Shown: positions 1 to 64,000 of the stretch, piece after piece
How positions within the stretch are numbered: position 1 is the stretch's first letter
Layout of the letters: each line of letters begins with the position of its first letter
NCBI RefSeq assembly: GCF_025398195.1
Contig: NZ_JAODNV010000001.1
Location: 1-64,000, forward strand
Origin: Chelativorans petroleitrophicus
GTDB taxonomy: Bacteria; Pseudomonadota; Alphaproteobacteria; Rhizobiales; Rhizobiaceae
Reading direction: 5' to 3'
Length of the DNA stretch: 64,000 nt
Made by a program: the position numbers and the translations under genes
The notes under the pieces: model-generated
Seen by the model: only the letters and a program-made list of their open reading frames with translations
Database searches by the model: none
What the model was told of the DNA's origin: nothing

Positions 1-1
1 C

Positions 2-52
2 TACAACATCACCCGATACGTCTGGCACGAGAAAAGAGCGGCGGCCGCATGA
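2..52 (+). CDS. C-terminal fragment of a gene starting outside the window
   Basis: An open frame enters from the left edge, reads YNITRYVWHEKRAAAA and stops at a TGA at 50-52. Sixteen residues are too few to name a family. The frame is plausible as the tail of a plus-strand gene because no other gene explains this edge, but chance cannot be excluded. Confidence 0.25.
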   Translation, partial: YNITRYVWHEKRAAAA

Positions 53-188
53 TGCGGCACCGCGCTGAGGCCGTCCGGCCGTCGAAATCCAAAGTCGTCA
101 TCGCATCACAGCGCCGTCGTTCCGCTGAACATCATCTTTCAAGCCGACCTGGACCGGTAATTAGAGGTCTCCACCTGCTCATAGGAAA

Positions 189-211
189 GGGCCGCCCCGA
201 CGGGGCGGCCC
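189..211 (-). terminator. GC-rich hairpin downstream of the 22-codon ORF
   Basis: A perfect 10-bp stem (GGGCCGCCCC, loop GAC, GGGGCGGCCC). On the minus strand it is followed by TTTCCTATG, only a short T run, so it is a moderate intrinsic terminator. It lies 66 bases beyond the stop of the small ORF at 277-345 and could end a short transcript. Confidence 0.5.
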
Positions 212-276
212 CGTGAATTCCATTCCTGCGGCGGCCAGCGGATTCGGCATCCGAGCCGCGCCGCGCGTCATGCGCT

Positions 277-345
277 TTAGCCGAGAGGCTGCTCCCGGAA
301 AAGGCAATCCGCCGAGGCCACGCTGGAATTGAAATCACTCGACAT
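277..345 (-). CDS. putative 22-residue small protein or leader peptide
   Basis: The ORF begins ATG-TCG-AGT-GAT (MSSDFNSSVASADC...), ends LFREQPLG, and stops with TAA at 279-277. I do not recognise it. Support comes from the ribosome-binding site: AAGGAGGTGATCC sits so that AGGAGG is seven bases from the ATG, the ideal full-length match to the 16S anti-Shine-Dalgarno. A GC hairpin lies 66 bases beyond the stop. It has one cysteine, no signal peptide, no membrane segment and no run of a single amino acid as an attenuator peptide would have. It could be a free small protein, a peptide precursor or a translated leader; the start site is well supported, the function unknown. Confidence 0.5.
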   Translation of the reverse strand: MSSDFNSSVASADCLFREQPLG

Positions 346-597
346 CGGATCACCTCCTTTCGGTTCGTTGAACATGGGCCCAGTGTGGATGGCGGGAGCC
401 GATCATGCAAGGGCGCGGAGGCTTTTTTGTTCTCCAGCGTCTCGCGCGCGAGTGGGACATCCCGCCTACAAGCCGCGAATGTTAATCAGCTTGTTTCCTT
501 TCGCCACCATCTGGCGAATATTGAGCTCAAGGGCGGCGGCCTCACTGTTGCGGACTGTCTGGTGAACTTGCCGCGGAAGATGCGCGAAGCGGATTCC
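346..597. other. non-coding stretch, no gene recognised
   Basis: Apart from the Shine-Dalgarno site next to the small ORF I see no convincing gene, RNA or hairpin here. Short open frames on both strands are ordinary for GC-rich DNA and lack ribosome-binding sites. Confidence 0.5.
347..361 (-). promoter_or_regulatory. extended perfect Shine-Dalgarno of the 22-codon ORF
   Basis: The plus strand reads GGATCACCTCCTTTC, identical to the usual 3' end of bacterial 16S rRNA; the minus strand is therefore the exact complement, GAAAGGAGGTGATCC, two bases before the ATG at 345. Far stronger than the four-to-five-base Shine-Dalgarno sites elsewhere in this window. Confidence 0.6.
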
Positions 598-1320
598 TCA
601 GCTTTGAGTGATACTGCTGATAAATTCCGCATCAGGTTCATTGTTGGGTACACCCCAGCCGGGTGATATTCCGTTCACCTTGGCAATGGGCTTTCCGGCT
701 TTAACGAGAGTTTGCGCTCTTCCCGGCACTTTTGCTCCGCCGGTAGGTTTCCTGCCCCCGTTTTTCTTACCCATACCCGCCAGACCGAACCCTGCGTCTG
801 CCCAATTGCCCTTAACGATGGACGAACCAATCTGCCACTTCTCCCCCCAATCGGGTATGGCAGCCATTGCTGTATCTATTGCCTCTAGGGTGCGTCCTTC
901 CTCCAACAGTTTTATCGCGTCCGTAAACTGGCAGGCATTTCCAATGCCGGGGGAATTGTAATAGAATTCGGTAAGGTCACCCTCGCTAATGCCGTCGATC
1001 AGATCGGAGAGCAGATAAGGTATCCTCAGTAGCGCTCCGAACTTGCCAACTTTCGTAAACCAGTTGCGCAACTTATCCAGATTCTTGGCATGCTGGTAGG
1101 TGGGGCGGAGCCGTCTTATGATCTTCGCCTTGCTTCGCTCTATTTCTTCCATGGAAGGCGGTTTTCCGTCACGCCGTGACGTTTCGCGTGCGTCGGAGCG
1201 AGCGGCGGCTTGCACCCATGGGTTTGAGGGCAAGCTTTCTTCAAACTGCTTGCGTGCCTCCTCAAGGATCTCAAAGGGTTTCAGTTCTACCGTTTGTCCG
1301 TTCTTGTCCTTTACCGTCAT
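598..1320 (-). CDS. hypothetical protein, second gene of an orphan pair
   Basis: Function not recognised. From the ATG at 1320 the protein has 240 residues: a charged helical N-terminal half (MTVKDKNGQTVELKPFEILEE at the start gives its character), a hydrophobic stretch around residues 85-100 (FGALLRIPYLLSDLIDGI), then a Gly-rich tail with GMGKKNGGRKPTGG and a C-terminal NGISPGWGVPNN segment. The amphipathic middle followed by a glycine-rich basic linker is reminiscent of linkers before toxin tips in secreted proteins, but no toxin domain is visible. The gene overlaps the end of the upstream gene by about 50 bases, so the two are probably co-translated. Alternative ATG starts lie at 1395 (with GGAAG nine bases upstream) and 1404. 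Confidence 0.6.
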   Translation of the reverse strand: MTVKDKNGQTVELKPFEILEEARKQFEESLPSNPWVQAAARSDARETSRRDGKPPSMEEIERSKAKIIRRLRPTYQHAKNLDKLRNWFTKVGKFGALLRIPYLLSDLIDGISEGDLTEFYYNSPGIGNACQFTDAIKLLEEGRTLEAIDTAMAAIPDWGEKWQIGSSIVKGNWADAGFGLAGMGKKNGGRKPTGGAKVPGRAQTLVKAGKPIAKVNGISPGWGVPNNEPDAEFISSITQS

Positions 1321-3022
1321 GGTTCTGCTTGTGTAAGCAGTTCCCGCACGGCAGCATTTCAAGCTGCTTTTCCTTGGTGCGGAAGTAGTAGTCATCGCTA
1401 CCATCTTCCGACGTTGCCAAAAACTCTTCGAGTATAGACGGCTCTATTTTCCATTGTCCTTTTAAAAAATTCCAATAATATATAGGATGTACCTGCGGAC
1501 GCGGCGGCAGGTAGGTGGCGGATTTCCTGACTAACTCAGCGAAGCTAAGCGCCGTTTTCTCCATGAGGGTTTGCAACGCCACGATCTCCGCGACGAAGAC
1601 GGGCTGCGGCGTCGTATCCATGCGCAGAGAGTCCTGGAAAGACGAGACCAGCTCATCCCTTGCCTTGACCGGATCATCAAGCTTCAGCTCTGGCCAGCCC
1701 TTTTCGATCCCGATGTACCACGCTGCATGGAGCTTCAACTCGTTGGCAGGAAATTCCCGGCTGAGGCTGGCGAATGTCTGCACCAGCTCGAGCACCTCCG
1801 ATGTATCATATTGTTTGCCAGTAAGCCGCTTGACCACCGTCGACATCGCATGCAGAGAGCCGAAGGGGAACGCCGTATCTATGCCTAAGCGGTCATATGC
1901 AGATCGTATAAGCTCCTTGCGGCCGGCCTTGTCTTTTTCCGGGTAAAGCGTACTCATGTAATAGCTGTCGGCGATCTCCTCGAGCGAGAGTTCGCTAACC
2001 CGGATTGGTACTTTTGTAAGCGGGTCCAGATCGAAGCTTCGTGTTGCCTCTTCGAAAACGCGCTTCTCTTCTCGGAATCTCTCCGGGCTCTGAACCGACG
2101 TCAGCACATTGTTGATATCTTTCTCGAAAGCCTCCATTGGATCTTTTGGCAGCTCATGTCCGAAGACTTCATCGAAATCGGTGTCGGGAGTGCTCTTCGC
2201 CTGCAGCACGCCATATTTCGCCCTCAGGATCGATGCGGCTGCCTCGACATAAGGCCCCACCTTCTCGCCGTGCAGCCCTTTCGCGGCTGCGAGCTGCCTT
2301 GCCACCTCCTGGCAAGGATCCTCTCCTTCCGCCTCGCCGCTCTGCCAGGCAAGAGCCAGCCTCTTGAAGGCCAGCTTGAGTTGAAGTGTGTCGGTCTTTT
2401 CGAAGCTTTGTTGTGTTCTGTCCAGCACCACTGCAGCAACGACATCGTGTTCGACCTGATCTAGCAGGCTGCTGTGACTCTCGCCGGAGTGCCTCGCCGT
2501 TCTCACCCGCGCCTCAGTCCGCAAACGAGACGACTGCGAAAGTACAGCTTGCTCTTGCGGGCGCGCACGGGTTCCACCTGCCTTAAAGATCTGCGGCAAT
2601 GGTGCGGGTAGTTCTCCCAGGCTCGATTTGCCGGGCTTACGCATAGGACTATTCGTCTGTCCTGACGGATGATCCGCGCTTTCAGTGAAATTTTCGGAAC
2701 GCACCAGGCCTGCATACGCCCCGCTTATCATTGCTAGCAGCATGAGCGCCTTCAGCTGCGTCGTTGCGGATGCGGCCTGCTTGGCCCGGCGCGTGGAAAG
2801 GGTGGCGCCCGTTGGGCAGGAGAGGCGCGGGGCTGGAGCTTCGATAATGGGAAGAGGCATCTCAGACGCTGCCGGCATAGCCGGTTTGCCGCTTCCGGAT
2901 GTGTGGAGCGGCTTTCGCGGTTTCCGATGAATTTTTGCCTCATATGTACCGGTGGATTTTCGCCACTCCTCCACCGGATTGAACTTTGTCCCACGTTGAA
3001 TGTGGATGGAATACTTCGGCAT
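1271..3022 (-). CDS. hypothetical protein with one predicted membrane segment
   Basis: Function not recognised. Starting at the ATG at 3022 (MPKYSIHIQRG...) it has 583 residues; the frame is open back to a TTG at 3133. A basic, proline-rich N-terminal part of about 85 residues is followed by one hydrophobic segment (ALMLLAMISGAYAGL), a low-complexity Pro/Ser/Arg stretch, and then a long, mostly helical acidic domain to the end, including DPLTKVPIRVSELSLEEIAD and a Trp/Tyr-rich region near PIYYWNFLKGQWKIEP. The topology suggests a single-pass membrane protein with a short basic inside tail and a large second domain. No strong Shine-Dalgarno precedes any candidate start. It overlaps the following gene, with which it forms an isolated two-gene unit. 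Confidence 0.6.
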   Translation of the reverse strand: MPKYSIHIQRGTKFNPVEEWRKSTGTYEAKIHRKPRKPLHTSGSGKPAMPAASEMPLPIIEAPAPRLSCPTGATLSTRRAKQAASATTQLKALMLLAMISGAYAGLVRSENFTESADHPSGQTNSPMRKPGKSSLGELPAPLPQIFKAGGTRARPQEQAVLSQSSRLRTEARVRTARHSGESHSSLLDQVEHDVVAAVVLDRTQQSFEKTDTLQLKLAFKRLALAWQSGEAEGEDPCQEVARQLAAAKGLHGEKVGPYVEAAASILRAKYGVLQAKSTPDTDFDEVFGHELPKDPMEAFEKDINNVLTSVQSPERFREEKRVFEEATRSFDLDPLTKVPIRVSELSLEEIADSYYMSTLYPEKDKAGRKELIRSAYDRLGIDTAFPFGSLHAMSTVVKRLTGKQYDTSEVLELVQTFASLSREFPANELKLHAAWYIGIEKGWPELKLDDPVKARDELVSSFQDSLRMDTTPQPVFVAEIVALQTLMEKTALSFAELVRKSATYLPPRPQVHPIYYWNFLKGQWKIEPSILEEFLATSEDGSDDYYFRTKEKQLEMLPCGNCLHKQNHDGKGQERTNGRTETL

Positions 3023-3216
3023 AGGAAACCACGAACAACAAGAGAACAGAAAATTGCCCAGCGAATGAGCGTATAACAAGTCTTCCCTATGAAAGAATTG
3101 GTTCTGGTTATGCTGGTCTGTCGAGTGCCGCAAACTGAGAGGATGGTGTGGGGATCGTCGCTGCCGCCAGGTATGAAGACACGAAGTTTGGCGGCAGGGT
3201 GCGGAACGCGGAAGTG

Positions 3217-3242
3217 AAAAGCGGCCGTGACCGGCCGCTTTT
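3217..3242 (-). terminator. intrinsic terminator of acs
   Basis: Stem AAAAGCGGCCG / CGGCCGCTTTT with a four-base loop, 57 bases past the acs stop codon. On the minus strand the stem ends in TTTTC. Being A-rich on one side and T-rich on the other, it could also act on plus-strand transcripts. Confidence 0.75.
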
Positions 3243-3298
3243 CTGATCCTCGGTTCAGGTCTTTCTGAACTGGGAAATATCCGGCTTCCCGGAATGGC

Positions 3299-5260
3299 TC
3301 AGGCGAGCTCCTTCTTGTTCTGCCTGTTTCCGATCAGGTCTTCCACCACGCTTGGATCGGCCAATGTCGAGGTGTCGCCGAGGGACTGATAGTCGTCTTC
3401 GGCGATCTTGCGCAGGATGCGGCGCATGATCTTGCCCGAGCGTGTCTTGGGCAGGCCGGGTGCGAACTGGATCTTGTCCGGCGTGGCGATGGGGCCGATT
3501 TCCTTGCGCACGTGCTCGATCAGCTCCTTCTTCAGGGCCTCGGAACCCTTTTCCCCAGCCATCAGGGTCACATAGCAGTAGATGCCTTGGCCCTTGATGT
3601 CGTGCGGATAGCCGACGACGGCAGCCTCAGACACCTTCTCGTGCGAGACGAGAGCCGATTCCACCTCAGCCGTTCCTAGCCTGTGGCCGGAAACGTTGAG
3701 CACGTCATCGACGCGGCCCGTGATCCAGTAGTAGCCGTCCTCGTCGCGGCGGCAGCCGTCTCCGCTGAAATACTTGCCCTTGTAGGTGGAAAAGTAGGTT
3801 TCCACGAAGCGCTTGTGGTCGCCATAGACGGTGCGCATCTGCCCCGGCCAGGAATCGACGAGGCAGAGATTGCCGGCTCCCGGCCCGGTGATCTCGTTGC
3901 CCTGATCGTCCACGAGCTGTGGCTGAATGCCGAAGAATGGCTTGGTCGCCGAGCCCGCCTTGAGGTCGATGGCGCCGGGCAGAGGAGAGATGAGAATGCC
4001 GCCGGTTTCCGTCTGCCACCAGGTGTCGACGATCGGGCAGCGCTCCTCACCCACCACGCGGTAGTACCACTCCCATGCCTCCGGATTGATGGGCTCGCCC
4101 ACCGTTCCAAGAACGCGCAGGGATTTGCGCGAGGCTTTCTTGACGAAATGGTCTCCCGCGCCCATCAGCGCGCGGATGGCGGTGGGGGCGGTGTAGAAGA
4201 TGTTGACCTGATGCTTGTCCACCACCTCCCAGAAGCGGGCTGCATCGGGATAGTTGGGCACGCCCTCGAACATGAGCGTGATGGCGCCGTTGGCGAGCGG
4301 CCCGTAAACGATGTAGCTGTGGCCCGTCACCCACCCTACATCCGCCGTGCACCAGTAGATGTCGCCGTCGTGGTAGTCGAAGACATACTGGTGCGTCATG
4401 GAAGCAAAGACGAGATAACCGCCGGTTGTGTGGAGCACGCCCTTCGGCTTGCCGGTCGAACCGGAGGTGTAGAGGATGAAGAGCGGATCCTCCGCCTTCA
4501 TCTTCTCCGGTTTGCAGTCGGGCTTCTGGTTCCTCGTTTCCTCGTGATACCAAAGGTCGCGGCCCTCGACCCAGTCGATCTTGCCGCCCGTACGGCGCAC
4601 CACCAGAACGTGGCGCACCTTCGCGCCCGCCTTCTCGGCGATGGCGATGGCCTTGTCGGTGTTCTCCTTGAGCGGGATCTTGCGGCCGCCGCGCACGCCC
4701 TCGTCCGCGGTGATCACGAAATCGGATTCGCAGTCTTGGATGCGCCCCGCCAGCGAATCGGGCGAGAAGCCGCCGAAGACCACCGAATGGATGGCGCCGA
4801 TGCGCGCGCAGGCGAGCATGGCGTAAGCCGCCTCGGGGATCATGGGCATATAGATGGTCACCCGGTCGCCCTTCTTGACGCCGCGCGCCTTCAGGGCATT
4901 GGCAAGCCGGCACACATGCTCATAGAGCTCCCGGTAGGTGATTTTCTTGTCGTCGTAGGGGTTGTCGCCTTCCCAGATGATGGCCGTCTGGTTACCGCGC
5001 TTTTTTAGGTGCCGGTCAATGCAGTTATAGGAAGCGTTGGTGACACCGTCCTCGAACCACTTGATCGAGACCTTGCCCGAAAAAGTCGTGTTCTTTACCT
5101 TGGTGTAGGGCTTGAACCAGTCGATGCGCTTGCCGTGCTTGCCCCAGAATCGGTCAGGGTTCTTGATGCTGTCCCTGTACCATTTCTCATACGTTTCGGC
5201 GTCGATCAGCGCGTGTTTCTTCCATGCAGGTTTCACGCGATGAACATAGGCATCGGACAT
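3299..5260 (-). CDS. acs: acetyl-coenzyme A synthetase
   Basis: Activates acetate with ATP and CoA to acetyl-CoA through acetyl-AMP. The 653-residue length matches the family. It has the N-terminal ACAS segment ([21 protein letters not shown]), the AMP-binding loop [11 protein letters not shown] near residue 265, and the C-terminal [11 protein letters not shown] motif whose Lys610 is the residue usually silenced by acetylation. The chosen ATG at 5260 follows GGAGGAG at good spacing; the frame is open 21 codons further upstream. It stands alone and is followed by a clear terminator. It would feed the TCA cycle and could support growth on products of the catabolic region to its right. Confidence 0.96.
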
Positions 5261-5528
5261 GATTTCTCCTCCGACAAGAACCATTCGGAGCGTGGCTCCA
5301 GACTGCGGGGGCGGCCCCCTCATACCGCATGAATTACTATCACTCGGCCCGTAATCGCAACATTAGACGATGGGCGGCCTGCCGCAAAACTGGCAGCAGC
5401 CAGCGAAGAAGGCTGCTAATATCATGAAAACAAAGGAACTTTTGCATCTCGGAAGTATTTTCTCTCTGGACAATCGAGCCTTAAGGATACAGGCTTGAAC
5501 GGCGCAACATTGGCTGGAAAGGACTGAT

Positions 5529-5798
5529 ATGCGCACCAGGGAAACGGAACTGATGCTGATGGGCTACGGCCTTACCACGGCGAAGGTCCTCTATCATCTT
5601 CCTGACCATCCGCATCTGCTGCAGACATTCATCTGGCAGCATTACGACATCGCGCCGCAATTTCCGGCTTTGCACCGCTTCATCGATTTCTGGCGCGAGA
5701 AAATTGACGGGCCGCTTCATTCGGTCACCTACACCCATCGCCGGCTGGTCTCGCCCACCGAATGGCGCAATGTGACCGGAGAGCTGGTGCTCCACTGA
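5529..5798 (+). CDS. usg: Usg family protein
   Basis: A compact 89-residue alphaproteobacterial protein (MRTRETELMLMGYGLTTAKV...). The family was named from a gene beside trp genes in some relatives, but its biochemical role is not established. It is soluble, His- and Trp-rich (HLPDHPHLLQTFIWQHYDI), with no signal peptide. The ATG follows GAAAGGACTG at a suitable distance. It is convergent with the YggS-type gene downstream, twelve bases stop to stop. Confidence 0.85.
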   Translation: MRTRETELMLMGYGLTTAKVLYHLPDHPHLLQTFIWQHYDIAPQFPALHRFIDFWREKIDGPLHSVTYTHRRLVSPTEWRNVTGELVLH

Positions 5799-5810
5799 GC
5801 CGGGGCGACC

Positions 5811-6500
5811 TCAGCCCCGGCTGCCGAAGATCGCCGATCCCACTCGCACGCTGGTGGCGCCGAAGGCGATGGCCGTTTCGAAATCGGCCGACATGCCCAT
5901 GGAAAGCTTGTCCACGTCCGCCTCCCGCGCAAGCTTTTCAAGCAGCGCGAAATGGGGGCCGGGATTCTCGTCGACAGGCGGAATGCACATCAGACCCTCG
6001 ATGCTAAGTCCATGCGTCTCGCGGCAGCGGGCCACGAAGGCCACCGCCTTGCGCGGGTCGATACCGGCCTTCTGTGGTTCAAGCCCGGTATTCACCTGGA
6101 CGTAAAGGCGCGGGCGCCGCCCTTGCTTCGCCATCTCCGCGGCGAGAGCGGTCGCGATCTTTTCGCGATCCACCGTCTCGATCACGTCGAAAAGGGCAAC
6201 GGCATCTTTCGCCTTGTTGGATTGCAGCGGCCCGATGAGATGAAGCTCGATGTCGGGAAAGTCCCGTTTCAGGGCCGGCCACTTGGCCTGCGCTTCCTGC
6301 ACGCGGTTTTCGCCAAAGACGCGCTGGCCCGCCTCGATGACCGGCAGAATGTCCTCCCGTCCGAAGGTTTTCGAGACGGCCACGAGCACTATGTCCTGCT
6401 CACTGCGGCCCGCCTCGCGCGCGGCCTGAAAAATTCTGTCTTTGACCATGCGCAGGTTTTCGGCGGCGGTGTTCATGGCTTGGGCAAAATCCTCCAGCAT
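5811..6500 (-). CDS. YggS/PROSC family pyridoxal-phosphate homeostasis protein
   Basis: A 230-residue alanine-racemase-type barrel protein that binds PLP without known catalytic turnover and helps keep PLP levels and amino-acid/keto-acid balance. The PLP lysine is Lys44 in LVAVSKTFGRE. Other family signatures are FGENRVQEAQAKW, LHLIGPLQSNKAK and the C-terminal SMGMSADFETAIAFGATSVRVGSAIFG. The ATG at 6500 gives the usual family length; the frame extends 36 codons further upstream without family similarity. Divergent from leuS. Confidence 0.92.
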   Translation of the reverse strand: MLEDFAQAMNTAAENLRMVKDRIFQAAREAGRSEQDIVLVAVSKTFGREDILPVIEAGQRVFGENRVQEAQAKWPALKRDFPDIELHLIGPLQSNKAKDAVALFDVIETVDREKIATALAAEMAKQGRRPRLYVQVNTGLEPQKAGIDPRKAVAFVARCRETHGLSIEGLMCIPPVDENPGPHFALLEKLAREADVDKLSMGMSADFETAIAFGATSVRVGSAIFGSRG

Positions 6501-6601
6501 AGGGGTTCGCTCCGGCGAATCGTCGGCGTGCAGTTGACGGTCGCCGCAAACCGTGGTGAAGGTCCGCCGAAGCATTCTCCTTTCTATGTGAAAAACCGGG
6601 C

Positions 6602-9217
6602 ATGGCAACCGAACGTTACAATCCGCGCGTATCCGAACCCCGCTGGCAGAAGGCCTGGGAGGAGGCGCGCCTGTTCGAAACCAGCAACGACGATGGGCGG
6701 CCGAGCTACTACGTGCTTGAGATGTTCCCCTATCCGTCGGGGCGCATCCACTTCGGCCATATCCGCAACTACACGATGGGCGACGTGGTGGCCCGCTACA
6801 AGCGCGCCAAGGGCTTCAATGTGCTGCACCCGATGGGGTGGGATGCGTTCGGCATGCCGGCCGAGAATGCGGCCATGCAGAACAAGGTCCACCCCAAGCA
6901 ATGGACCTACGAGAACATCGCGGTGATGCGCGACCAGCTCAAGCGGATGGGCCTGTCGCTTGACTGGAGCCGAGAGTTCGCCACCTGCGACGTGGACTAT
7001 TACCACCGCCAGCAGATGCTCTTCCTCGATTTTTACGAGAAGGGGCTGGTGACGCGGAAGACCTCCAAGGTCAACTGGGATCCGGTGGACCAGACCGTGC
7101 TCGCCAACGAGCAGGTGATCGACGGGCGGGGCTGGCGCTCCGGCGCTCTGGTGGAGCAGCGCGAGCTGGCGCAGTGGTTCTTCAAGATCACCGATTATGC
7201 GGAAGATCTGCTCACCGCGCTCGACGCGCTAGACGGGTGGCCGGACAAGGTGCGCCTCATGCAGCGGAACTGGATCGGCCGCTCCGAGGGCCTCCTGATC
7301 CGCTGGGCGCTGGTGGAGGACACCGCTCCTGAAGGCGAGCGGGAGCTGGAGGTCTACACGACGCGGCCGGATACGATCTTCGGCGCCTCTTTCATGGCCG
7401 TGGCTCCGGACCATCCGCTGGCCAGAAAGGCCGCTGAAAGGGATCCCGATCTCGCCGCGTTCGCGGCTGAATGCCGCCGCGTCGGTACCTCCGCCGCCGT
7501 GCTGGAGACCGTGGAGAAAAAGGGTTACGATACGGGAATCCGTGTCCGCCATCCCTTTGATCCTGAATGGACGCTGCCCGTCTATGTGGCCAATTTCGTC
7601 CTCATGGAATATGGCACCGGCGCCATTTTCGGCTGCCCCTCGGGCGACCAGAGGGACCTGGACTTCGCCAGGAAATACGGCCTACCGGTCATTCCGGTGG
7701 TCATGCCGGAAGGTGCCGACCCGGCCGCCTTCAGAATAGAGGACGAGGCCTATTCCGACGACGGCGTGATGATCAATTCACGCTTCCTCGACGGCATGTT
7801 CAACACGCAAGCCTTCGAGGAAGTGGCAGACAGGCTGGAGAAGGCGGAGCTGCACGGGCGGCCGGTAGCCCAGCGCAAGGTGAATTTCCGCCTGCGCGAC
7901 TGGGGCATTTCGCGCCAGCGCTACTGGGGCTGCCCCATACCGGTGATCCACTGCGAGGCATGCGGCGTGGTGCCCGTGCCGAGAGAGGACTTGCCCGTCA
8001 CGCTTCCGGACGATGTCGAGTTCGACACGCCCGGCAACCCGCTCGACCGCCATCCCACTTGGCGACATGTTAAGTGCCCGAAGTGCGGCGCTGACGCGCT
8101 GCGCGAGACGGACACGATGGACACCTTTGTCGATTCGTCATGGTATTTCGTGCGCTTCACCGAACCGCATGCCGACACGCCCACCGTGCGCGAGGCGGCG
8201 AAGAAATGGCTGCCCGTCGATCAGTATATCGGCGGCGTCGAGCATGCCATTCTGCACCTGCTCTATTCGCGCTTCTTTGCCCGCGCCATGCGCGATACCG
8301 GCCACCTGGATCTGGCGGAGCCCTTCAAGGGCCTGTTTACCCAGGGCATGGTCGTGCACGAGACCTATCGCGCGCGCGACGGCCGCTGGCTGACGCCGGC
8401 GGAAGTGCGCATCGAAGGCTCGGACAATGGACGCAGGGCCTTCGAGATCGCGACAGGCGAGGAGGTCGTCATCGGGCCGATCGAGAAGATGTCCAAGTCC
8501 AAGCGGAACACGGTGAGCCCGGAGGAGATCGTCGATTCCTTCGGGGCCGATACCGTCCGTTGGTTCATGCTCTCGGACTCGCCGCCCGAGCGTGACCTTG
8601 AATGGTCGGATGAGGGTGTTGCCGGTGCTCACCGCTTCGTGCAGCGGATCTGGCGGCTGGTGAACGATGCCGCGCCCGCGTTGAAAGGCGTGGCGCCGCG
8701 CCCCGCCCGCGAAGGCGCTCCGGCGGTTATTTCCAAGGCGGCGCACAAGGCGCTAAAAGTGGTTAGCGAAGACATCGAGCAGCTCGCTTTCAACCGTGCC
8801 ATCGCGCGCATTCATGCGCTGGTGAATGATCTGCAGGCGCCCTGCGCGGCGCTGGCGGGTGCGGATGCGGCCACGCTGGCGGCCGCGCGCGATGCTGTGG
8901 AAATCCTGATCAGCCTCATCGCACCCTTCATGCCCCATCTTGCGGAGGAGTGCCGCGAAAAGATCGGCGCCGAAGGCTTCGTGGCGGCCAGCCGCTGGCC
9001 GGACTATGATGCGGAACTGGTGGTGGATGATCAGATCACCGTTCCGGTGCAGATCAATGGCAAGAGGCGCGGCGACTTGACCATCGCCCGCGAGGCGGAC
9101 CAGGCTCAGGTGGAAAAGGCGGTGCTCGAACTCGATTTCGTGCAGAAGGCGCTGAACGGAGGAGCGCCCCGCAAGGTGATCGTTGTGCCGCAGCGGATCG
9201 TCAACGTGGTGGTGTGA
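6602..9217 (+). CDS. leuS: leucyl-tRNA synthetase
   Basis: Charges tRNA-Leu with leucine in the cytoplasm. At 871 residues it is full length. The class I signatures are HFGH at residues 50-53 (in [14 protein letters not shown]) and KMSKS at 629-633. The CP1 editing domain includes [19 protein letters not shown], and the zinc-type cysteine pairs CEACG and CPKCG are present. The C-terminal domain ends in QRIVNVVV. It is followed closely by lptE, whose GTG start lies 13 bases past the stop, so the two are likely one transcript. Confidence 0.97.
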
Positions 9218-9230
9218 GCGAGGGAAGCCG

Positions 9231-9770
9231 GTGATCCTGAAGATACGTGCCCTGATCGTCATCGCCACCGCCCTGGCCGCAGGGCTGGCGGCCGGATGCA
9301 CCGTGCGCCCCCTGCTTGGCACCGAACCCGGAGAGGCGGGTGAGGAGATAGCCTCCACTCTCTCCTCCGTGTCTGTGAAACCTGTGGATACGCGCGAGGC
9401 CCAGGAGGTACGCAATCACCTCATTTTCCTGTTCCAGGGCGGCGATCCCCAGCCGGCCGATCCGACCCACACGCTGGATCTTGCGGTTTCGCGCCGTGTG
9501 ACCTCAGCCGTTCAGGTCCAACGGGGCAACGAGAACGAGCCCACTGCCGGCACGGTTACGCTGATAGGCCAATACCGGCTAACCGATGCGGCCACCGGTG
9601 AAGTCGTTGCCCAGGGGCGGCGCGAGGTGAGCGCCGGATTCGATCGCCCGCGCCAAGAATATGCCGTGCTGCGCGCCCAGCGTGATGCGGAAGACCGTGC
9701 CGCGCGCGAGCTAGCGGAGCTGATCCGGCTCGCGGTGGCGCAGGATCTGGCACGGCTGGACGTACGTTAG
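9231..9770 (+). CDS. lptE: LPS-assembly lipoprotein LptE
   Basis: The outer-membrane lipoprotein that plugs and helps fold the LptD translocon for lipopolysaccharide export. The GTG start at 9231 follows GAGGGAAG and gives 179 residues. The signal peptide (MILKIRALIVIATALAAGLAAGC) ends in a lipobox with Cys23 as lipidation site. The mature part has the weakly conserved LptE fold with RRVTSAVQVQRGNENEPTAG and LAELIRLAVAQDLARL. Position directly after leuS is typical for rhizobia; the holA gene that usually follows is not here. Confidence 0.88.
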   Translation: MILKIRALIVIATALAAGLAAGCTVRPLLGTEPGEAGEEIASTLSSVSVKPVDTREAQEVRNHLIFLFQGGDPQPADPTHTLDLAVSRRVTSAVQVQRGNENEPTAGTVTLIGQYRLTDAATGEVVAQGRREVSAGFDRPRQEYAVLRAQRDAEDRAARELAELIRLAVAQDLARLDVR

Positions 9771-9781
9771 TTTTGTTGTGC

Positions 9782-9787
9782 TATAAT
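9782..9787 (+). promoter_or_regulatory. possible -10 element upstream of the acyltransferase gene
   Basis: A perfect TATAAT in a locally AT-rich stretch 112 bases before the ATG of the next gene. No convincing -35 lies at 16-18 bases (GACGTA is the best match), so it is only a weak promoter candidate. Confidence 0.3.
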
Positions 9788-9899
9788 GTTTTCGTTGCAC
9801 TTATTTGCTTAGGAACAAAGCACGCCGACCCGAACAGTCCGATCGTCATCGCGCCGTCACACTTTTCGGTGAAACAGCCGCCAACGGAGTGCTTCGCTG

Positions 9900-10811
9900 A
9901 TGGACCTTCATACCACGCTCATTTCGGCTGCCGGAGTCGTGGCAAATCGCGTGTTGGGGCGTGGCGTTTCATCGGCGCAGGAACCTCCGCATATCGTCGA
10001 TCAGCTGATCGCCGAGCGTACGACGCATCTGTCGCAGCATCCTTTGTGGCCGCTTGCGCGGCCTTTTCTGTTTCGCTTCCTTCACTACCGGCAGGCCGTG
10101 GCAATGGCCGATGCGATCGCCGAAATGCCGGGCCAGGAGGCGATGGCTTTCGTCAGCAACCTGCTGTCGCTTAATATCTCCGCGCGCGGGAATGAACGCA
10201 TTCCGGCAAAGGGTTCCTTCATATTGGCGCCGAATCACCCGACCGGCATTGCGGACGGCATCGCTATCTTCGACCTGCTGAAGGATATCAGGCCCGATAT
10301 GGCGATCTTCGCCAACCGGGACGCGCTGCGCGTAAATCCCAATTTCCGGGAGCTCATCATTCCGGTCGAGTGGCGGCCGCAGGAAAAATCGCACGCCAAG
10401 AGCCGCGATACGCTGGAGGCGACGGCCAAGGCCTTCGCGGAGGAAAGGGCGATCGTTCTTTTCCCGTCGGGCAGAATAGCCTACTGGCATGAGGACCGGC
10501 TGACGGAGCGGCCATGGCAGCCCTCCGTCGTGGCGCTGGCGCGGCGCTACGAGGTGCCGATCGTGCCGGTCAACATGTCCGCACGAAACTCGGGCCTGTT
10601 CTATCTATTATCCAAATACTCTACCGAACTGCGCGACATGACGCTATTCCACGAGCTCCTGAACAAGAAGGGCCGTGCCGTGCACATGATCGTCGGAAAG
10701 CCGATTGCGCCCGATCTTCTGGAGGGCGATCCGGCCGAGGTGGCGGCAAGACTTCAGATCCATACGGTGGAGCATCTGGCGGAGAACCCGGACGCGGAAT
10801 TCTCCGCTTAG
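9900..10811 (+). CDS. PlsC-like 1-acylglycerol-3-phosphate acyltransferase family protein
   Basis: A 303-residue putative lysophospholipid acyltransferase. The catalytic His and Asp are seen as NHPTGIADG (His113, Asp119, an HX5D spacing as in the haemolysin-like branch rather than strict HX4D). The substrate-binding block is AIVLFPSGRIAYW near residues 184-196, and PIVPVNMS fits motif IV. It has no clear transmembrane helix, only a hydrophobic patch around residues 50-65. The substrate could be lyso-phosphatidic acid or an ornithine-lipid precursor. It stands alone after lptE and its transcript may end at a weak hairpin at 10823-10846. Confidence 0.75.
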   Translation: MDLHTTLISAAGVVANRVLGRGVSSAQEPPHIVDQLIAERTTHLSQHPLWPLARPFLFRFLHYRQAVAMADAIAEMPGQEAMAFVSNLLSLNISARGNERIPAKGSFILAPNHPTGIADGIAIFDLLKDIRPDMAIFANRDALRVNPNFRELIIPVEWRPQEKSHAKSRDTLEATAKAFAEERAIVLFPSGRIAYWHEDRLTERPWQPSVVALARRYEVPIVPVNMSARNSGLFYLLSKYSTELRDMTLFHELLNKKGRAVHMIVGKPIAPDLLEGDPAEVAARLQIHTVEHLAENPDAEFSA

Positions 10812-10822
10812 AAATCCGTCAA

Positions 10823-10846
10823 TTCTGCCTGCCCTGTCCGGCAGAA
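10823..10846 (+). terminator. weak hairpin after the acyltransferase gene
   Basis: TTCTGCC / GGCAGAA, seven base pairs around a ten-base loop, starting 12 bases past the stop. There is no T run, so it may only stabilise the transcript end. Confidence 0.35.
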
Positions 10847-10993
10847 GGTGGACGCGGCGTGTCAGGCTGCGCCGCCGCGCGCTCACCAGGTGCGTTCCCG
10901 GACCAGCTGATCCAGAATGATCGCCAACAATTTCTTGGAATGAAAACAAGGCTCCTTGGCGCTCGACACCGCGGTCCTCGCGTCGCAGAACGT

Positions 10994-11006
10994 CTAGTTG
11001 AACTAG
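10994..11006. promoter_or_regulatory. palindromic operator candidate of the SnoaL-cupin operon
   Basis: CTAGTTGAACTAG is a perfect 13-base palindrome around a central G, 46 bases before the start of the SnoaL-like gene. Size and symmetry fit a TetR- or MarR-type dimer site; no such regulator gene lies in this window. Confidence 0.45.
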
Positions 11007-11052
11007 CGGGTTTATCTGCGGTGCTCACGTCAGCGCCGAAAGAGGAGTTGAA

Positions 11053-11514
11053 ATGGATATCTCGGATGAACGTCTTGCGCTGACACACAAGCTCTATGCC
11101 CTGACCATCGACTACTGGCACGACGTCGATACCAACTGGGGCCGGAACGCGCCAGAATACTATACGCCAGACGGTCTCTTCATTGGGCCTGCCGCAACCT
11201 ATGCCGGCCGAGAGAAGATCCGCGCCTTCTACAAGTGGCGCGAGGACCGCGGCGCCCGCACGGTCGTGCACAGCGTCCATAATTTCCAGGCTCTGCCGGA
11301 GGGGCCGGACAAGGCCCGGTGCCATTGGTTCCTGATGCTTTACGCCGCCGACGGCAAGCCGGTGCTGCCCACCCATCCGCCGGTCCAGATCGCGTACATG
11401 ACCGATCATCTCGTGCGCGATCCGAAGGAGGGCTGGCTGCTCACTTCGCGGAAGTTCGAGAACTGGTTCGTGGGCGGGACACCGACCACCAACCCCAATC
11501 TTGATGACGAGTGA
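11053..11514 (+). CDS. SnoaL-like (NTF2 fold) protein
   Basis: A 153-residue cytosolic protein of the SnoaL-like/NTF2 superfamily, which holds cyclases, isomerases, dehydratases and non-catalytic ligand binders. Signs are the N-terminal helix LALTHKLYALTIDYWHDVD, PEYYTPDGLFIG, TYAGREKIRAFYKWREDRG and the strand pattern HSVHNFQAL...CHWFLMLYAADGKP. The ATG at 11053 follows AGAGGAG. It starts a two-gene operon with the cupin protein 33 bases downstream. The substrate is unknown; a link to breakdown of an organic acid or aromatic compound is inferred only from the neighbourhood. Confidence 0.75.
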   Translation: MDISDERLALTHKLYALTIDYWHDVDTNWGRNAPEYYTPDGLFIGPAATYAGREKIRAFYKWREDRGARTVVHSVHNFQALPEGPDKARCHWFLMLYAADGKPVLPTHPPVQIAYMTDHLVRDPKEGWLLTSRKFENWFVGGTPTTNPNLDDE

Positions 11515-11547
11515 GCCGACCAGGCTCCACGAACAGGAGATAAAGAG

Positions 11548-12477
11548 TTGAGTGAGCAATCTGCACGCAAGGCAAGCAAGGCCGTCTTTCACGAAATGTC
11601 GCCGCAGGAGGTTTCAGCGGACGGCAAGGCGAAGACCTGGATCACGCGCGGCGGAAACTTCGCCGTGTGCTATTCGGAGGTCGAGCCGGGCGCCGTTCTG
11701 GCCCGCGAGAATAACCCGGAAGAGTACATGGTCATCCTGCCGCCGGACGGAACGACTGCCACGATCGAGGCGGGGGAGGAGAAGGTGGAGGCGGGCAGTG
11801 AGTCGCTGACCATAGTGCCGCCGGGCCCAAGCCGCATCGTGGCGACGTCCAAGGGCGTTATTGCGCGAATCTTCTCGAAGGCGTCAGAAGACATCATGGT
11901 CAAGGCGTGGAACGCCGAAGTCTATGCCGATGGCGCGCCCGAGCTCGCTCCGCCACACCTGTGGCCGGAGCCGTATGACGGCTACAAGCTGCGGCACTAT
12001 CCGCTGGCGCAATATGCCAAGCCCGGCGGAGAGCGCATCCAGCCGCGCGTGTTCCGTTCGACCAACATGCTCGTCAACATCTTCGCGCATTACTACACTC
12101 GGCGCGACACCACCGCGCTCAGCCCGCATTGGCACGACGATTTCGAGCAGGCCTCGCTCTGCCTCAACGGCCGCTGGATCCATCACCTGCGCTACAATTG
12201 GGGTTCCGACCTCTCCAAGTGGTGGCCCGACGATCATGAGGAGATGGACACGCCTTCCGTGATCATCATCCCGGCGCGCGCGATCCATACGAGCCGCGAC
12301 GTTGGCCCCGACGGACCGGAATCGTCGCTTTATGACATCTTCTGCCCGCCGCGGCTCGATTTCGCCAGCAAGAAGGGCTTCGTCATCAATGAGGACGAAT
12401 ATCCGCTGCCGGAGAATGCGGACCAGCGCGAGGTCAAGACCGGCGGCACGCTCCTGAGCTGGCAGAAGCCGGCCTAA
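11548..12477 (+). CDS. bicupin family protein of unknown substrate
   Basis: A 309-residue protein with two cupin-like barrels. The first (about residues 40-115, EVEPGAVLARENNPEEYMVI) lacks the usual histidine pair; the second (about 190-275) has HWHDDFEQASLCLNGRW and PARAIHTS, giving His ligands for a metal. The start is TTG at 11548, preceded by AGGAG at good spacing; no ATG near it fits. Cupins of this shape occur as isomerases, dioxygenases and sensors in catabolic clusters, and the partner SnoaL gene points the same way. No signal peptide. Confidence 0.7.
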   Translation: MSEQSARKASKAVFHEMSPQEVSADGKAKTWITRGGNFAVCYSEVEPGAVLARENNPEEYMVILPPDGTTATIEAGEEKVEAGSESLTIVPPGPSRIVATSKGVIARIFSKASEDIMVKAWNAEVYADGAPELAPPHLWPEPYDGYKLRHYPLAQYAKPGGERIQPRVFRSTNMLVNIFAHYYTRRDTTALSPHWHDDFEQASLCLNGRWIHHLRYNWGSDLSKWWPDDHEEMDTPSVIIIPARAIHTSRDVGPDGPESSLYDIFCPPRLDFASKKGFVINEDEYPLPENADQREVKTGGTLLSWQKPA

Positions 12478-12625
12478 GCGCTCCTCGCCGGCAAGCAAAC
12501 GCTCGACAGTGCTTTTGGCCATCACCGCCCGGTGGTGGCCGTGCGCGGACTCTACGCCGTGGAGGAGCTGGAGGAAACGGCGGCTGATCGCTCCGCTAGC
12601 GAAGAAAAGGTGCTGTCGGGTACTG

Positions 12626-13417
12626 TCAGCTCGTCGGCAGTGAAGACTGAAGCCGCTCAAGTAGCGCTTCGCGCCAGCCGAGCCCTTCTTCGACAGTGGC
12701 GGCTGGGCTGTATTCGCAACCGAACATTCCCCGGTAGCCACATGCCCGCATCACAGGGAGAAGCTCCGCATAGTCCACGCGCGAGGGCCAGGGTTCTGTT
12801 CGCGCCGGAACCGAGGCGATCTGCACATGGCCGACCGATGCGGCAACCTCGCGGAAGCGGGATGCCACGTCGCCATGCGCGCTTTCGATGTGGAAGCAAT
12901 CGAAAAGGATTTTCAACCGCTCGTGGCCGACGTCGCCAATCACGCGCGTGGCAAGATCGAGGCTGTTCAGAAAATAGCCCGGCATGGCAGCGGTCGAGAT
13001 CGGCTCGATGAGGATGGTGAGATCCGAGTTGCGAAGGGAGTGGCGCAACACGTCCAGATACTGGGTGTAGTCTCCTTCGCCTGCTGTTTTACCCGCGAGA
13101 ACATGCACCGCGTGTGCACCGATCGCCTCGGCCACTGCGATCGCCGTATCGACGTCCTGTCGCGCCTGATCCCCCATGCCGGGGATCGCCGCGCAGCCGG
13201 CACTCGCGCCCATGCGCACATTGAGGCCCTGGACGGGAAGGTCTGCCCATGCCAGGGCCTCGCGCAGCGCATCGAGGTCGCAGGCCTGTGCATCGTCATG
13301 GAACTCTATCGCGTCGAAGCCGGCTGCCGCCGCCAGCCCTATGCGCTCCAAAAAGGGACGGTCCTTCCAGAGAAATCCCAGATTTGCGGAAAAGCGCCAG
13401 CTGCTGTCTTCCGTCAT
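12626..13417 (-). CDS. hydroxypyruvate isomerase-like TIM-barrel protein
   Basis: A 263-residue xylose-isomerase-like TIM barrel of the Hyi/OtnI type. Features include FSANLGFLWKDRPFLERI at the N-terminus, DAIEFHDD, LNVRMGASAGCAAIPGM, ILIEPIS with the metal-binding Glu, LFDCFHIE and a C-terminal GCEYSPAATVEEGLGWR with a second Glu. Members isomerise hydroxypyruvate to tartronate semialdehyde or act on 2-oxo-tetronates. The ATG follows CCCCGGAG. It is the second gene after the BKACE gene (33-base gap) on the minus strand, so the two are likely one operon. Confidence 0.82.
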   Translation of the reverse strand: MTEDSSWRFSANLGFLWKDRPFLERIGLAAAAGFDAIEFHDDAQACDLDALREALAWADLPVQGLNVRMGASAGCAAIPGMGDQARQDVDTAIAVAEAIGAHAVHVLAGKTAGEGDYTQYLDVLRHSLRNSDLTILIEPISTAAMPGYFLNSLDLATRVIGDVGHERLKILFDCFHIESAHGDVASRFREVAASVGHVQIASVPARTEPWPSRVDYAELLPVMRACGYRGMFGCEYSPAATVEEGLGWREALLERLQSSLPTS

Positions 13418-13450
13418 TGCAAGCTCCGGGGTTGCCGGCTCTGAAAGACC

Positions 13451-14389
13451 CTAAAAGCCGACGAGATCCCCGCCCTTGAGCTGCAGCATGGCGCGCGCTT
13501 CGGCGGGAGTCGCAACCTCGTAGCCCAGTTCCTCCACAAGCTGGCGAATTTTCGCCACCTGCTCGGCATTGCTCTTCGCCAGCCGCCCCTTGGCTATGTA
13601 GAGGCTGTCCTCCAGGCCGACGCGAATGTTCCCGCCCAACAGTGCGGCCTCCACGCCGAACGGCATCTGATGGCGCCCGGCCGCCAGCACCGACCAGCGA
13701 TAGTCGGTGCCGAACAGGCGGTCAGCCGTCTCCTTCATGAACAGGAGATTGCGCAGGTCAGCGCCGATGCCGCCCAGAATGCCGAAAATCATCTGAATGA
13801 AGAAGGGAGGCTTGACGAGGCCGCGATCAACGAAATGGGCGAGGTTGTAAAGATGGCCCACATCGTAGCATTCATGCTCGAAGCGGGTGCCATGCTCATC
13901 GCCGAGCGTGCGAATCACGCGCTCGATGTCGAGGAAAGTGTTGCGGAAGATATAGTCCGTGGTCTGCCGCAAATAGGGCTCTTCCCAGTCATACTTCCAC
14001 GTGTCGTATTTGTCGGCCATGCCGAAGATTCCGAAATTCATCGAGCCCATGTTGAGAGAGCACATTTCCGGCTTTGCAGCGAGCGGCGCTGCCAGCCGCT
14101 CTTCCAGCGTCATCTTCATGCCGCCCCCCGTCGTGATGTTCACGACAGCGTCGGTGGCCTGCTTGATGCGCGGCAGAAACTGCATGAAAACGGCAGGGTC
14201 CGGCGTCGGCCGGCCGGTTTGCGGGTCCCGCGCGTGAAGGTGCAGAATCGCCGCTCCGGCTTCGGCCGCCGCGATGGACTGCTCCGCGATTTCATCTGGC
14301 GTTACGGGCAGAGCTGGCGACATTGTGGGCGTGTGAACGCCGCCGGTAACCGCGCAGGTAATGATGATTTTGCTGTTTTCGGCAGCCAT
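13451..14389 (-). CDS. BKACE family beta-keto acid cleavage enzyme (DUF849)
   Basis: A 312-residue zinc enzyme of the family that condenses a beta-keto acid with acetyl-CoA and splits it into a CoA ester and acetoacetate (Kce is the founding member). The zinc histidines are His50 and His52 in HLHARDP; NITTGGG and VGLEDS supply the substrate loop and the C-terminal Glu. The keto acid is not readable from the sequence. The ATG follows GGAGG. It is divergent from an HpcH/HpaI aldolase gene across a 156-base region with a TTTCGA...TCGAAA inverted repeat, suggesting joint control. Confidence 0.9.
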   Translation of the reverse strand: MAAENSKIIITCAVTGGVHTPTMSPALPVTPDEIAEQSIAAAEAGAAILHLHARDPQTGRPTPDPAVFMQFLPRIKQATDAVVNITTGGGMKMTLEERLAAPLAAKPEMCSLNMGSMNFGIFGMADKYDTWKYDWEEPYLRQTTDYIFRNTFLDIERVIRTLGDEHGTRFEHECYDVGHLYNLAHFVDRGLVKPPFFIQMIFGILGGIGADLRNLLFMKETADRLFGTDYRWSVLAAGRHQMPFGVEAALLGGNIRVGLEDSLYIAKGRLAKSNAEQVAKIRQLVEELGYEVATPAEARAMLQLKGGDLVGF

Positions 14390-14445
14390 AGCATCCCTCC
14401 AAATACAATCCTACTTACAGCCTCGCCGGGATTGCGCGGAGGTGC

Positions 14446-14471
14446 TTTCGAATAAATTTCTCCTATCGAAA
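14446..14471. promoter_or_regulatory. inverted repeat between BKACE and aldolase genes
   Basis: TTTCGA and TCGAAA arms separated by 14 bases of AT-rich sequence lie in the middle of the divergent intergenic region. The layout fits an operator for a dimeric regulator; the IclR gene at 15534 is the nearest candidate. Confidence 0.4.
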
Positions 14472-14545
14472 ATGCCTTCACCGATGCTCGATCCCATTGG
14501 ATACCGGCGTGAGAATGCTCCGTCACAACGCTGGAGACGATGGCC

Positions 14546-15322
14546 ATGGACGGTGAACGCCCTTCCTTCCGCACCTTCCGGGAGCGGCTTGTCGCGCGCT
14601 CGAAGCTGATCGGAACATTCGTGAAGACGCCCACCACGCACGCGACCGAGATACTCGGGGAAGTGGGCTATGATTTCGTCGTTTTCGATCAGGAACACGC
14701 GCCGCTTGATGCCGGTGTGCTGGACATGATGATCCTCGGCGCGCGTGCTTCCAATGTTGCGAGCATCGTGCGCGTGCCTGCGGCCGACCCAGCCTTGATC
14801 CAGACCGCGCTGGACTGTGGCGCAACCGGCGTGATGGTGCCTCATGTCTCCTCGCCCGAGACGGCAAGGCTGATCGCGCGGGCCTGCCGCTATATGGGCG
14901 GCACAAGGGGGTTCGCCAACACCACGAGGGCCGGCGGCTTCGGTTCGGTGGGCTTTGCCGAACACAAGGCCAATCAGGACCGGCAGGTGACCTGCATTGC
15001 CATGATAGAGGATGTCGAGGCGGTGGATCGCATCGACGAGATTCTCAAGGTGGAAGGCCTGGACGCCATCTTCATCGGGCGCGGGGACCTCACCGCCGCC
15101 CTGAACGCCCCTTCCATGAACTCACCGGAAACGATGCGGATCGTCGAACCGATTATGGCTGCCGCCCGCGCGGCAAACGTCCCGATGGTCATGCTGTGCC
15201 CGGATCGCGCGGATGCCGAGCGCATGGCAGAGCTCGGCGCCTCGGCCTTCATGGTTCAGAGCGATCACGGATTCATGCGGCAGGCAGCCGCCGCCGCGCT
15301 CGCACAGCTCCGCAGCCTGTAG
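14546..15322 (+). CDS. HpcH/HpaI family class II aldolase
   Basis: A 258-residue pyruvate-type aldolase that cleaves or forms 2-keto-3-deoxy or 4-hydroxy-2-oxo acids with a divalent metal. The N-terminal part has GTFVKTPTTHATEIL and VVFDQEHAPLD, where the His after Glu is the catalytic base in HpaI; GATGVMVPHVSSPETARL and DAIFIGRGDLTAAL are the later conserved blocks. The ATG at 14546 is preferred over the one at 14540 because GGAG then lies nine bases upstream. It may act on a product of the same pathway as the divergent BKACE and isomerase-like genes. Confidence 0.88.
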   Translation: MDGERPSFRTFRERLVARSKLIGTFVKTPTTHATEILGEVGYDFVVFDQEHAPLDAGVLDMMILGARASNVASIVRVPAADPALIQTALDCGATGVMVPHVSSPETARLIARACRYMGGTRGFANTTRAGGFGSVGFAEHKANQDRQVTCIAMIEDVEAVDRIDEILKVEGLDAIFIGRGDLTAALNAPSMNSPETMRIVEPIMAAARAANVPMVMLCPDRADAERMAELGASAFMVQSDHGFMRQAAAAALAQLRSL

Positions 15323-15533
15323 GCATGCGTTCCGCTGCGCGAAATAGCCTGCATCCATCCTTCCTCTTTTCGCAGCACGATTCCTATGATGCGGGATGCG
15401 AAGGATGAATATCGCGCAGGCTCCCAATGGAGAATGCCTCGCGGAGCGCCTTCCATGAGGAGGGAAACCCGTACCACGGTGGCCTGCCTGCAGAGTGAGG
15501 CTGCTATGACCGGGGCGGGAAGGAGGAGACATC

Positions 15534-16466
15534 ATGAAAGCTGCCCCAACAATCGGGGGGGATAGCCGCGTTGCGAGAGTACCGGCTGCCCCGAAGATGC
15601 GTTGCCGGACGAATTCGCGGCGCGGCCTCACCGATCTTTCAGGTCCTTCCTATCCGCCGGTCGAGGCGGCCTGCCGGGTCCTCGAAGTACTTCGCGCCGT
15701 CAACGATCTGAGGATCGCGAAGATCAATGTGGTCCACGAGATCACGGGTATACCGAAGCCGACCGTGGTCAGGATGCTGGAGACGTTGATGGCGCAGGGC
15801 TACGTTGCGCGCGACAACATGTGCGGCGGCTATCGCGTGACGCACAAGGTGCAGGATCTGGCATCTGGCTACGATGGGGTGAACCGGGTAATCGAGACCG
15901 CCCGCCCCTTCTGCATCGACCTGACACGGCGGATCAATTGGCCGATCGGTCTCGGGGTGCCCGACGGGGACGCCGTAGCGATCAAGTTCTGGACGGGAAC
16001 GATCAGCCCCTGGGCCCACACGAATACGGTGCTGGGGCTTCGCCCCGACTTTCACAACTCGGCAATGGGCCGGGCCTATCTCGCCTTTTGCAGCCGGGAG
16101 GAGCGGGAAAGGCGGATCGAAGCCTTGGTCAATGAATCCGGTGAGCCTTTCACGCCCCAGGAGAAGACGAGCCTCCGCACCATACTCGCTAGGGCCCGCA
16201 TGGACGGCTTCGCCATCCGCAATCCGCGCACGCCGCCTTATCGCACCTCGACGATCGGTCTGCCGTTGCGCGAAAATGGGGAGGTTCGTGCTGTGATTTC
16301 AGTCAGCGTGTATCGCACGGCGATCCGTCCGCACGAGCTCTATCCAAAGGTGATTGAACCCGCTCTCAAGACGGTCGCCGATATCGAGGCTGCCCTCGCC
16401 TTCATCAATAATTCGAATCCGTCCCTCCCCAATGAAACGCGCGCGGAAATGGAGCCCGGATTCTGA
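15534..16466 (+). CDS. IclR family transcriptional regulator
   Basis: A 310-residue DNA-binding regulator. The winged helix-turn-helix lies around residues 40-105 (VEAACRVLEVLRAVNDLRIAK, then ITGIPKPTVVRMLETLMAQGYVA), followed by the GAF-like effector domain with AMGRAYLAFCSREERERRIEAL and GLPLRENGEVRAVISVSVY. The first 38 residues are a basic extension longer than usual. The ATG follows AAGGAGGAG. Its likely targets are the flanking aldolase/BKACE genes and the enoyl-CoA hydratase/TRAP-1 genes; the effector would be a pathway acid. Confidence 0.9.
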   Translation: MKAAPTIGGDSRVARVPAAPKMRCRTNSRRGLTDLSGPSYPPVEAACRVLEVLRAVNDLRIAKINVVHEITGIPKPTVVRMLETLMAQGYVARDNMCGGYRVTHKVQDLASGYDGVNRVIETARPFCIDLTRRINWPIGLGVPDGDAVAIKFWTGTISPWAHTNTVLGLRPDFHNSAMGRAYLAFCSREERERRIEALVNESGEPFTPQEKTSLRTILARARMDGFAIRNPRTPPYRTSTIGLPLRENGEVRAVISVSVYRTAIRPHELYPKVIEPALKTVADIEAALAFINNSNPSLPNETRAEMEPGF

Positions 16467-16549
16467 AGCCCTGCGCGAGAGGCTGCGGATGCCGGTCCGG
16501 CGTTCCTGCAACGCGGGTCTGCTTGAAGTAGGTAGGAAAGAAATAGGCG

Positions 16550-17323
16550 ATGAAGATCGAAGAAATACTTGGTAAGGGGTGGCGGCATTTCAATCTGTCC
16601 CTGGACAATAAGATCCTTACGGTTCAGATCGACACCAAGGGCTTTAAAAACAACGATTTTAACGCCGAAGTCATTGACGAGCTGAAAGAACTAGGGGTTC
16701 TTCTCCATCGTAACATTGACATCAACGTTGTTCTGCTCTGCGGCAGAAGCGACGTGTTTTCAGCCGGCAGCGACGCCAAGGCATTTGACCTTCGGTTTTC
16801 TGCTCCAACGCTCCTGGAACGGCGACGCGACGTTATGCCCGGAGCAGATATGGTCGAGGCCTGGAGCAAGATCGAAGCGATCACCATCGCCGCTATCGAC
16901 GGGCGATGCAGGGGAGCGGCGAGCGTTCTTTCGGTGGCCTGCGACTTCAGGATCATGGGAGAAGGGGTCGAATTCTTCTTCCCCGAAGTCCCCAACAGGA
17001 TGATCTTGGGTTGGGGCGCCATCCCGCGCCTCGTGGCACTGGCCGGCCCGTCCCGCACCAAGCAAATGGTGCTTTTCGGGGAGTTTCTGAACGCGGCGAC
17101 CTGCGAGAAGTGGGGTCTTGCCGATGAGATTGCTCCCGCGGGAGAGGCGCTCACGGTCGCTCGCCGCTGGGCAGAGAAAATAACGAGCCTGCCTCCCCTC
17201 GCGGTGAGAATGACCAAGGAGGCCGTCGATGCGTACAGTACCGCGTTGCATGGAATGGCGGCCATCGCAGACAGGAGCAGGTACCTCCTGGCCGGGCATG
17301 TTCGAGCGGGTCTCATGGAATGA
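16550..17323 (+). CDS. enoyl-CoA hydratase/isomerase family protein
   Basis: A 257-residue crotonase-fold protein. The oxyanion-hole blocks are FSAGSDAKAFD (residues about 67-77) and AAIDGRCRGAASVLSVACDFRI, followed by FFPEVPNRMILGWGAIPRL and the C-terminal ITSLPPLAVRMTKEAVDAY. The second block departs from the usual GxxxGGG, so hydratase activity is not assured; decarboxylase, isomerase or hydrolase members look alike. Codon use in the first 40 residues is richer in A and T than the neighbours. It implies that part of the local pathway runs on CoA esters, consistent with the BKACE enzyme. Confidence 0.82.
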   Translation: MKIEEILGKGWRHFNLSLDNKILTVQIDTKGFKNNDFNAEVIDELKELGVLLHRNIDINVVLLCGRSDVFSAGSDAKAFDLRFSAPTLLERRRDVMPGADMVEAWSKIEAITIAAIDGRCRGAASVLSVACDFRIMGEGVEFFFPEVPNRMILGWGAIPRLVALAGPSRTKQMVLFGEFLNAATCEKWGLADEIAPAGEALTVARRWAEKITSLPPLAVRMTKEAVDAYSTALHGMAAIADRSRYLLAGHVRAGLME

Positions 17324-17609
17324 ACCGGACCATGGCGATCTAAAAAGCTCGTGGGTGCTTCAGGTTAGGTAATCGCTTGTGGAGAAGAGACATCAGAAAT
17401 ACTTACGCTTTCTGAGAGGGTATTCGGTAACCATTACTTTTGTAATAGGATTATTATTGATTATACTAGTTGTAGTGATGAGATAGTACTGTGGAATGCT
17501 TGGGGTAAGAAATTTTGTGTTTGGACTGGCTGTTATAAGTCCCTGCGCACGAAGATCGCACAAGATCTGAAACGCAGGGACACGGGCGGGATCAAGTGAG
17601 GAGGAGACT
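17324..17609. other. AT-rich intergenic region before TRAP-1
   Basis: About 150 bases near 17390-17530 are markedly AT-rich against a GC-rich background, with runs such as AATAGGATTATTATTGATTA. It precedes the TRAP-1 operon and probably carries its promoter, though I cannot assign -35/-10 elements. A minus-strand frame of 83 codons across it has no ribosome-binding site and odd composition and is not called. Confidence 0.45.
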
Positions 17610-18626
17610 GTGTCCGCATCTATATTTTTGCGCAAAATTGCCATCGCTTTGGCGATCGTCGGAGCGTGTGGGGCGGTGGTGGGATCGGCCGCCGCGAGCG
17701 AGTGGAAGTGCTACACCTATCAGGCTGCTCCTGCGAGCCCGGTGAATATCGGGCTTCAGAAAATGGCCGATAAGCTCAAGGAGATCACCGGCGGCGAAAT
17801 CAACATGACCTGTAATGTCGGCGGGTCGCTACCGATCGACGCCAATTCGATTGCGCCTGCCATTAGCGATGGCGTCCTGGATTTCGGTTCGACTTCCACA
17901 ATCTCAGGATATGTGCCGCTGGCTGCCATCGGCATTCTGCCCGGCATGTTCTCCAGCAATGCAGACTACGATGAGCGCGGGTGGCCTTTCCTAGAGGAGA
18001 TCATCGAGGAAGAATTCGACAAGCGCAACATCAAGGTTCTTGGCATATACCACTATCCGCCGCAGGTGGTCCTTGGTTCCAAGAAGGCACCGCCGCTGAA
18101 ATCGCTGTTTGACCTGAAGGGCAGGACCATCCGCGTCGGCAATCCCGAGGTGGCCGATCTTGCAAAGGCGCTCGGGGCCGTTCCGGTTACTTTGCCCACG
18201 CCTGACGTGTCTCCAGCGCTTCAACGCGGAACGGTGGAGTACGTGGTGACCGCGGTCGCGGCCGGCGGCCGGCTCTGGCATGACTTCTTCGGCTCCGCCA
18301 TCATGGATCCCCTTTATGTTTCGGTCAGCTACATCATCATGAACAAGGATCGTTGGGAAAGCTTGACGCCGGACCAGCAGGAGGAATTCCAGGAGTTCGT
18401 CACTGAGACCAGCCGGTGGATCACCAGCTCCCAGGAGGAGGATGACGCTGTCGCTCTCAAGGAATTCCAGGAGAAGGATGGCTGGGCCGTTACTCCGGGG
18501 AATCCCGACTCCTACGCCCAAATCACCAAATTGATGGAGCCGATCTGGACCCAGTGGGCGGAGGAGCGCGGCCCCGAAGCCATAGAGCTCCTGGAAAAGC
18601 TGAAGGCGGAGCTCGGCCACAACTAG
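17610..18626 (+). CDS. dctP: TRAP transporter substrate-binding protein (TRAP-1)
   Basis: A periplasmic solute-binding protein of 338 residues. The signal peptide covers about residues 1-29 (IALAIVGACGAVVGSAAAS). The mature part has the DctP blocks SLFDLKGRTIRVGNPEVADLAKALGA and DVSPALQRGTVEYVVTA; the Arg in TIRVG is the usual carboxylate-clamping residue. It starts with GTG at 17610 behind GAGGAG. It differs clearly from the two other DctP proteins in this window, so its ligand is probably different. First gene of dctP-dctQ-dctM. Confidence 0.92.
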   Translation: MSASIFLRKIAIALAIVGACGAVVGSAAASEWKCYTYQAAPASPVNIGLQKMADKLKEITGGEINMTCNVGGSLPIDANSIAPAISDGVLDFGSTSTISGYVPLAAIGILPGMFSSNADYDERGWPFLEEIIEEEFDKRNIKVLGIYHYPPQVVLGSKKAPPLKSLFDLKGRTIRVGNPEVADLAKALGAVPVTLPTPDVSPALQRGTVEYVVTAVAAGGRLWHDFFGSAIMDPLYVSVSYIIMNKDRWESLTPDQQEEFQEFVTETSRWITSSQEEDDAVALKEFQEKDGWAVTPGNPDSYAQITKLMEPIWTQWAEERGPEAIELLEKLKAELGHN

Positions 18627-18710
18627 GCTCCGCCGAAAAGGGATGCCGCGGCCTTTATCCCGACCGCGGCTCCCCTTCCTGCGAACTCGAAATGGCAAGA
18701 AGGGAGCGAT

Positions 18711-19235
18711 ATGCGCGCGCTTAATGCTGCCCTGGACTGGCTGGTCCGGTTCAGCGCAATTCTCGCCTGCGTGGCGATCGCCGGCATGAGCCTTTTGATC
18801 GTGCTCGAGGTGATCCTCCGCTCGATGTTCTCGTCCACTCTATATTTTATCGAAGAATACTCGGGCTACATGGTGCTGGTGATAATGGCGCTCGGCCTGC
18901 CCTATTGCCGCGAGAGGAACGCTCTCCTCACCGTGGATTTTTTCATTTCGCGACTGGAAAAGGCGAACCGCAGGAAAGTGGAATTCGTCTACGGCCTCGT
19001 TTCAATCGCCTTCTGCATTCTGCTCGACTGGTACGTCATCGAACTGCTGATGAAGTCGATCCAGCGCGATCTGATGGCGCCGACGGTCACCAGAACCCCG
19101 CTTTGGATTCCCCAGATTTTCCTGCCGTTTGGGATAACCCTCCTGTGCCTGGTCATGATCCGCAAGCTGTTCAGGCCGGATCCCATGAAGGACGCTGACC
19201 TCAGCGAAGACGTGCTCGCCCACGAAATGGAGTAG
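18711..19235 (+). CDS. dctQ: TRAP transporter small permease (TRAP-1)
   Basis: A 174-residue membrane protein with four predicted helices (ILACVAIAGMSLLIVLEVILR, YMVLVIMALGLPYC, FVYGLVSIAFCILLDWYV, IFLPFGITLLCLVMI). It is the small subunit that docks to DctM for sodium-driven uptake of organic acids. The ATG follows GGGAG. It lies 84 bases after dctP and six before dctM. Confidence 0.9.
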   Translation: MRALNAALDWLVRFSAILACVAIAGMSLLIVLEVILRSMFSSTLYFIEEYSGYMVLVIMALGLPYCRERNALLTVDFFISRLEKANRRKVEFVYGLVSIAFCILLDWYVIELLMKSIQRDLMAPTVTRTPLWIPQIFLPFGITLLCLVMIRKLFRPDPMKDADLSEDVLAHEME

Positions 19236-19241
19236 GACGGG

Positions 19242-20534
19242 ATGTACGAAATTATCACGGTTTCGCTTGGACTGGTCGTTTCGATATCCCTGCTCCTTGG
19301 CGGCATACCGATCGCCGTTGCAGTGGGGCTTGCTGGCGTTCTGACGCTTCTCCTGAACGAAGGTCTCGGCTCCCTCAACGCGATCAGCTTCATCATCTGG
19401 GGAAGCGTCAACAACGCATCGCTCAGCTCGCTCCCGCTCTTCATCCTCATGGCTGAATTCATGCTGCGATCCGGAGTGAGCGACTCCTACTATTCCGGAA
19501 TGTCGCAGCTCATACGCAAGGCACCGGGCGGGCTGCTGCAGACCAATATCGCGAGCTGCTCTCTGTTCGCGGCCATAAGCGGGTCCAGCGTCGCGACGGC
19601 CGCCGCGATTGGCGGCGTGGCCATTCCACGTCAGCGCAAGGATGGATATGACCTTGCGATGGCGTGCGGATCTATCGCGGCTGGCGGGACATTGGGAATT
19701 CTGATCCCGCCCTCGATCGTCATGATCATCTATGCCACGTTCTCGGAGCTGTCCGTGGCCAAGCTCTTTGCGGCAGGCATGGTTCCCGGCCTGCTCCTCA
19801 CGGTTATGTTCATGGTCTATATCGCCGCGCGTTGCATCATAGACCCGAGCCTGGCTCCCAAAATGCCACCGGCGGAGAAAGGTTGGCTCTGGAAGGGCAT
19901 CAAGAACATCGCGCCGATGGCCGGCCTGATGGTCATTATTCTCGGCAGCATCTTTCTCGGAATTGCCACGCCGACCGAGGCGGCAGGCCTGGGCGCCTTC
20001 CTTGCCGCAGTCATCTCCTGGGTCGTCAGCCGCCCGCCGCTTCGCGCACTTGGTCAGGCGCTGATGAATACCATCGTCATCAGTTCTTCGATCCTCTTCA
20101 TCGTCATCGGCGCGTTCATCTTCAATTACGCCATTCAGACGGCCGGCATCACGGCGCAACTGACGAATTGGGTCGTCACGCTTGATCTCAACGTCTACAC
20201 GTTTCTCGTGCTGATGCTGATTTTCTACTTCATCCTGGGGTGTCTGGTGGATTCCATCGGCATGATCGTGATGACGGTGCCGCTGCTGCTGCCGATCCTG
20301 ATCGCATATGGGATCGACCTGATCTGGTTCGGAGTCGTCCTGGTCATCGCAGTGGAGCTGGGGCAGATCACCCCTCCCGTGGGAATCAATCTTTACGTCG
20401 TCGATCAGATTTCGAAGGCCGGTATTGCGACGGTGATCCGCGGCGTCGCGCCCTACTTCGTTATCATCATCCTGTTCCTCGTGCTGCTTACCATCTTCCC
20501 CGATATCGCGACCTGGCTTCCATCGATGATGTGA
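19242..20534 (+). CDS. dctM: TRAP transporter large permease (TRAP-1)
   Basis: A 430-residue polytopic inner-membrane protein, about twelve helices, the sodium-coupled transport subunit. Family marks are SLPLFILMAEFMLRSG, FAAISGSSVATAAAIG, GILIPPSIVMIIYA, ATPTEAAGLGAF and the C-terminal QITPPVGINLYVV. It completes the TRAP-1 operon; the next gene, an SDR dehydrogenase on the same strand 134 bases on, could share its transcript. Confidence 0.93.
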   Translation: MYEIITVSLGLVVSISLLLGGIPIAVAVGLAGVLTLLLNEGLGSLNAISFIIWGSVNNASLSSLPLFILMAEFMLRSGVSDSYYSGMSQLIRKAPGGLLQTNIASCSLFAAISGSSVATAAAIGGVAIPRQRKDGYDLAMACGSIAAGGTLGILIPPSIVMIIYATFSELSVAKLFAAGMVPGLLLTVMFMVYIAARCIIDPSLAPKMPPAEKGWLWKGIKNIAPMAGLMVIILGSIFLGIATPTEAAGLGAFLAAVISWVVSRPPLRALGQALMNTIVISSSILFIVIGAFIFNYAIQTAGITAQLTNWVVTLDLNVYTFLVLMLIFYFILGCLVDSIGMIVMTVPLLLPILIAYGIDLIWFGVVLVIAVELGQITPPVGINLYVVDQISKAGIATVIRGVAPYFVIIILFLVLLTIFPDIATWLPSMM

Positions 20535-20668
20535 CAGCGGCGCGGCTGAGGCCGGGGTGAATGAAAACAAGAAAGTGGATGGAGAGGCGGTCGAAGCAGC
20601 TGGTCTGGGCACACGATCGTCTCACCGCAGCGGGAATCCCGAATGTGAACTGACCTAGGGAGGGAATT

Positions 20669-21412
20669 GTGACCAGCGGACTTGATGGCAAAGCGGCGCT
20701 CATTGTGGGCGGTTCGCGCGGAATCGGGGCCGAAGTGGCGCGGCGTTTCGCGCTTGCCGGGGCTAAGGTCGCAATAGGCTACCGCGCGGCAACAGACGAG
20801 GCCAACAAACTCGTCGCCGAGCTGCGGAAAGGTGGTGTCGAAGCAACCGCGATTGCAGGCAACATTGCGGTCCCAACCGAGGCGGAAGCCATCGTTCGGG
20901 GTGCCTATGATACGTTTGACAGGCTGGATATCCTCGTCAACACCGCCGGCGTCAGCCCGTATCTGCCCCTGGAGCAAATTGACCCGGAGCACATCCGGAC
21001 AGTCCTGGACGTTAACGTGCTTGGGGCGATCATGCTGACGAAAGCTGCCGCGCCGCTCCTGCCTTCGCCCGGCGGGCGGATTATCCATTTCTCCTCAAGG
21101 CTGGCTTACAATCCGATACCGACGAGTTCGGTCTATTCAGCCTCAAAGGCTGCTGTGGCGACGCTGGTCCACGCATATGCACGCGAACTTGGCCCCAGGG
21201 GCATTACGGTCAACGCGGTTGCTCCGGGAGTCATCGAGACGGACATGACCACGGACATCATTCAGAAGCGCGGCGATCAGATACGTGCGGCGACGCCGCT
21301 GGGACGTATCGGGCAACCTTCCGACATCGCTGGCCTCGTCGAGTTTCTTGCCTCCCCCGATTCAGGGTGGATCACCGGCCGCACCATCATAGCCGATGGC
21401 GGCCTCAACTGA
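20669..21412 (+). CDS. short-chain dehydrogenase/reductase
   Basis: A 247-residue classical SDR oxidoreductase. The cofactor motif is VGGSRGIG (residues 11-18, TGxxxGIG type with V replacing T); NTAGV follows, then the catalytic YSASK with an upstream Ser. The Arg in the YRAA stretch after beta-2 suggests NADP preference. GTG start behind AGGGAGG. It closely resembles 3-oxoacyl-ACP reductases, but its place after TRAP-1 suggests oxidation of an imported hydroxy acid. Confidence 0.88.
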   Translation: MTSGLDGKAALIVGGSRGIGAEVARRFALAGAKVAIGYRAATDEANKLVAELRKGGVEATAIAGNIAVPTEAEAIVRGAYDTFDRLDILVNTAGVSPYLPLEQIDPEHIRTVLDVNVLGAIMLTKAAAPLLPSPGGRIIHFSSRLAYNPIPTSSVYSASKAAVATLVHAYARELGPRGITVNAVAPGVIETDMTTDIIQKRGDQIRAATPLGRIGQPSDIAGLVEFLASPDSGWITGRTIIADGGLN

Positions 21413-21496
21413 TTGCCCGAGTCGCACACCAGCCAGCAGAAGCGGGCGAAGCTATCGGCCGCAATCAGTGGCAGATACAGCTCAGGTTTCAGATAC

Positions 21497-22525
21497 TTAC
21501 GGCACGAGGACAATCGTGCCGATGCTTTTCCCGGATTCCAGAAGCCGGTGAGCCGCCGCAGCTTCCGAAAGCGGCATTACGGTGCCGATCAAGGGGCGGA
21601 TTGTGCCTGCTGCATAAAGGTCGAGCACTTCGTTCAGTGCGCGATGGTAGTCGTCCAGTTCTCTAACGTGGTCGCCCAGTGCAAATCTGCTGACGCTCAG
21701 CGAACCCTTTTTCGAAAGCGTGAGCAGATCGATGGCGGGGGGCGCGCCGGAGGCGTTGCCGTAATTGATCAGTCGGCCAAAGGAACGCAAACAGTCCAGC
21801 GAGGGTAGCAAAGTATCTTTTCCCACCCCGTCGTATACTGCATCCACTCCCTCAGGGCATAATTTGCGTACTTCTTCCACAAGGGGCAGTTCGCGATAGA
21901 GGATAGGGTGCTCGCAGCCATGCTTACTGGCAATGTCCGCCTTTTGCCCTGATCCGACCGTGCCGATTACTCGCGCTCCAAGGTGTCTGGCCCACTGACA
22001 TAAGATAAGACCGACGCCGCTCGCGGCTGCATGTATGAGGACCGTATCGCCAGCTTGCGGCTTATGGAATCTGTTTATGAGCCCGGACGCAGTCAGTCCT
22101 TTCATCAGTAGGCCGGCGGCCTCTATGTCGCCCAGCTCGTCGGGAAGATGGATCAGACGAGCTGCCGGAACGGCGCGGTAGGTCGAATACGCGCCGGTGT
22201 TTTCGAAGAATGCTCCGCCCATTCCCACGTAGGCGACCCGATCTCCGACTTTGAAACCATGTACGTCATCCCCAAGCGCTACGATTTCGCCCATGCCCTC
22301 GTTGCCGGGGATGACGGCACCCGGCTCTCTTTGACCTCGATAAAACGTGCCGCTGCGCGCATTGGCGTCTGAGAAATTCACTCCAATCGCCGTATGGCGC
22401 AACAGGACTTCCCCCGGTAGGGGCAAAGGCACGGGCACGTTTTCACACCGCAAAACGTCGGGCCCGCCGAAGGCGCGATAGACTATTGCGGGTGCGGCGG
22501 AGGGCAGTCGTTTTACGGTGGCCAT
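21497..22525 (-). CDS. quinone oxidoreductase (medium-chain, zinc-free)
   Basis: A 342-residue MDR-superfamily NADPH:quinone reductase or enoyl reductase. The N-terminal GroES-like domain carries GVNFSDANARSG and PGNEGMGEIVALG; the Rossmann part has AAASGVGLILCQWARHLGARVIGT. The cysteine set of the zinc enzymes is missing, as usual for QOR. It faces the SDR gene and is read toward it, so it is a separate unit. Its upstream region is a long non-coding stretch. Confidence 0.87.
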   Translation of the reverse strand: MATVKRLPSAAPAIVYRAFGGPDVLRCENVPVPLPLPGEVLLRHTAIGVNFSDANARSGTFYRGQREPGAVIPGNEGMGEIVALGDDVHGFKVGDRVAYVGMGGAFFENTGAYSTYRAVPAARLIHLPDELGDIEAAGLLMKGLTASGLINRFHKPQAGDTVLIHAAASGVGLILCQWARHLGARVIGTVGSGQKADIASKHGCEHPILYRELPLVEEVRKLCPEGVDAVYDGVGKDTLLPSLDCLRSFGRLINYGNASGAPPAIDLLTLSKKGSLSVSRFALGDHVRELDDYHRALNEVLDLYAAGTIRPLIGTVMPLSEAAAAHRLLESGKSIGTIVLVP

Positions 22526-23154
22526 CTACCCACAGATAGGCTTAGTCGCGGGGTGATTGTGAGATCGCACCCCCATTTTACGAGCGTTCGCCCTGCCATT
22601 GCGGCTGAACACGCCAAAACAGCTGAAGCTGGGCCTGCGACGGCTGCAAGCCGTTCCTGCGTTGGTTTCGCTAGGAGAAATTGAGCGAGATCGGTAGCAA
22701 GAGCGGTAGAGTCATGCTGTAACAAAAACAGATGCATTGTTGCGCCTATCGTGCACGGGAGGAACGGTGTCGGAACAAAGAGCGTGGCCGCTCCTGCGAC
22801 AGGGCAGGACGGGCTGGTGCGACGCTCCTGAGAACTCCTTCTGTATGCCCGCCAACTCCTGTGCCGAAGGAGCGTTCAGCTAGCCCATATGACAGCACGG
22901 GGGTCTGATCATGCACGATAGGGCGATCCTCGCGCGGCTTTCGCTTCCGGCAACCCATTCAGCTGGACCCGCCCGAAAACCTGGGTGGTTCCCACAAGCC
23001 GTCATCGCACCATTACGCCGGTTTCGGACGGCCTTCGCTGTCTGTGGACTTCTCGTCCGCCATACGTGCTGCCCCGGGCCGCCCGCCCGGCGAGGGTGAC
23101 CGCCACGGGCAGCGAACACCAGAGAATTCCTATGAAGAATAGCTGAGGACATGC
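22526..23154. other. 629-base non-coding region between QOR and DUF6282 genes
   Basis: No gene, RNA or transposon remnant is recognisable. Short frames exist on both strands but none has a Shine-Dalgarno or family signature. It must hold two divergent promoters. One feature stands out near the QOR start: GGGGTG and CACCCC arms at 22550-22555 and 22568-22573. Confidence 0.5.
22550..22573. promoter_or_regulatory. GGGGTG...CACCCC inverted repeat upstream of QOR
   Basis: Two six-base arms around a 12-base spacer begin 25 bases before the QOR start codon, where a repressor site would block its promoter. No matching site was noticed elsewhere. Confidence 0.3.
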
Positions 23155-24060
23155 ATGGCCGAGAATGGGTCTAACGAGCGCGATGCCGAGATCGCGGAAC
23201 TGCTGAAAGGAGCTGTGGACCTGCACTGCCACAGCGGGCCGGCGGCGATGCCGCGCATCCTGGACCACCACGAAGCGCTGCTCGACGCGGCCGGTGCCGG
23301 CTTCCGGGCCCTCCTGTTCAAGGACCATTTCTATCTTGGCGTGTCGCACTGCGTGATACTGGAAAAATTGGTGCCGACCGACGTCAAGCTGTTTTCCGGC
23401 CTCGCGCTCAACAATGCCAGCGGCGGCATCAATCCGCACGCGGTGAACCATGCAATCAACATCGGCGCCAAGATCATCTGGCTGCCGACGCTCTCGGCAC
23501 AGAACCACCTCGATCAGCTCGAGGGGCAGGGCAAGACCTTCCCGAAGACGGCAAAGCGGATGCTGCCGCCCGAGCCGCTCTCGGCGCTCGATGCCACCGG
23601 TAGGGTGAGCGACGCGACGAAGCAGGTCCTGGATCTTATCGCCGAGGGCGACATCATCCTTGCAGGCGGCCATCTGCCCGCCTCGGAGCTGATCATGGTT
23701 TTCGAGGAGGCCGGCAGACGCGGCGTCAAGAAACTGCTGGTCAATCACCCGACCTACATCGTCGGCTGTACCGACGACGACATGAAGGCGCTGGTTGAGC
23801 TGGGAGCCTATCTGGAGCACTCGATCGGCATGTTTGTCGAAGGTGCGGGAAAGATCTTCGGCCCCGACGAGCTCGCCCACTATATTCAGCTGGTCGGGCC
23901 GGAGCGCACGATATTGTCGTCCGATCTCGGTCTCAGGGGATCGCCCCGGCCGCTCGAAGGCTTCCGGCAGATCGTTGCGATGCTCTTGGATCTGCAGATT
24001 TCGCCGAAAGACATCCGCACAATGATCGGCGACAACGCGGCCAAGCTACTCAATCTCTAG
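23155..24060 (+). CDS. DUF6282 family putative metal-dependent hydrolase (copy A)
   Basis: A 301-residue cytosolic protein of a family without established function. The pattern looks like an amidohydrolase/PHP-type barrel: DLHCHSGP with His24 and His26, LLFKDHFY, LALNNASGGINPHAV, SAQNHLDQL, GGHLPASE, NHPTYIV, LEHSIG and ILSSDLG with a late Asp. Several His/Asp are placed like metal ligands. It is clearly homologous to the protein at 33020-33925 over its whole length. It sits 46 bases before a TRAP operon, so hydrolysis of the imported compound is the simplest inference. ATG preceded by GAGGAC. Confidence 0.75.
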   Translation: MAENGSNERDAEIAELLKGAVDLHCHSGPAAMPRILDHHEALLDAAGAGFRALLFKDHFYLGVSHCVILEKLVPTDVKLFSGLALNNASGGINPHAVNHAINIGAKIIWLPTLSAQNHLDQLEGQGKTFPKTAKRMLPPEPLSALDATGRVSDATKQVLDLIAEGDIILAGGHLPASELIMVFEEAGRRGVKKLLVNHPTYIVGCTDDDMKALVELGAYLEHSIGMFVEGAGKIFGPDELAHYIQLVGPERTILSSDLGLRGSPRPLEGFRQIVAMLLDLQISPKDIRTMIGDNAAKLLNL

Positions 24061-24106
24061 CCGCCGGTGGCGGTGCTGCAGACGTGTTCTTGAACGGGAG
24101 GAAACA

Positions 24107-25102
24107 ATGATCACCAGACGTTCGTTGATGAAGACCGGCGCCGCTGCTGCGGCGATGACCGTGGCGATGCCCTGGGTCTCCAGGGCCGAGCCGATGAAGG
24201 TGCGGCTCGCGCATGCCGCCAACGAGATCCATCCGGGCCACATCGCCACGCTCGAGTTCAAGAAGTCGCTCGAGGCGCTGGTGCCGGGCGCCTTCGATCT
24301 GACGATCTTCCCGAACCGCCAGCTGGGCGACGACCAGCAGAACGGCGAAAGCTGCGTCGCCGGCACGCTCGAATTCTGCGGTTGCTCGGGGGCCATCACA
24401 TCGCTGGTGACGGGGACGAACACGCTGGACAGCTACCAGCTTCCGTTCCTGATCAAGAGCTACGACCATTTTGTCGAAATGGCGCTGAGCCCCGAGGCTG
24501 ATGCCATCCATGAAAGCTTAACGGAGGGCGGTCTGCTTGGTCTTCAGACCACTGACATTGGACGGCGCCACTTCGCCACGATCGGGGAACCGGTTCGCAA
24601 GCTTGCCGACTTCCAAGGCCTCAAGACGCGGATTGTGCCTCTGGAGCTGCACAAGGTGATTTGGGAGACGGTCGGCGTGAATCCCGTCGGCCTGCCCTAC
24701 GGCGAGGTCTACGGCGCGCTGGAGACAGGCACCATCGACGCGGTCGAGATCAATGTCTCGTCCATGCTGGCTGAAAATCTCTGGGAAGTTGCCAAGAACT
24801 TCACGCTGACCGGCCATTATCCCTGGCACAACACGATTTCTGTCAACCTCGCCTTCTACGAGAGCCTGCCCAAGGAGCTGCAGGACGCGATCAGGCAAGC
24901 TGGTAAGGATTCGGTCAAGCCTACTCTCGACTACACAGCCAAGCAGGATGAGGACGGCATGAACCAGATGGCGGAGCATGGCGTCCAGATATTCGAGCTT
25001 GAAGGGCTTGACGAAATGAGGGCCAAGGTGGCGCCGATCGTCGAGCAGTGGAGCGAGAAGTCGCCGTTGATCGCCAATTTCGTCAAGGCCGCGCAAGCCT
25101 GA
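24107..25102 (+). CDS. dctP: TRAP transporter substrate-binding protein (TRAP-2)
   Basis: A 331-residue periplasmic binding protein. The signal region MITRRSLMKTGAAAAAM is followed by AMPWVSRAEP; the RRSL start resembles a Tat signal. Ligand-binding blocks include LAHAANEIHPGH, FPNRQLGDDQQNGESC and GLKTRIVPLELHKVIWETVG with the conserved Arg, then EVYGALETGTIDAVE. These blocks match the TRAP-3 binding protein much better than TRAP-1. ATG behind GGGAGG. Part of DUF6282-dctP-dctQ-dctM. Confidence 0.92.
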   Translation: MITRRSLMKTGAAAAAMTVAMPWVSRAEPMKVRLAHAANEIHPGHIATLEFKKSLEALVPGAFDLTIFPNRQLGDDQQNGESCVAGTLEFCGCSGAITSLVTGTNTLDSYQLPFLIKSYDHFVEMALSPEADAIHESLTEGGLLGLQTTDIGRRHFATIGEPVRKLADFQGLKTRIVPLELHKVIWETVGVNPVGLPYGEVYGALETGTIDAVEINVSSMLAENLWEVAKNFTLTGHYPWHNTISVNLAFYESLPKELQDAIRQAGKDSVKPTLDYTAKQDEDGMNQMAEHGVQIFELEGLDEMRAKVAPIVEQWSEKSPLIANFVKAAQA

Positions 25103-25118
25103 AGAAACGGACGCCTCC

Positions 25119-25706
25119 ATGCCTGACGCTGACGAAAACGTGGCGCCGCGTGCGTCCCGGAATGGGGTGCTCGCTCTTTACTTCCGCTTCATAGAAGGGT
25201 TCGCCGGCGTCACGCTGGGGGTGATTCTCGTTGTGATGGTGGTGCAGGTGGTCGCCCGCTATGTGTTCTCCGCCTCGCTGATCTGGGCCGAGGAACTGTG
25301 CCGGCACATCCTGATCTGGCAGACCTTCCTGCTGCTTGGGGTCGCTTATCGGCGCGGAGAATTCGTCGCGTTTGAAATCCTGCCGGTGATGCTGAAGCCG
25401 AAGGTCCGTCTGGTGCTGAAAACGGTAACAGCGGTGCCAATCCTCGTCTTCTTGGTGCTCATCGCCGTCTACGGCTGGCGCTATGCCGAGGTCGTTCAGC
25501 GGCAGACCATCCCCGCGCTGAATTTCATCTGGTCATCGCTGACCGGGCACAATCTCAATGTCTCGGTACGATGGGTCTATGTTGCGGTTCCCGTCGGTTC
25601 GGCGCTGCTGGGGCTGCATGTGCTGGCTGACCTGGTGGAGTCCTGGCAACGCCTGCGCCACCCTGAGCCGCAGCTCTTCCGGGCGAACCAAGGCGAGGTG
25701 CTGTGA
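25119..25706 (+). CDS. dctQ: TRAP transporter small permease (TRAP-2)
   Basis: A 195-residue four-helix protein (VTLGVILVVMVVQVVARYVF, ILIWQTFLLLGVAYRRGEF, VPILVFLVLIAVYGW, VYVAVPVGSALLGLHVLA). WAEELCRHILIW is the family block after helix 1. It follows dctP by 16 bases and overlaps the dctM start in a TGATG junction, indicating translational coupling. Confidence 0.9.
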   Translation: MPDADENVAPRASRNGVLALYFRFIEGFAGVTLGVILVVMVVQVVARYVFSASLIWAEELCRHILIWQTFLLLGVAYRRGEFVAFEILPVMLKPKVRLVLKTVTAVPILVFLVLIAVYGWRYAEVVQRQTIPALNFIWSSLTGHNLNVSVRWVYVAVPVGSALLGLHVLADLVESWQRLRHPEPQLFRANQGEVL

Positions 25707-26986
25707 TGGCCGCCTTCTTCGGCATCTTCCTGCTTCTTCTCGCCACGGGCGTGCCCATTGCCCTCGCGCTGGGAATCGGCGGGGTCGCGTTCCTGTGGCT
25801 CTCTGGCAACGAGATGATGATCCTGCAGCTGCCGCAGCGGATGATGGCGGGAGTCAACCAGTTCGTGCTGCTCACCATACCGCTGTTCCTGCTGGCCGGT
25901 ACGCTGATGAACGTGGCCGGGATAACGGACCGGATCGTCGGCTTCGCCCGCGCTACGGTCGGCCACCGGCGCGGCGGCATGTCCTCGGTCACGGTGCTCT
26001 CGGCGGGGTTTTTCGCCGGCATTTCCGGCAGCGCGAACGCGGAAGCGGCGGCACTCGGTTCGATCCTGATCCCGACGATGAGGAAGCAGGGAATTCCGGC
26101 GGCCTATGCCGCAGCACTGGTGGGCGTCTGTTCCATCGTTGGGCCGATCATCCCGCCGTCGATCACCATGATCATCTACGGCGTGCTATCGGGCACCTCG
26201 ATCGGCCAGCTCTTCCTCGCCGGCGTCATTCCCGGGGTGCTGCTTATCGCCAGCTTTCTGGTATATGTCACATGGCGCGCACGCCGCGACGGCTTTCCGC
26301 TATCGGAGCGCGTACCTTGGGCCGAACGCCGGGGAGACGTTGTGCGGGCGCTGCCGGCGCTGTTCCTGCCTGTCATCATCATTGTCGGCATAAAGGCCGG
26401 CGTCTTCACGCCTACCGAAGCCGCCGCCGTCGCCGTCACCTACGCCCTCATTGTCGGGCTCGCCTATCGCGACCTCACTGTGGAGCGGATCTGGCATTCG
26501 CTGGTGATAACCGCGATCGTCTCGTCGGCAATCCTGTTCATCACCTCCGTGGCCTCCATCGTGGCCTTCGTCTTCACGCTCGAGCAGGTTCCGACCCGGA
26601 TTACCGAGATGGTCCTTTCGATCACGGAGAACAAGCTCGCGATCCTTCTGCTTCTGAACCTTTTCCTGCTCCTGCTCGGAATGTTCCTGGAGCCGATCTC
26701 GATCCTGATCCTTGCGATGCCGGTCCTTCTGAAGATCGGCGCGCTTCTGGGCATGGACCCGGTGCATTTCGGAACGATGGTGGTGCTGAACGTGGTCATC
26801 GGAATGGCTACGCCCCCGGTGGGGATTCAGCTCTTCATCGTCGCAGCCGCATCGGGCGAGCCGCTCATCCGCATCGTCCGGGAGGCATTGCCCCTGATCG
26901 GCATATGCATCGTGGTGCTTGCGCTGGTCGCGTTAATACCGCCGCTGACGCTGTTCTTGCCGAATGCGTTTGTCCCGGTGAATTAG
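25706..26986 (+). CDS. dctM: TRAP transporter large permease (TRAP-2)
   Basis: A 426-residue polytopic sodium-coupled permease. Marks are IPLFLLAGTLMNVAGI, SAGFFAGISGSANAEAAALG, IVGPIIPPSITMIIYG, GVFTPTEAAAVAVTYAL and MATPPVGIQLF. The ATG at 25706 overlaps the dctQ stop; a GTG one codon earlier is also open. It is followed by 86 bases and then a gene on the opposite strand, where I see no clear terminator. Confidence 0.93.
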   Translation: MAAFFGIFLLLLATGVPIALALGIGGVAFLWLSGNEMMILQLPQRMMAGVNQFVLLTIPLFLLAGTLMNVAGITDRIVGFARATVGHRRGGMSSVTVLSAGFFAGISGSANAEAAALGSILIPTMRKQGIPAAYAAALVGVCSIVGPIIPPSITMIIYGVLSGTSIGQLFLAGVIPGVLLIASFLVYVTWRARRDGFPLSERVPWAERRGDVVRALPALFLPVIIIVGIKAGVFTPTEAAAVAVTYALIVGLAYRDLTVERIWHSLVITAIVSSAILFITSVASIVAFVFTLEQVPTRITEMVLSITENKLAILLLLNLFLLLLGMFLEPISILILAMPVLLKIGALLGMDPVHFGTMVVLNVVIGMATPPVGIQLFIVAAASGEPLIRIVREALPLIGICIVVLALVALIPPLTLFLPNAFVPVN

Positions 26987-27072
26987 ACGTTCAGCAACGG
27001 CATTGATGGCGCCGAGGGTTTAAGCCGAGGAAGCCTATCGGGCGCGGCGGCAGTACGCCACGGTATATGAGA

Positions 27073-28032
27073 TCAGGCGAAGCGCCCAGCGGCCAGGAGG
27101 CGGCGAAAGTTGCCGAGAATCTCGTTGGTGATGCGCGCCTGGCTTGCCGGACTGCCGGCGCCGGAAAGATGCGCGGTCACCAGAAGATTCGGCGCCTTCC
27201 ACAGCGGATAGTCCGGCGGCAGCGGCTCCGGCTCGGCCACGTCCAGTGCCGCCGCAGCAAGGTGGCCGCTTTCGAGCGCGCTGATTAGCGCCGGCTGGTC
27301 CACGACACCGCCGCGGGCAACGTTGACAAAGATCGCACCGGGCTTAAGAGCCGCAAAATAGGCAGCGTTGAACATCAGGGCGGTGTCCTTGGTGAGTGGC
27401 AGGGCAGCGATGACCACATCAAAACTGCCCAACGCGACGGCGGCATCGGCCGCTGCGATGACCTGGTCGAAGTCTTCGACCGCACTGCCGGAGCGCGACA
27501 CGCCCACCACTTCGACGCCAAAAGGCCGTGCGCGGCGGGCTATCTCACGGCCGATCCGGCCGGTGCCGTAGATAGCCATGCGACGGCCTTCCAGGCTCTG
27601 CATCTTTGCCAGCAGGCTGCGGTCCCAGTTCGCCGCGGCCGTGGCCGCGGCGGCAGCCGGAATTTGGCGCAGCAGGGCCAGGAGGAGGGCTATTGCATGT
27701 TCCGCAACCACCGGAGAGACGCCAAGGCCGGGACCCGTTACCTCTACCCCCTCTGGCATGCCCGCAGCTTCGAATCCCTCGCAGCCGGCGGTGACGAATT
27801 GCATCCAGCGGAAGCTGTCGCGCGTAGCTTCGATCGCATCCAGAACGCGGCGGGCCTGATCGGGTGCTGTGTCCGCGAGGATGAGGCCGGCGGCTCCAGG
27901 CAGCTTGGCGATTGCTTCGTCGAGGCTTTCGGCCACCGTGAGGCGCACACCCGGTTCAGCCGACAGTTTTTCGATGATCAGCTTGCGCGCCAGCGGAATG
28001 CGAGGCCAATAGATGAGCGGAACTTCTACCAT
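27073..28032 (-). CDS. D-2-hydroxyacid dehydrogenase family protein
   Basis: A 319-residue NAD(P)-dependent dehydrogenase that interconverts 2-hydroxy and 2-oxo acids. The nucleotide fold is YGTGRIGREIARRARPFG; VSRSG after the second strand suggests NADP. Catalytic residues are visible: Arg in VNVARGGVVDQ, Glu in DVAEPEPL and His in VTAHLSG. The ATG follows GAGGG six bases after the stop of the PreA-like gene, so it is the third gene of the IclR-PreA-D2HDH operon. It could handle a 2-oxo or 2-hydroxy acid released by the DUF6282 proteins. Confidence 0.9.
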   Translation of the reverse strand: MVEVPLIYWPRIPLARKLIIEKLSAEPGVRLTVAESLDEAIAKLPGAAGLILADTAPDQARRVLDAIEATRDSFRWMQFVTAGCEGFEAAGMPEGVEVTGPGLGVSPVVAEHAIALLLALLRQIPAAAAATAAANWDRSLLAKMQSLEGRRMAIYGTGRIGREIARRARPFGVEVVGVSRSGSAVEDFDQVIAAADAAVALGSFDVVIAALPLTKDTALMFNAAYFAALKPGAIFVNVARGGVVDQPALISALESGHLAAAALDVAEPEPLPPDYPLWKAPNLLVTAHLSGAGSPASQARITNEILGNFRRLLAAGRFA

Positions 28033-28038
28033 GAACCC

Positions 28039-29109
28039 TCAGCCCCTCGCAGGGGCTAGCGCCTCGTCCGGCACATAATTGCGCCAATTGCCGGTTCGCC
28101 GCGGCATCTCCATGAAGGTCTTGTGCTCGTCCGCCGCGCGGCCGATGATCGCCGCCGCATCCTCGCCGCGATCGCGGAAATAGGCGCTCACCTCCTCAAC
28201 TGCACGGGCGAGCGCAGGGAAGCCCGCATACATGATGGAGGAGGCGATTTCGACCGCGGTGGCGCCAGCGAGCATCATTCGCAGCACGTCGCTGCCGGTT
28301 TGTGCGCCGTTGATGCCGATCAACGGCTTGTGGGGACCAACCGCTTTGCGCGTCATCGCCAGCCAGTGACAGGTAATCGGCAGGTGCCAAAACCCGCCGA
28401 TACCGAGGCTTGTACCGAACAGCGGCTTCTGGGTCTCCGGATCGGGAAGAAAGCCCAGCAACCGGCCTGCCATGATCACCGCGTCGGCACCGCTGTCGAA
28501 GGCTGCGCTCGCCAGCGCCGGTACCCGTTCGCTCTGCCCGGAGGTCTTGACCCAAACCGGGATCTTTACTGCCCGGCGAATCGCCGCGACCTGATCGCGG
28601 ATGCGATCGGTCGACAGTTCGGTGGTGACGTTTCCCTTGGCTGTCTGCGAGCCGTACGGCACGCCGACATTGAACTCCATCACCCGGATGCCGGCTTGTT
28701 CCACCTGCCGGGCCATCTCGACCGCAGGCTCGATCGCGCCGAGGATCAGGCTGGCCACGACATAGGAATCCTGCCTCTCTGCCTCGCGGTCCAACCGCGC
28801 CGTCTGCTCCAGCCATTGGTCAAACGGGAGCGGAGACATGCCCGACCGGCAGGCCAAAGTGACCGAACGCGGCGCTGCCTCATTCCAGGGCACTTGCCGC
28901 CAGTGCTCGTCGAGCAGCGTGTATTCCGACCGTTCAAGCTGGTCCTTGCTGCCCTCGACCTCGTTGTTCGACTTCACCACGACCGCACCGACGCCGGTGG
29001 CCAGAGCCGCACGGATGCCTTCCGCATGGATCAGATGTTCCGCTGCGCCAGCGATCACGGGATTCTTGAGCCGGAGGTTTCCGACCGAAACCGAAAGATC
29101 CACCGTCAT
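28039..29109 (-). CDS. dihydroorotate dehydrogenase-like flavoprotein (PreA-like)
   Basis: A 356-residue FMN TIM barrel resembling PreA, the pyrimidine-reducing half of dihydropyrimidine dehydrogenase, but without the C-terminal ferredoxin domain; only the barrel and a short tail are present. Visible blocks are VGNLRLKNPVIAGAAEH, VGAVVVKSNNE, IPVWVKTSGQ, LIGINGAQTGSDVLRMMLAGATAVEIASSIMY. The loop where DHODH/PreA has an N-x-S-C-P active-site motif reads EFNVGVPYGSQT, so the catalytic Cys is absent. Substrate therefore doubtful. ATG behind GGAGG; between the IclR gene and the dehydrogenase gene. Confidence 0.8.
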   Translation of the reverse strand: MTVDLSVSVGNLRLKNPVIAGAAEHLIHAEGIRAALATGVGAVVVKSNNEVEGSKDQLERSEYTLLDEHWRQVPWNEAAPRSVTLACRSGMSPLPFDQWLEQTARLDREAERQDSYVVASLILGAIEPAVEMARQVEQAGIRVMEFNVGVPYGSQTAKGNVTTELSTDRIRDQVAAIRRAVKIPVWVKTSGQSERVPALASAAFDSGADAVIMAGRLLGFLPDPETQKPLFGTSLGIGGFWHLPITCHWLAMTRKAVGPHKPLIGINGAQTGSDVLRMMLAGATAVEIASSIMYAGFPALARAVEEVSAYFRDRGEDAAAIIGRAADEHKTFMEMPRRTGNWRNYVPDEALAPARG

Positions 29110-29148
29110 CGCTGCCCTCCAAATTCGCCCATGCCAGGGCGTATGCCA

Positions 29149-29931
29149 TCAGTTTCCGGCCCGCGTTCCATATCCAAGCGTGCGCGATATCCGCGAAGCC
29201 ATTTCCCGCACCATTGCAAACAGCCCGTCGTCGGGATTTGCCGGCAGGTACTGGATCGATCCACACAAGGCTACGGCTCCCGCAAGCCGGCTGTCGCGGT
29301 CGAAGACAGGCACCGCCAGTGTGTTGATGCCCAAGAGCGCCTCTTCCGGTGCCGTGGCTACGCCGTTCTCACGGATCAAATTTACTTCGGACACTAGGCG
29401 ATCGGGGTCAGTGATCGTATGTGGCGTCAAAGGCGGAAGGCCGAGCCGCAGCGTGCGCTCCATCAGCGCTGGCGGGCCGAACGCGAGCATGACCTTTCCC
29501 TGTGCGGAAGCATGAAAGGGCAGTTCACTGCCTTTCCTGACGCCGATTTCAATGGTGCGGTAACCGATGACGGTGTTCAGCACCAGCGCTCCCGATGTCG
29601 TGGGAGCCGACAGCACCGTCGTGATAGCGGTCCGGTCGCGAATATCCCGCATCGGACCTTCCGCTGCCGCAATCAGATCGTTCTCCGGAGGTGCGAGGCG
29701 GCCGATAAGCGATGCCTTCACTCCCAGCCGGTAACGCGATGTCTGCGGGTCCTGAGCGACAAATCCACGATCCACCAAACTCTGCAGATGCCGAAATATC
29801 GCCCCCTTGGATAATGAAAGCCGCTGCGCGATCTGCGTGACGCCCAGCGCCTCCTCGGCGAAGGCGATAGCCTCGAGCACCGCCAGCGTGGTGTCAGCAG
29901 AACGTACGATATCCTTGCGTTGAGCGTCCAT
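29149..29931 (-). CDS. IclR family transcriptional regulator
   Basis: A 260-residue regulator. The helix-turn-helix is ALGVTQIAQRLSLSKGAIFRHLQSL (about residues 30-54), then the effector domain with HASAQGKVMLAFGPPALMERTL and ALLGINTLAVPVFDRDSRLAGAVAL. The ATG at 29931 has AGAGG at good distance; an upstream ATG at 29970 lacks one. It is divergent from the TRAP-3 operon and heads the operon with the PreA-like and dehydrogenase genes, so it most likely controls both sides through the repeats at 29972-30055. Confidence 0.92.
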   Translation of the reverse strand: MDAQRKDIVRSADTTLAVLEAIAFAEEALGVTQIAQRLSLSKGAIFRHLQSLVDRGFVAQDPQTSRYRLGVKASLIGRLAPPENDLIAAAEGPMRDIRDRTAITTVLSAPTTSGALVLNTVIGYRTIEIGVRKGSELPFHASAQGKVMLAFGPPALMERTLRLGLPPLTPHTITDPDRLVSEVNLIRENGVATAPEEALLGINTLAVPVFDRDSRLAGAVALCGSIQYLPANPDDGLFAMVREMASRISRTLGYGTRAGN

Positions 29932-29971
29932 GTCTACCTCTGTTCGCGAAGGTGGTACGAGGTTCGTCATT

Positions 29972-30055
29972 CTCTGTCAATTCGCGCACGCGTTTTCCTG
30001 AGCTTTTGTCGGAGCCTAAGAATCACCATGGTTCAGAATGGTTCAATTGACAGAG
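29972..30055. promoter_or_regulatory. operator region between IclR gene and TRAP-3
   Basis: Two kinds of symmetry occur. An 11-base inverted repeat, CTCTGTCAATT at 29972-29982 and AATTGACAGAG at 30045-30055, spans the region. Inside it, ATGGTTCA occurs twice in tandem (30028-30035 and 30038-30045), ten bases apart, that is one helical turn. This fits cooperative binding by the divergent IclR protein. Confidence 0.55.
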
Positions 30056-30124
30056 CCATAAGGCGCCTCTAGTGTGAATCGAAACGCTGTTCTCGGGAGG
30101 AGAACAAGACGGAGGAAGGCTTCT

Positions 30125-31132
30125 ATGAACGCAGTGACACGAATCATCGCAATTGCCGGGATCGGTATCGGCGTTGGCGCCATAAGCATGGCCCATGCCC
30201 AGGATGTGACGCTGCGTCTCGCGCTGTCATCGTCCAAGCCGCATCCGTTCAACACTGCGGCTGATCTCTTCGCTGCGAAAGTGGATGAATTGTCAGGGGG
30301 AAATATCACCATTGAGATTTTCCCCGACCGCCAGCTTGGCGATGTGAAGGAACTTACGGAAGGTGTGCGCTTCGGCACAGTCGACATGACGATCAACTCG
30401 TCGTCGGCCATGGCCGATCAGCTCCCCGCCATTGAAGCTTTGCAGCTGCCGTTCCTGATCGACAGCTACGAGCAGTTTGCTGAGGCAGTAACCACTCCCG
30501 AGGCACAGGCGCTTTATGCCGATCTCGGCAGCAGCGGCGCCGTAGCGCTGACCATTTATGAGGGCGGCATGCGGCATTTCCTGACCGTCGATACCAAAAT
30601 TGAATCGATGGACGATTTCCAGGGCTTGAAGACTCGCGTCGCGCCGGTGCGCCTGCACCTCGATATCTGGAACGCTGTTGGCGTGAACCCAACGCCGATG
30701 GCCTATGGCGAGGTCTACACCGCGCTTGAGACCCGTACGATCGATGCCGTGGAGACCAATATTAGCTCGATTGAGGCGGAAAAGTACAACGAGGTGGCCA
30801 AGGAAGTGCTGCTGACAGGCCATTACATGTGGCCGGGTCTTCTGATGATGAACAAGGCCAAGTACGACAGCCTGACACCGGAGCAGCAGGAAATCTTGGA
30901 GCGCGCCGCGCTCGAAACGGTAAAGCCGCAGATCGAGGCGCTGCAGAAGTTCGATGAGGATCTGATGGCGAAGCTCGAGAAGGAGGACGGGCTCAGCTTT
31001 GCCACCCCGACACCCGAACTGAAGGCCAAACTGCGCGAGGCGGTGGCCCCGGTCTATGAGAAATATGTCGGCAACCATCCGGCGATCCAGCCTTTCCTCG
31101 ACGTCGTCGAGTCTCTGCGCGCCGGCGACTGA
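30125..31132 (+). CDS. dctP: TRAP transporter substrate-binding protein (TRAP-3)
   Basis: A 335-residue periplasmic protein with signal peptide about residues 1-24 (IIAIAGIGIGVGAISMAHAQ). Binding blocks are LALSSSKPHPFN, FPDRQLGDVKELTEGV, GLKTRVAPVRLHLDIWNAVG with the ligand Arg, and EVYTALETRTIDAVE. These align with TRAP-2 rather than TRAP-1. The ATG at 30125 follows GGAGGAAGG; an in-frame GTG 17 codons upstream is less likely. First gene of dctP-dctQ-dctM-DUF6282. Confidence 0.93.
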   Translation: MNAVTRIIAIAGIGIGVGAISMAHAQDVTLRLALSSSKPHPFNTAADLFAAKVDELSGGNITIEIFPDRQLGDVKELTEGVRFGTVDMTINSSSAMADQLPAIEALQLPFLIDSYEQFAEAVTTPEAQALYADLGSSGAVALTIYEGGMRHFLTVDTKIESMDDFQGLKTRVAPVRLHLDIWNAVGVNPTPMAYGEVYTALETRTIDAVETNISSIEAEKYNEVAKEVLLTGHYMWPGLLMMNKAKYDSLTPEQQEILERAALETVKPQIEALQKFDEDLMAKLEKEDGLSFATPTPELKAKLREAVAPVYEKYVGNHPAIQPFLDVVESLRAGD

Positions 31133-31150
31133 CCGCGAGAAGGTAGCCTC

Positions 31151-31717
31151 GTGGCCGGCTCGCCCAGGCTGCCGGCCGGCTCAGCTCCTTGGATCCTTTT
31201 CATGAACGCCATAAGACGTTTCGCAAGAGGTTATGTCTGGCTGGTCGAAACCTTCGGCATCCTGTCGATGGCCGTCGTCGCCTTCATCGCAGTGCTGCAG
31301 GTGGTGTTCCGCTATGTGATCGGCGCTTCGCTCTACTGGTCCGAAGAGCTGATGCGCTACCTGACCATCTGGAGTGTCTTCGGCGTCGCGGGCCTGGCCT
31401 ATTCCCGGGGCGAGATGCTAGGCTTCACCGTGCTGGTCGATGCCATGCCCCGCTTGCCCCGGCAGATGGTGAAGCTGGCGGTGCGGATCGTGATCGTGGT
31501 CTTCCTGACAGTCATCGCCTGGTACGGCTTCGACTTCGCCTGGCGCACCCACAACGATCTCGCCACCGCGCTGCGCATCTCGATGTTCTGGGTGCATCTC
31601 TCGATCCCGGTCGGCTGCGTCCTGATGGCGATCCATGTGATCGCGCAGCAATTCCTGCCCGAGCCCGAACCTCAATCCGAGCACATCGCCTTTCACTCCG
31701 GAGAGGCTCTCGAATGA
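31151..31717 (+). CDS. dctQ: TRAP transporter small permease (TRAP-3)
   Basis: A 188-residue four-helix protein. LSMAVVAFIAVLQVVFRYVI and YWSEELMRYLTIWSVFGVAGLAYSRGE are the family blocks. The GTG at 31151 has AGAAGG upstream; the ATG at 31202 has none, though it gives a more typical N-terminus. Its TGA overlaps the dctM ATG (ATGA). Confidence 0.9.
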   Translation: MAGSPRLPAGSAPWILFMNAIRRFARGYVWLVETFGILSMAVVAFIAVLQVVFRYVIGASLYWSEELMRYLTIWSVFGVAGLAYSRGEMLGFTVLVDAMPRLPRQMVKLAVRIVIVVFLTVIAWYGFDFAWRTHNDLATALRISMFWVHLSIPVGCVLMAIHVIAQQFLPEPEPQSEHIAFHSGEALE

Positions 31718-32991
31718 TCGCCCTTTTCGTCACCTTCGTCGTGCTGCTGGCGACGGGCGCTCCGGTGGTCTTCGTAATCGGCGTCAGCATGTTCGCCTAT
31801 TTCGTCTGGACCGGGCAGTACATGTTCCTGCTAACGGTGCCGCAGCGCATGTTCGCCGGCGGTGATTCCTTCGTCCTCCTGGCAATCCCTCTGTTCATCT
31901 TGGCCGGGAATCTGATGGAGGCAGGCGGCCTGACCCATCGGCTGCTGCGTTTCGCCAAGGTCTGCGTGGGCCGCTTTTCCGGCGGTGTGTCTCTGACTGC
32001 GATCTGGGGCAGCATGCTGTTCGGCGGTGTCAGCGGCTCGGCCGCGGCGGATGCCGCTGCGCTGGGATCGGTGCTCATCCCCGAGATGAAGCGTGAGGGC
32101 TATGACACAAGCTATGCGGCCGCGCTGATGAGCATGTCCTCGCTGGCGGCACCGCTCATCCCGCCTTCGATCGCGCTGGTGATCTTCGGCGCGCTGTCAC
32201 AGACGTCGATCGCTCGGCTGTTCATCGCCGGCATCGTCCCGGCTTTTCTCCTGGCCATTGGCCTGTCTATCTATGCCGTTTGGATCGCGAAGAAGCGCGA
32301 CTATCCCCGCGCGGCTCCGCCGACCTGGCAGGAATTCGTTTCAGCCTGCTGGGAAGTAATTCCGGTCATGCTGCTGCCGATCATCATCGTCGGCGGCATC
32401 CGCGGTGGTGTATTCACCCCCACAGAGGCGGCCGCGGTGGCAGCGCTCTATGCGCTGCTGGTCGCAGGGCTGCTCTATCGTACGCTGAACCTGGAACGGA
32501 TCAGGTCGGCACTGCTGAACACGGCGATGCTGACCGCGGCGATCTTCACCCTGGTTGCGATGGCCAATATCGCCTCGTTCATCTTCGCGATGGAGAGGCT
32601 GCCGCAGACCGTGGTGGCCGCACTTTATTCGATCTCGGAGAACCCGATCTTCGTGCTGATCATGGTCAACATCGTCCTGCTGTTCCTCGGTACGGTGCTC
32701 GAGGCCACGCCGACCTTGATCCTGACCGTGCCGGCGCTGGTCGGGATCGGGCAGGCGGTTGGGATGGATCAGGTGCAGCTTGGCGTGATGGTGGTCTTCA
32801 ACATTCTGATCGGCTTCATCACGCCGCCCGTGGGTCTCTGCCTGTTCATAGTCTCGAACATCGCCAAGGCGCGCGTCGATCAGGTCGCCTGGCACGCGCT
32901 GCCGATGATCGGGATCGCTCTGACCGTGCTGATGATCATCACCTTCGTACCGCCAGTGACGCTATTTCTGCCGGAAATTCTGGTGAAATGA
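31714..32991 (+). CDS. dctM: TRAP transporter large permease (TRAP-3)
   Basis: A 425-residue polytopic permease. Marks are LLAIPLFILAGNLMEAGG, GSMLFGGVSGSAAADAAALG, LAAPLIPPSIALVIFG, GVFTPTEAAAVAALYAL and FITPPVGLCLFIV. The start overlaps the dctQ stop by four bases. The DUF6282 copy B gene follows 28 bases later on the same strand, so all four genes form an operon. Similarity to TRAP-2 suggests a related ligand. Confidence 0.93.
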   Translation: MIALFVTFVVLLATGAPVVFVIGVSMFAYFVWTGQYMFLLTVPQRMFAGGDSFVLLAIPLFILAGNLMEAGGLTHRLLRFAKVCVGRFSGGVSLTAIWGSMLFGGVSGSAAADAAALGSVLIPEMKREGYDTSYAAALMSMSSLAAPLIPPSIALVIFGALSQTSIARLFIAGIVPAFLLAIGLSIYAVWIAKKRDYPRAAPPTWQEFVSACWEVIPVMLLPIIIVGGIRGGVFTPTEAAAVAALYALLVAGLLYRTLNLERIRSALLNTAMLTAAIFTLVAMANIASFIFAMERLPQTVVAALYSISENPIFVLIMVNIVLLFLGTVLEATPTLILTVPALVGIGQAVGMDQVQLGVMVVFNILIGFITPPVGLCLFIVSNIAKARVDQVAWHALPMIGIALTVLMIITFVPPVTLFLPEILVK

Positions 32992-33019
32992 CCCCCACGA
33001 CCCTGAAGGAACTCCGTCC

Positions 33020-33925
33020 ATGACGACCGAAACCCTGACCGAGCGGATCGACGCGCTGATGAAGGGAGCAGTGGACCTCCATGTGCACAGCGGCCCCTCG
33101 CTGCATCCGCGCAAGGTCGATCATTTCGAGGTCATGCGTCAGGCCGAGGCGGCCGGAATGCGCGCAGTCCTGCTCAAGGATCATTATTACCCGACCATGC
33201 CGATTGCCACGCTGATCAACAAGCATCTCGGGCTGAAGACGCAGTGCCTCGGTTCGATCGTGCTGAACAACCCGGTGGGAGGGCTGAATCCCTCGGCGGT
33301 GGACTATGCCCTGAAGCAGGGCGCGTGTATCGTCTGGATGGCGACGGCGCATTCCAAGAACCACATGGACCACGAGGCAAAGGAGGCCGGGTTCAAGGAC
33401 AAGTTTCCAGTCAACACCAAGAAGACGGTGGCGGCAATCCCGGCAACGCTGACCGACGAGAAGGGCAAGGTCCGTGACGAGGTGAAGCTGATCCTCGATC
33501 TGATCGCCGAGAACGATGCCGCCGTTTCGGGCGGGCACCACCATATCTCGGAGCTCTATCCGTTCTACGAAGAGGCTAAGGCTCGCGGCGTCAAGCGGCT
33601 GTTCCTGAACCATCCCACCTATGTGAACGAGGCGACGTTCCAGGACATCGCCCAACTGGTGTCGATGGGTGTCGCGATCGAGCATTCAATCTGCATGTTC
33701 ATCCCCTCGACCTACCAGATGTTTGACGATGCGCATCTGAAGGCGGCAATCGATGCCGCCGGGGTGGACAACACCTTCTTCGGCTCGGATCTGGGACAGA
33801 ACAACAATCCCACGCCGGTGGAAGGTTTCCGCGCCATCATCGAGGTGCTGATCCGGCTGGGTTATGACGACGCCGCGATCCGCAAGATGACGGCCACCAA
33901 TGCGGCGACCCTCGTGGGCCTTTAA
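33020..33925 (+). CDS. DUF6282 family putative metal-dependent hydrolase (copy B)
   Basis: A 301-residue paralogue of the protein at 23155-24060. The same motifs recur: DLHVHSGP with His21 and His23, LLKDHYY, VLNNPVGGLNPSAV, SKNHMDHE, GGHHHISE, NHPTYVN, IEHSI and FFGSDLG. Copy B has GGHHH where copy A has GGH-L. No signal peptide, so it acts in the cytoplasm. It ends the TRAP-3 operon, whereas copy A begins the TRAP-2 operon. The motif set indicates a metal-dependent hydrolase or related lyase; the reaction is not known to me. Confidence 0.75.
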   Translation: MTTETLTERIDALMKGAVDLHVHSGPSLHPRKVDHFEVMRQAEAAGMRAVLLKDHYYPTMPIATLINKHLGLKTQCLGSIVLNNPVGGLNPSAVDYALKQGACIVWMATAHSKNHMDHEAKEAGFKDKFPVNTKKTVAAIPATLTDEKGKVRDEVKLILDLIAENDAAVSGGHHHISELYPFYEEAKARGVKRLFLNHPTYVNEATFQDIAQLVSMGVAIEHSICMFIPSTYQMFDDAHLKAAIDAAGVDNTFFGSDLGQNNNPTPVEGFRAIIEVLIRLGYDDAAIRKMTATNAATLVGL

Positions 33926-34121
33926 TATGACGAGTCCGACAACTTCATCATCGGCTCTATTCTATTGTGGTTCGAACCGACCGCGTTGCGGCCTCAGTGT
34001 GAATGCCCCGATAAAGGCGCCTCCTATGGCAGACAGGGCCGGCAGCGGTTTTTTTCAGCCTGGGCGGAGAGAGGCGCCGGCCGCTCCGCTTCTTTGATCC
34101 GTACGCGATGTCCTGCAAAGC

Positions 34122-34143
34122 AAAAGGGCGCCCGAAAGCGCCC
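34122..34143 (-). terminator. intrinsic terminator of fda
   Basis: GGGCGC / GCGCCC stem with a six-base loop. On the minus strand it is followed by TTTTG, 26 bases past the fda stop. Confidence 0.7.
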
Positions 34144-34169
34144 CGGGGGATCGGCCCTGGTGCCACAGC

Positions 34170-35195
34170 CTACGCGGCCGCTTCCAGCTCCTGTTTCCAC
34201 TCACCGCGCGCGGCGAGGGCGTTCATCCGCGCGCGATGGGCAAAGGCGCGCTGGCCGGCCGCCACATTCTCGTTCTTGCCGCCCCAGGCCTTGAGCGCGG
34301 CAGCCTGCAGCGCTCGGCCGTAGGAGAAGGTGAGCCGCCAGGGCGTGACATGGGCGGCATTCATGATCGACAGATGCGCCGTGGCTTCCTCGTCGCTCTG
34401 CCCGCCCGAGAGGAAGGCGATGCCGGGAACGGCAGCGGGAACGGTGGACTTCAGGCAGCGCACGGTCTTCTCCGCCACCTCCTCGCGCGAAGCCTTGCGC
34501 GCGTTCTTCCCGTCGATCACCATGTTAGGCTTCAGCACCATGCCCTCGAGCAGCACGCGGGCATCGTACAGCTCCTGGAACACAGTCTTCAGCACCCACT
34601 CCGTCACTTCGTAGCAGCGGTCGATCGAGTGGGTCGCCGGCTGGCCGTCCATCAGCACCTCGGGCTCGACGATCGGGACGATGCCGGCCTCCTGGCAGAG
34701 CGCCGCATAGCGCGCAAGCGCCTGCGCGTTCTGCTTCACCGCCGTCCATGTCGGCAGAGTGTCGGAGATGTCGATCACGGCGCGCCATTTGGCAAAGCGT
34801 GCGCCGAGCTCATAGTACTCGGCCAGCCGTCCACGCAGCCCGTCGAGACCTTCGGTGATCTTTTCGCCGGAAAAGCCCGCGAGCGGCTGTGCGCCCTTGT
34901 CCACCTTGATGCCGGGGACCGCGCCTGCCCGGGCGATCAGCTCGACCAGCGGCGTTCCATCCCTTGCCTTCTGGCGGAGGGTTTCGTCGTACAGAATGAC
35001 ACCGGAAATGTAGTTCCGCATGGCTTCATCGGCACGGAACAGCATTTCCCGGTAGTCGCGGCGGGTCTCTTCGGTCGACTCCACACCAATCGTATCCAGC
35101 CGCTTCTTGATGGTTCCCGTGCTTTCGTCCGCCGCCAGAATACCTTTGCCCTCGGCCGTCATCCTGGCAGCGATGTCTTCCAGCCGTTCGCTCAT
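34170..35195 (-). CDS. fda: class I fructose-bisphosphate aldolase
   Basis: Splits fructose 1,6-bisphosphate into the two triose phosphates, and the reverse in gluconeogenesis. At 341 residues it matches class I enzymes. The Schiff-base lysine is Lys222 in EGMVLKPNMV; N-terminal GKGILAADESTGTIKKR and C-terminal GIAFLSGGQSDEEAT are the phosphate-binding blocks. The ATG at 35195 has AGGAG upstream. It precedes pgk, gap and tkt in a minus-strand sugar-phosphate block but is separated from pgk by 200 bases. Confidence 0.95.
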   Translation of the reverse strand: MSERLEDIAARMTAEGKGILAADESTGTIKKRLDTIGVESTEETRRDYREMLFRADEAMRNYISGVILYDETLRQKARDGTPLVELIARAGAVPGIKVDKGAQPLAGFSGEKITEGLDGLRGRLAEYYELGARFAKWRAVIDISDTLPTWTAVKQNAQALARYAALCQEAGIVPIVEPEVLMDGQPATHSIDRCYEVTEWVLKTVFQELYDARVLLEGMVLKPNMVIDGKNARKASREEVAEKTVRCLKSTVPAAVPGIAFLSGGQSDEEATAHLSIMNAAHVTPWRLTFSYGRALQAAALKAWGGKNENVAAGQRAFAHRARMNALAARGEWKQELEAAA

Positions 35196-35395
35196 GGTCC
35201 ACTCTCCTGTCACTATCTGAGATGCCGTTACCAGATGAATTGACAAGGCGGAAGGCAGGCCGGCGTTCCAAAATCGATTGAAAAATCTAGAATCTGGTGG
35301 GATCGGGGCGGCGTTGCAGAATAGCAGCTCTCGCGCGCTTCACGGGCGTGTCTGAAGCCGGCGCCGAGGGGTTCAGGGCCGGCTTCCAACCATCA

Positions 35396-36601
35396 TCATC
35401 TTGCGTCCGCGGACAACGCCGCTACGCCCGGCAATGTCTTGCCTTCCATCCATTCGAGGAAGGCGCCGCCGGCGGTCGAGACATAGGTGAGGTCTTCGGC
35501 CACGCCAGCCTTGTTCAAGGCCGCCACCGTGTCCCCGCCGCCTGCGACGGAGACGAGCAGCCCCTCGCGTGTACGGTCGGCCGCATAGCGCGCTGCGGCA
35601 ATCGTGGCGTTGTCGAAGGGCTCGACCTCGAAGGCGCCGAGAGGCCCGTTCCAGACGAGGGTGTGAGCGCGTCTGAGCCATTCCCTGACCTTCTCGACCG
35701 TTTTCGGCCCCACGTCGAGAATCATGGCGTCCTCCGGCACGGAATCAATATCCACCGTCCAACTCTCGGCGCCGGCCTCGAATGCCCTGGCCACCACCGC
35801 GTCGAGCGGCAGAATGACGGCGCAGCCAGCGGAAGCCGCATCGAGCAGGATCGCCTTGGCCGTGTCGGCAAGGTCGTGTTCGCACAGCGACTTGCCTACG
35901 GCTTTTCCCTGGGCGGCGAGGAAGGTGTTGGCCATGCCACCGCCGATCACCAGCGCATCCACCTTCTTCACGAGATTCGAAAGCAGGTCGATCTTGGTGG
36001 AAACCTTCGCGCCGCCGACGATGGCGAGCACTGGGCGCGCCGGATTGCCAAGCCCTTTTTCCAGCGCCTCCAGCTCGGCCTGCATGGTGCGCCCCGCATA
36101 GGCGGGCAGAAGGTGGGCCAGCCCCTCGGTCGAGGCATGCGCCCGGTGGGCGGCGGAAAAGGCGTCGTTGACATAGATATCGCCATTCTCCGCCAGCGCC
36201 TTGGCGAACGCGGGATCGTTCTTTTCCTCGCCGGGATGGAAGCGGGTGTTCTCAAGCAGCAGGATGTCGCCGTCTTCCATTTGGGCGACGGCGTTCTTCG
36301 CCGTTTCCCCTATGCAGTCCGGCGCGAAATGTACAGGCCGGTCAATCACGCTCTCCACGGCATAGGCGATCGGCTCGAGCGAGGCCTCAGGGTCCGGCTT
36401 GCCCTTGGGGCGGCCGAAATGCGCAAGAAGCACCACCCTGGCGCGTTTGTCGGAAAGTTCCGTAATGGTGGGCGCGACGCGCTCGATCCGTGTCGTATCG
36501 GTGACCGCGCCGTCTTTGACAGGCACGTTCAGATCCACCCGCACCAGCACGCGCTTTCCGGTGATGTCTGCGAGGTCGTCCAGCGTTCGAAATTGGGCCA
36601 T
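35396..36601 (-). CDS. pgk: phosphoglycerate kinase
   Basis: Transfers the acyl phosphate of 1,3-bisphosphoglycerate to ADP. A full 401 residues with [14 protein letters not shown] at the start, [35 protein letters not shown] and the C-terminal [13 protein letters not shown] / [12 protein letters not shown]-type region ([12 protein letters not shown] here). The ATG at 36601 lies behind AAAGGAG; the frame continues 17 codons upstream. The antiporter gene upstream ends 57 bases earlier. Confidence 0.96.
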
Positions 36602-36658
36602 TGGGTTGCTCCTTTCCCGGCGCGAAAATACAGCGCCGGATGAGACAGACAAGGCCGG

Positions 36659-38518
36659 TCACTCCTGAACCGGCTCGCCCGCCGCTTCCTCCGCTTCCAC
36701 CGTTTTCTTTTTCCTGCGACGCAATTCCATCAGGAAATTCCACAGCCAGCTCAGCGCTTCGCCAATGCTGAGGAAGACTGGCACCTCCGCTGGCCGCGCC
36801 GGCGGATCGACCGAAAGGCCAATGCCGGTGATGCGCCCCTCATCGTCGACGTCGCGCACGATCAGTTCGATTTCGCCGAGCGCCAAGCGGTCGCCGTATT
36901 CGGCGCGCCCGCCGAGCCGCTTGCGTACGAACTCGGCGATGGTAAGCGCCTGGTCCTCCTCGCTCAGGCCCAGCGCATAGGCCGCTTCGATATCGGCCGC
37001 CGGGCGGGAGGGGTCGAGCGCGAAGGCGCCGAAGAACTCCGCGTCTTCGGGGTCCACCGCCGCGGGGCTTGCAAACAGCCGGTCGAGCAGGACGGGATAA
37101 CGGTCCGGCACAAAAATGTAGACGCGGTCCCCGGCCATCAGCCGGCCAGCATATTGGTATGCCATGGAGCGTCCGTCGCGGACCACCAGCGATGGCCGCG
37201 CCCAGCGCGGGATGCGCTGTCCGCGCTCGACCGGACTGCCCGCGACGACGCGGTAGGCGAGCAGTTCATGGCGCGCTGATCCCGGCAGCTCCAGTTCGAC
37301 CTTGTCAACGGGACCGATGCGCGCCGGCACCACCAGACCGAGCCGCCGCGCGAGCGGCGCCACGCTCCAGCCCTGGACCAGCAGCGACACCAGCACCATG
37401 ATGAAGACGATGTTGAAGATCGTCCGGCCCTGGTCCAGCTCGTCGATCATCGGCAGGATGGCAAGCAGAACCGACACCGCGCCGCGCAGGCCCACCCAGG
37501 AGATGAAGGCCGTTTCCGCTCGTGTGAAATGGAACGGAAGCAGGCAGATCGTCACCGCCAGCGGGCGCGCGACGAAGATCAGGAACAGCCCGATGAGCAC
37601 CGCCGGCAGGGCGATGTCGGTGAATTGAGACGGTGTCGCCAAAAGGCCGAGCACGAGAAACATGATGATCTGCGCCAGCCAGGTCATGCCGTCTTGGAAC
37701 CGCTTCAGCATCGCCGTGGAGCGAAGTTGCGCATTGCCGGCGACGATGCCGGCCACATAGACGGCGATGAAGCCGGAACCGCCGAGCGCGCCTGCAAGCG
37801 CGAAGACGAGCAGGGAAAGGGCAAGCACGAAGATCGGAAGCAGGCCCCGGTCAAGATTGAGGCGCGTGACCAAGCGCACGATCATGTATCCCCCGGCCAA
37901 GCCCGCGGTCAGGCCGATGCCCATCTGCTGAAGAAAGCCGAGCGCGATATCGGCTGCCAGGTCTCCGGGCTCGACTTCAGCGCCCGAAGCAATCAGGCTG
38001 ATGAGGGAGAGCGTAAGGAATATGGCAATCGGATCGTTTGAGCCTGACTCTACCTCGAGCGTGGAGCGGACCTTGTCACGCACGGAGATGTTGCCGACGC
38101 GCAGCAGGAAGAAGACGGCGGCCGCGTCAGTCGAGGCGATGGTGGCGCCGAGGAGAAAGGATTCGAGCCAGTTGAACCCCGCAATGAAGTATGTGGCGAT
38201 CCCTACCAGCCCGGCGGTCAGCACCACGCCGAACGTTGCCAGCACCACGGCGGGCGCAGCCGCATTGCGCAGTGTGGCGAGGCTGGTGCCGAAGCCCGAA
38301 TCGAACAGGATGACCGCGAGCGCTAGAGAACCCACGAAAAAGGCGAGTGAGGCATTGTCAAAATCAAGCCCGAGCCCGTCAGTACCGGCGGCAAGCCCGA
38401 TACCGAGGAAGACGAGCAGCAGGGGTGCACCGAAACGGAAGGCGATCAGACTTGAAAACGCTGCGAAAAGAACGAGCGCGGTGGCAATCAGTGTTATCAG
38501 ATAAATGGATTGGTCCAT
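36659..38518 (-). CDS. potassium/proton antiporter of the NhaP2/CvrA type
   Basis: A 619-residue cation:proton antiporter 1 family protein. About twelve membrane helices fill residues 1-400, including the ion-site block ATIASTDAAAVFFLLR and EVESGSNDPIAIFLTL. A cytosolic TrkA-C (RCK) domain (ELELPGSARHELLAYRVVAGSPVERGQ) and a CorC/HlyC-associated domain (DRLALGEIELIVRDVDDEGRI) follow; such tails gate the transporter by nucleotides. A basic/acidic tail ends it. ATG behind GAGGTG. It lies between gap and pgk, an unusual interruption of glycolytic genes. Confidence 0.92.
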   Translation of the reverse strand: MDQSIYLITLIATALVLFAAFSSLIAFRFGAPLLLVFLGIGLAAGTDGLGLDFDNASLAFFVGSLALAVILFDSGFGTSLATLRNAAAPAVVLATFGVVLTAGLVGIATYFIAGFNWLESFLLGATIASTDAAAVFFLLRVGNISVRDKVRSTLEVESGSNDPIAIFLTLSLISLIASGAEVEPGDLAADIALGFLQQMGIGLTAGLAGGYMIVRLVTRLNLDRGLLPIFVLALSLLVFALAGALGGSGFIAVYVAGIVAGNAQLRSTAMLKRFQDGMTWLAQIIMFLVLGLLATPSQFTDIALPAVLIGLFLIFVARPLAVTICLLPFHFTRAETAFISWVGLRGAVSVLLAILPMIDELDQGRTIFNIVFIMVLVSLLVQGWSVAPLARRLGLVVPARIGPVDKVELELPGSARHELLAYRVVAGSPVERGQRIPRWARPSLVVRDGRSMAYQYAGRLMAGDRVYIFVPDRYPVLLDRLFASPAAVDPEDAEFFGAFALDPSRPAADIEAAYALGLSEEDQALTIAEFVRKRLGGRAEYGDRLALGEIELIVRDVDDEGRITGIGLSVDPPARPAEVPVFLSIGEALSWLWNFLMELRRRKKKTVEAEEAAGEPVQE

Positions 38519-38821
38519 GACACCTCAATTTTAAATCGATTTACAGCGCTCCCTGCGAAATTGTCTTCCTTGCGTTTCATCCCTATCCCGCTGGCCCTCT
38601 CAGGCTCAAAGAAAAAGCATGAAAGTTGTACTGCGAGGTGACGGCATCTGGCAGAAAAAGAGCCTCCAGCGCCGTCCGTTTCAGCGTTTTTCAACACCGC
38701 CGCGTACTCGATTTAGCCTTCGAAAACTAAAGTGAGGTGAATGGCGGCTCAACGCAAGACGATCGGCAACAAAAAAATGCCCGGCCGGGGCCGGGCGCCG
38801 TTTGCGGGAAAAGGCCAGATC
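38519..38821. other. intergenic region between antiporter and gap
   Basis: It holds the gap terminator at 38770-38796 and the antiporter promoter region. A small palindrome AAATCGATTT lies at 38533-38542, near the antiporter start. I see no gene or RNA. Confidence 0.5.
38770..38796 (-). terminator. strong intrinsic terminator of gap
   Basis: Minus strand GCCCGGCC / GGCCGGGC, a two-base loop core, then ATTTTTTTG. It begins 26 bases past the gap stop and is the clearest terminator of this block. Confidence 0.9.
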
Positions 38822-39835
38822 TCAGCCGAGCGTCTTGGCGATGACCGCTGTCACATCGGCCATGCGGTTCGAGAAGCCCCATTCATTGTCGTACCAGGAC
38901 ATCACCCGGACAAGGTCGCCCTCGATGACTTTGGTCTGGGGCAGCGCGAAGGTCGAGGAAGCCGGGCTATGCGAAAGGTCGATCGAGACCAGCGGCTCGT
39001 TGGTGCATTCGAGAATGCCCTTGAGCGGGCCCTCGCTCGCAGCCGCCACGAGCGCCTGATTGACCTCCTCGACCGTGACCTTGCGCTTCGCCACGAATTT
39101 AAAGTCGATCACCGACACATTGGGCACCGGCACGCGAATCGACACGCCGTCGAGCTTGCCCTTCAGCTCCGGCAGCACGAGGCCGACGGCGCGCGCGGCG
39201 CCGGTCGAGGTGGGAATCATCGACATCGCGGCGGCGCGGGCGCGGTAAAGGTCCTTGTGCATGGTGTCAAGCGTCGGCTGGTCGCCGGTATAGGCATGCA
39301 CCGTTGTCATGAAGCCTTTCTCGATGCCGAAGGCCTCGTGCAGAACCTTGGCGACGGGCGCCAGGCAGTTCGTCGTGCAGGAGGCGTTGGAGATGACGAC
39401 GTGGTCCTTCGTGATCTGCTCGTGATTGACGCCATAGACCACCGTCAGGTCGGCGCCGTCGGCCGGGGCCGAAACGAGCACGCGCTTCGCGCCGGCCCGA
39501 AGGTGTGCTGACGCCTTTTCCTTCGAGGTGAAGATGCCGGTGCATTCGAGCACGATATCGACGCCCAGGTCCTTCCACGGCAGGTTGGCCGGGTCGCGCT
39601 CGGCCAGCACCTTGAAGGCGCCGGAGCCTACGCGGATCGTGTCACCCTCCACCGTCACTTCGCCCGGGAAGCGTCCGTGCACGCTGTCGTAGCGCAGCAG
39701 ATGCGCGTTGGTTTCCACGGGACCCAGATCATTGATCGCGACCACGTCGATATCCTTGCGGCCGGATTCATGAATGGCGCGCACGATGTTGCGGCCGATG
39801 CGGCCAAATCCGTTGATGGCTACCCTGACAGTCAT
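38822..39835 (-). CDS. gap: glyceraldehyde-3-phosphate dehydrogenase, type I
   Basis: Oxidises and phosphorylates glyceraldehyde 3-phosphate with NAD. The 337-residue protein has [12 protein letters not shown] at residues 9-20, the catalytic Cys153 in [20 protein letters not shown]-type [11 protein letters not shown], and [17 protein letters not shown]. The ATG follows GGAGG. It is 168 bases downstream of tkt; this gap contains a palindromic repeat and a strong hairpin just before the Shine-Dalgarno. Confidence 0.96.
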
Positions 39836-39855
39836 GACCTACCTCCGGCGTGCTG

Positions 39856-39876
39856 GCGCCGCCGTAAGGGCGGCGC
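39856..39876 (-). promoter_or_regulatory. hairpin just upstream of the gap ribosome-binding site
   Basis: GCGCCGCC / GGCGGCGC with a five-base loop, about ten bases before the GGAGG of gap on the minus strand. No T run follows, so it is more likely an mRNA end-stabilising or translation-affecting structure than a terminator. Confidence 0.5.
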
Positions 39877-39950
39877 AATGATGAATTGCGGTCCAAGGCA
39901 TTTCTGCTTCCCGCTCAGGAGGCAGAAAAGCTCTAAGGTTATCGTTGTAG

Positions 39951-39990
39951 CGCAATTTCGGACGGAAAACCGGTTCCCGAAATTGCTCCG
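39951..39990. repeat. short rhizobial-type palindromic repeat element
   Basis: GCAATTTCGG (39953-39962) and CCGAAATTGC (39978-39987) enclose ACGGAAAACCGGTTC. This resembles the dispersed intergenic palindromes common in rhizobial genomes, whose core is a GCAATT...GACGGAAAACCG stretch paired with GAATTGC. Only one copy was noticed in the window. Confidence 0.55.
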
Positions 39991-40003
39991 AAACTGAAGA
40001 GCG

Positions 40004-41998
40004 CTAGCGCGTGGCCCTGAGGCGCGCCTCGGCCGCCTCCACAGCCGCTTCCGCCGTAATGCCGAAGTGCTTGTAGAGTGCCGCCGCCGGCGCGCTGGCG
40101 CCGAAGCCGCTCATACCGATGAACAGACCGTCCGTCCCGATAAAGCGGTCCCAGCCCTGACGGATACCCGCCTCGATGGCGATCCGGACCGGGGCGCTGC
40201 CGATGATGGCCTGCTGATAGTCCTGATCCTGCTGCTCGAACAGCTCGAAACAGGGAACGGAGACGACGCGCGTCGGATGGCCACGCTCCTCGAGCATGGC
40301 GCGCGCCTTCACCGCGATCTCCACTTCCGAGCCGCTGGCGAAGATGGTCACTTTCGCCTCGTCGCTGGCAGGCAGCAGCTCGTAGGCACCGCGTGCGCAC
40401 AGATTGTCTTCCTCGAACTCCGTCCTCACCGGCTCCAGCTTCTGGCGAGTCAGGGCCAGGGTGGATGGGGCCTTGCGGGATTCGAGGGCGAGCTGCCAGC
40501 ATTCGGCCGTCTCGGTGGCGTCCGCCGGGCGGAAGACGAGATGGTTTGGGATGGCGCGGAGGGCCGCGAGATGCTCTACGGGCTGATGGGTCGGTCCGTC
40601 CTCGCCGAGCCCGATCGAATCATGCGTCATCACGAAGATCGAGCGGATGCCCATGAGCGATGCAAGCCGCATCGCGGGCCGCGCATAGTCGGAGAAGGCC
40701 AGGAACGTGCCGCCATAGGGGATGAGTCCGCCATGCAGCGCGATGCCGTTCATGGCCGCCGCCATCGCATGCTCGCGGATGCCGTAATGAATGTAGCGGC
40801 CGGTGAAATCGTCCGGCGTCACGCTCGCCGTCTGGCTCGTCTTGGTGTTGTTCGAGCCGGTTAGATCGGCCGAGCCGCCGATGGTCTCCGTCAGGCAGTC
40901 ATTGATGACTTCCAGCGCCATCTCCGAGGCGTTGCGTGTGGCAACCTTCGGGTTTTCCTTGGCGATCTTCTTCTTGTACTCGGCAATCACGCTCGGGAGC
41001 GCTTCGGGCAGATCGCCGCGCATGCGCCGCTCGAACTCGGCGCGTACGGTGCCGTCGGATTCAGCCAGGCGCTTTTCCCAGGCGACACGCTCCTTGGCGG
41101 AACGAAGGCCCGCCAGGCGCCAGTCGTCGAGAATATCGGACGGGATTACAAAAGGCGCTGCATCCCAGCCGAGCGCCTCCCTGGTCTTGGCGATTTCGTC
41201 GGCCCCAAGAGGCGAGCCATGCGCCTTGGCGGTGCCGGCCTTGGTAGGGGCGCCGCGGCCGATGGTGGTGCGGAAGGCAATGAAGGTCGGCCGGTCCGAC
41301 TGGCGCGCCGCCTCGATCGCAGCGGCGATGGCTTCCGGATCGTGGCCGTCGGCGTGCATCGTGTTCCAGCCGGAAGCGGCGAAGCGCGCGCACTGGTCCG
41401 TGGAATCGGCGAGCGAGACTGGACCGTCGATGGAGATCCGGTTGTCGTCGAAAAGCACGATCAGCTTGTTGAGCTTGAGGTGCCCGGCGAGCGTCAGCGC
41501 CTCCTGGCTGATGCCTTCCATCAGGCAGCCGTCGCCGACAAGCGCATAGGTGTAGTGGTTGACGAGCTGGTCACCGAAGCGGGCGTTGAGAAGCCGCTCG
41601 GCAATCGCCATACCCACGGCATTGGCGAAACCCTGACCGAGCGGGCCGGTGGTGGTCTCGATCCCCGCCGCATGGCCATATTCGGGATGGCCGGCGGTGC
41701 GCGAGCCGAGCTGCCGGAAATTCTTGATTTCCTCGAGGGTGATATCCTCGTAGCCGAGCAGGTACAGGAGCGAATAGAGCAGCATGGAGCCGTGGCCAGC
41801 CGAAAGCACGAAGCGATCGCGGTCGGGCCAGTAGGGGTTCTTCGGATCGTGCTTCATGAAGCGCGTGAACAGCACTGTGGCGATGTCCGCAGCTCCCATG
41901 GGCAGGCCGGGATGGCCGGATTGCGCCTTCTCCACGGCGTCAATGGAAAGAAAGCGGATCGCATTCGCCATCCGGTCGTGTTTTTCGCGTGAGATCAT
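40004..41998 (-). CDS. tkt: transketolase
   Basis: Thiamine-diphosphate enzyme that moves two-carbon units between sugar phosphates in the pentose phosphate or Calvin cycle. At 664 residues it is full length. Blocks are [22 protein letters not shown], the TPP motif [14 protein letters not shown]...DDNRISIDG, the transketolase signature [24 protein letters not shown] and [16 protein letters not shown]. The ATG at 41998 has only a weak ribosome-binding site. A promoter candidate lies at 42071-42098. Confidence 0.95.
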
Positions 41999-42070
41999 GT
42001 CTGCTCGCTGGTCCAGTGCCGGGCTTCACGGGCGCGGGCGGCCCCTGCGCCCTTTCGAGAAAGCAGGCGA

Positions 42071-42098
42071 CACATAGCAGGTGCGCTGTTCAAGTCAA
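42071..42098 (-). promoter_or_regulatory. candidate promoter of tkt
   Basis: On the minus strand TTGACT, 16 bases, then TATGTG. The -35 is a good match and the -10 only fair. It ends 73 bases before the tkt start. Confidence 0.35.
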
Positions 42099-42276
42099 TA
42101 AACCCCGACCGGGCCGGAAGGTTCGCGAGGCTACCAATAAAGCTGGGACGGCTCAGCAAACAGGGGACGACGGGTCCGGGCATGTTGACGCCCCTTTAAT
42201 CCGGAGCTTAATCTTTCATTTGTAAAATCTTCTGATCGCGGGCAATTCACAGGCGGGTGGGGCCGGGATAGTTGCT

Positions 42277-42549
42277 ATGAGCGATGATGCCACTCTCCGT
42301 GAAGTGCTCGACCGTCTCGCCAGAGCCATTGACGCTCTGGAGGCCGCTGTCGATGCGCGGCTGGAGAAGGAGAGCGATTTTTCCGAAGCTGAGGCCGAGG
42401 TGCAGCGCATGGGCGCCGACCGGGCGCGCCTTGCGCAGGAGATCGACAAGGCCGAGGCGCGCGCGGAGCGGCTTGCGGAGGTCAATCGCGAAGTTTCGCG
42501 CAGGCTCGTTACGGCGATGGAGACGATCCGCGCCGTGCTGGATCGCTGA
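42277..42549 (+). CDS. DUF4164 family coiled-coil protein
   Basis: A 90-residue, almost wholly helical acidic/basic protein (LDRLARAIDALEAAVDARLEKES, then KAEARAERLAEVNREVSRRL) predicted to form a coiled coil. The family is found in Hyphomicrobiales just upstream of zapA. Its role is unknown; the pairing suggests a part in division-ring assembly. The tkt gene diverges from it. Eleven bases separate it from zapA. Confidence 0.82.
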   Translation: MSDDATLREVLDRLARAIDALEAAVDARLEKESDFSEAEAEVQRMGADRARLAQEIDKAEARAERLAEVNREVSRRLVTAMETIRAVLDR

Positions 42550-42560
42550 AGCACACGGAC

Positions 42561-42932
42561 ATGGCGGAAACAATGGCACAGGTCACGGTCATCATTGACG
42601 GCAAGACGTATCGCATGGCCTGCGACGAAGGCCAGGAAGAGCATCTAATTGACCTTGCGCAGCGTTTCGACCGCTATGTTGCGCATCTGAAGGATGCCTT
42701 CGGCGAAATCGGAGACCAGCGCATCACCGTCATGGCGGGCATCATGGTCATGGACGAACTGACCGAGCTGCAGAAGCGGGTGCATGGGCTCGAGACCGAA
42801 ATTGCCACGCTGCGCAAGACGCGGGACGAGGCGCTTCTGCAGGCGGACAGGATCGATGCGGCGCTGACGGGCCAGCTGTCCGAGCTTGCGGGTCGCATCG
42901 AGGCGGTTGCGGCGAAACTGTCCGGCGCTTAA
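42561..42932 (+). CDS. zapA: cell division protein ZapA
   Basis: Cytosolic protein that bundles FtsZ protofilaments. A 123-residue protein with the ZapA N-terminal block VTVIIDGKTYRMACDEGQEEHLIDLAQRFD... and a C-terminal coiled coil (ELQKRVHGLETEIATLRKT). A second ATG at 42573 (MAQVTVIIDGK) is an equally good start. It is co-oriented with the DUF4164 gene. rimM follows 62 bases later; this leaves no room for the 6S RNA gene that commonly follows zapA in rhizobia. Confidence 0.9.
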   Translation: MAETMAQVTVIIDGKTYRMACDEGQEEHLIDLAQRFDRYVAHLKDAFGEIGDQRITVMAGIMVMDELTELQKRVHGLETEIATLRKTRDEALLQADRIDAALTGQLSELAGRIEAVAAKLSGA

Positions 42933-42994
42933 AGCCATGGCATGATCAGTTTGAGGCGCCCGCGGGCGCTGAGGCCAGGCGTTGACAAGGATCG

Positions 42995-43588
42995 ATGGCA
43001 AAGCCCGGGAAACCCGTGCAGCTCGGCATCATCGGCGCGCCCTTCGGCGTGAGAGGTGAGTTGCGCGTCAAGACCTTTACCGAAGACCCGCTGGCGCTCG
43101 GCAGCTACGGTCCGCTTACGACCGGCTCGGGCCGTGTGCTTGAGGTGGCCGGCATCCGCCCCGCCAAAGGGGTTGCGATCGTCCGTTTCAAAGGCGTGGG
43201 GGATCGCAACACGGCCGAGGTGCTTCGGGGCGAGGCTCTGTTTGTCGACCGCGCGGCTCTGCCCGAGGCGCTGGAAGAGGAAGAATACTATCATGCGGAC
43301 CTCATCGGCTTGCAGGTCGTTGACGAAAGCGGAAAGGAGGTCGGCAGGATCGTCGCGATTCACAATTTCGGCGCCGGAGACGTGCTGGAGGTTCAACCGG
43401 GCACGGGCAGCACGGTGATGATCTCCTTTACCCGCGACGCGGTGCCGCGCGTTGACGTGAAGGAGGGGACCGTAGGGATCGACCGCGCCGCCGCGGGGCT
43501 CGATGGAACGGCTGAGCGTGAAGCGCCGCAACGGTCCCGCCGTGCAAGGCCCGCGCGTAAGATGAAGTCGGCCGGAGGCGCTTCTTGA
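42995..43588 (+). CDS. rimM: ribosome maturation factor RimM
   Basis: Assists assembly of the 30S head by binding S19. A 197-residue protein: RimM N-terminal barrel with [29 protein letters not shown]-barrel with [36 protein letters not shown], and a basic tail ([13 protein letters not shown]) longer than in enteric bacteria. It overlaps trmD by four bases. The rpsP gene normally upstream is missing here. Confidence 0.94.
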
Positions 43589-44292
43589 GCTTCCGCGCCA
43601 CGGTTCTCACGCTTTACCCGGAAATGTTCCCCGGGCATCTCGGCCTGTCGCTTGCCGGCCGCGCGCTCGCGGTAGGCGCATGGTCGCTGGAGACGGTCCA
43701 GATCCGCGATTTCGCCCAGGACAAGCACCGCAGCGTGGACGATACGCCCGCGGGCGGCGGTGCGGGCATGGTGATGCGCGCGGACGTGCTGGCGCGCGCC
43801 ATCGACAGTGCGGCGCCCGAGGATGACCCCCGCCCGAGGCTGCTCATGAGCCCGCGCGGTGCGCCGCTCACCCAGGCTCGCGTACGCGCGCTTGCTTCCG
43901 GCCCCGGCGCCGTCATTGTCTGCGGGCGCTTCGAGGGCGTGGACCAACGCGTGATCGAGGCGCGCTCGCTGGAAGAGGTTTCCATCGGCGACTACATCCT
44001 TTCAGGCGGCGAGCCGGCCGCGCTCGTCCTGCTCGATGCCGTCGTGCGGCTCCTTCCGGGGGTTATGGGCAACGAAAGTTCCGGGACGGAGGAGAGCTTC
44101 GAAAACGGGCTTCTGGAACATCCGCATTACACGAGGCCCCAACTTTTCGAGGGGCGGGAGATTCCGGCCGTGCTCACCTCCGGCAACCACAAGAAGATCG
44201 CCGAATGGCGGCGCGCGGAAGCGGAAAGGCTGACGCGCGAGCGGCGGCCCGATCTTTGGGCGCGGTACGAAAAGGCCGGAGAGGCGGAATGA
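43585..44292 (+). CDS. trmD: tRNA (guanine-37-N1) methyltransferase
   Basis: Methylates G37 beside the anticodon with SAM, preventing +1 frameshifting. The 235-residue knotted SPOUT enzyme shows [12 protein letters not shown], the deep-knot block [27 protein letters not shown] and [14 protein letters not shown]. It starts with TTG at 43585 (frame overlaps rimM) and its TGA overlaps the next ATG, so three genes are coupled. Confidence 0.95.
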
Positions 44293-44627
44293 AACGGCTT
44301 CTGCAGGCCGAAAATGCCGCGCTCCTCTTGGCGGCGCTCATCGCTTACCAGATGGCGGACGGCAGCTGGTGGCTGTTTCTCGTCCTCTTCCTCGCGCCCG
44401 ACCTTTCCATGCTCGGCTATCTCGGGGGTCCGCGCGTGGGCGCCTGGTGCTACAACGCCGTCCATAACTGGTCCGCGCCGGTCATCCTCTATTTGGCGGC
44501 CCTTGCGGCGGATTCGGCCCTCTTCGTGCATCTGGCTCTCATTCTTGCGGCCCATATCGCCATGGATCGCGCGCTCGGCTACGGGCTGAAGCATGAAAGC
44601 GGCTTCAAGGACACGCATCTGGGCTGA
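44289..44627 (+). CDS. DUF4260 family small membrane protein
   Basis: A 112-residue inner-membrane protein with three to four predicted helices ([67 protein letters not shown]). The [14 protein letters not shown] end is the family signature. Function is unknown. The ATG overlaps the trmD stop (ATGA), an odd insertion into the rimM-trmD-rplS cluster. Confidence 0.85.
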
Positions 44628-44830
44628 CGGGATCGCTATCGGTTGATTCCCCTGCCGATCTCGTGTATGTGCGCGGCCGGCTGGCATGGAAGGTCCATGG
44701 CCGGCATCTTAAGCAAGAACGTGCATTCGCTCTTGCGGCCTCCCCGGGGGAGCCGCACTCATCAGGCGGTCGGTGAACTGCCTGCGGGATGAGCGCTCTG
44801 ACGGTTCGAGAAGAACAAAAGGACAAGACG

Positions 44831-45355
44831 ATGGACCTTATCCGTCAGCTCGAGGCCGAGCAGGCCCAGAAGATCGCTTCCCAGCGCACGCTTCCCGACT
44901 TTTCGCCCGGTGACACCGTGCGCGTGCTCGTGCGCGTGACCGAGGGTTCCAGGACGCGCATCCAGGCCTTCGAGGGCGTGTGCATCGCGCGCTCCGGCTC
45001 GGGGCTCAACGAGAATTTCACCGTCCGCAAGATTTCCTATGGCGAGGGCGTGGAACGTGTCTTCCCGGTCTACTCGCCATTGGTGGAAGGTGTCGAGGTC
45101 GTACGACGCGGCAAGGTGCGGCGCGCCAAGCTCTACTATCTGCGTGACCGGCGCGGCAAATCCGCCCGCATCAGCGAAAATACCGGTGCCCGCGCCCGCA
45201 GGCTGAACGACGCGGCGCGTCAGGCGGCGGCGGACGAAAGGGCGCGCATCGAGGCCGAGAAGGTGGCTGCCGCGGAGGCGCTCGCCGCGGAGAAGGCCGC
45301 GGAAGAAGCAGCCGCCCAGGAGGCTGAAGCCGCAGCCGAGGCCAAGAGCGAGTAG
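44831..45355 (+). CDS. rplS: 50S ribosomal protein L19
   Basis: L19 sits at the interface of the two ribosomal subunits. The ATG at 44831 follows AAAGGA and gives 174 residues. The core (residues 1-120) has [47 protein letters not shown] and a [15 protein letters not shown] end. A tail of about 50 residues of Ala, Glu and Lys follows, seen also in other rhizobial L19 proteins and probably flexible. A long 203-base gap from the preceding gene suggests its own promoter. Confidence 0.95.
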
Positions 45356-45373
45356 GCCCGGACAAGACTTACA

Positions 45374-45417
45374 ATGGATGATTGCGCCCGCGCATCGGCA
45401 ACGGCGCATTCATCCAT
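45374..45417. terminator. hairpin between convergent rplS and rsmB
   Basis: ATGGATGATTGCGCC (45374-45388) and GGCGCATTCATCCAT (45403-45417) pair over 14 of 15 positions. It lies between the stop codons of two converging genes and could end both transcripts, though no T run follows on either side. Confidence 0.6.
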
Positions 45418-45460
45418 AGGGCTTCCGCAGAGGCCCGTTCATTCCATGCAGTTATAAATC

Positions 45461-46831
45461 TCACTCCTGAACGCGCAGGCGGGCGGCGAAGAAACCGTCC
45501 ACGTCGCCGAGCTGTCCGGCCGTCTCCGGTACGGCCGGCGTGGTGCGCAGATAGCCCTCGCTGGTGATGAAATGCTCCGCGTCGGGCAGTTCGCTGGCCC
45601 TGACCGGGTAGAGCACCACCTCCCGGCGTTCAGCGAGCAGGCGGCCCACGAGCTCCTCGCCCTCGGCGGGATCGAGGGAGCAGTTGGCGAAGACGAGCAC
45701 GCCGCCCGGCCGCAGCAGCATGAGCGCTCGCTCAAGCAGGCGACTCTGTAGCTCCGCCAGCCGCTGAATATCCTCCGGCCTCTTGGTCCAGGGCACATCC
45801 GGATGGCGGCGCACCGTGCCGGTGGAAGAGCATGGCGCGTCAAGCAAAACCGCATCGAACCGTTGGTCCGGCCGCCAAGCAAGCAGGTCGGCCTCGACCG
45901 TCTGTGCCGTCAGGCCCAACCGGTTGAGATTGACCTCGAGCCGTTGGAGCCGGCTAGCCGACAAGTCCACCGCCGTGACCATCGCACCGGCCTGTGCAAG
46001 CTGCGCCGTCTTGCCACCTGGGGCGGCACAGAGGTCGGCAACGGCGCGCCTGCGCACGTCACCGAGAAGCCGCGCTGGCAGGCTCGCAGCGGCATCCTGC
46101 ACCCACCATTCGCCCTCCGCATAGCCGGGCAGTTCCGCTACCGGTGCTGGCAGCCGGTCCACCCGCACCGAGCCGTTGGGAAGAACGCGCCCGCCAAGCC
46201 GTACGGCCCAGCCATCGGGATCGGATTTCACTGTGAAATCGGTTGGCGGCTCCCGCCGGTGGGCGGCGAGGATGGCGTCTGCCGTCTCGCGGCCATAGGC
46301 ACTTTCAAGATGCTCCATGAACCAGGCCGGCGCATCCCGCGTGCGGGCCAGGGCGCGCGGCAGCGCCTCGCCTCCGCCTCTTGCGAGGTTGCGCAGAACG
46401 GCGTTGACCAGACCGGAGAAGCGCGCTGTTCTCGGGTCCGTCTTGGCCTGCGCGACGGCGAGATCAACGGCCGCGCTGTCGGGAACATCGAGAAAGAGGA
46501 TTTGCGCCGCGCCCACATGGAGGATGTGTGACAGGGCGCGCGCCTTTTCCGGGAGCGGCCGCTCCAGCGTTTCGCGGATGAGTGACTCGATCGTGCAGCG
46601 GTGGCGCAGCGCGCTCACAAGGATGGCACGGACCAGTGCCTTGTCGCGCGCGGAAAGCGCGAGAAACTGCGGGTGGCCGTGCTCGTTGTCCGTCAGCGCG
46701 TCAAGCGGCGTGCGGGCGTCGATCACGGCCGCAAGAAGGCGGACCGCCGCCCGCCGTGCGTCCAGACCAGGCTTGGAGTGGGGCTGCGCCGTGCTCTCTT
46801 TCCGGAGCGGATGCGCGCCTCCCGGCCTCAC
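45461..46831 (-). CDS. rsmB: 16S rRNA m5C967 methyltransferase RsmB
   Basis: SAM-dependent cytosine-5 methyltransferase for C967 of 16S rRNA. The 456-residue protein has an N-terminal NusB-like helical domain ([21 protein letters not shown]), then the Rossmann methyltransferase with [18 protein letters not shown], the catalytic Cys in [15 protein letters not shown] and the second in [13 protein letters not shown]. It starts with GTG at 46831, overlapping the htpX stop as GTGA, so its translation is coupled to the protease gene. Confidence 0.92.
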
Positions 46832-47751
46832 GACCAGGGGCCTTTGCGGGCGCGGCCCCAGGGGCCGCTGAAGCCTGCGGCAAAACCGACCGTGCCGCTC
46901 AGGCCGGCCTCACGGGCCATGGCCTGCAGGGCGGCGATGCGGTTTTCCGTATCCGGATGCGTCGAGAAGAGATTGTCCATCCTCTGCCCGGACAACGGGT
47001 TGATGATGAACAGGTGCGCCGTTGCCGGATTGCGCTCGGCATCTACATTGACGATCTGGCGCGCGCTTCGCGCGATTTTGGCGAGCGCGGAGGCGAGCCA
47101 CAAGGGCTGACCGCAGATCTCCGCCCCGCGCCGGTCGGCCGCGTATTCGCGCGTACGGCTGATTGCCATCTGCACCAGCATCGCCGCGAGCGGCGCAACA
47201 ATGGCGGCGATCAGGACGCCGATGATGCCCAGCGGATTGTTGTTGTCGTTGCGCCCGCCGCCGAAAAAGAACGCGAAATTGGCAAGCATCGAGATCGCAC
47301 CGGCAAGTGTTGCCGTGATCGTCATGGTGAGCGTGTCGCGGTTCTGGATGTGCGCCAGCTCGTGCGCCATGACGCCCGCCACCTCTTCAGGGGTAAGGCG
47401 CTGCAGAAGCCCGGTGGTGGCGGCAACGGCCGCGTTCTCCGGGTTGCGGCCGGTGGCAAAGGCGTTGGGCTGCGGATTGTCGATGATATAGACGCGCGGC
47501 ATGGGCAGGCCCGCCCGATGCGCGAGGTCCCGGACAATGCGATAAAACTCCGGCGCTGTCCGCTCGTCTACTTCGCGGGCATGGTGCATGCTCAGCACCA
47601 TCTTGTCGGCGTTCCAGTAGCTGAACAGGTTCATGCCTGTGGCGATCAGGAAGGCGATCGTCATGCCTCCGCTGCCGCCAATCAGGTAGCCGACGCCCAT
47701 AAAGAGCGCCGTCAGGAACGCCAGAAGCATTGCCGTGCGAATCATATTCAT
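46828..47751 (-). CDS. htpX: heat-shock zinc metalloprotease HtpX
   Basis: Inner-membrane protease that degrades damaged membrane proteins. The 307-residue protein has HELAH at residues 130-134 for zinc and catalysis, two N-terminal helices ([20 protein letters not shown] and [17 protein letters not shown]) and two more around residues 145-200, and [17 protein letters not shown] with the third zinc ligand Glu nearby. It is first in a two-gene operon with rsmB. Confidence 0.94.
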
Positions 47752-47890
47752 TGGCCCGAAGCTCCGTATCGCTGCGCCGTTGGGTCTGACGCGCGCGTTC
47801 GCATATATGATGGGAGCGAGACATTACATATTCAACAACAGGCCGTTCTTCAACGACGGCCGGAAAGCCGGTTTCCAGGGGATGAATGCC

Positions 47891-48103
47891 ATGGATGAAA
47901 AGCAGCTAGAGGACGCCACCCCGCACCGCCCTGAGAAGAAGCTTCCGCCCGCCGCGCGGCGGGCGCTTCAGGAGGCGGAGGAAAGGCGCAGGCGAAAGGC
48001 CGCGGAACAGATCGCGGCACCGCGCGAGATCGGCGGGCGGAACGGGCCCAATCCCGTCCGCTTCGGGGATTGGGAGGTTAAGGGCATCGCTACGGACTTC
48101 TAG
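47891..48103 (+). CDS. DUF1674/SDHAF4-like succinate dehydrogenase assembly protein
   Basis: A 70-residue protein whose end, GRNGPNPVRFGDWEVKGIATDF, is the diagnostic SDHAF4 signature. In mitochondria and related bacteria this family protects the flavinylated SdhA before it joins SdhB. Fittingly the sdhCDAB genes lie 2 kb downstream. The ATG at 47891 has AGGGG ten bases upstream; 47882 is an alternative. Divergent from htpX. Confidence 0.85.
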   Translation: MDEKQLEDATPHRPEKKLPPAARRALQEAEERRRRKAAEQIAAPREIGGRNGPNPVRFGDWEVKGIATDF

Positions 48104-48115
48104 AGTATCGCGGCC

Positions 48116-48427
48116 TTATTGTTGAGGCCGCCGCACGAGTTCGTGGAAGTCCTCGCGTCGCCCCGGCACGTCCTCTTCTACGACGAGGGCAAGCTGGCGC
48201 TCGTCGAAGATGCGGAACCAGTCGTCCCATTCAATGATCTCCAGGCCGCCGATCTGATCCGCGCCTTCGTCCGTATCCAGGTAGGCATGCTGGCCGAAGG
48301 CGAAGCAGAGCACGGGTTCGGCCTGGCCCATGCCCAAAGCCGGCTGGCTCAGTGCCGGCTGGCCCGCACGGGCAGCCGCCCAATCGCGGATTGCATCGTG
48401 GTCGACGAGCGTTTTCGTATTAGCCAT
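48116..48427 (-). CDS. small conserved protein of unknown function
   Basis: A 103-residue acidic cytosolic protein. TLVDHDAIRDWAAARAGQPAL at the N-terminus resembles a small family whose members start with TDHDxIRxWAExRGGxPA; the middle IIEWDDWFRIFDERQLALVVEE is also typical. Function is unknown. The ATG at 48427 follows GGGAG. It converges with the SDHAF4-like gene, twelve bases apart. Confidence 0.7.
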   Translation of the reverse strand: MANTKTLVDHDAIRDWAAARAGQPALSQPALGMGQAEPVLCFAFGQHAYLDTDEGADQIGGLEIIEWDDWFRIFDERQLALVVEEDVPGRREDFHELVRRPQQ

Positions 48428-48497
48428 CAGAACCGCTCCCTGCGGTAGCCCAAACGCTCCGGAAGGAGAACGGGTTCCTCGCGCAGGCGTTTCTGCC

Positions 48498-48845
48498 CTA
48501 ACAGGCCGAGGGGACCGGCACCTTGTTATCCGGGAGGCCATACATGTAGCTGCGCCCGCGCAGTAGCGTTCCGTAGCGGCAGCTCCGCAACTCGCGTAGA
48601 TAGAGCCGGCCGCGCCGCTCCTCCAGATAGGCTACTTTCGGGTGCTCGGGTGTGCCATAGGCATGGCGTTCGGCCAGATAGCCCTTGCCGACAATGATTC
48701 GCTTGAAGCCAGCCGGGCTTTGAACGACGAGATTGCCGAACCTGTCGGCATAGGCAGTCTCGCCCGCGGATGCGGAAGAGGCGGCAATCGATAGGGCCAA
48801 AACGGCCAGGAGCGTTCCGGACGTAAGTTTCTTAAATGCAGGCAT
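48498..48845 (-). CDS. small secreted protein of unknown function
   Basis: A 115-residue protein with a signal peptide (KKLTSGTLLAVLALSIAASSASA, residues 5-27) and a basic mature part with short repeated strands (YADRFGNLVVQSPAGFKRIIVG, YLEERRGRLYLRELRSCRY) and two Cys in the second half. Probably periplasmic; no family recognised. A TTAA-N7-TTAA box sits 39 bases upstream, indicating control by the cell-cycle regulator CtrA. Confidence 0.7.
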   Translation of the reverse strand: MPAFKKLTSGTLLAVLALSIAASSASAGETAYADRFGNLVVQSPAGFKRIIVGKGYLAERHAYGTPEHPKVAYLEERRGRLYLRELRSCRYGTLLRGRSYMYGLPDNKVPVPSAC

Positions 48846-48883
48846 GATGCTGTTGCTCCTTCCCGGGAATCCCGGTGCCCAGG

Positions 48884-48899
48884 TTAACGGTTTCTTAAC
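48884..48899. promoter_or_regulatory. CtrA-type binding site
   Basis: TTAACGGTTTCTTAAC matches the full CtrA consensus TTAA-N7-TTAAC. It lies between the divergent secreted-protein gene (start 48845) and the acetyltransferase gene (start 48991). Confidence 0.6.
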
Positions 48900-48990
48900 C
48901 ATTGTCACCTGGGGCTTGCCCGTTGCCGTGGCGCTGCCAGATGTGTTCAATTCCGCAGAATGCTTTGTATCGGCGAAAAGGTCCGGAGCC

Positions 48991-49452
48991 ATGAGCGAAA
49001 ATCAGCAGGTCGACATCGCACCGTTGCGGCTCAGGGATGCGCGCGCGCTGGCGCCGCTCCTTGCCGCCTACACCCAATCGCTCAAGCGCGGCGCTCCACG
49101 CCGGCCCGATGAGTTCTACGCCGAAACACTGCTGCAGGATCGGGTGGTGGAGATCGTCGGCGCCCGGGTGAACGGCGAGCTGGTGGGTTTTGCCCTGTTT
49201 TTCGATCTCCCCGACCCGCTGACTGGGCTGCGCTACGGCCTTCTGGAGCATCTCTATGTGCATCACGAACACCGCGGCAAAGGCATCGCCAAGGCGCTCA
49301 TCGATCTGGTGAGTGACCAGGCGGAGGATCGCGGCTGGGCGAAGCTTGTGCTGAATGCCCCGCGCCAGTCTCTGGAAGGCCGCAGGCTCTTCGAGCGGCT
49401 GGCGGCACCCTCTGACTGGACAAGCCATGTGATCCGTTACGACGCGCGGTAG
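48991..49452 (+). CDS. GNAT family N-acetyltransferase
   Basis: A 153-residue acetyl-CoA-dependent transferase. The acetyl-CoA loop is LEHLYVHHEHRGKGIAKALIDLV (Q/R-x-x-G-x-G/A as HRGKGIA); the C-terminal strand LVLNAPRQSLEGRRLFERLAAP follows the fold. The acceptor is unknown. The ATG at 48991 has AAAGG and GGAG upstream. It shares a CtrA-type box with the divergent secreted protein. Confidence 0.85.
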   Translation: MSENQQVDIAPLRLRDARALAPLLAAYTQSLKRGAPRRPDEFYAETLLQDRVVEIVGARVNGELVGFALFFDLPDPLTGLRYGLLEHLYVHHEHRGKGIAKALIDLVSDQAEDRGWAKLVLNAPRQSLEGRRLFERLAAPSDWTSHVIRYDAR

Positions 49453-49587
49453 CGCGGAGATCGCGGCGGCTCTAGCGAACGGTGGCAGAGTCCCGTGGCC
49501 GGCTAATGTCGGAATGCGCTTCTGTTATCCGTCCTTGGGGAACCTCACAGGGATTCAATTCACCGGGATTTCAAGGAGAGGACTCAA

Positions 49588-50010
49588 ATGGCCAAGACCG
49601 CCGCAATTCTCATCGCCCGGCTCATCTTTGCTGGTGTTTTCGCCATGGCAGCGGGCTTCAAACTCGCTGGCATGGAGAACACCGCGACCCAGATAGCCTC
49701 CATCGGCTTCCCGGCCCCGTTGCTGTTCGCGTGGGTCGCAGCCCTGTTCGAAATCGCGCTCGTCATCGCCTTTCTGACCGGCGCCTTCTTTACGGAGGCG
49801 GCACTGCTTGCCGCGGCCTATGTCCTTTTTCTCGGTGTCGCCTTCTACGGGCCCTCGAAATGGACGGACGATCCGATGATGTTCGGGTTCTTTGTCGATC
49901 ATTTCGTCTTCATCGCGGGCCTCTTGTACGCCGCCGTTCACGGACCCGGCGAGAGGCTGGCCGTCAGAAGGGGCCTGATATGGCGGCAGGAAACCGCTGG
50001 CGAAGCCTGA
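49588..50010 (+). CDS. DoxX family membrane protein
   Basis: A 140-residue inner-membrane protein with four predicted helices (ILIARLIFAGVFAMAAGFKL, LLFAWVAALFEIALVIAFLTGAFF, ALLAAAYVLFLGVAF, FVDHFVFIAGLLYAAVHG). AGFKLAGMENTATQIASIGFPAP is the DoxX block. Members take part in redox and thiol stress responses, but this one's task is not readable. ATG behind AAGGAG; it stands alone before the sdh operon. Confidence 0.85.
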   Translation: MAKTAAILIARLIFAGVFAMAAGFKLAGMENTATQIASIGFPAPLLFAWVAALFEIALVIAFLTGAFFTEAALLAAAYVLFLGVAFYGPSKWTDDPMMFGFFVDHFVFIAGLLYAAVHGPGERLAVRRGLIWRQETAGEA

Positions 50011-50186
50011 CGCGCGTCAGGGCCCCGTCAGAACTTCAATCGATTCAAGCCAGCCCATGGCTTCCCTGCGGCTTTGACGCACTGCAAAAACCGCATTAGA
50101 AACCATCTGCCGGAGGCTTGGGAACGGCGCGGGTTCGACCCCGCCAACGCCGCTATCTCATCTCTTGGCCGTGAAATGGGGAAGCC

Positions 50187-50594
50187 ATGAGCAAGTCCAC
50201 AGCCACCCAGGCGAGACCGCTCTCGCCGCATTTGCAGATTTACCGCGTGACGCCCACCATGGCGATGTCCATCGTCCATCGTATCACCGGCGGCGCGCTT
50301 TATTTCGGAACCGTGCTTTTCGCCCTATGGCTGCTTGCGGCCGCCACGTCGCAGGCATGGTTCGATTTCGTGAACATGCTGTTCGGCTCGATTCTCGGCC
50401 GGCTCGTGCTTTTCGGCTACACTTGGACCCTCATCCACCACATGCTGGGCGGCATCCGCCATCTCATCTGGGACACGGGCCACGGCATCGAGAAGGAAAC
50501 CTCCACCCGCATGGCCTGGGTTACGCTGATCGGCTCCGTCGCCCTCACTCTGGTGGTCTGGGTGGCGGGCTACGCGGTTAGGGGAGGGTTTTGA
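50187..50594 (+). CDS. sdhC: succinate dehydrogenase cytochrome b556 subunit
   Basis: Membrane anchor of complex II. The 135-residue protein has RPLSPHLQIYRV, SIVHRITGGALYFG (quinone-site Ser and Arg) and the haem histidine region IHHMLGGIRHLIWDTGHG; three helices. The ATG is preceded by GGGGAAGCC. First gene of the sdh operon; sdhD follows with a two-base gap. Confidence 0.94.
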   Translation: MSKSTATQARPLSPHLQIYRVTPTMAMSIVHRITGGALYFGTVLFALWLLAAATSQAWFDFVNMLFGSILGRLVLFGYTWTLIHHMLGGIRHLIWDTGHGIEKETSTRMAWVTLIGSVALTLVVWVAGYAVRGGF

Positions 50595-50596
50595 TC

Positions 50597-50980
50597 ATGG
50601 CAGACATGCGCACACCCCTGAGCCGCGTCCGCGGCCTCGGTGCGGCTCGCAGCGGCACGGAGCACTTCTGGCGCCAGCGGCTGACGGCGGTTTCAAATGT
50701 GCCGCTCACTCTCTTTCTCATCGGATTTGTGATCGCCTATAACGGCGCCTCCTATGAAGAGGTGCGCGGCGCCCTTTCCAGCCCGTTTGTCGCGCTTCCG
50801 ATCGCCTTCGCCTTCCTGTCGGTGCTTTATCACATGCGGCTCGGCATGCAGGTGATCATCGAGGACTACGTCCACGATGACGGCTGGAAGGTGGCGCTCA
50901 TCATCCTCAACACCTTCTTCCCAATTGTCGTCGGCGCGATCGCGCTCTTTTCTCTTCTAAAAATCATTTTCGGAGCCTGA
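50597..50980 (+). CDS. sdhD: succinate dehydrogenase hydrophobic anchor subunit
   Basis: Second membrane anchor of complex II. A 127-residue protein: [27 protein letters not shown] at the start, three helices, and the haem/quinone block [25 protein letters not shown]. The ATG at 50597 follows GGGGAGGG; a TTG two codons earlier overlaps the sdhC stop. Confidence 0.93.
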
Positions 50981-50987
50981 TTTCCGA

Positions 50988-52823
50988 ATGGCGAATGCAA
51001 GCGAAAGAAAGGCCGTCAGGGCCTATGAGTATGTGGACCACGCCTTCGACGTGGTGGTGGTGGGGGCCGGCGGCGCAGGCCTGCGGGCCACGCTCGGCAT
51101 GGCCGAGCAGGGGCTGAAGACGGCCTGCATCACCAAGGTGTTTCCGACGCGCTCGCACACGGTGGCCGCGCAGGGCGGCATTGCTGCCTCGCTCCAGAAC
51201 ATGGGGCCCGACCATTGGCAGTGGCACCTTTACGACACGGTGAAGGGCTCCGACTGGTTGGGCGACGTGGACGCGATGGAATATCTGGCGCGCGAGGCGC
51301 CGGCCGCCGTCTACGAGCTGGAGCACTACGGCGTGCCGTTCTCGCGCACCGAGGACGGCAAGATCTACCAGCGCCCCTTCGGCGGCCACATGCAGAATTT
51401 CGGCGAAGGCCCGCCCGTGCAGCGCACCTGTGCTGCCGCCGACCGTACGGGCCACGCCATCCTACACACGCTCTACGGCCAGTCGGTGAAGAACCACGCG
51501 CAGTTCTTCATCGAATATTTCGCGCTTGACCTCATCATGTCCGATGACGGCGTGTGCACGGGCGTCGTTGCCTGGAACTTGGAGGACGGCACCATCCACC
51601 GCTTCGCCGCCAAGATGGTGGTGCTGGCGACGGGCGGCTATGGACGCGCCTATTTCTCCTGCACGTCCGCACACACCTGCACGGGCGACGGCAACGGCAT
51701 GATCGCGCGCGCGGGCCTGCCGCTGCAGGACATGGAGTTCGTGCAGTTCCACCCGACCGGCATCTATGGCGCCGGCTGCCTGATCACCGAGGGTGTGCGC
51801 GGCGAGGGCGGCTATCTCGTCAACTCCGAGGGCGAGCGCTTCATGGAGCGCTACGCGCCGTCGGCCAAGGACCTCGCCTCGCGCGACGTGGTCTCCCGCT
51901 GCATGATGCTGGAGATCCGCGAGGGCCGCGGCGTGGGCAAGAACAAGGACCACATCTACCTGCATCTCGACCACCTCGACCCGGCCGTGATCCACGAGCG
52001 CCTGCCCGGCATCGCCGAATCGGCGCGCATCTTCGCCGGCGTCGACGTGACGCGCGAGCCGATCCCGGTGCTACCGACGGTGCACTACAACATGGGTGGC
52101 ATTCCTACAAACTATTGGGGCGAGGTGCTGAACCCGACGCCGGATGATCCGGACGCCGTGGCGCCGGGCCTGATGGCCGTGGGCGAGGCGGCCTGTGCCT
52201 CCGTGCACGGGGCGAACCGGCTCGGCTCTAACTCGCTGATCGATCTCGTGGTGTTCGGCCGCGCGGCCGCCATCCGTGCTGGCCAGGTGGTGGACCGTTC
52301 GTCCAAGGTTCCGCCGGTCAATCGTGCCGCCTGCGAGAAGATCATGGACCGCTTCGACCGCATCCGCCATGCCGATGGCGGCACGCCGACTGCGGTGCTG
52401 CGTGAGAAGATGCAGCGGGCGATGCAGGAGGATGCCGCCGTCTTCCGCACGCAGGAATCGCTTGAGCAGGGCTGCCGGCGTATTTCCGCGATCTGGCAGG
52501 AGCTTCCCGACATCAAGGTCCATGACCGGTCGATGATCTGGAACTCCGACCTCGTGGAGACGCTCGAACTCCATAACCTCATGGCGAACGCGATCACGAC
52601 CGTCTATTCGGCTGAGGCGCGCAAGGAAAGCCGAGGCGCGCACGCGCGTGAGGATTTCACCGAGCGCGACGACGTCAACTGGCGCAAGCACACGCTTTCC
52701 TGGGTGGACGAGGCGGGCAGTGTGCGCCTCAGCTATCGTCCGGTGCATACCGAACCGCTGCTGAAGCCCGAGGAAGGCGGCATCGATCCGGCAAAGATCG
52801 CGCCGAAGAAGCGGGTGTACTGA
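50988..52823 (+). CDS. sdhA: succinate dehydrogenase flavoprotein subunit
   Basis: Catalytic subunit oxidising succinate to fumarate with covalently bound FAD. The 611-residue protein has [20 protein letters not shown], the FAD-attachment block [15 protein letters not shown] with the His, [38 protein letters not shown] and [18 protein letters not shown]. The ATG lies seven bases after sdhD. An inserted glycosyltransferase gene follows three bases later instead of sdhB. Confidence 0.97.
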
Positions 52824-52826
52824 GCA

Positions 52827-53708
52827 ATGCTCCAGGGCTGTGAAGGAGCATTGGAGGCCCAGCGTGTCGCAGCACAACAATGCGCGATCCTGGTTATCAA
52901 TCTGGACCGCGCGCCCGAGCGATTGGCCTTTCAGCGCGCCCAGGCCAAACATCTCGGAATAGACTTCGAACGGATACCGGCGGTGGATGGGGCGAAGCTC
53001 TCCGCTGAAACCTATCACCGATATGCTCGCCGATGGCAGCGTGTCCTGACGCGAAATGAAGTGGCCTGCCTTCTCAGCCATGCGAGATGTTGGGAGCACG
53101 TCATCGAACTTGGCTGCAACGCTCTTGTGTTGGAAGATGATGCAGTTCTGGCCGAAGAGCTCCCCGCCTTTCTGAATGAGGCGGCGGCCCTTGAAGGGTG
53201 TGTGGTCGTCAATATCGAAACCCGGTGCAGGCGAGCGTTTCTGGCTCGGGAACGTTCGGCATACTCCAGCACGGGTCTTTACGCGCTATTGCGGGCTGTT
53301 TCTGGCTCTGCCGGTTATCTGGTCACGCCTGAGGCCGCGGCAATGCTCTTGAAGGGGCTACCCCACAAGGCAGGTTTGGTGGACAATTACATCTGGGGAA
53401 AGCGGGATGTTAGGCGTTTGCAGGCAGACCCTGCATTCTGCATGGGGCTGGACGTGATGCAGGCGCATTTCCAATTGGAGAAGACTGCGCTTGCACGTTC
53501 CAACATCGCGAATAATGGGCGTTCCCGAGCAGAGAAAATATTGTCCTATTGTCGGCATCCGCTGACGGCTTGGAGAAGAGTGAAGGCGCAGGTCTCTCTT
53601 GGGCTTACCAAGATAATATTGCCATGGGTTGTCGCGTGGCGTGTGGTCGCCCCTTACCCATCCATACTAGCCAACTATCAGGCATTAAAAGGCGTGTGCA
53701 ATGGTTGA
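52827..53708 (+). CDS. family 25 glycosyltransferase inserted in the sdh operon
   Basis: A 293-residue GT25 (LPS-biosynthesis type) transferase. Marks are [13 protein letters not shown] (residues 20-32), [13 protein letters not shown], the Arg/Asn block [12 protein letters not shown] (74-85) and the EDD motif VLEDDAVL at 103-105; later DNYIWGKRD. It would add galactose or glucose to lipopolysaccharide core or capsule. It starts three bases after sdhA and its stop overlaps sdhB's ATG by eight bases, so it is truly inside the operon. Base composition is visibly less GC-rich, especially in the last third. The ATG has GAGCA upstream, a poor site. Confidence 0.88.
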
Positions 53709-54480
53709 GATCACCCTCCCCAAAAACTCCAAGATCCGGCAAGGCAAGGTGTGGCCGAAGCCCGAGGGCGCGACGAATCTGCGTGAATACCGCGTGTACC
53801 GCTGGTCGCCGGATGACGGCGAAAATCCGCGCGTCGACACCTACTATGTCGATATGGACGATTGCGGGCCGATGGTTCTCGACGGTCTCATCTGGATCAA
53901 GAACAAGATCGACCCGACACTCACCTTCCGCCGCTCCTGCCGCGAAGGCATCTGCGGTTCCTGCGCCATGAACATCGACGGCGCCAATACGCTCGCCTGT
54001 ACCAAGGGCATGGACGATATTGACGGCGCCGTGAGGATCTACCCGCTCCCGCATATGCCGGTGGTGAAGGACCTGGTGCCGGACCTTTCAATTCCCTACG
54101 CGCAGCTTTCCTCCATCGAGCCCTGGCTGCAGACGGTCACGCCCGAGCCCGCCACGGAATGGAAGCAGAGCCGCGAGGACCGGGCCAAGCTTGACGGCCT
54201 TTATGAGTGCATTCTCTGCTTTTGCTGCCAGACCTCCTGCCCCAGCTACTGGTGGAACGGGGAGCGGTATCTGGGGCCGGCGGTGCTGCTTCAGGCCTAC
54301 CGCTGGCTGATCGACAGCAGAGACGAGGCGACGGGCGAGCGCCTGGACAAGCTGGAGGACCCGTTCCGGCTCTACCGCTGCCACACCATCATGAACTGTA
54401 CGCAGACCTGCCCGAAGGGGCTGAACCCTGCCAAGGCGATCGCTGAGATCAAGAAGATGATGGTGGAGCGGCGGGTCTGA
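53701..54480 (+). CDS. sdhB: succinate dehydrogenase iron-sulfur subunit
   Basis: Passes electrons from FAD to quinone. The 259-residue protein binds [2Fe-2S] with Cys80, Cys85, Cys88 and Cys100, and [4Fe-4S]/[3Fe-4S] with Cys170, 173, 176, 180 ([12 protein letters not shown]) and [11 protein letters not shown]. Its ATG overlaps the end of the glycosyltransferase gene. Last gene of the sdh operon; no strong terminator is visible before the converging pseudogene. Confidence 0.97.
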
Positions 54481-54510
54481 TCCGCCGCCCGGGCAGGATG
54501 GCGCCTGGCG

Positions 54511-55647
54511 TCAGATGGGTACGCGGGGCGGCTGCGATGCCGCCGCCTGCAGCCGCTTGAGCGCGATCTCAGCGGCAATGTCATTGGTCGGGCGCTTTTC
54601 AGCGTCGGCGGAAAATATCGGCAAGCACGGTCGGGATCGTCGCGACTCTGGACAGGGCCGCGTCCGGATCGTAGCCGCCCGGAGCCAGTTCGCCCGCCAC
54701 ATTGATGAGCCCGCCTGCATTGATGACGTAGTCGGGGGCATAGAGGATACCGCGCTCCATCAGAAGGCGCACATCCGCATGGTTCGCAAGCTGGTTGTTG
54801 GCCGAGCCCGCCACGATCGGGGTCTTGAGAAGCGGGATCGTCTTTTCCGAAAGCACGCCGCCCAGGGCGCAGGGCGCGAAAATGTCGGCATCGGCCGAGA
54901 GGATTTCCTCTGTGGCTAGGGCCGCAGCACCGAAATCCCTGCACGCCCTTCCACGCGCGCGGCGTCGATGTCGGCAACGGCGAGTGACGCTCCGGCCCGG
55001 TGCAGCTTCTCGCAGAGCGCTGAGCCCACCGCGCCCAGTCCTTGTACGGCCACCCTGCGGCCCGTCAGGTCATCCGTTCCGAAGCGATGCTTCGCCGCGG
55101 CCTTGATGCCGAGATAGACACCCTTAGCCGTTACGGGAGAGGGATTGCCACTGCCACCCCGCGTTGTGCCCGTCACATTTGGGGTGCGTGCGCGGAGGAA
55201 ATCGGCGTCTGCGAGCGTCAGGCCCACATCCTCGCCGGTGATGAACTGGCCGTTGAGCGCGGCGAGCATCTCGGCATAGGCGGCGAGCAAGGCGGCGGTC
55301 TTGCCCGTCTTCGGATCAGCCATGATCACCGCCTTGCCGCCGCCCAGCGGCAGGTCGGCGATGGCCGCCTTGTATGTCATGCCGCACGAAAGACGCAGCG
55401 CATCGGCAAGCGCTTCCTCGAAACTCGCGTAAGGCCAGATGCGCGTTCCCCCGAGCGCCGGGCCGAGCGTGGTGTCGTGAATGGCGACGATGGCCCTCAG
55501 GCCACGCTTCTCATCGCGCCCGAGCCAGATGCTCTCGTGATTCTCGAAGGCGGGAAGTCTGGCCGCCTGAGCCGTAATGTCCATGATCGTGAGGCTGGAG
55601 GCACCGGCAGGTTGCCTGAGAGTCCTCGCTTCGTAAGCATGCAGCAT
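54511..55647 (-). pseudogene. leucine/glutamate-type dehydrogenase gene with two compensating frameshifts
   Basis: An amino-acid (Leu/Phe/Val/Glu) dehydrogenase that would oxidise branched-chain amino acids with NAD. Frame 1 (55647 to about 54950) gives GMTYKAAIADLPLGGGKAVI with the catalytic lysine, GEDVGLTLADADFLR and GLGAVGSALCEKLHRAGA, then hits a TAG at 54916. The next 340 bases read correctly only in another frame (CRDFGAAALATEEILSADAD, then APCALGGVLSEKT, NQLANHADVRLLMERGILYAPDYVINAGGLINV), which ends with TGA at 54599. From about 54605 the original frame returns (ADAEKRPTNDIAAEIALKRL). Both breaks lie at short G or T runs, so they are indels or sequencing errors. The start follows GGAGG. 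Confidence 0.85.
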
Positions 55648-55721
55648 GGCTTTCCTCCGAATAGCCTATCCGCATGTCTAATTTAGGCGGCCCTGCCGAT
55701 CTTTGGTTGCGAAGACATGAA

Positions 55722-55752
55722 GCTCCGCGAACGTCCATTGCGTTCGCGGAGC
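55722..55752 (-). terminator. strong hairpin downstream of osmC
   Basis: GCTCCGCGAACG / CGTTCGCGGAGC, twelve perfect base pairs around a seven-base loop, 35 bases past the osmC stop. The T run on the minus strand is short (TTCATGTC). Confidence 0.65.
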
Positions 55753-55786
55753 GCTTTCATTGCGAAACTGTCACGGCGGAGGGGCC

Positions 55787-56227
55787 TCAGGCGAAGCGGG
55801 CCTCCAATGTGATAGGGATCGCCTTGAGCGCCGCCGAAACGGGGCAAATCTCCTTGGCCTTGGCCGCGATTTCCTTGAACTTGGCCTCTTCCATGCCCGG
55901 CACTGTGCCGTTGACGGTAAGTGCGCTGCCGCGGATCTCAAAACCGCCACCCTGCTTCGGCTGGAGATCGATCTCTGCCTTGACGTCGAGTGATTCCGCG
56001 GGCGTTCCGCCTTCGGCCAGCATGTGGGCGAGCTGCATGGAGAAGCACGCCGCGTGCGCAGCGGCGATCAGCTCCTCCGGGTTTGTGCCGGACCGGCCGG
56101 TTTCGTCTTCGAAGCGGGCCTTGAAGCTCAAAGGCAAGCCGCCCAGAGCGCCGCTCTGGGTGCTTTCGAGCCGGCCGGAGCCTTTGGTGAGAGAACCGTT
56201 CCAGATAACACTTGCGTGGCGCTTCAT
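55787..56227 (-). CDS. osmC: OsmC family peroxiredoxin
   Basis: Reduces organic hydroperoxides with a thiol pair. The 146-residue protein has Cys61 (HAACFSM) and Cys128 (KEICPVS) at the family positions, plus the catalytic Arg and Glu region FEDETGRSGTNPEELIAAAH. The ATG at 56227 follows GGAG; the longer frame to 56299 has no family similarity. It ends 140 bases before the dehydrogenase pseudogene on the same strand. Confidence 0.92.
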   Translation of the reverse strand: MKRHASVIWNGSLTKGSGRLESTQSGALGGLPLSFKARFEDETGRSGTNPEELIAAAHAACFSMQLAHMLAEGGTPAESLDVKAEIDLQPKQGGGFEIRGSALTVNGTVPGMEEAKFKEIAAKAKEICPVSAALKAIPITLEARFA

Positions 56228-56261
56228 CCCTGTTTCTCCATGGGTTCGGTTGTTTGCGGGT

Positions 56262-57509
56262 TCATATGGCTTCGCCTCGCAGCAGCCGGGGCGTGGCACC
56301 GGAAAGCCCGGCCGCTTGACGGATGAAGAAATTCTTCATGCCCGGCATGCGATCGACCAGTCCAAGGCCAATGTCGCGGATCGCCCGAATCGGGGCGAAG
56401 TCGTTCGAGAAGAGGCGGTTCAGCACGTCCGTCGTGACGCCCATCTGCACCGTGTCGAAACGCCGCCAGCGTTCATATCGCTGCAGCACGTTGAGTGCGC
56501 CGATATCCTCGCCCAGCCGGTCCGCCTCCACCAGCACCTGGGCGAGTGCCGCCGCGTCCTTGAAGCCGAGATTGAGCCCCTGGCCGGCGATCGGGTGAAT
56601 GCCATGGGCGGCGTCGCCCGCCAGCGCAAAGCGCGGGCGCACGAAATCCCGTGCGAGCGTCAGCCCCAGCGGCCAAGCCCGGCGCGGCCCCTCGACATGG
56701 ATCTCGCCGAGCTTGAGCCCGAAGCGGATTTCCAGCTCGTGCTCGAAAACGAGGTCGTCTTCCTTGACCAGCCGTTCGGCATCTTCCGTCCGCTCCGTCC
56801 ATACGATGGAGGAGCGGTTGCCCTTGAGCGGCAGGATGGCGAATGGCCCCGCCGGCAGGAAGTGCTCCTCCGCTCGGCCTTCGTGGGGGCGTTCGTGCGC
56901 AACGGTGCACACGATGCCGGACTGCCCGTATTCCCAGCGCACCACATGGATGCCCGCCATGTCGCGCAGTCTTGATTTCACCCCGTCGGCCGCCACAAGA
57001 AGGCGCGTGCGGCAGGATGTCTCGTCTGAAAGGCGGACGTCCACTGCGGCCGGCTCGATGTCAAAGGCCTCCGCCGCCACGCCTTGGACGATATCGATCC
57101 CGAGCTCCTTCGCCCGCCGGCGCAGGGCGCCGTTCAGATCCCGATTCATCACCATATGCGCGAAAGGTTCGCCGGGCGTGGCCTCACCGCCGAAGGTCAG
57201 GAACACGGGGCGGACCGGATCACTCGTGCGCGAATCGGTAATCACCATTTCCGTGATCGGCTGGGCCTCGGCTTCGATCTCTTCCCAGCAGCCCAGCTGC
57301 CGCAGCATGCGCACGGCCGCCGCCGCCACCGCCGAGGCGCGTCCGTCGCGCTGCCACACGCCCTCCGGCGCGGCATCGACAACCAGGATGCGCATGCCCG
57401 GTCGGGCCTGCCGCAGGGAGACTGCTATGGTGAGCCCCACATAGCCCGCGCCGGCAATCAGAACATCGAAAAGGCCCTGGACGCGCGACTCACCCTTTGT
57501 TTCAGCCAT
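56262..57509 (-). CDS. UbiH/UbiF/COQ6-type FAD monooxygenase of ubiquinone synthesis
   Basis: Hydroxylates the aromatic ring of a ubiquinone intermediate. The 415-residue protein shows the FAD-binding LIAGAGYVGLTIAVSLRQ (residues 17-34), LLVAADGVKSRLR (second conserved block) and RFALAGDAAHGIHPIAGQGLNLGFKDAAALA near residue 295, the UbiH/UbiF signature. Which ring position it acts on is not clear, as alphaproteobacteria often have one broad-range enzyme. It lies 34 bases before osmC's start on the same strand. Divergent from tesB. Confidence 0.88.
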   Translation of the reverse strand: MAETKGESRVQGLFDVLIAGAGYVGLTIAVSLRQARPGMRILVVDAAPEGVWQRDGRASAVAAAAVRMLRQLGCWEEIEAEAQPITEMVITDSRTSDPVRPVFLTFGGEATPGEPFAHMVMNRDLNGALRRRAKELGIDIVQGVAAEAFDIEPAAVDVRLSDETSCRTRLLVAADGVKSRLRDMAGIHVVRWEYGQSGIVCTVAHERPHEGRAEEHFLPAGPFAILPLKGNRSSIVWTERTEDAERLVKEDDLVFEHELEIRFGLKLGEIHVEGPRRAWPLGLTLARDFVRPRFALAGDAAHGIHPIAGQGLNLGFKDAAALAQVLVEADRLGEDIGALNVLQRYERWRRFDTVQMGVTTDVLNRLFSNDFAPIRAIRDIGLGLVDRMPGMKNFFIRQAAGLSGATPRLLRGEAI

Positions 57510-57600
57510 GGCTTCGAACTCCGTTCAACACGCCTGCCTTGACTTACAGCCAGTCCTCCGGTTTGTCGGAACGCTGTAAATCCACCGGAGGTCCTTCCCC

Positions 57601-58467
57601 ATGCCGTCCCCGATGCAGGAACTTCTCGACATACTGAATCTGGAACGGCTGGAACACAACCTCTTTCGCGGCCTCAGCCCTCAGGTGGGCTGGCAGCGCG
57701 TCTTCGGCGGGCAGGTGATCGGGCAGGCACTGGTGGCTGCGCAGCGCACGGTGAGCGCGGATCGCCATGTGCATTCGCTGCATTGCTATTTCATACTGCC
57801 GGGCGATCCCACCGTTCCCATCATCTACGAAGTGGACCGCATCCGCGACGGCGGCAGCTTTACCACTAGGCGCGTGAACGCGATCCAGCACGGTCAGGCC
57901 ATCTTTTCCCTTGCCGCATCCTTCCATATCGACGAGCCGGGCCTCGAGCATCAACTTCCCATGCCGGAGGGAGTTCCTCCGCCCGAAACCCTGCAGCCAC
58001 AGCGGGCGTTTCTCACCGCCTTTGGCGACAAGGTGCCCGAGAAGATAAGGCGATACTGGCAGCGCGAGCGCCTGCTGGAAATCCGCCCGGTCAATGTCGA
58101 GCATTACACGACGCGGGATGCGCTTCCGCCCTTTCAGCAGGTCTGGATGAGAATGGCCGGTCCCCTTCCGGACGACCGCCATCTGCAGGCGGCGGTGCTT
58201 GCCTATCTGTCCGACATGACGCTGCTCGACACGGCCACCTTCCCGCATGGCCGTTCGCTGTTCGATCCGGAGCTGCAGATGGCGAGCCTCGACCATGCCA
58301 TGTGGTTCCACCGGCCGCACTCGCTCTCCGGCTGGCTGCTTTACACCCAGGACAGCCCATCCACGCGCGGCGCGCGGGGCCTAACACGCGGCAGCATCTA
58401 TTCGCAGGACGGCGTGCTCATCGCCTCGACGGCCCAAGAGGGGCTGATCCGGCTGCGCACAAAATAG
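57601..58467 (+). CDS. tesB: acyl-CoA thioesterase II
   Basis: Hydrolyses acyl-CoA to fatty acid and CoA. The 288-residue double hot-dog protein has FRGLSPQVGWQRVFGGQVIGQAL at the N-terminus, HSLHCYFILPGD, TRRVNAIQHGQAIFSLAASF and the C-terminal SLDHAMWFHRP and LTRGSIYSQDGVLIAST, where the catalytic Asp/Gln/Thr lie. The ATG at 57601 is behind CCGGAGG. Single-gene unit. Confidence 0.93.
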   Translation: MPSPMQELLDILNLERLEHNLFRGLSPQVGWQRVFGGQVIGQALVAAQRTVSADRHVHSLHCYFILPGDPTVPIIYEVDRIRDGGSFTTRRVNAIQHGQAIFSLAASFHIDEPGLEHQLPMPEGVPPPETLQPQRAFLTAFGDKVPEKIRRYWQRERLLEIRPVNVEHYTTRDALPPFQQVWMRMAGPLPDDRHLQAAVLAYLSDMTLLDTATFPHGRSLFDPELQMASLDHAMWFHRPHSLSGWLLYTQDSPSTRGARGLTRGSIYSQDGVLIASTAQEGLIRLRTK

Positions 58468-58586
58468 GCAAATTTTGCACTTTGCACATTTTCTAATCAC
58501 CTGGCCCAGTTGCGCTTCTAGACGCAGGCACGAAAGGTTGGAATTTAGGAAGTAATTTCAAGCAGTTGATTCAAGCATCAGGCATC

Positions 58587-58602
58587 TGGCACGGCGCTTG
58601 AT
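58587..58602 (+). promoter_or_regulatory. sigma-54 promoter of glnK-amtB
   Basis: TGGCAC, five bases, TTGAT: a good match to TGGCAC-N5-TTGCA. It ends 87 bases before the glnK ATG. Tandem TTTGCAC copies at 58474-58480 and 58481-58487 may form part of an upstream NtrC-binding region. Confidence 0.75.
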
Positions 58603-58682
58603 TCCACCTCTGCGTTGCTGGCCGCCCAAGGTCGGGTGACCGGCGGCACATGCAACGCGGCGTGTCCGCCAAGCAGGGGTGA

Positions 58683-59027
<345 letters not shown>

Positions 59028-59057
59028 GCGCAACCGGTACCTTTCAGGGAGAATGAG

Positions 59058-60422
59058 ATGAGGTTTCCGAGAACCACTATCGCTAGGCTAGCGCCCGGTG
59101 CGGCTGCGCTCGCGCTTGGCACTTTAGCCGCGCTTCCTGCCCTGGCACAGGAGGAGAGCGCCGAAGCCGCCGCGGAGGTTGCGGCCGTCATGGACAAGGG
59201 CGACGTCGCCTGGATGATGACGGCGAGCCTCCTGGTGCTGTTCATGACCCTGCCGGGTCTGGCCCTCTTCTATGGCGGCCTCGTGCGCGCCAAGAACGCG
59301 CTGTCGGTGCTCATGCAGTGCACCATGATTGCGGCGGTGGTCATGGTCATATGGGTGCTGTGGGGCTATTCCTTCGCCTTCGGCGGCGGCACGGGCCCCT
59401 TCTGGGGAGGCTTCGGCAAGGTGTTCCTGTCCGGCGTGACGGCCGATTCGATGGCTTCGACCTTTACCGAAGGCGTCGTCATCCCCGAATACGTCTTCAT
59501 CTGCTTCCAGATGACCTTTGCCGTCATTACGCCGGCGCTGATCGTGGGCGCCTTTGCCGAGCGGATCAAATTCTCGGCGGTGATTCTCTTCACCATCCTG
59601 TGGGTGACCTTCGTCTACTTCCCCATCGCCCACATGGTCTGGGATTCTTCGGGCTTCCTCTACAACCTCGGCGCGCTCGATTTCGCAGGCGGCACCGTGG
59701 TCCACATCAATGCGGGCATCGCCGCGCTGGTGGGCTGCATCATGGTGGGCAAGCGCACCGGCTACGGCAAGGAAATCCTCGCGCCGCATTCGATGACGCT
59801 CACCATGGTCGGTGCCTCGATCCTCTGGATCGGCTGGTTCGGCTTCAACGCCGGCTCCAATCTCGAGGCCACCGGCGGTGCGGCGCTGGCCATGATCAAC
59901 ACCTTCACCGCCACGGCCGGTGCGATCATCGCCTGGAGCGTGATTGAGGCACTGCACCGCGGCAAGGCGTCTATGCTGGGGGCGGCCTCGGGCATCATCG
60001 CCGGGCTCGTCGCCATTACTCCAGCCTGCGGCACAGTGGGTCCGGTGGGCGCCATCGTGCTGGGCGCGATCTCGAGCGCGGTTTGCTACTTCTTTGTGGC
60101 CGTGGTGAAGAACAAATTCGGCTATGACGACACGCTTGACGTGTTCGGCATTCACGGCATCGGGGGCATCGTCGGCGCACTCGGCACAGGCATCTTCACG
60201 GCGCCTTGGCTGGGCGGCACGGGCGGGGACGATTTCTCCATCGCCTCTCAGCTGTGGATTCAGATCGTGGCCGTTGTCGTAACCATTCTCTGGTGCGGAA
60301 TCCTCTCGGCCATCCTCTACAAGATCGTCGATGCGGTGTTCGGCCTCAGGCCTTCGCCTGAAGATGAGACGCAGGGCCTCGATCTCACCTCGCATGGCGA
60401 GGCGGCCTACCACTACTCCTGA
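59058..60422 (+). CDS. amtB: ammonium transporter AmtB
   Basis: Trimeric ammonium channel of the inner membrane. The 454-residue protein has a signal peptide (PGAAALALGTLAALPALAQ), then eleven helices with DVAWMMTASLLVLFMTLPGLALFYGGLVRAKN, FAVITPALIVGAFAERI, GTVVHINAGIAALVG with the first pore His and DVFGIHGIGGIVGALGTG with the second. It is controlled by GlnK. A strong terminator follows. Confidence 0.96.
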   Translation: MRFPRTTIARLAPGAAALALGTLAALPALAQEESAEAAAEVAAVMDKGDVAWMMTASLLVLFMTLPGLALFYGGLVRAKNALSVLMQCTMIAAVVMVIWVLWGYSFAFGGGTGPFWGGFGKVFLSGVTADSMASTFTEGVVIPEYVFICFQMTFAVITPALIVGAFAERIKFSAVILFTILWVTFVYFPIAHMVWDSSGFLYNLGALDFAGGTVVHINAGIAALVGCIMVGKRTGYGKEILAPHSMTLTMVGASILWIGWFGFNAGSNLEATGGAALAMINTFTATAGAIIAWSVIEALHRGKASMLGAASGIIAGLVAITPACGTVGPVGAIVLGAISSAVCYFFVAVVKNKFGYDDTLDVFGIHGIGGIVGALGTGIFTAPWLGGTGGDDFSIASQLWIQIVAVVVTILWCGILSAILYKIVDAVFGLRPSPEDETQGLDLTSHGEAAYHYS

Positions 60423-60464
60423 AACCGCGGCATCTCCCGCCCGACGGCGGAGGATGCGATTTGG

Positions 60465-60493
60465 GGCCTGGCGTTGTGCCGGGCCTCTTTTTT
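60465..60493 (+). terminator. intrinsic terminator of amtB
   Basis: GGCCTGGC / GCCGGGCC stem (one G-T pair) with a five-base loop, then TCTTTTTT. It ends the glnK-amtB transcript 43 bases past the stop. Confidence 0.92.
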
Positions 60494-60582
60494 ACAGTTG
60501 AGGGGGAGGCACAGCCGCGCCTCATGAAGCCGAGGCGCCTTCCGCCGGCACAAGGTCCTCTTCAGGCCATCTACTCCCATGG

Positions 60583-60598
60583 TTAATGCCGCCTTTAC
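60583..60598 (+). promoter_or_regulatory. CtrA-like site upstream of ftsK
   Basis: TTAATGCCGCCTTTAC is one base from the consensus TTAA-N7-TTAAC. It ends 70 bases before the ftsK start, a sensible position for cell-cycle control of a division gene. Confidence 0.4.
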
Positions 60599-60667
60599 CA
60601 TCACGGTTTTATCTTTCGCCCCGTCCAGGCGCTCTCAGGCGCGCCAACAGTACAGTCGGACGGGGAA

Positions 60668-63181
60668 ATGCGTATGAGTTCCGGTACTTCCGCGGCGCTT
60701 GCTGTCTATGGCGGATTCGGTATGCGGCTCTTTCTGCGGCGGCAGGCTGCGCGCGGACTGGGGCTGGTTCTGCTGGTGCTGGCGGCATTCTGCCTGGCGG
60801 CGCTGGCCACCTGGAACGTGGCCGATCCAAGTTTCAGCCACGCGACCGACAATCCGGTCACCAATGCCATGGGCTACCCGGGGGCCGTCTTCTCCGACAT
60901 CGCCATGCAGTTCTTTGGCCTTGCCTCGGTTGTCGGGCTGGTGCCCGCCGTCTTCTGGGGCCTCTTCCTTCTCGCGGCGCGCCCCATCGAGAGGCTGTGG
61001 CGGCGCGTCGGCGCGTGGTTTGGCGGCGCCGTTCTTTCGGCGGGCATTGCCGGCTGCGTCGTTCCGCCTGAAACCTGGCCGCTTCCGACTGGCCTTGGCG
61101 GTGTCTTCGGCGACATGGTGCTCGCCGCTCCCGCCCTGCTGTCGGGCGACTATCCGACCGGCCTGTTTGCTCTTGTCGTTGCGATGGTTCTTTTTGCGCC
61201 CGCCCTCTGGCTGACGCTTTACGGCGCCTGCATCTTTGCCCGTCCCGCCGAAGTCATCGCGCCCGGTCTGTCGGAAGACGACCTCGAAGAGGAAGAGGAG
61301 GACGACGAGGAAGAGGAAGACGGTGGCTTCGTTGCTCTGGGCTGGGTGGCGCACTGGTGGCTGTCGCTCAGAGGCTTTTGCCGCCGCCATTTCCTCCGCG
61401 CCGACGGCCATTTGGATGAGGAGTATGAGCTCTCCGCGCCCGCTCCCGTTGTCGCGGCGGCCCGTGCAGCCGACGAGCGCATGCGCATCGAGCCCGATTT
61501 CGACGAGCCGCAGGCCTATGTCGAGCCGCAGGTCGATGTGCCCGCGGTCCGTGAACCCGCACTCCGTGAGCCCGCGCCCATGCGGGTGGAAAATCCTGCG
61601 CCACGGCCTGCGCCCGGCGCGCGCGTGCGCCGCGAAGCGCAGCCCTCGTTCCTGGACTCGGGCGGCTTCACCCTGCCTCCGCTGCATCTTCTTGCCGAAC
61701 CCAAGGCCACCAGCAAAGATCCGAGCCTCTCCAAGGAAGCGCTGGAGCAGAACGCGCGGCTTCTCGAGGGCGTGCTTGAGGATTTCGGCGTCAAGGGTGA
61801 GATCATCCATGTGCGCCCGGGGCCGGTCGTCACACTTTATGAGCTGGAGCCCGCGCCCGGCATCAAGTCCTCGCGCGTCATCGGTTTGGCCGACGACATC
61901 GCCCGCTCCATGAGCGCGATCGCCGCGCGCGTGGCGGTCGTGCCCGGCCGCAACGCCATTGGCATCGAACTGCCGAACGCGACCCGCGAAACGGTCTATC
62001 TGCGAGAGCTTCTGGCGAGCCGCGAGTTCGAAACCACCAAGGCGCGCCTGGCGCTGGCGCTCGGCAAGACGATCAACGGCGAGGCCGTGATCGCCGACCT
62101 CGCCAAGATGCCGCATCTGCTGGTGGCCGGCACCACCGGCTCCGGCAAGTCGGTGGCCATCAACACGATGATCCTGTCACTGCTCTACCGGATGACGCCG
62201 GAGGAGTGCCGCCTGATCATGATCGACCCCAAGATGCTGGAGCTTTCCGTCTATGACGGCATCCCGCACCTGCTCACCCCTGTCGTCACTGATCCCAAGA
62301 AGGCGGTCGTGGCGCTGAAATGGACCGTGCGGGAGATGGAGGAGCGCTACCGCAAGATGTCCAAGGTGGGCGTACGCAACATCGAGGGCTTCAATCAGCG
62401 CGTTCTCGCCGCCAAAAAGAAGGGCGAAAGGATCACGCGCACGGTGCAGACCGGATTCGACCGGGAGACGGGCGAGGCGATCTACGAGACCGAGGATCTC
62501 GATCTGGAGCCCATGCCCTGCATCGTCGTCATCATCGACGAGATGGCCGACCTGATGATGGTCGCCGGCAAGGACATCGAGGGTGCGGTGCAGCGGCTGG
62601 CCCAGATGGCGCGCGCGGCCGGCATCCACGTCATCATGGCGACGCAGCGGCCTTCGGTGGATGTCATCACCGGCACGATCAAGGCCAACTTCCCCACGCG
62701 CATCTCCTTCCAGGTCACCTCCAAGATCGACAGCCGCACGATTCTGGGCGAGCAGGGGGCCGAGCAGCTGCTCGGCATGGGTGACATGCTCTACATGGCG
62801 GGCGGCGGGCGTATCCAGCGCGTGCACGGCCCCTTCGTCTCCGATTCGGAGGTGGAGAAGATTGTCGCGCACCTGAAGGCGCAGGGTGTGCCGGATTATC
62901 TGGATGCCGTCACCGAAGACGATGGAGATGGGGACGATTCCGGCGGCTTCGCAAACGGTGCCGGCAATCTGGGCAATTCGGACGACCCCTACGATCAGGC
63001 GGTTGCCATTGTGCTGCGCCACGGCAAGGCTTCGACGAGCTACATCCAGCGCCGCTTGGGCATCGGCTACAATCGCGCGGCGTCCATCATCGAACGCATG
63101 GAGCAGGAGGGCATTGTCGGTCCGGCCAATCACGCGGGCAAACGCGAGATTCTGGTGCCTACCGAGCGGGATCAGGAATAG
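60668..63181 (+). CDS. ftsK: DNA translocase FtsK
   Basis: Septal DNA pump that clears and aligns the chromosome termini for dif recombination. The 837-residue protein has about four N-terminal helices (residues 25-205), a short acidic linker ([16 protein letters not shown]) and a variable stretch rich in Pro and Ala, then the RecA-like motor with Walker A GTTGSGKS at 488-495 and Walker [13 protein letters not shown], and the C-terminal gamma winged helix ([17 protein letters not shown], then [18 protein letters not shown]) that reads KOPS. A second ATG at 60674 with GGGGA upstream may be the real start. Confidence 0.96.
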
Positions 63182-63272
63182 TTCGGATACGCATGCGGGG
63201 CGGGGTCTAATTTCAGCCCCGATGCCGCCCTATCTAATGACCGATGCCACAGATTCCGGAGACCAAGGACCT

Positions 63273-63914
63273 ATGACCATTTTCGCCGAACGTCCCAGCG
63301 TTTTCCGCCGCGCGGTTCCGGCGTTCTTCGCTCTAGCCTTTGGTCTGATCGCTTCGGGTGCGGCGCATGCAGCCTCGGACGCCGTCCAGAGGATAGCCGA
63401 CCATTTCTCCAACGTGCGCACCATGACGGGCGAGTTCGTGCAGTTCGGCCCGCGCGGCGAGCAGACGGGCGGCAAGTTCTATATCGAACGGCCCGGCAAG
63501 ATTCGCTTCGACTACGAGCCTCCGGCGCGGTTCCGCGTCATCTCCGACGGCACGACCGTGGTTGTGGAAAACCGCAAGATGAACACGGCGGACATCTATC
63601 CTCTGTCCAAGACACCGCTGAAGCTCCTCCTGGGCGAGCGCATCGATCTATCCGCCGCGAACGTCCAGAGCGTGAGCGAGGAAGAGGATCTGACGACCGT
63701 GCGCCTTGTTGACCGTCAGCTCGGCGTGAATTCGACCATCACCATGATGTTCGATTCCGAGACCTATGATCTGCGCCAGTGGACCATCACCGACGCGCAG
63801 GGCAAGGACACGACGGTGATGCTGTTCAATGTGCAGCAAGGCGTTACTTTCGATCCCAGCGTCTTTGCGATCGACTACAGCCGCGTCAACAGGATGGCGC
63901 GCGGGGATTTCTGA
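63273..63914 (+). CDS. lolA: outer-membrane lipoprotein carrier protein LolA
   Basis: Periplasmic chaperone that carries lipoproteins from LolCDE to the outer membrane. From the ATG at 63273 (AGGA upstream) it has 213 residues: signal peptide to Ala33 (FFALAFGLIASGAAHA), then the LolA barrel with HFSNVRTMTGEFVQFGPRGEQTGGKFYIERPGKIRFDYEP-type strands (two consecutive family blocks) and the C-terminal LFNVQQGVTFDPSVFAIDY. ftsK-lolA is a usual rhizobial pair. Confidence 0.93.
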   Translation: MTIFAERPSVFRRAVPAFFALAFGLIASGAAHAASDAVQRIADHFSNVRTMTGEFVQFGPRGEQTGGKFYIERPGKIRFDYEPPARFRVISDGTTVVVENRKMNTADIYPLSKTPLKLLLGERIDLSAANVQSVSEEEDLTTVRLVDRQLGVNSTITMMFDSETYDLRQWTITDAQGKDTTVMLFNVQQGVTFDPSVFAIDYSRVNRMARGDF

Positions 63915-63942
63915 TCTCCTTTCGGTAGTATGGGTGCGGGAC

Positions 63943-63968
63943 GCTTGCCACCGGCGCCGGTGGCAAGC
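63943..63968 (+). terminator. perfect palindrome after lolA
   Basis: A 26-base perfect palindrome, half-site GCTTGCCACCGGC, begins 28 bases after the lolA stop. It has no T run on the plus strand, but its length suggests a bidirectional transcript-end structure. Confidence 0.6.
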
Positions 63969-63972
63969 TATG

Positions 63973-63995
63973 CCGGCTTTGACAAGAAAAGCCGG
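63973..63995 (-). terminator. second hairpin at the right edge
   Basis: CCGGCTTT / AAAGCCGG around a seven-base loop. Because the stem itself carries T on the outgoing side only in part, its direction is uncertain; it may end a minus-strand gene that starts beyond the window. Confidence 0.45.
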
Positions 63996-64000
63996 ACGCC

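Follow-up and report, generated by a model that had tools for sequence, protein, structure and literature searches.

The question raised by this locus is why a glycosyltransferase gene lies inside the operon for respiratory complex II. In the window, that is, the whole stretch of 64,000 nucleotides that was analysed, the four sdh subunits are encoded on one strand in the order C-D-A-B (ORF calls and Pfam), and sdhA and sdhB are not contiguous because a gene of the GT25 family intervenes. We will argue, with a probability of about 0.7, that this gene was gained horizontally as a passenger of a slot that is filled time and again, that it is read from the sdh message, and that its link to respiration is incidental.

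The features of the locus are collected in Table 1. An earlier note on this DNA had placed the GT25 gene between sdhA and sdhB, with the spacing given in the table on either side; the ORF calls and the sequence agree with both. Its assignment of the product to GT25, with an EDD motif, is likewise confirmed by the PF01755 match, the alignment and the fold.

Table 1. Features of the sdh locus and of the VapD-like genes found at the same boundary.
Feature	Position	Strand	Basis
sdhC, cytochrome b subunit of complex II	50187..50594	+	PF01127 E 2.6e-29
sdhD, membrane anchor	50591..50980	+	PF01127 E 7.1e-18
sdhA, flavoprotein	50988..52823	+	PF00890 E 5.4e-129, PF02910 E 2.4e-47
3-nt spacer opening the slot	52824..52826	+	sequence
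GT25 glycosyltransferase, 293 aa, passenger (our reading) in the sdhA|sdhB slot	52827..53708	+	PF01755, model, Foldseek
EDD (DxD-type) motif, residues 103-105	53133..53141	+	alignment
AAAAGG, possible weak sdhB ribosome-binding sequence inside the GT frame	53687..53692	+	duplex -4.1 kcal/mol
8-nt overlap of GT stop and sdhB start (ATGGTTGA)	53701..53708	+	sequence; translational-coupling type, coupling inferred
sdhB, iron-sulfur subunit	53701..54480	+	PF13085 E 1.2e-31
VapD-like slot genes	L042:2291-2653 (G010); L260-L268, L285		ten family genomes and one of another order

Against PF01755 the GT25 protein scores 85.3 bits (E 6.7e-24; cutoff 24), and a search of NCBIfam matched no family. An acidic EDD/DxD motif is typical of GT25 enzymes. 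Here the EDD shows no variation among the aligned sequences (29 of 29, one of them the window's), and it presumably takes part in metal and sugar-nucleotide binding, as in GT-A enzymes. The AlphaFold model (mean pLDDT 89.5, pTM 0.88), in which residues 234-287 form C-terminal helices, has the GT-A fold of the GT25 family as judged by its pTM and by Foldseek. The best Foldseek match is 8xgx (E 8.1e-11, TM 0.50 by query and 0.67 by target, rmsd 10.3 Å), and human COLGALT1 (9evj) is found with E 2.1e-10, a TM by query of 0.56 and an rmsd of 3.6 Å. The profile match, the fold and the EDD motif thus liken the protein both to the GT25 enzymes 8xgx, 8xlz and 8xc8 (bacterial beta-1,4-galactosyltransferase) and to COLGALT1. 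Identity to the solved bacterial enzymes is 23-24%, at about 10 Å over 212-230 columns of the 293-residue query, and to COLGALT1 it is 17%; unlike the closest known GT25 systems, the window gene sits inside sdhCDAB. A second GT25-like stretch with an in-frame TGA is present in the same genome (G000:C44:107395-107925).

The gene had also been described as less GC-rich than its neighbours, and comparison of codons and composition with window genes bears this out: it has a GC content of 0.568 and a GC3 of 0.599, compared to a GC3 of 0.744-0.869 in the 12 other window genes measured. We considered whether composition alone could prove a recent horizontal gain, and rejected this, since the orthologue of Nitratireductor aestuarii CGMCC 1.15320 (G014 = L073), which has the same GT25 insertion at 61% protein identity, is equally low in GC (0.567), while that of M. 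ephedrae is GC-rich (0.701). Between the window and N. aestuarii the GT25 proteins are about 60-61% identical and the SdhA proteins 91%. For the GT25 gene dN is 0.32 and dS 2.9, which is near saturation, and the resulting dN/dS of 0.11 is a rough value; for sdhA the corresponding figures are 0.058, 0.93 and 0.06. There are signs that the GT25 gene is kept under purifying selection, though it is changing faster than sdhA.

In the genus, a GT25 gene at the sdhA|sdhB junction is found in 2 of 16 genomes, those of the window and of N. aestuarii. Twelve of the 16 have only 15-18 nt from the last sdhA codon to sdhB, a length that counts the stop codon, and most of these contain a GAGGA-type sequence; one junction measures 62 nt (G013), and one holds a VapD-like gene (G010). 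The sdhB genes of the other 15 genomes are 91-96% identical to the window's, the value for G014 being 92% over residues 90-259. The sole sdhB match in N. aestuarii (L002:2339-3071, L073:5839-6571) is broken, the reading frame changing between about residue 84 and about residue 90; this may be an assembly error.

In the family, GT25 genes of the window type occupy this position in at least 9 of 394 genomes, as counted from the loci of the best 30 of 44 matching genomes; the 7 found among 80 named loci all belong to these nine. A tree of 92 GT25 sequences divides the nine into two clades composed entirely of slot genes, one with the window, N. aestuarii and M. ephedrae (support 100/93) and the other with six sequences from Mesorhizobium and relatives (support 100/100). 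A single clade for all nine is not rejected (p-AU 0.34, in a test on 59 of 93 sequences, from which long-branch and near-duplicate rows, L205 among them, had been dropped), so that one origin for the slot GT25s is neither shown nor rejected. The GT25 of L205 lies far from the others on a long branch, and its placement is unsure. We also attempted to date the gain by a genus phylogeny from sdhA or sdhB, but these trees have too few supported branches, and one old gain followed by losses therefore looks the same in them as two gains. As for the earlier proposal of a horizontal gain that left the operon unbroken, the patchy occurrence in the genus and the low GC3 are in its favor, while the low GC content is no proof of recent arrival. 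The gene was probably gained horizontally.

The statement that sdhCDAB is normally contiguous turned out to be an unsafe rule in this family or order. Among the matches listed, sdhA and sdhB are linked in 139 family genomes, and the junction is shorter than 60 nt in 88 of these, 60-199 nt in 5 and at least 200 nt in 46. For this survey 161 family genomes were drawn and searched with the joined end of sdhA and start of sdhB. In 55 genomes both halves of the query matched in one frame over a short junction, a further 90 loci were fetched, of which 81 gaps were measured, and four genomes were added from earlier loci (G000, G198, G125, G169). The survey covers neither G017, G020, G021, G073, G081, G091, G104, G105, G127, G129 and G170, nor G121, which later proved to be occupied. 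G148 gave no match, the locus runs to a contig end in G128, G116 and G035, and two copies in G166 were counted once. No sdhA lies within about 16 kb upstream of sdhB in G076, G140, G175, G162 and G061, and in G066 it is more than 10 kb away on the other strand. We call a junction occupied when the gap is at least 200 nt; a few such gaps are without a convincing ORF (e.g. L173, L181, L190).

The neighbouring boundaries of the operon are closed. Within the 81 loci that had no in-frame A-B match, from which these controls were taken, sdhC|sdhD is shorter than 60 nt in 73 of 73 cases and never reaches 200 nt (0/73), and sdhD|sdhA is shorter than 60 nt in 74 of 75 and at least 200 nt in one. The glnK|amtB pair, also present in the window but unrelated to sdh, was linked in 36 of 56 genomes and has at least 200 nt of extra distance in 4 of the 36, one of them (G089) borderline. 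Insertions at operon junctions are therefore no rarity as such; sdhA|sdhB shows a marked excess over the other boundaries of the sdh operon and a moderate one over this ordinary junction. Fisher p-values for sdhA|sdhB are 2e-10 against sdhC|sdhD, 2e-9 against sdhD|sdhA and 0.012 against glnK|amtB, and are descriptive only, the genomes being related. In three genera (G080, G036, G061), glnK and amtB are separated by about 1.5-1.7 kb of extra sequence.

In other families of the order the approximate counts for sdhA|sdhB are 14 bare in-frame junctions, 7 shorter than 60 nt, 14 of 60-199 nt and 21 of 200-5000 nt; the two genes are far apart in G439, G055 and G465, and further genomes are split over contigs or gave one match only. 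Three loci, L255, L256 and L257 (G118, G197, G062), have an sdhA 72-74% identical to the window's and an sdhB 82-85% identical, and in these genomes the boundary may be a breakpoint between an sdhCDA and an sdhB of different history.

The cargo of the slot is diverse. Pfam scans of 35 ORFs selected from the gaps gave at least 13 families. The occupants include DUF3052, VapD-like proteins (Cas2 model), a FitA-type antitoxin with a PIN protein, Methyltransf_24, an FkbM methyltransferase, ManC, a sulfatase-family protein, an APP1 phosphatase, Inh-like lipoproteins, Sulfotransfer_2 and SUFU, and, besides the two GT25 clades, a distant third GT25 (L204, L205) and a GT1-type glycosyltransferase on the opposite strand (L176). 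Slot genes lie more often on the sense strand. Pairs of the FitA/PIN type occur in four genomes (L047, L177, L191, L234), with the PIN protein above its cutoff in all four and FitA only in L177; M. ephedrae (G198) carries both a GT25 gene and such a pair (L047:2497-3173). Of the 16 family genomes with a DUF3052 gene, 11 carry it in the slot.

Within the family sample, the VapD-like genes are more closely tied to this position. A search with the G010 protein (E up to 1e-8) detected VapD in nine of the 161 genomes, always between sdhA and sdhB, and G010 adds a tenth; in G062 the VapD gene lies about 40 nt behind sdhA, and sdhB is 2.9 kb from it. A class-wide draw gave a match in 13 of 367 genomes (E up to 1e-6), of which the best, in another order (G720), likewise lies in the slot. 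In the remaining 12, among them G735 and G745 with 55-63% identity, neither sdhA nor sdhB occurs within 1.5 kb; outside the family, VapD is thus also present away from the slot. The G010 protein matches NF041506 (E 6.7e-18) with 64.9 bits, where the cutoff is 100, and the Cas2 Pfam model with 27.7 (cutoff 23.8); the latter model is also matched by L168 and L198, and not by L185. These matches tentatively relate it to the VapD-like toxin-antitoxin systems of Gilep et al. 2025 (PMC11980593), from which, as far as the main text of that paper goes, it differs by its location between sdhA and sdhB; the terms 'sdh', 'succinate', 'Alphaproteobacteria' and 'Rhizob' have no hits in that main text. In the VapD tree, where resolution is poor, the sequences from the slot do not group as one clade. 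The similarities of VapD and of the sdhA end conflict: G121 and G024 are 76% identical in the former and 47% in the latter, and G121 and G062 are 49% and 73%. This suggests that VapD moved horizontally into the same place.

How, then, is the position of the GT25 gene to be explained? One could assume that an early ancestor already had a filled slot, which was later emptied repeatedly, with little recent transfer. A single clade for the nine slot GT25s is compatible with this, as are the long junctions in other families of the order. However, the number of Pfam families in the slot would require many gains, and the conflicting VapD and sdhA similarities also speak against it, so that we regard this as the leading alternative, though an unlikely one. 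The restriction of VapD to the slot within the family sample suggests more than passive permissiveness for VapD; of all the observations it is the hardest to explain by a merely permissive slot, and it is the most interesting lead. A tentative reading, which we consider unlikely at present, is that the sdhA|sdhB boundary is an alphaproteobacterial docking site, where VapD/Cas2-like genes and FitA/PIN-type pairs would settle repeatedly and horizontally and surface-modifying genes such as GT25 would be collected too, VapD serving either as a functional partner in the expression of complex II or as the agent of the slot's mobility. Selected functional coupling, in which the GT25 gene is in the operon because synthesis of surface glycans should track the expression of complex II, comes closest to the earlier idea that the gene ties cell-surface modification to respiration. 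The two all-slot clades and the distant GT25 do share the slot, and the FkbM, ManC, sulfotransferase and GT1 occupants may act on the envelope or on polysaccharide. Yet DUF3052, VapD, FitA/PIN and SUFU have no known surface role, 14 of the 16 genus members have a slot without GT25, and surface genes are often moved horizontally in any case, which makes such coupling quite improbable. Beyond the position itself nothing supports the earlier idea, and with VapD, antitoxin/PIN pairs, DUF3052 and Inh-like lipoproteins in the slots of relatives, the position says little about the function of the GT25 gene.

Two further explanations can be dealt with together. A neutral passenger in decay would agree with the low GC3 and the fast divergence of the protein, but the open frame, the invariant EDD, the confident model and the rough dN/dS of 0.11 make this very improbable. 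That the arrangement is an assembly artefact is hardly conceivable, as nothing was found in its favor: it recurs in the separately assembled genomes of N. aestuarii and M. ephedrae, and the window junction, at about 52.8 kb, is well within a contig of 169,968 bases. We return to the passenger of a recurrently filled slot, which is the simplest reading. According to this mechanism, sdhC-sdhD-sdhA would be a tight, closed block in Rhizobiaceae, and the sdhA|sdhB boundary would be open to whole genes. The slot GT25 would have arrived by horizontal transfer and, in a few lineages of Nitratireductor and Mesorhizobium, been retained by purifying selection, and would be read off the sdh message. Judging by its family, the enzyme would work on surface glycans, and we infer a GT-A glycosyltransferase whose donor would provide a hexose, by fold possibly galactose, and whose acceptor would be a surface glycan such as lipopolysaccharide. 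The slot would offer expression at low cost, and the respiratory link would be incidental.

The insertion of unrelated genes into conserved operons is a known general idea, and the present case resembles it in that an unrelated gene has joined a conserved operon that stays unbroken. It differs in that one boundary is refilled by many families while its two neighbours are closed, and in that VapD is found only there in the family sample. Literature searches, mostly at the level of listings, returned no paper describing genes between bacterial sdhA and sdhB, and listings on GT25, LPS and Rhizobiaceae returned none on the window gene. A core respiratory operon with one boundary filled in roughly one in three of the relatives sampled provides a natural test of why genes enter operons, of whether operon position is chosen or merely tolerated, and of the role of VapD beside complex II. 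It also warns against inferring function from operon position for genes like GT25.

Finally, the signals for expression were considered. Judging from the spacing only, the GT25 gene would be co-transcribed with sdh, and it is probably translated from the sdh message; the 3-nt and -8-nt junctions suggest translational coupling. Between 52600 and 54100 neither a sigma-70-type promoter nor an intrinsic terminator was found, a result of little weight since shuffled sequences are expected to give only 0.5 and 1.3. Upstream of the GT25 start, the duplex with the anti-SD sequence amounts to -6.6 kcal/mol, which points to a possible ribosome-binding sequence inside the end of sdhA. The SD-like sequence before sdhB has a mean of -4.8 kcal/mol at occupied junctions (42 loci) and -6.4 kcal/mol at bare ones (34), compared to -2.9 kcal/mol in random sdhA windows, and -5 kcal/mol or better is reached in 48%, 88% and 23%, respectively. 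An insertion into the slot may thus come at a cost.
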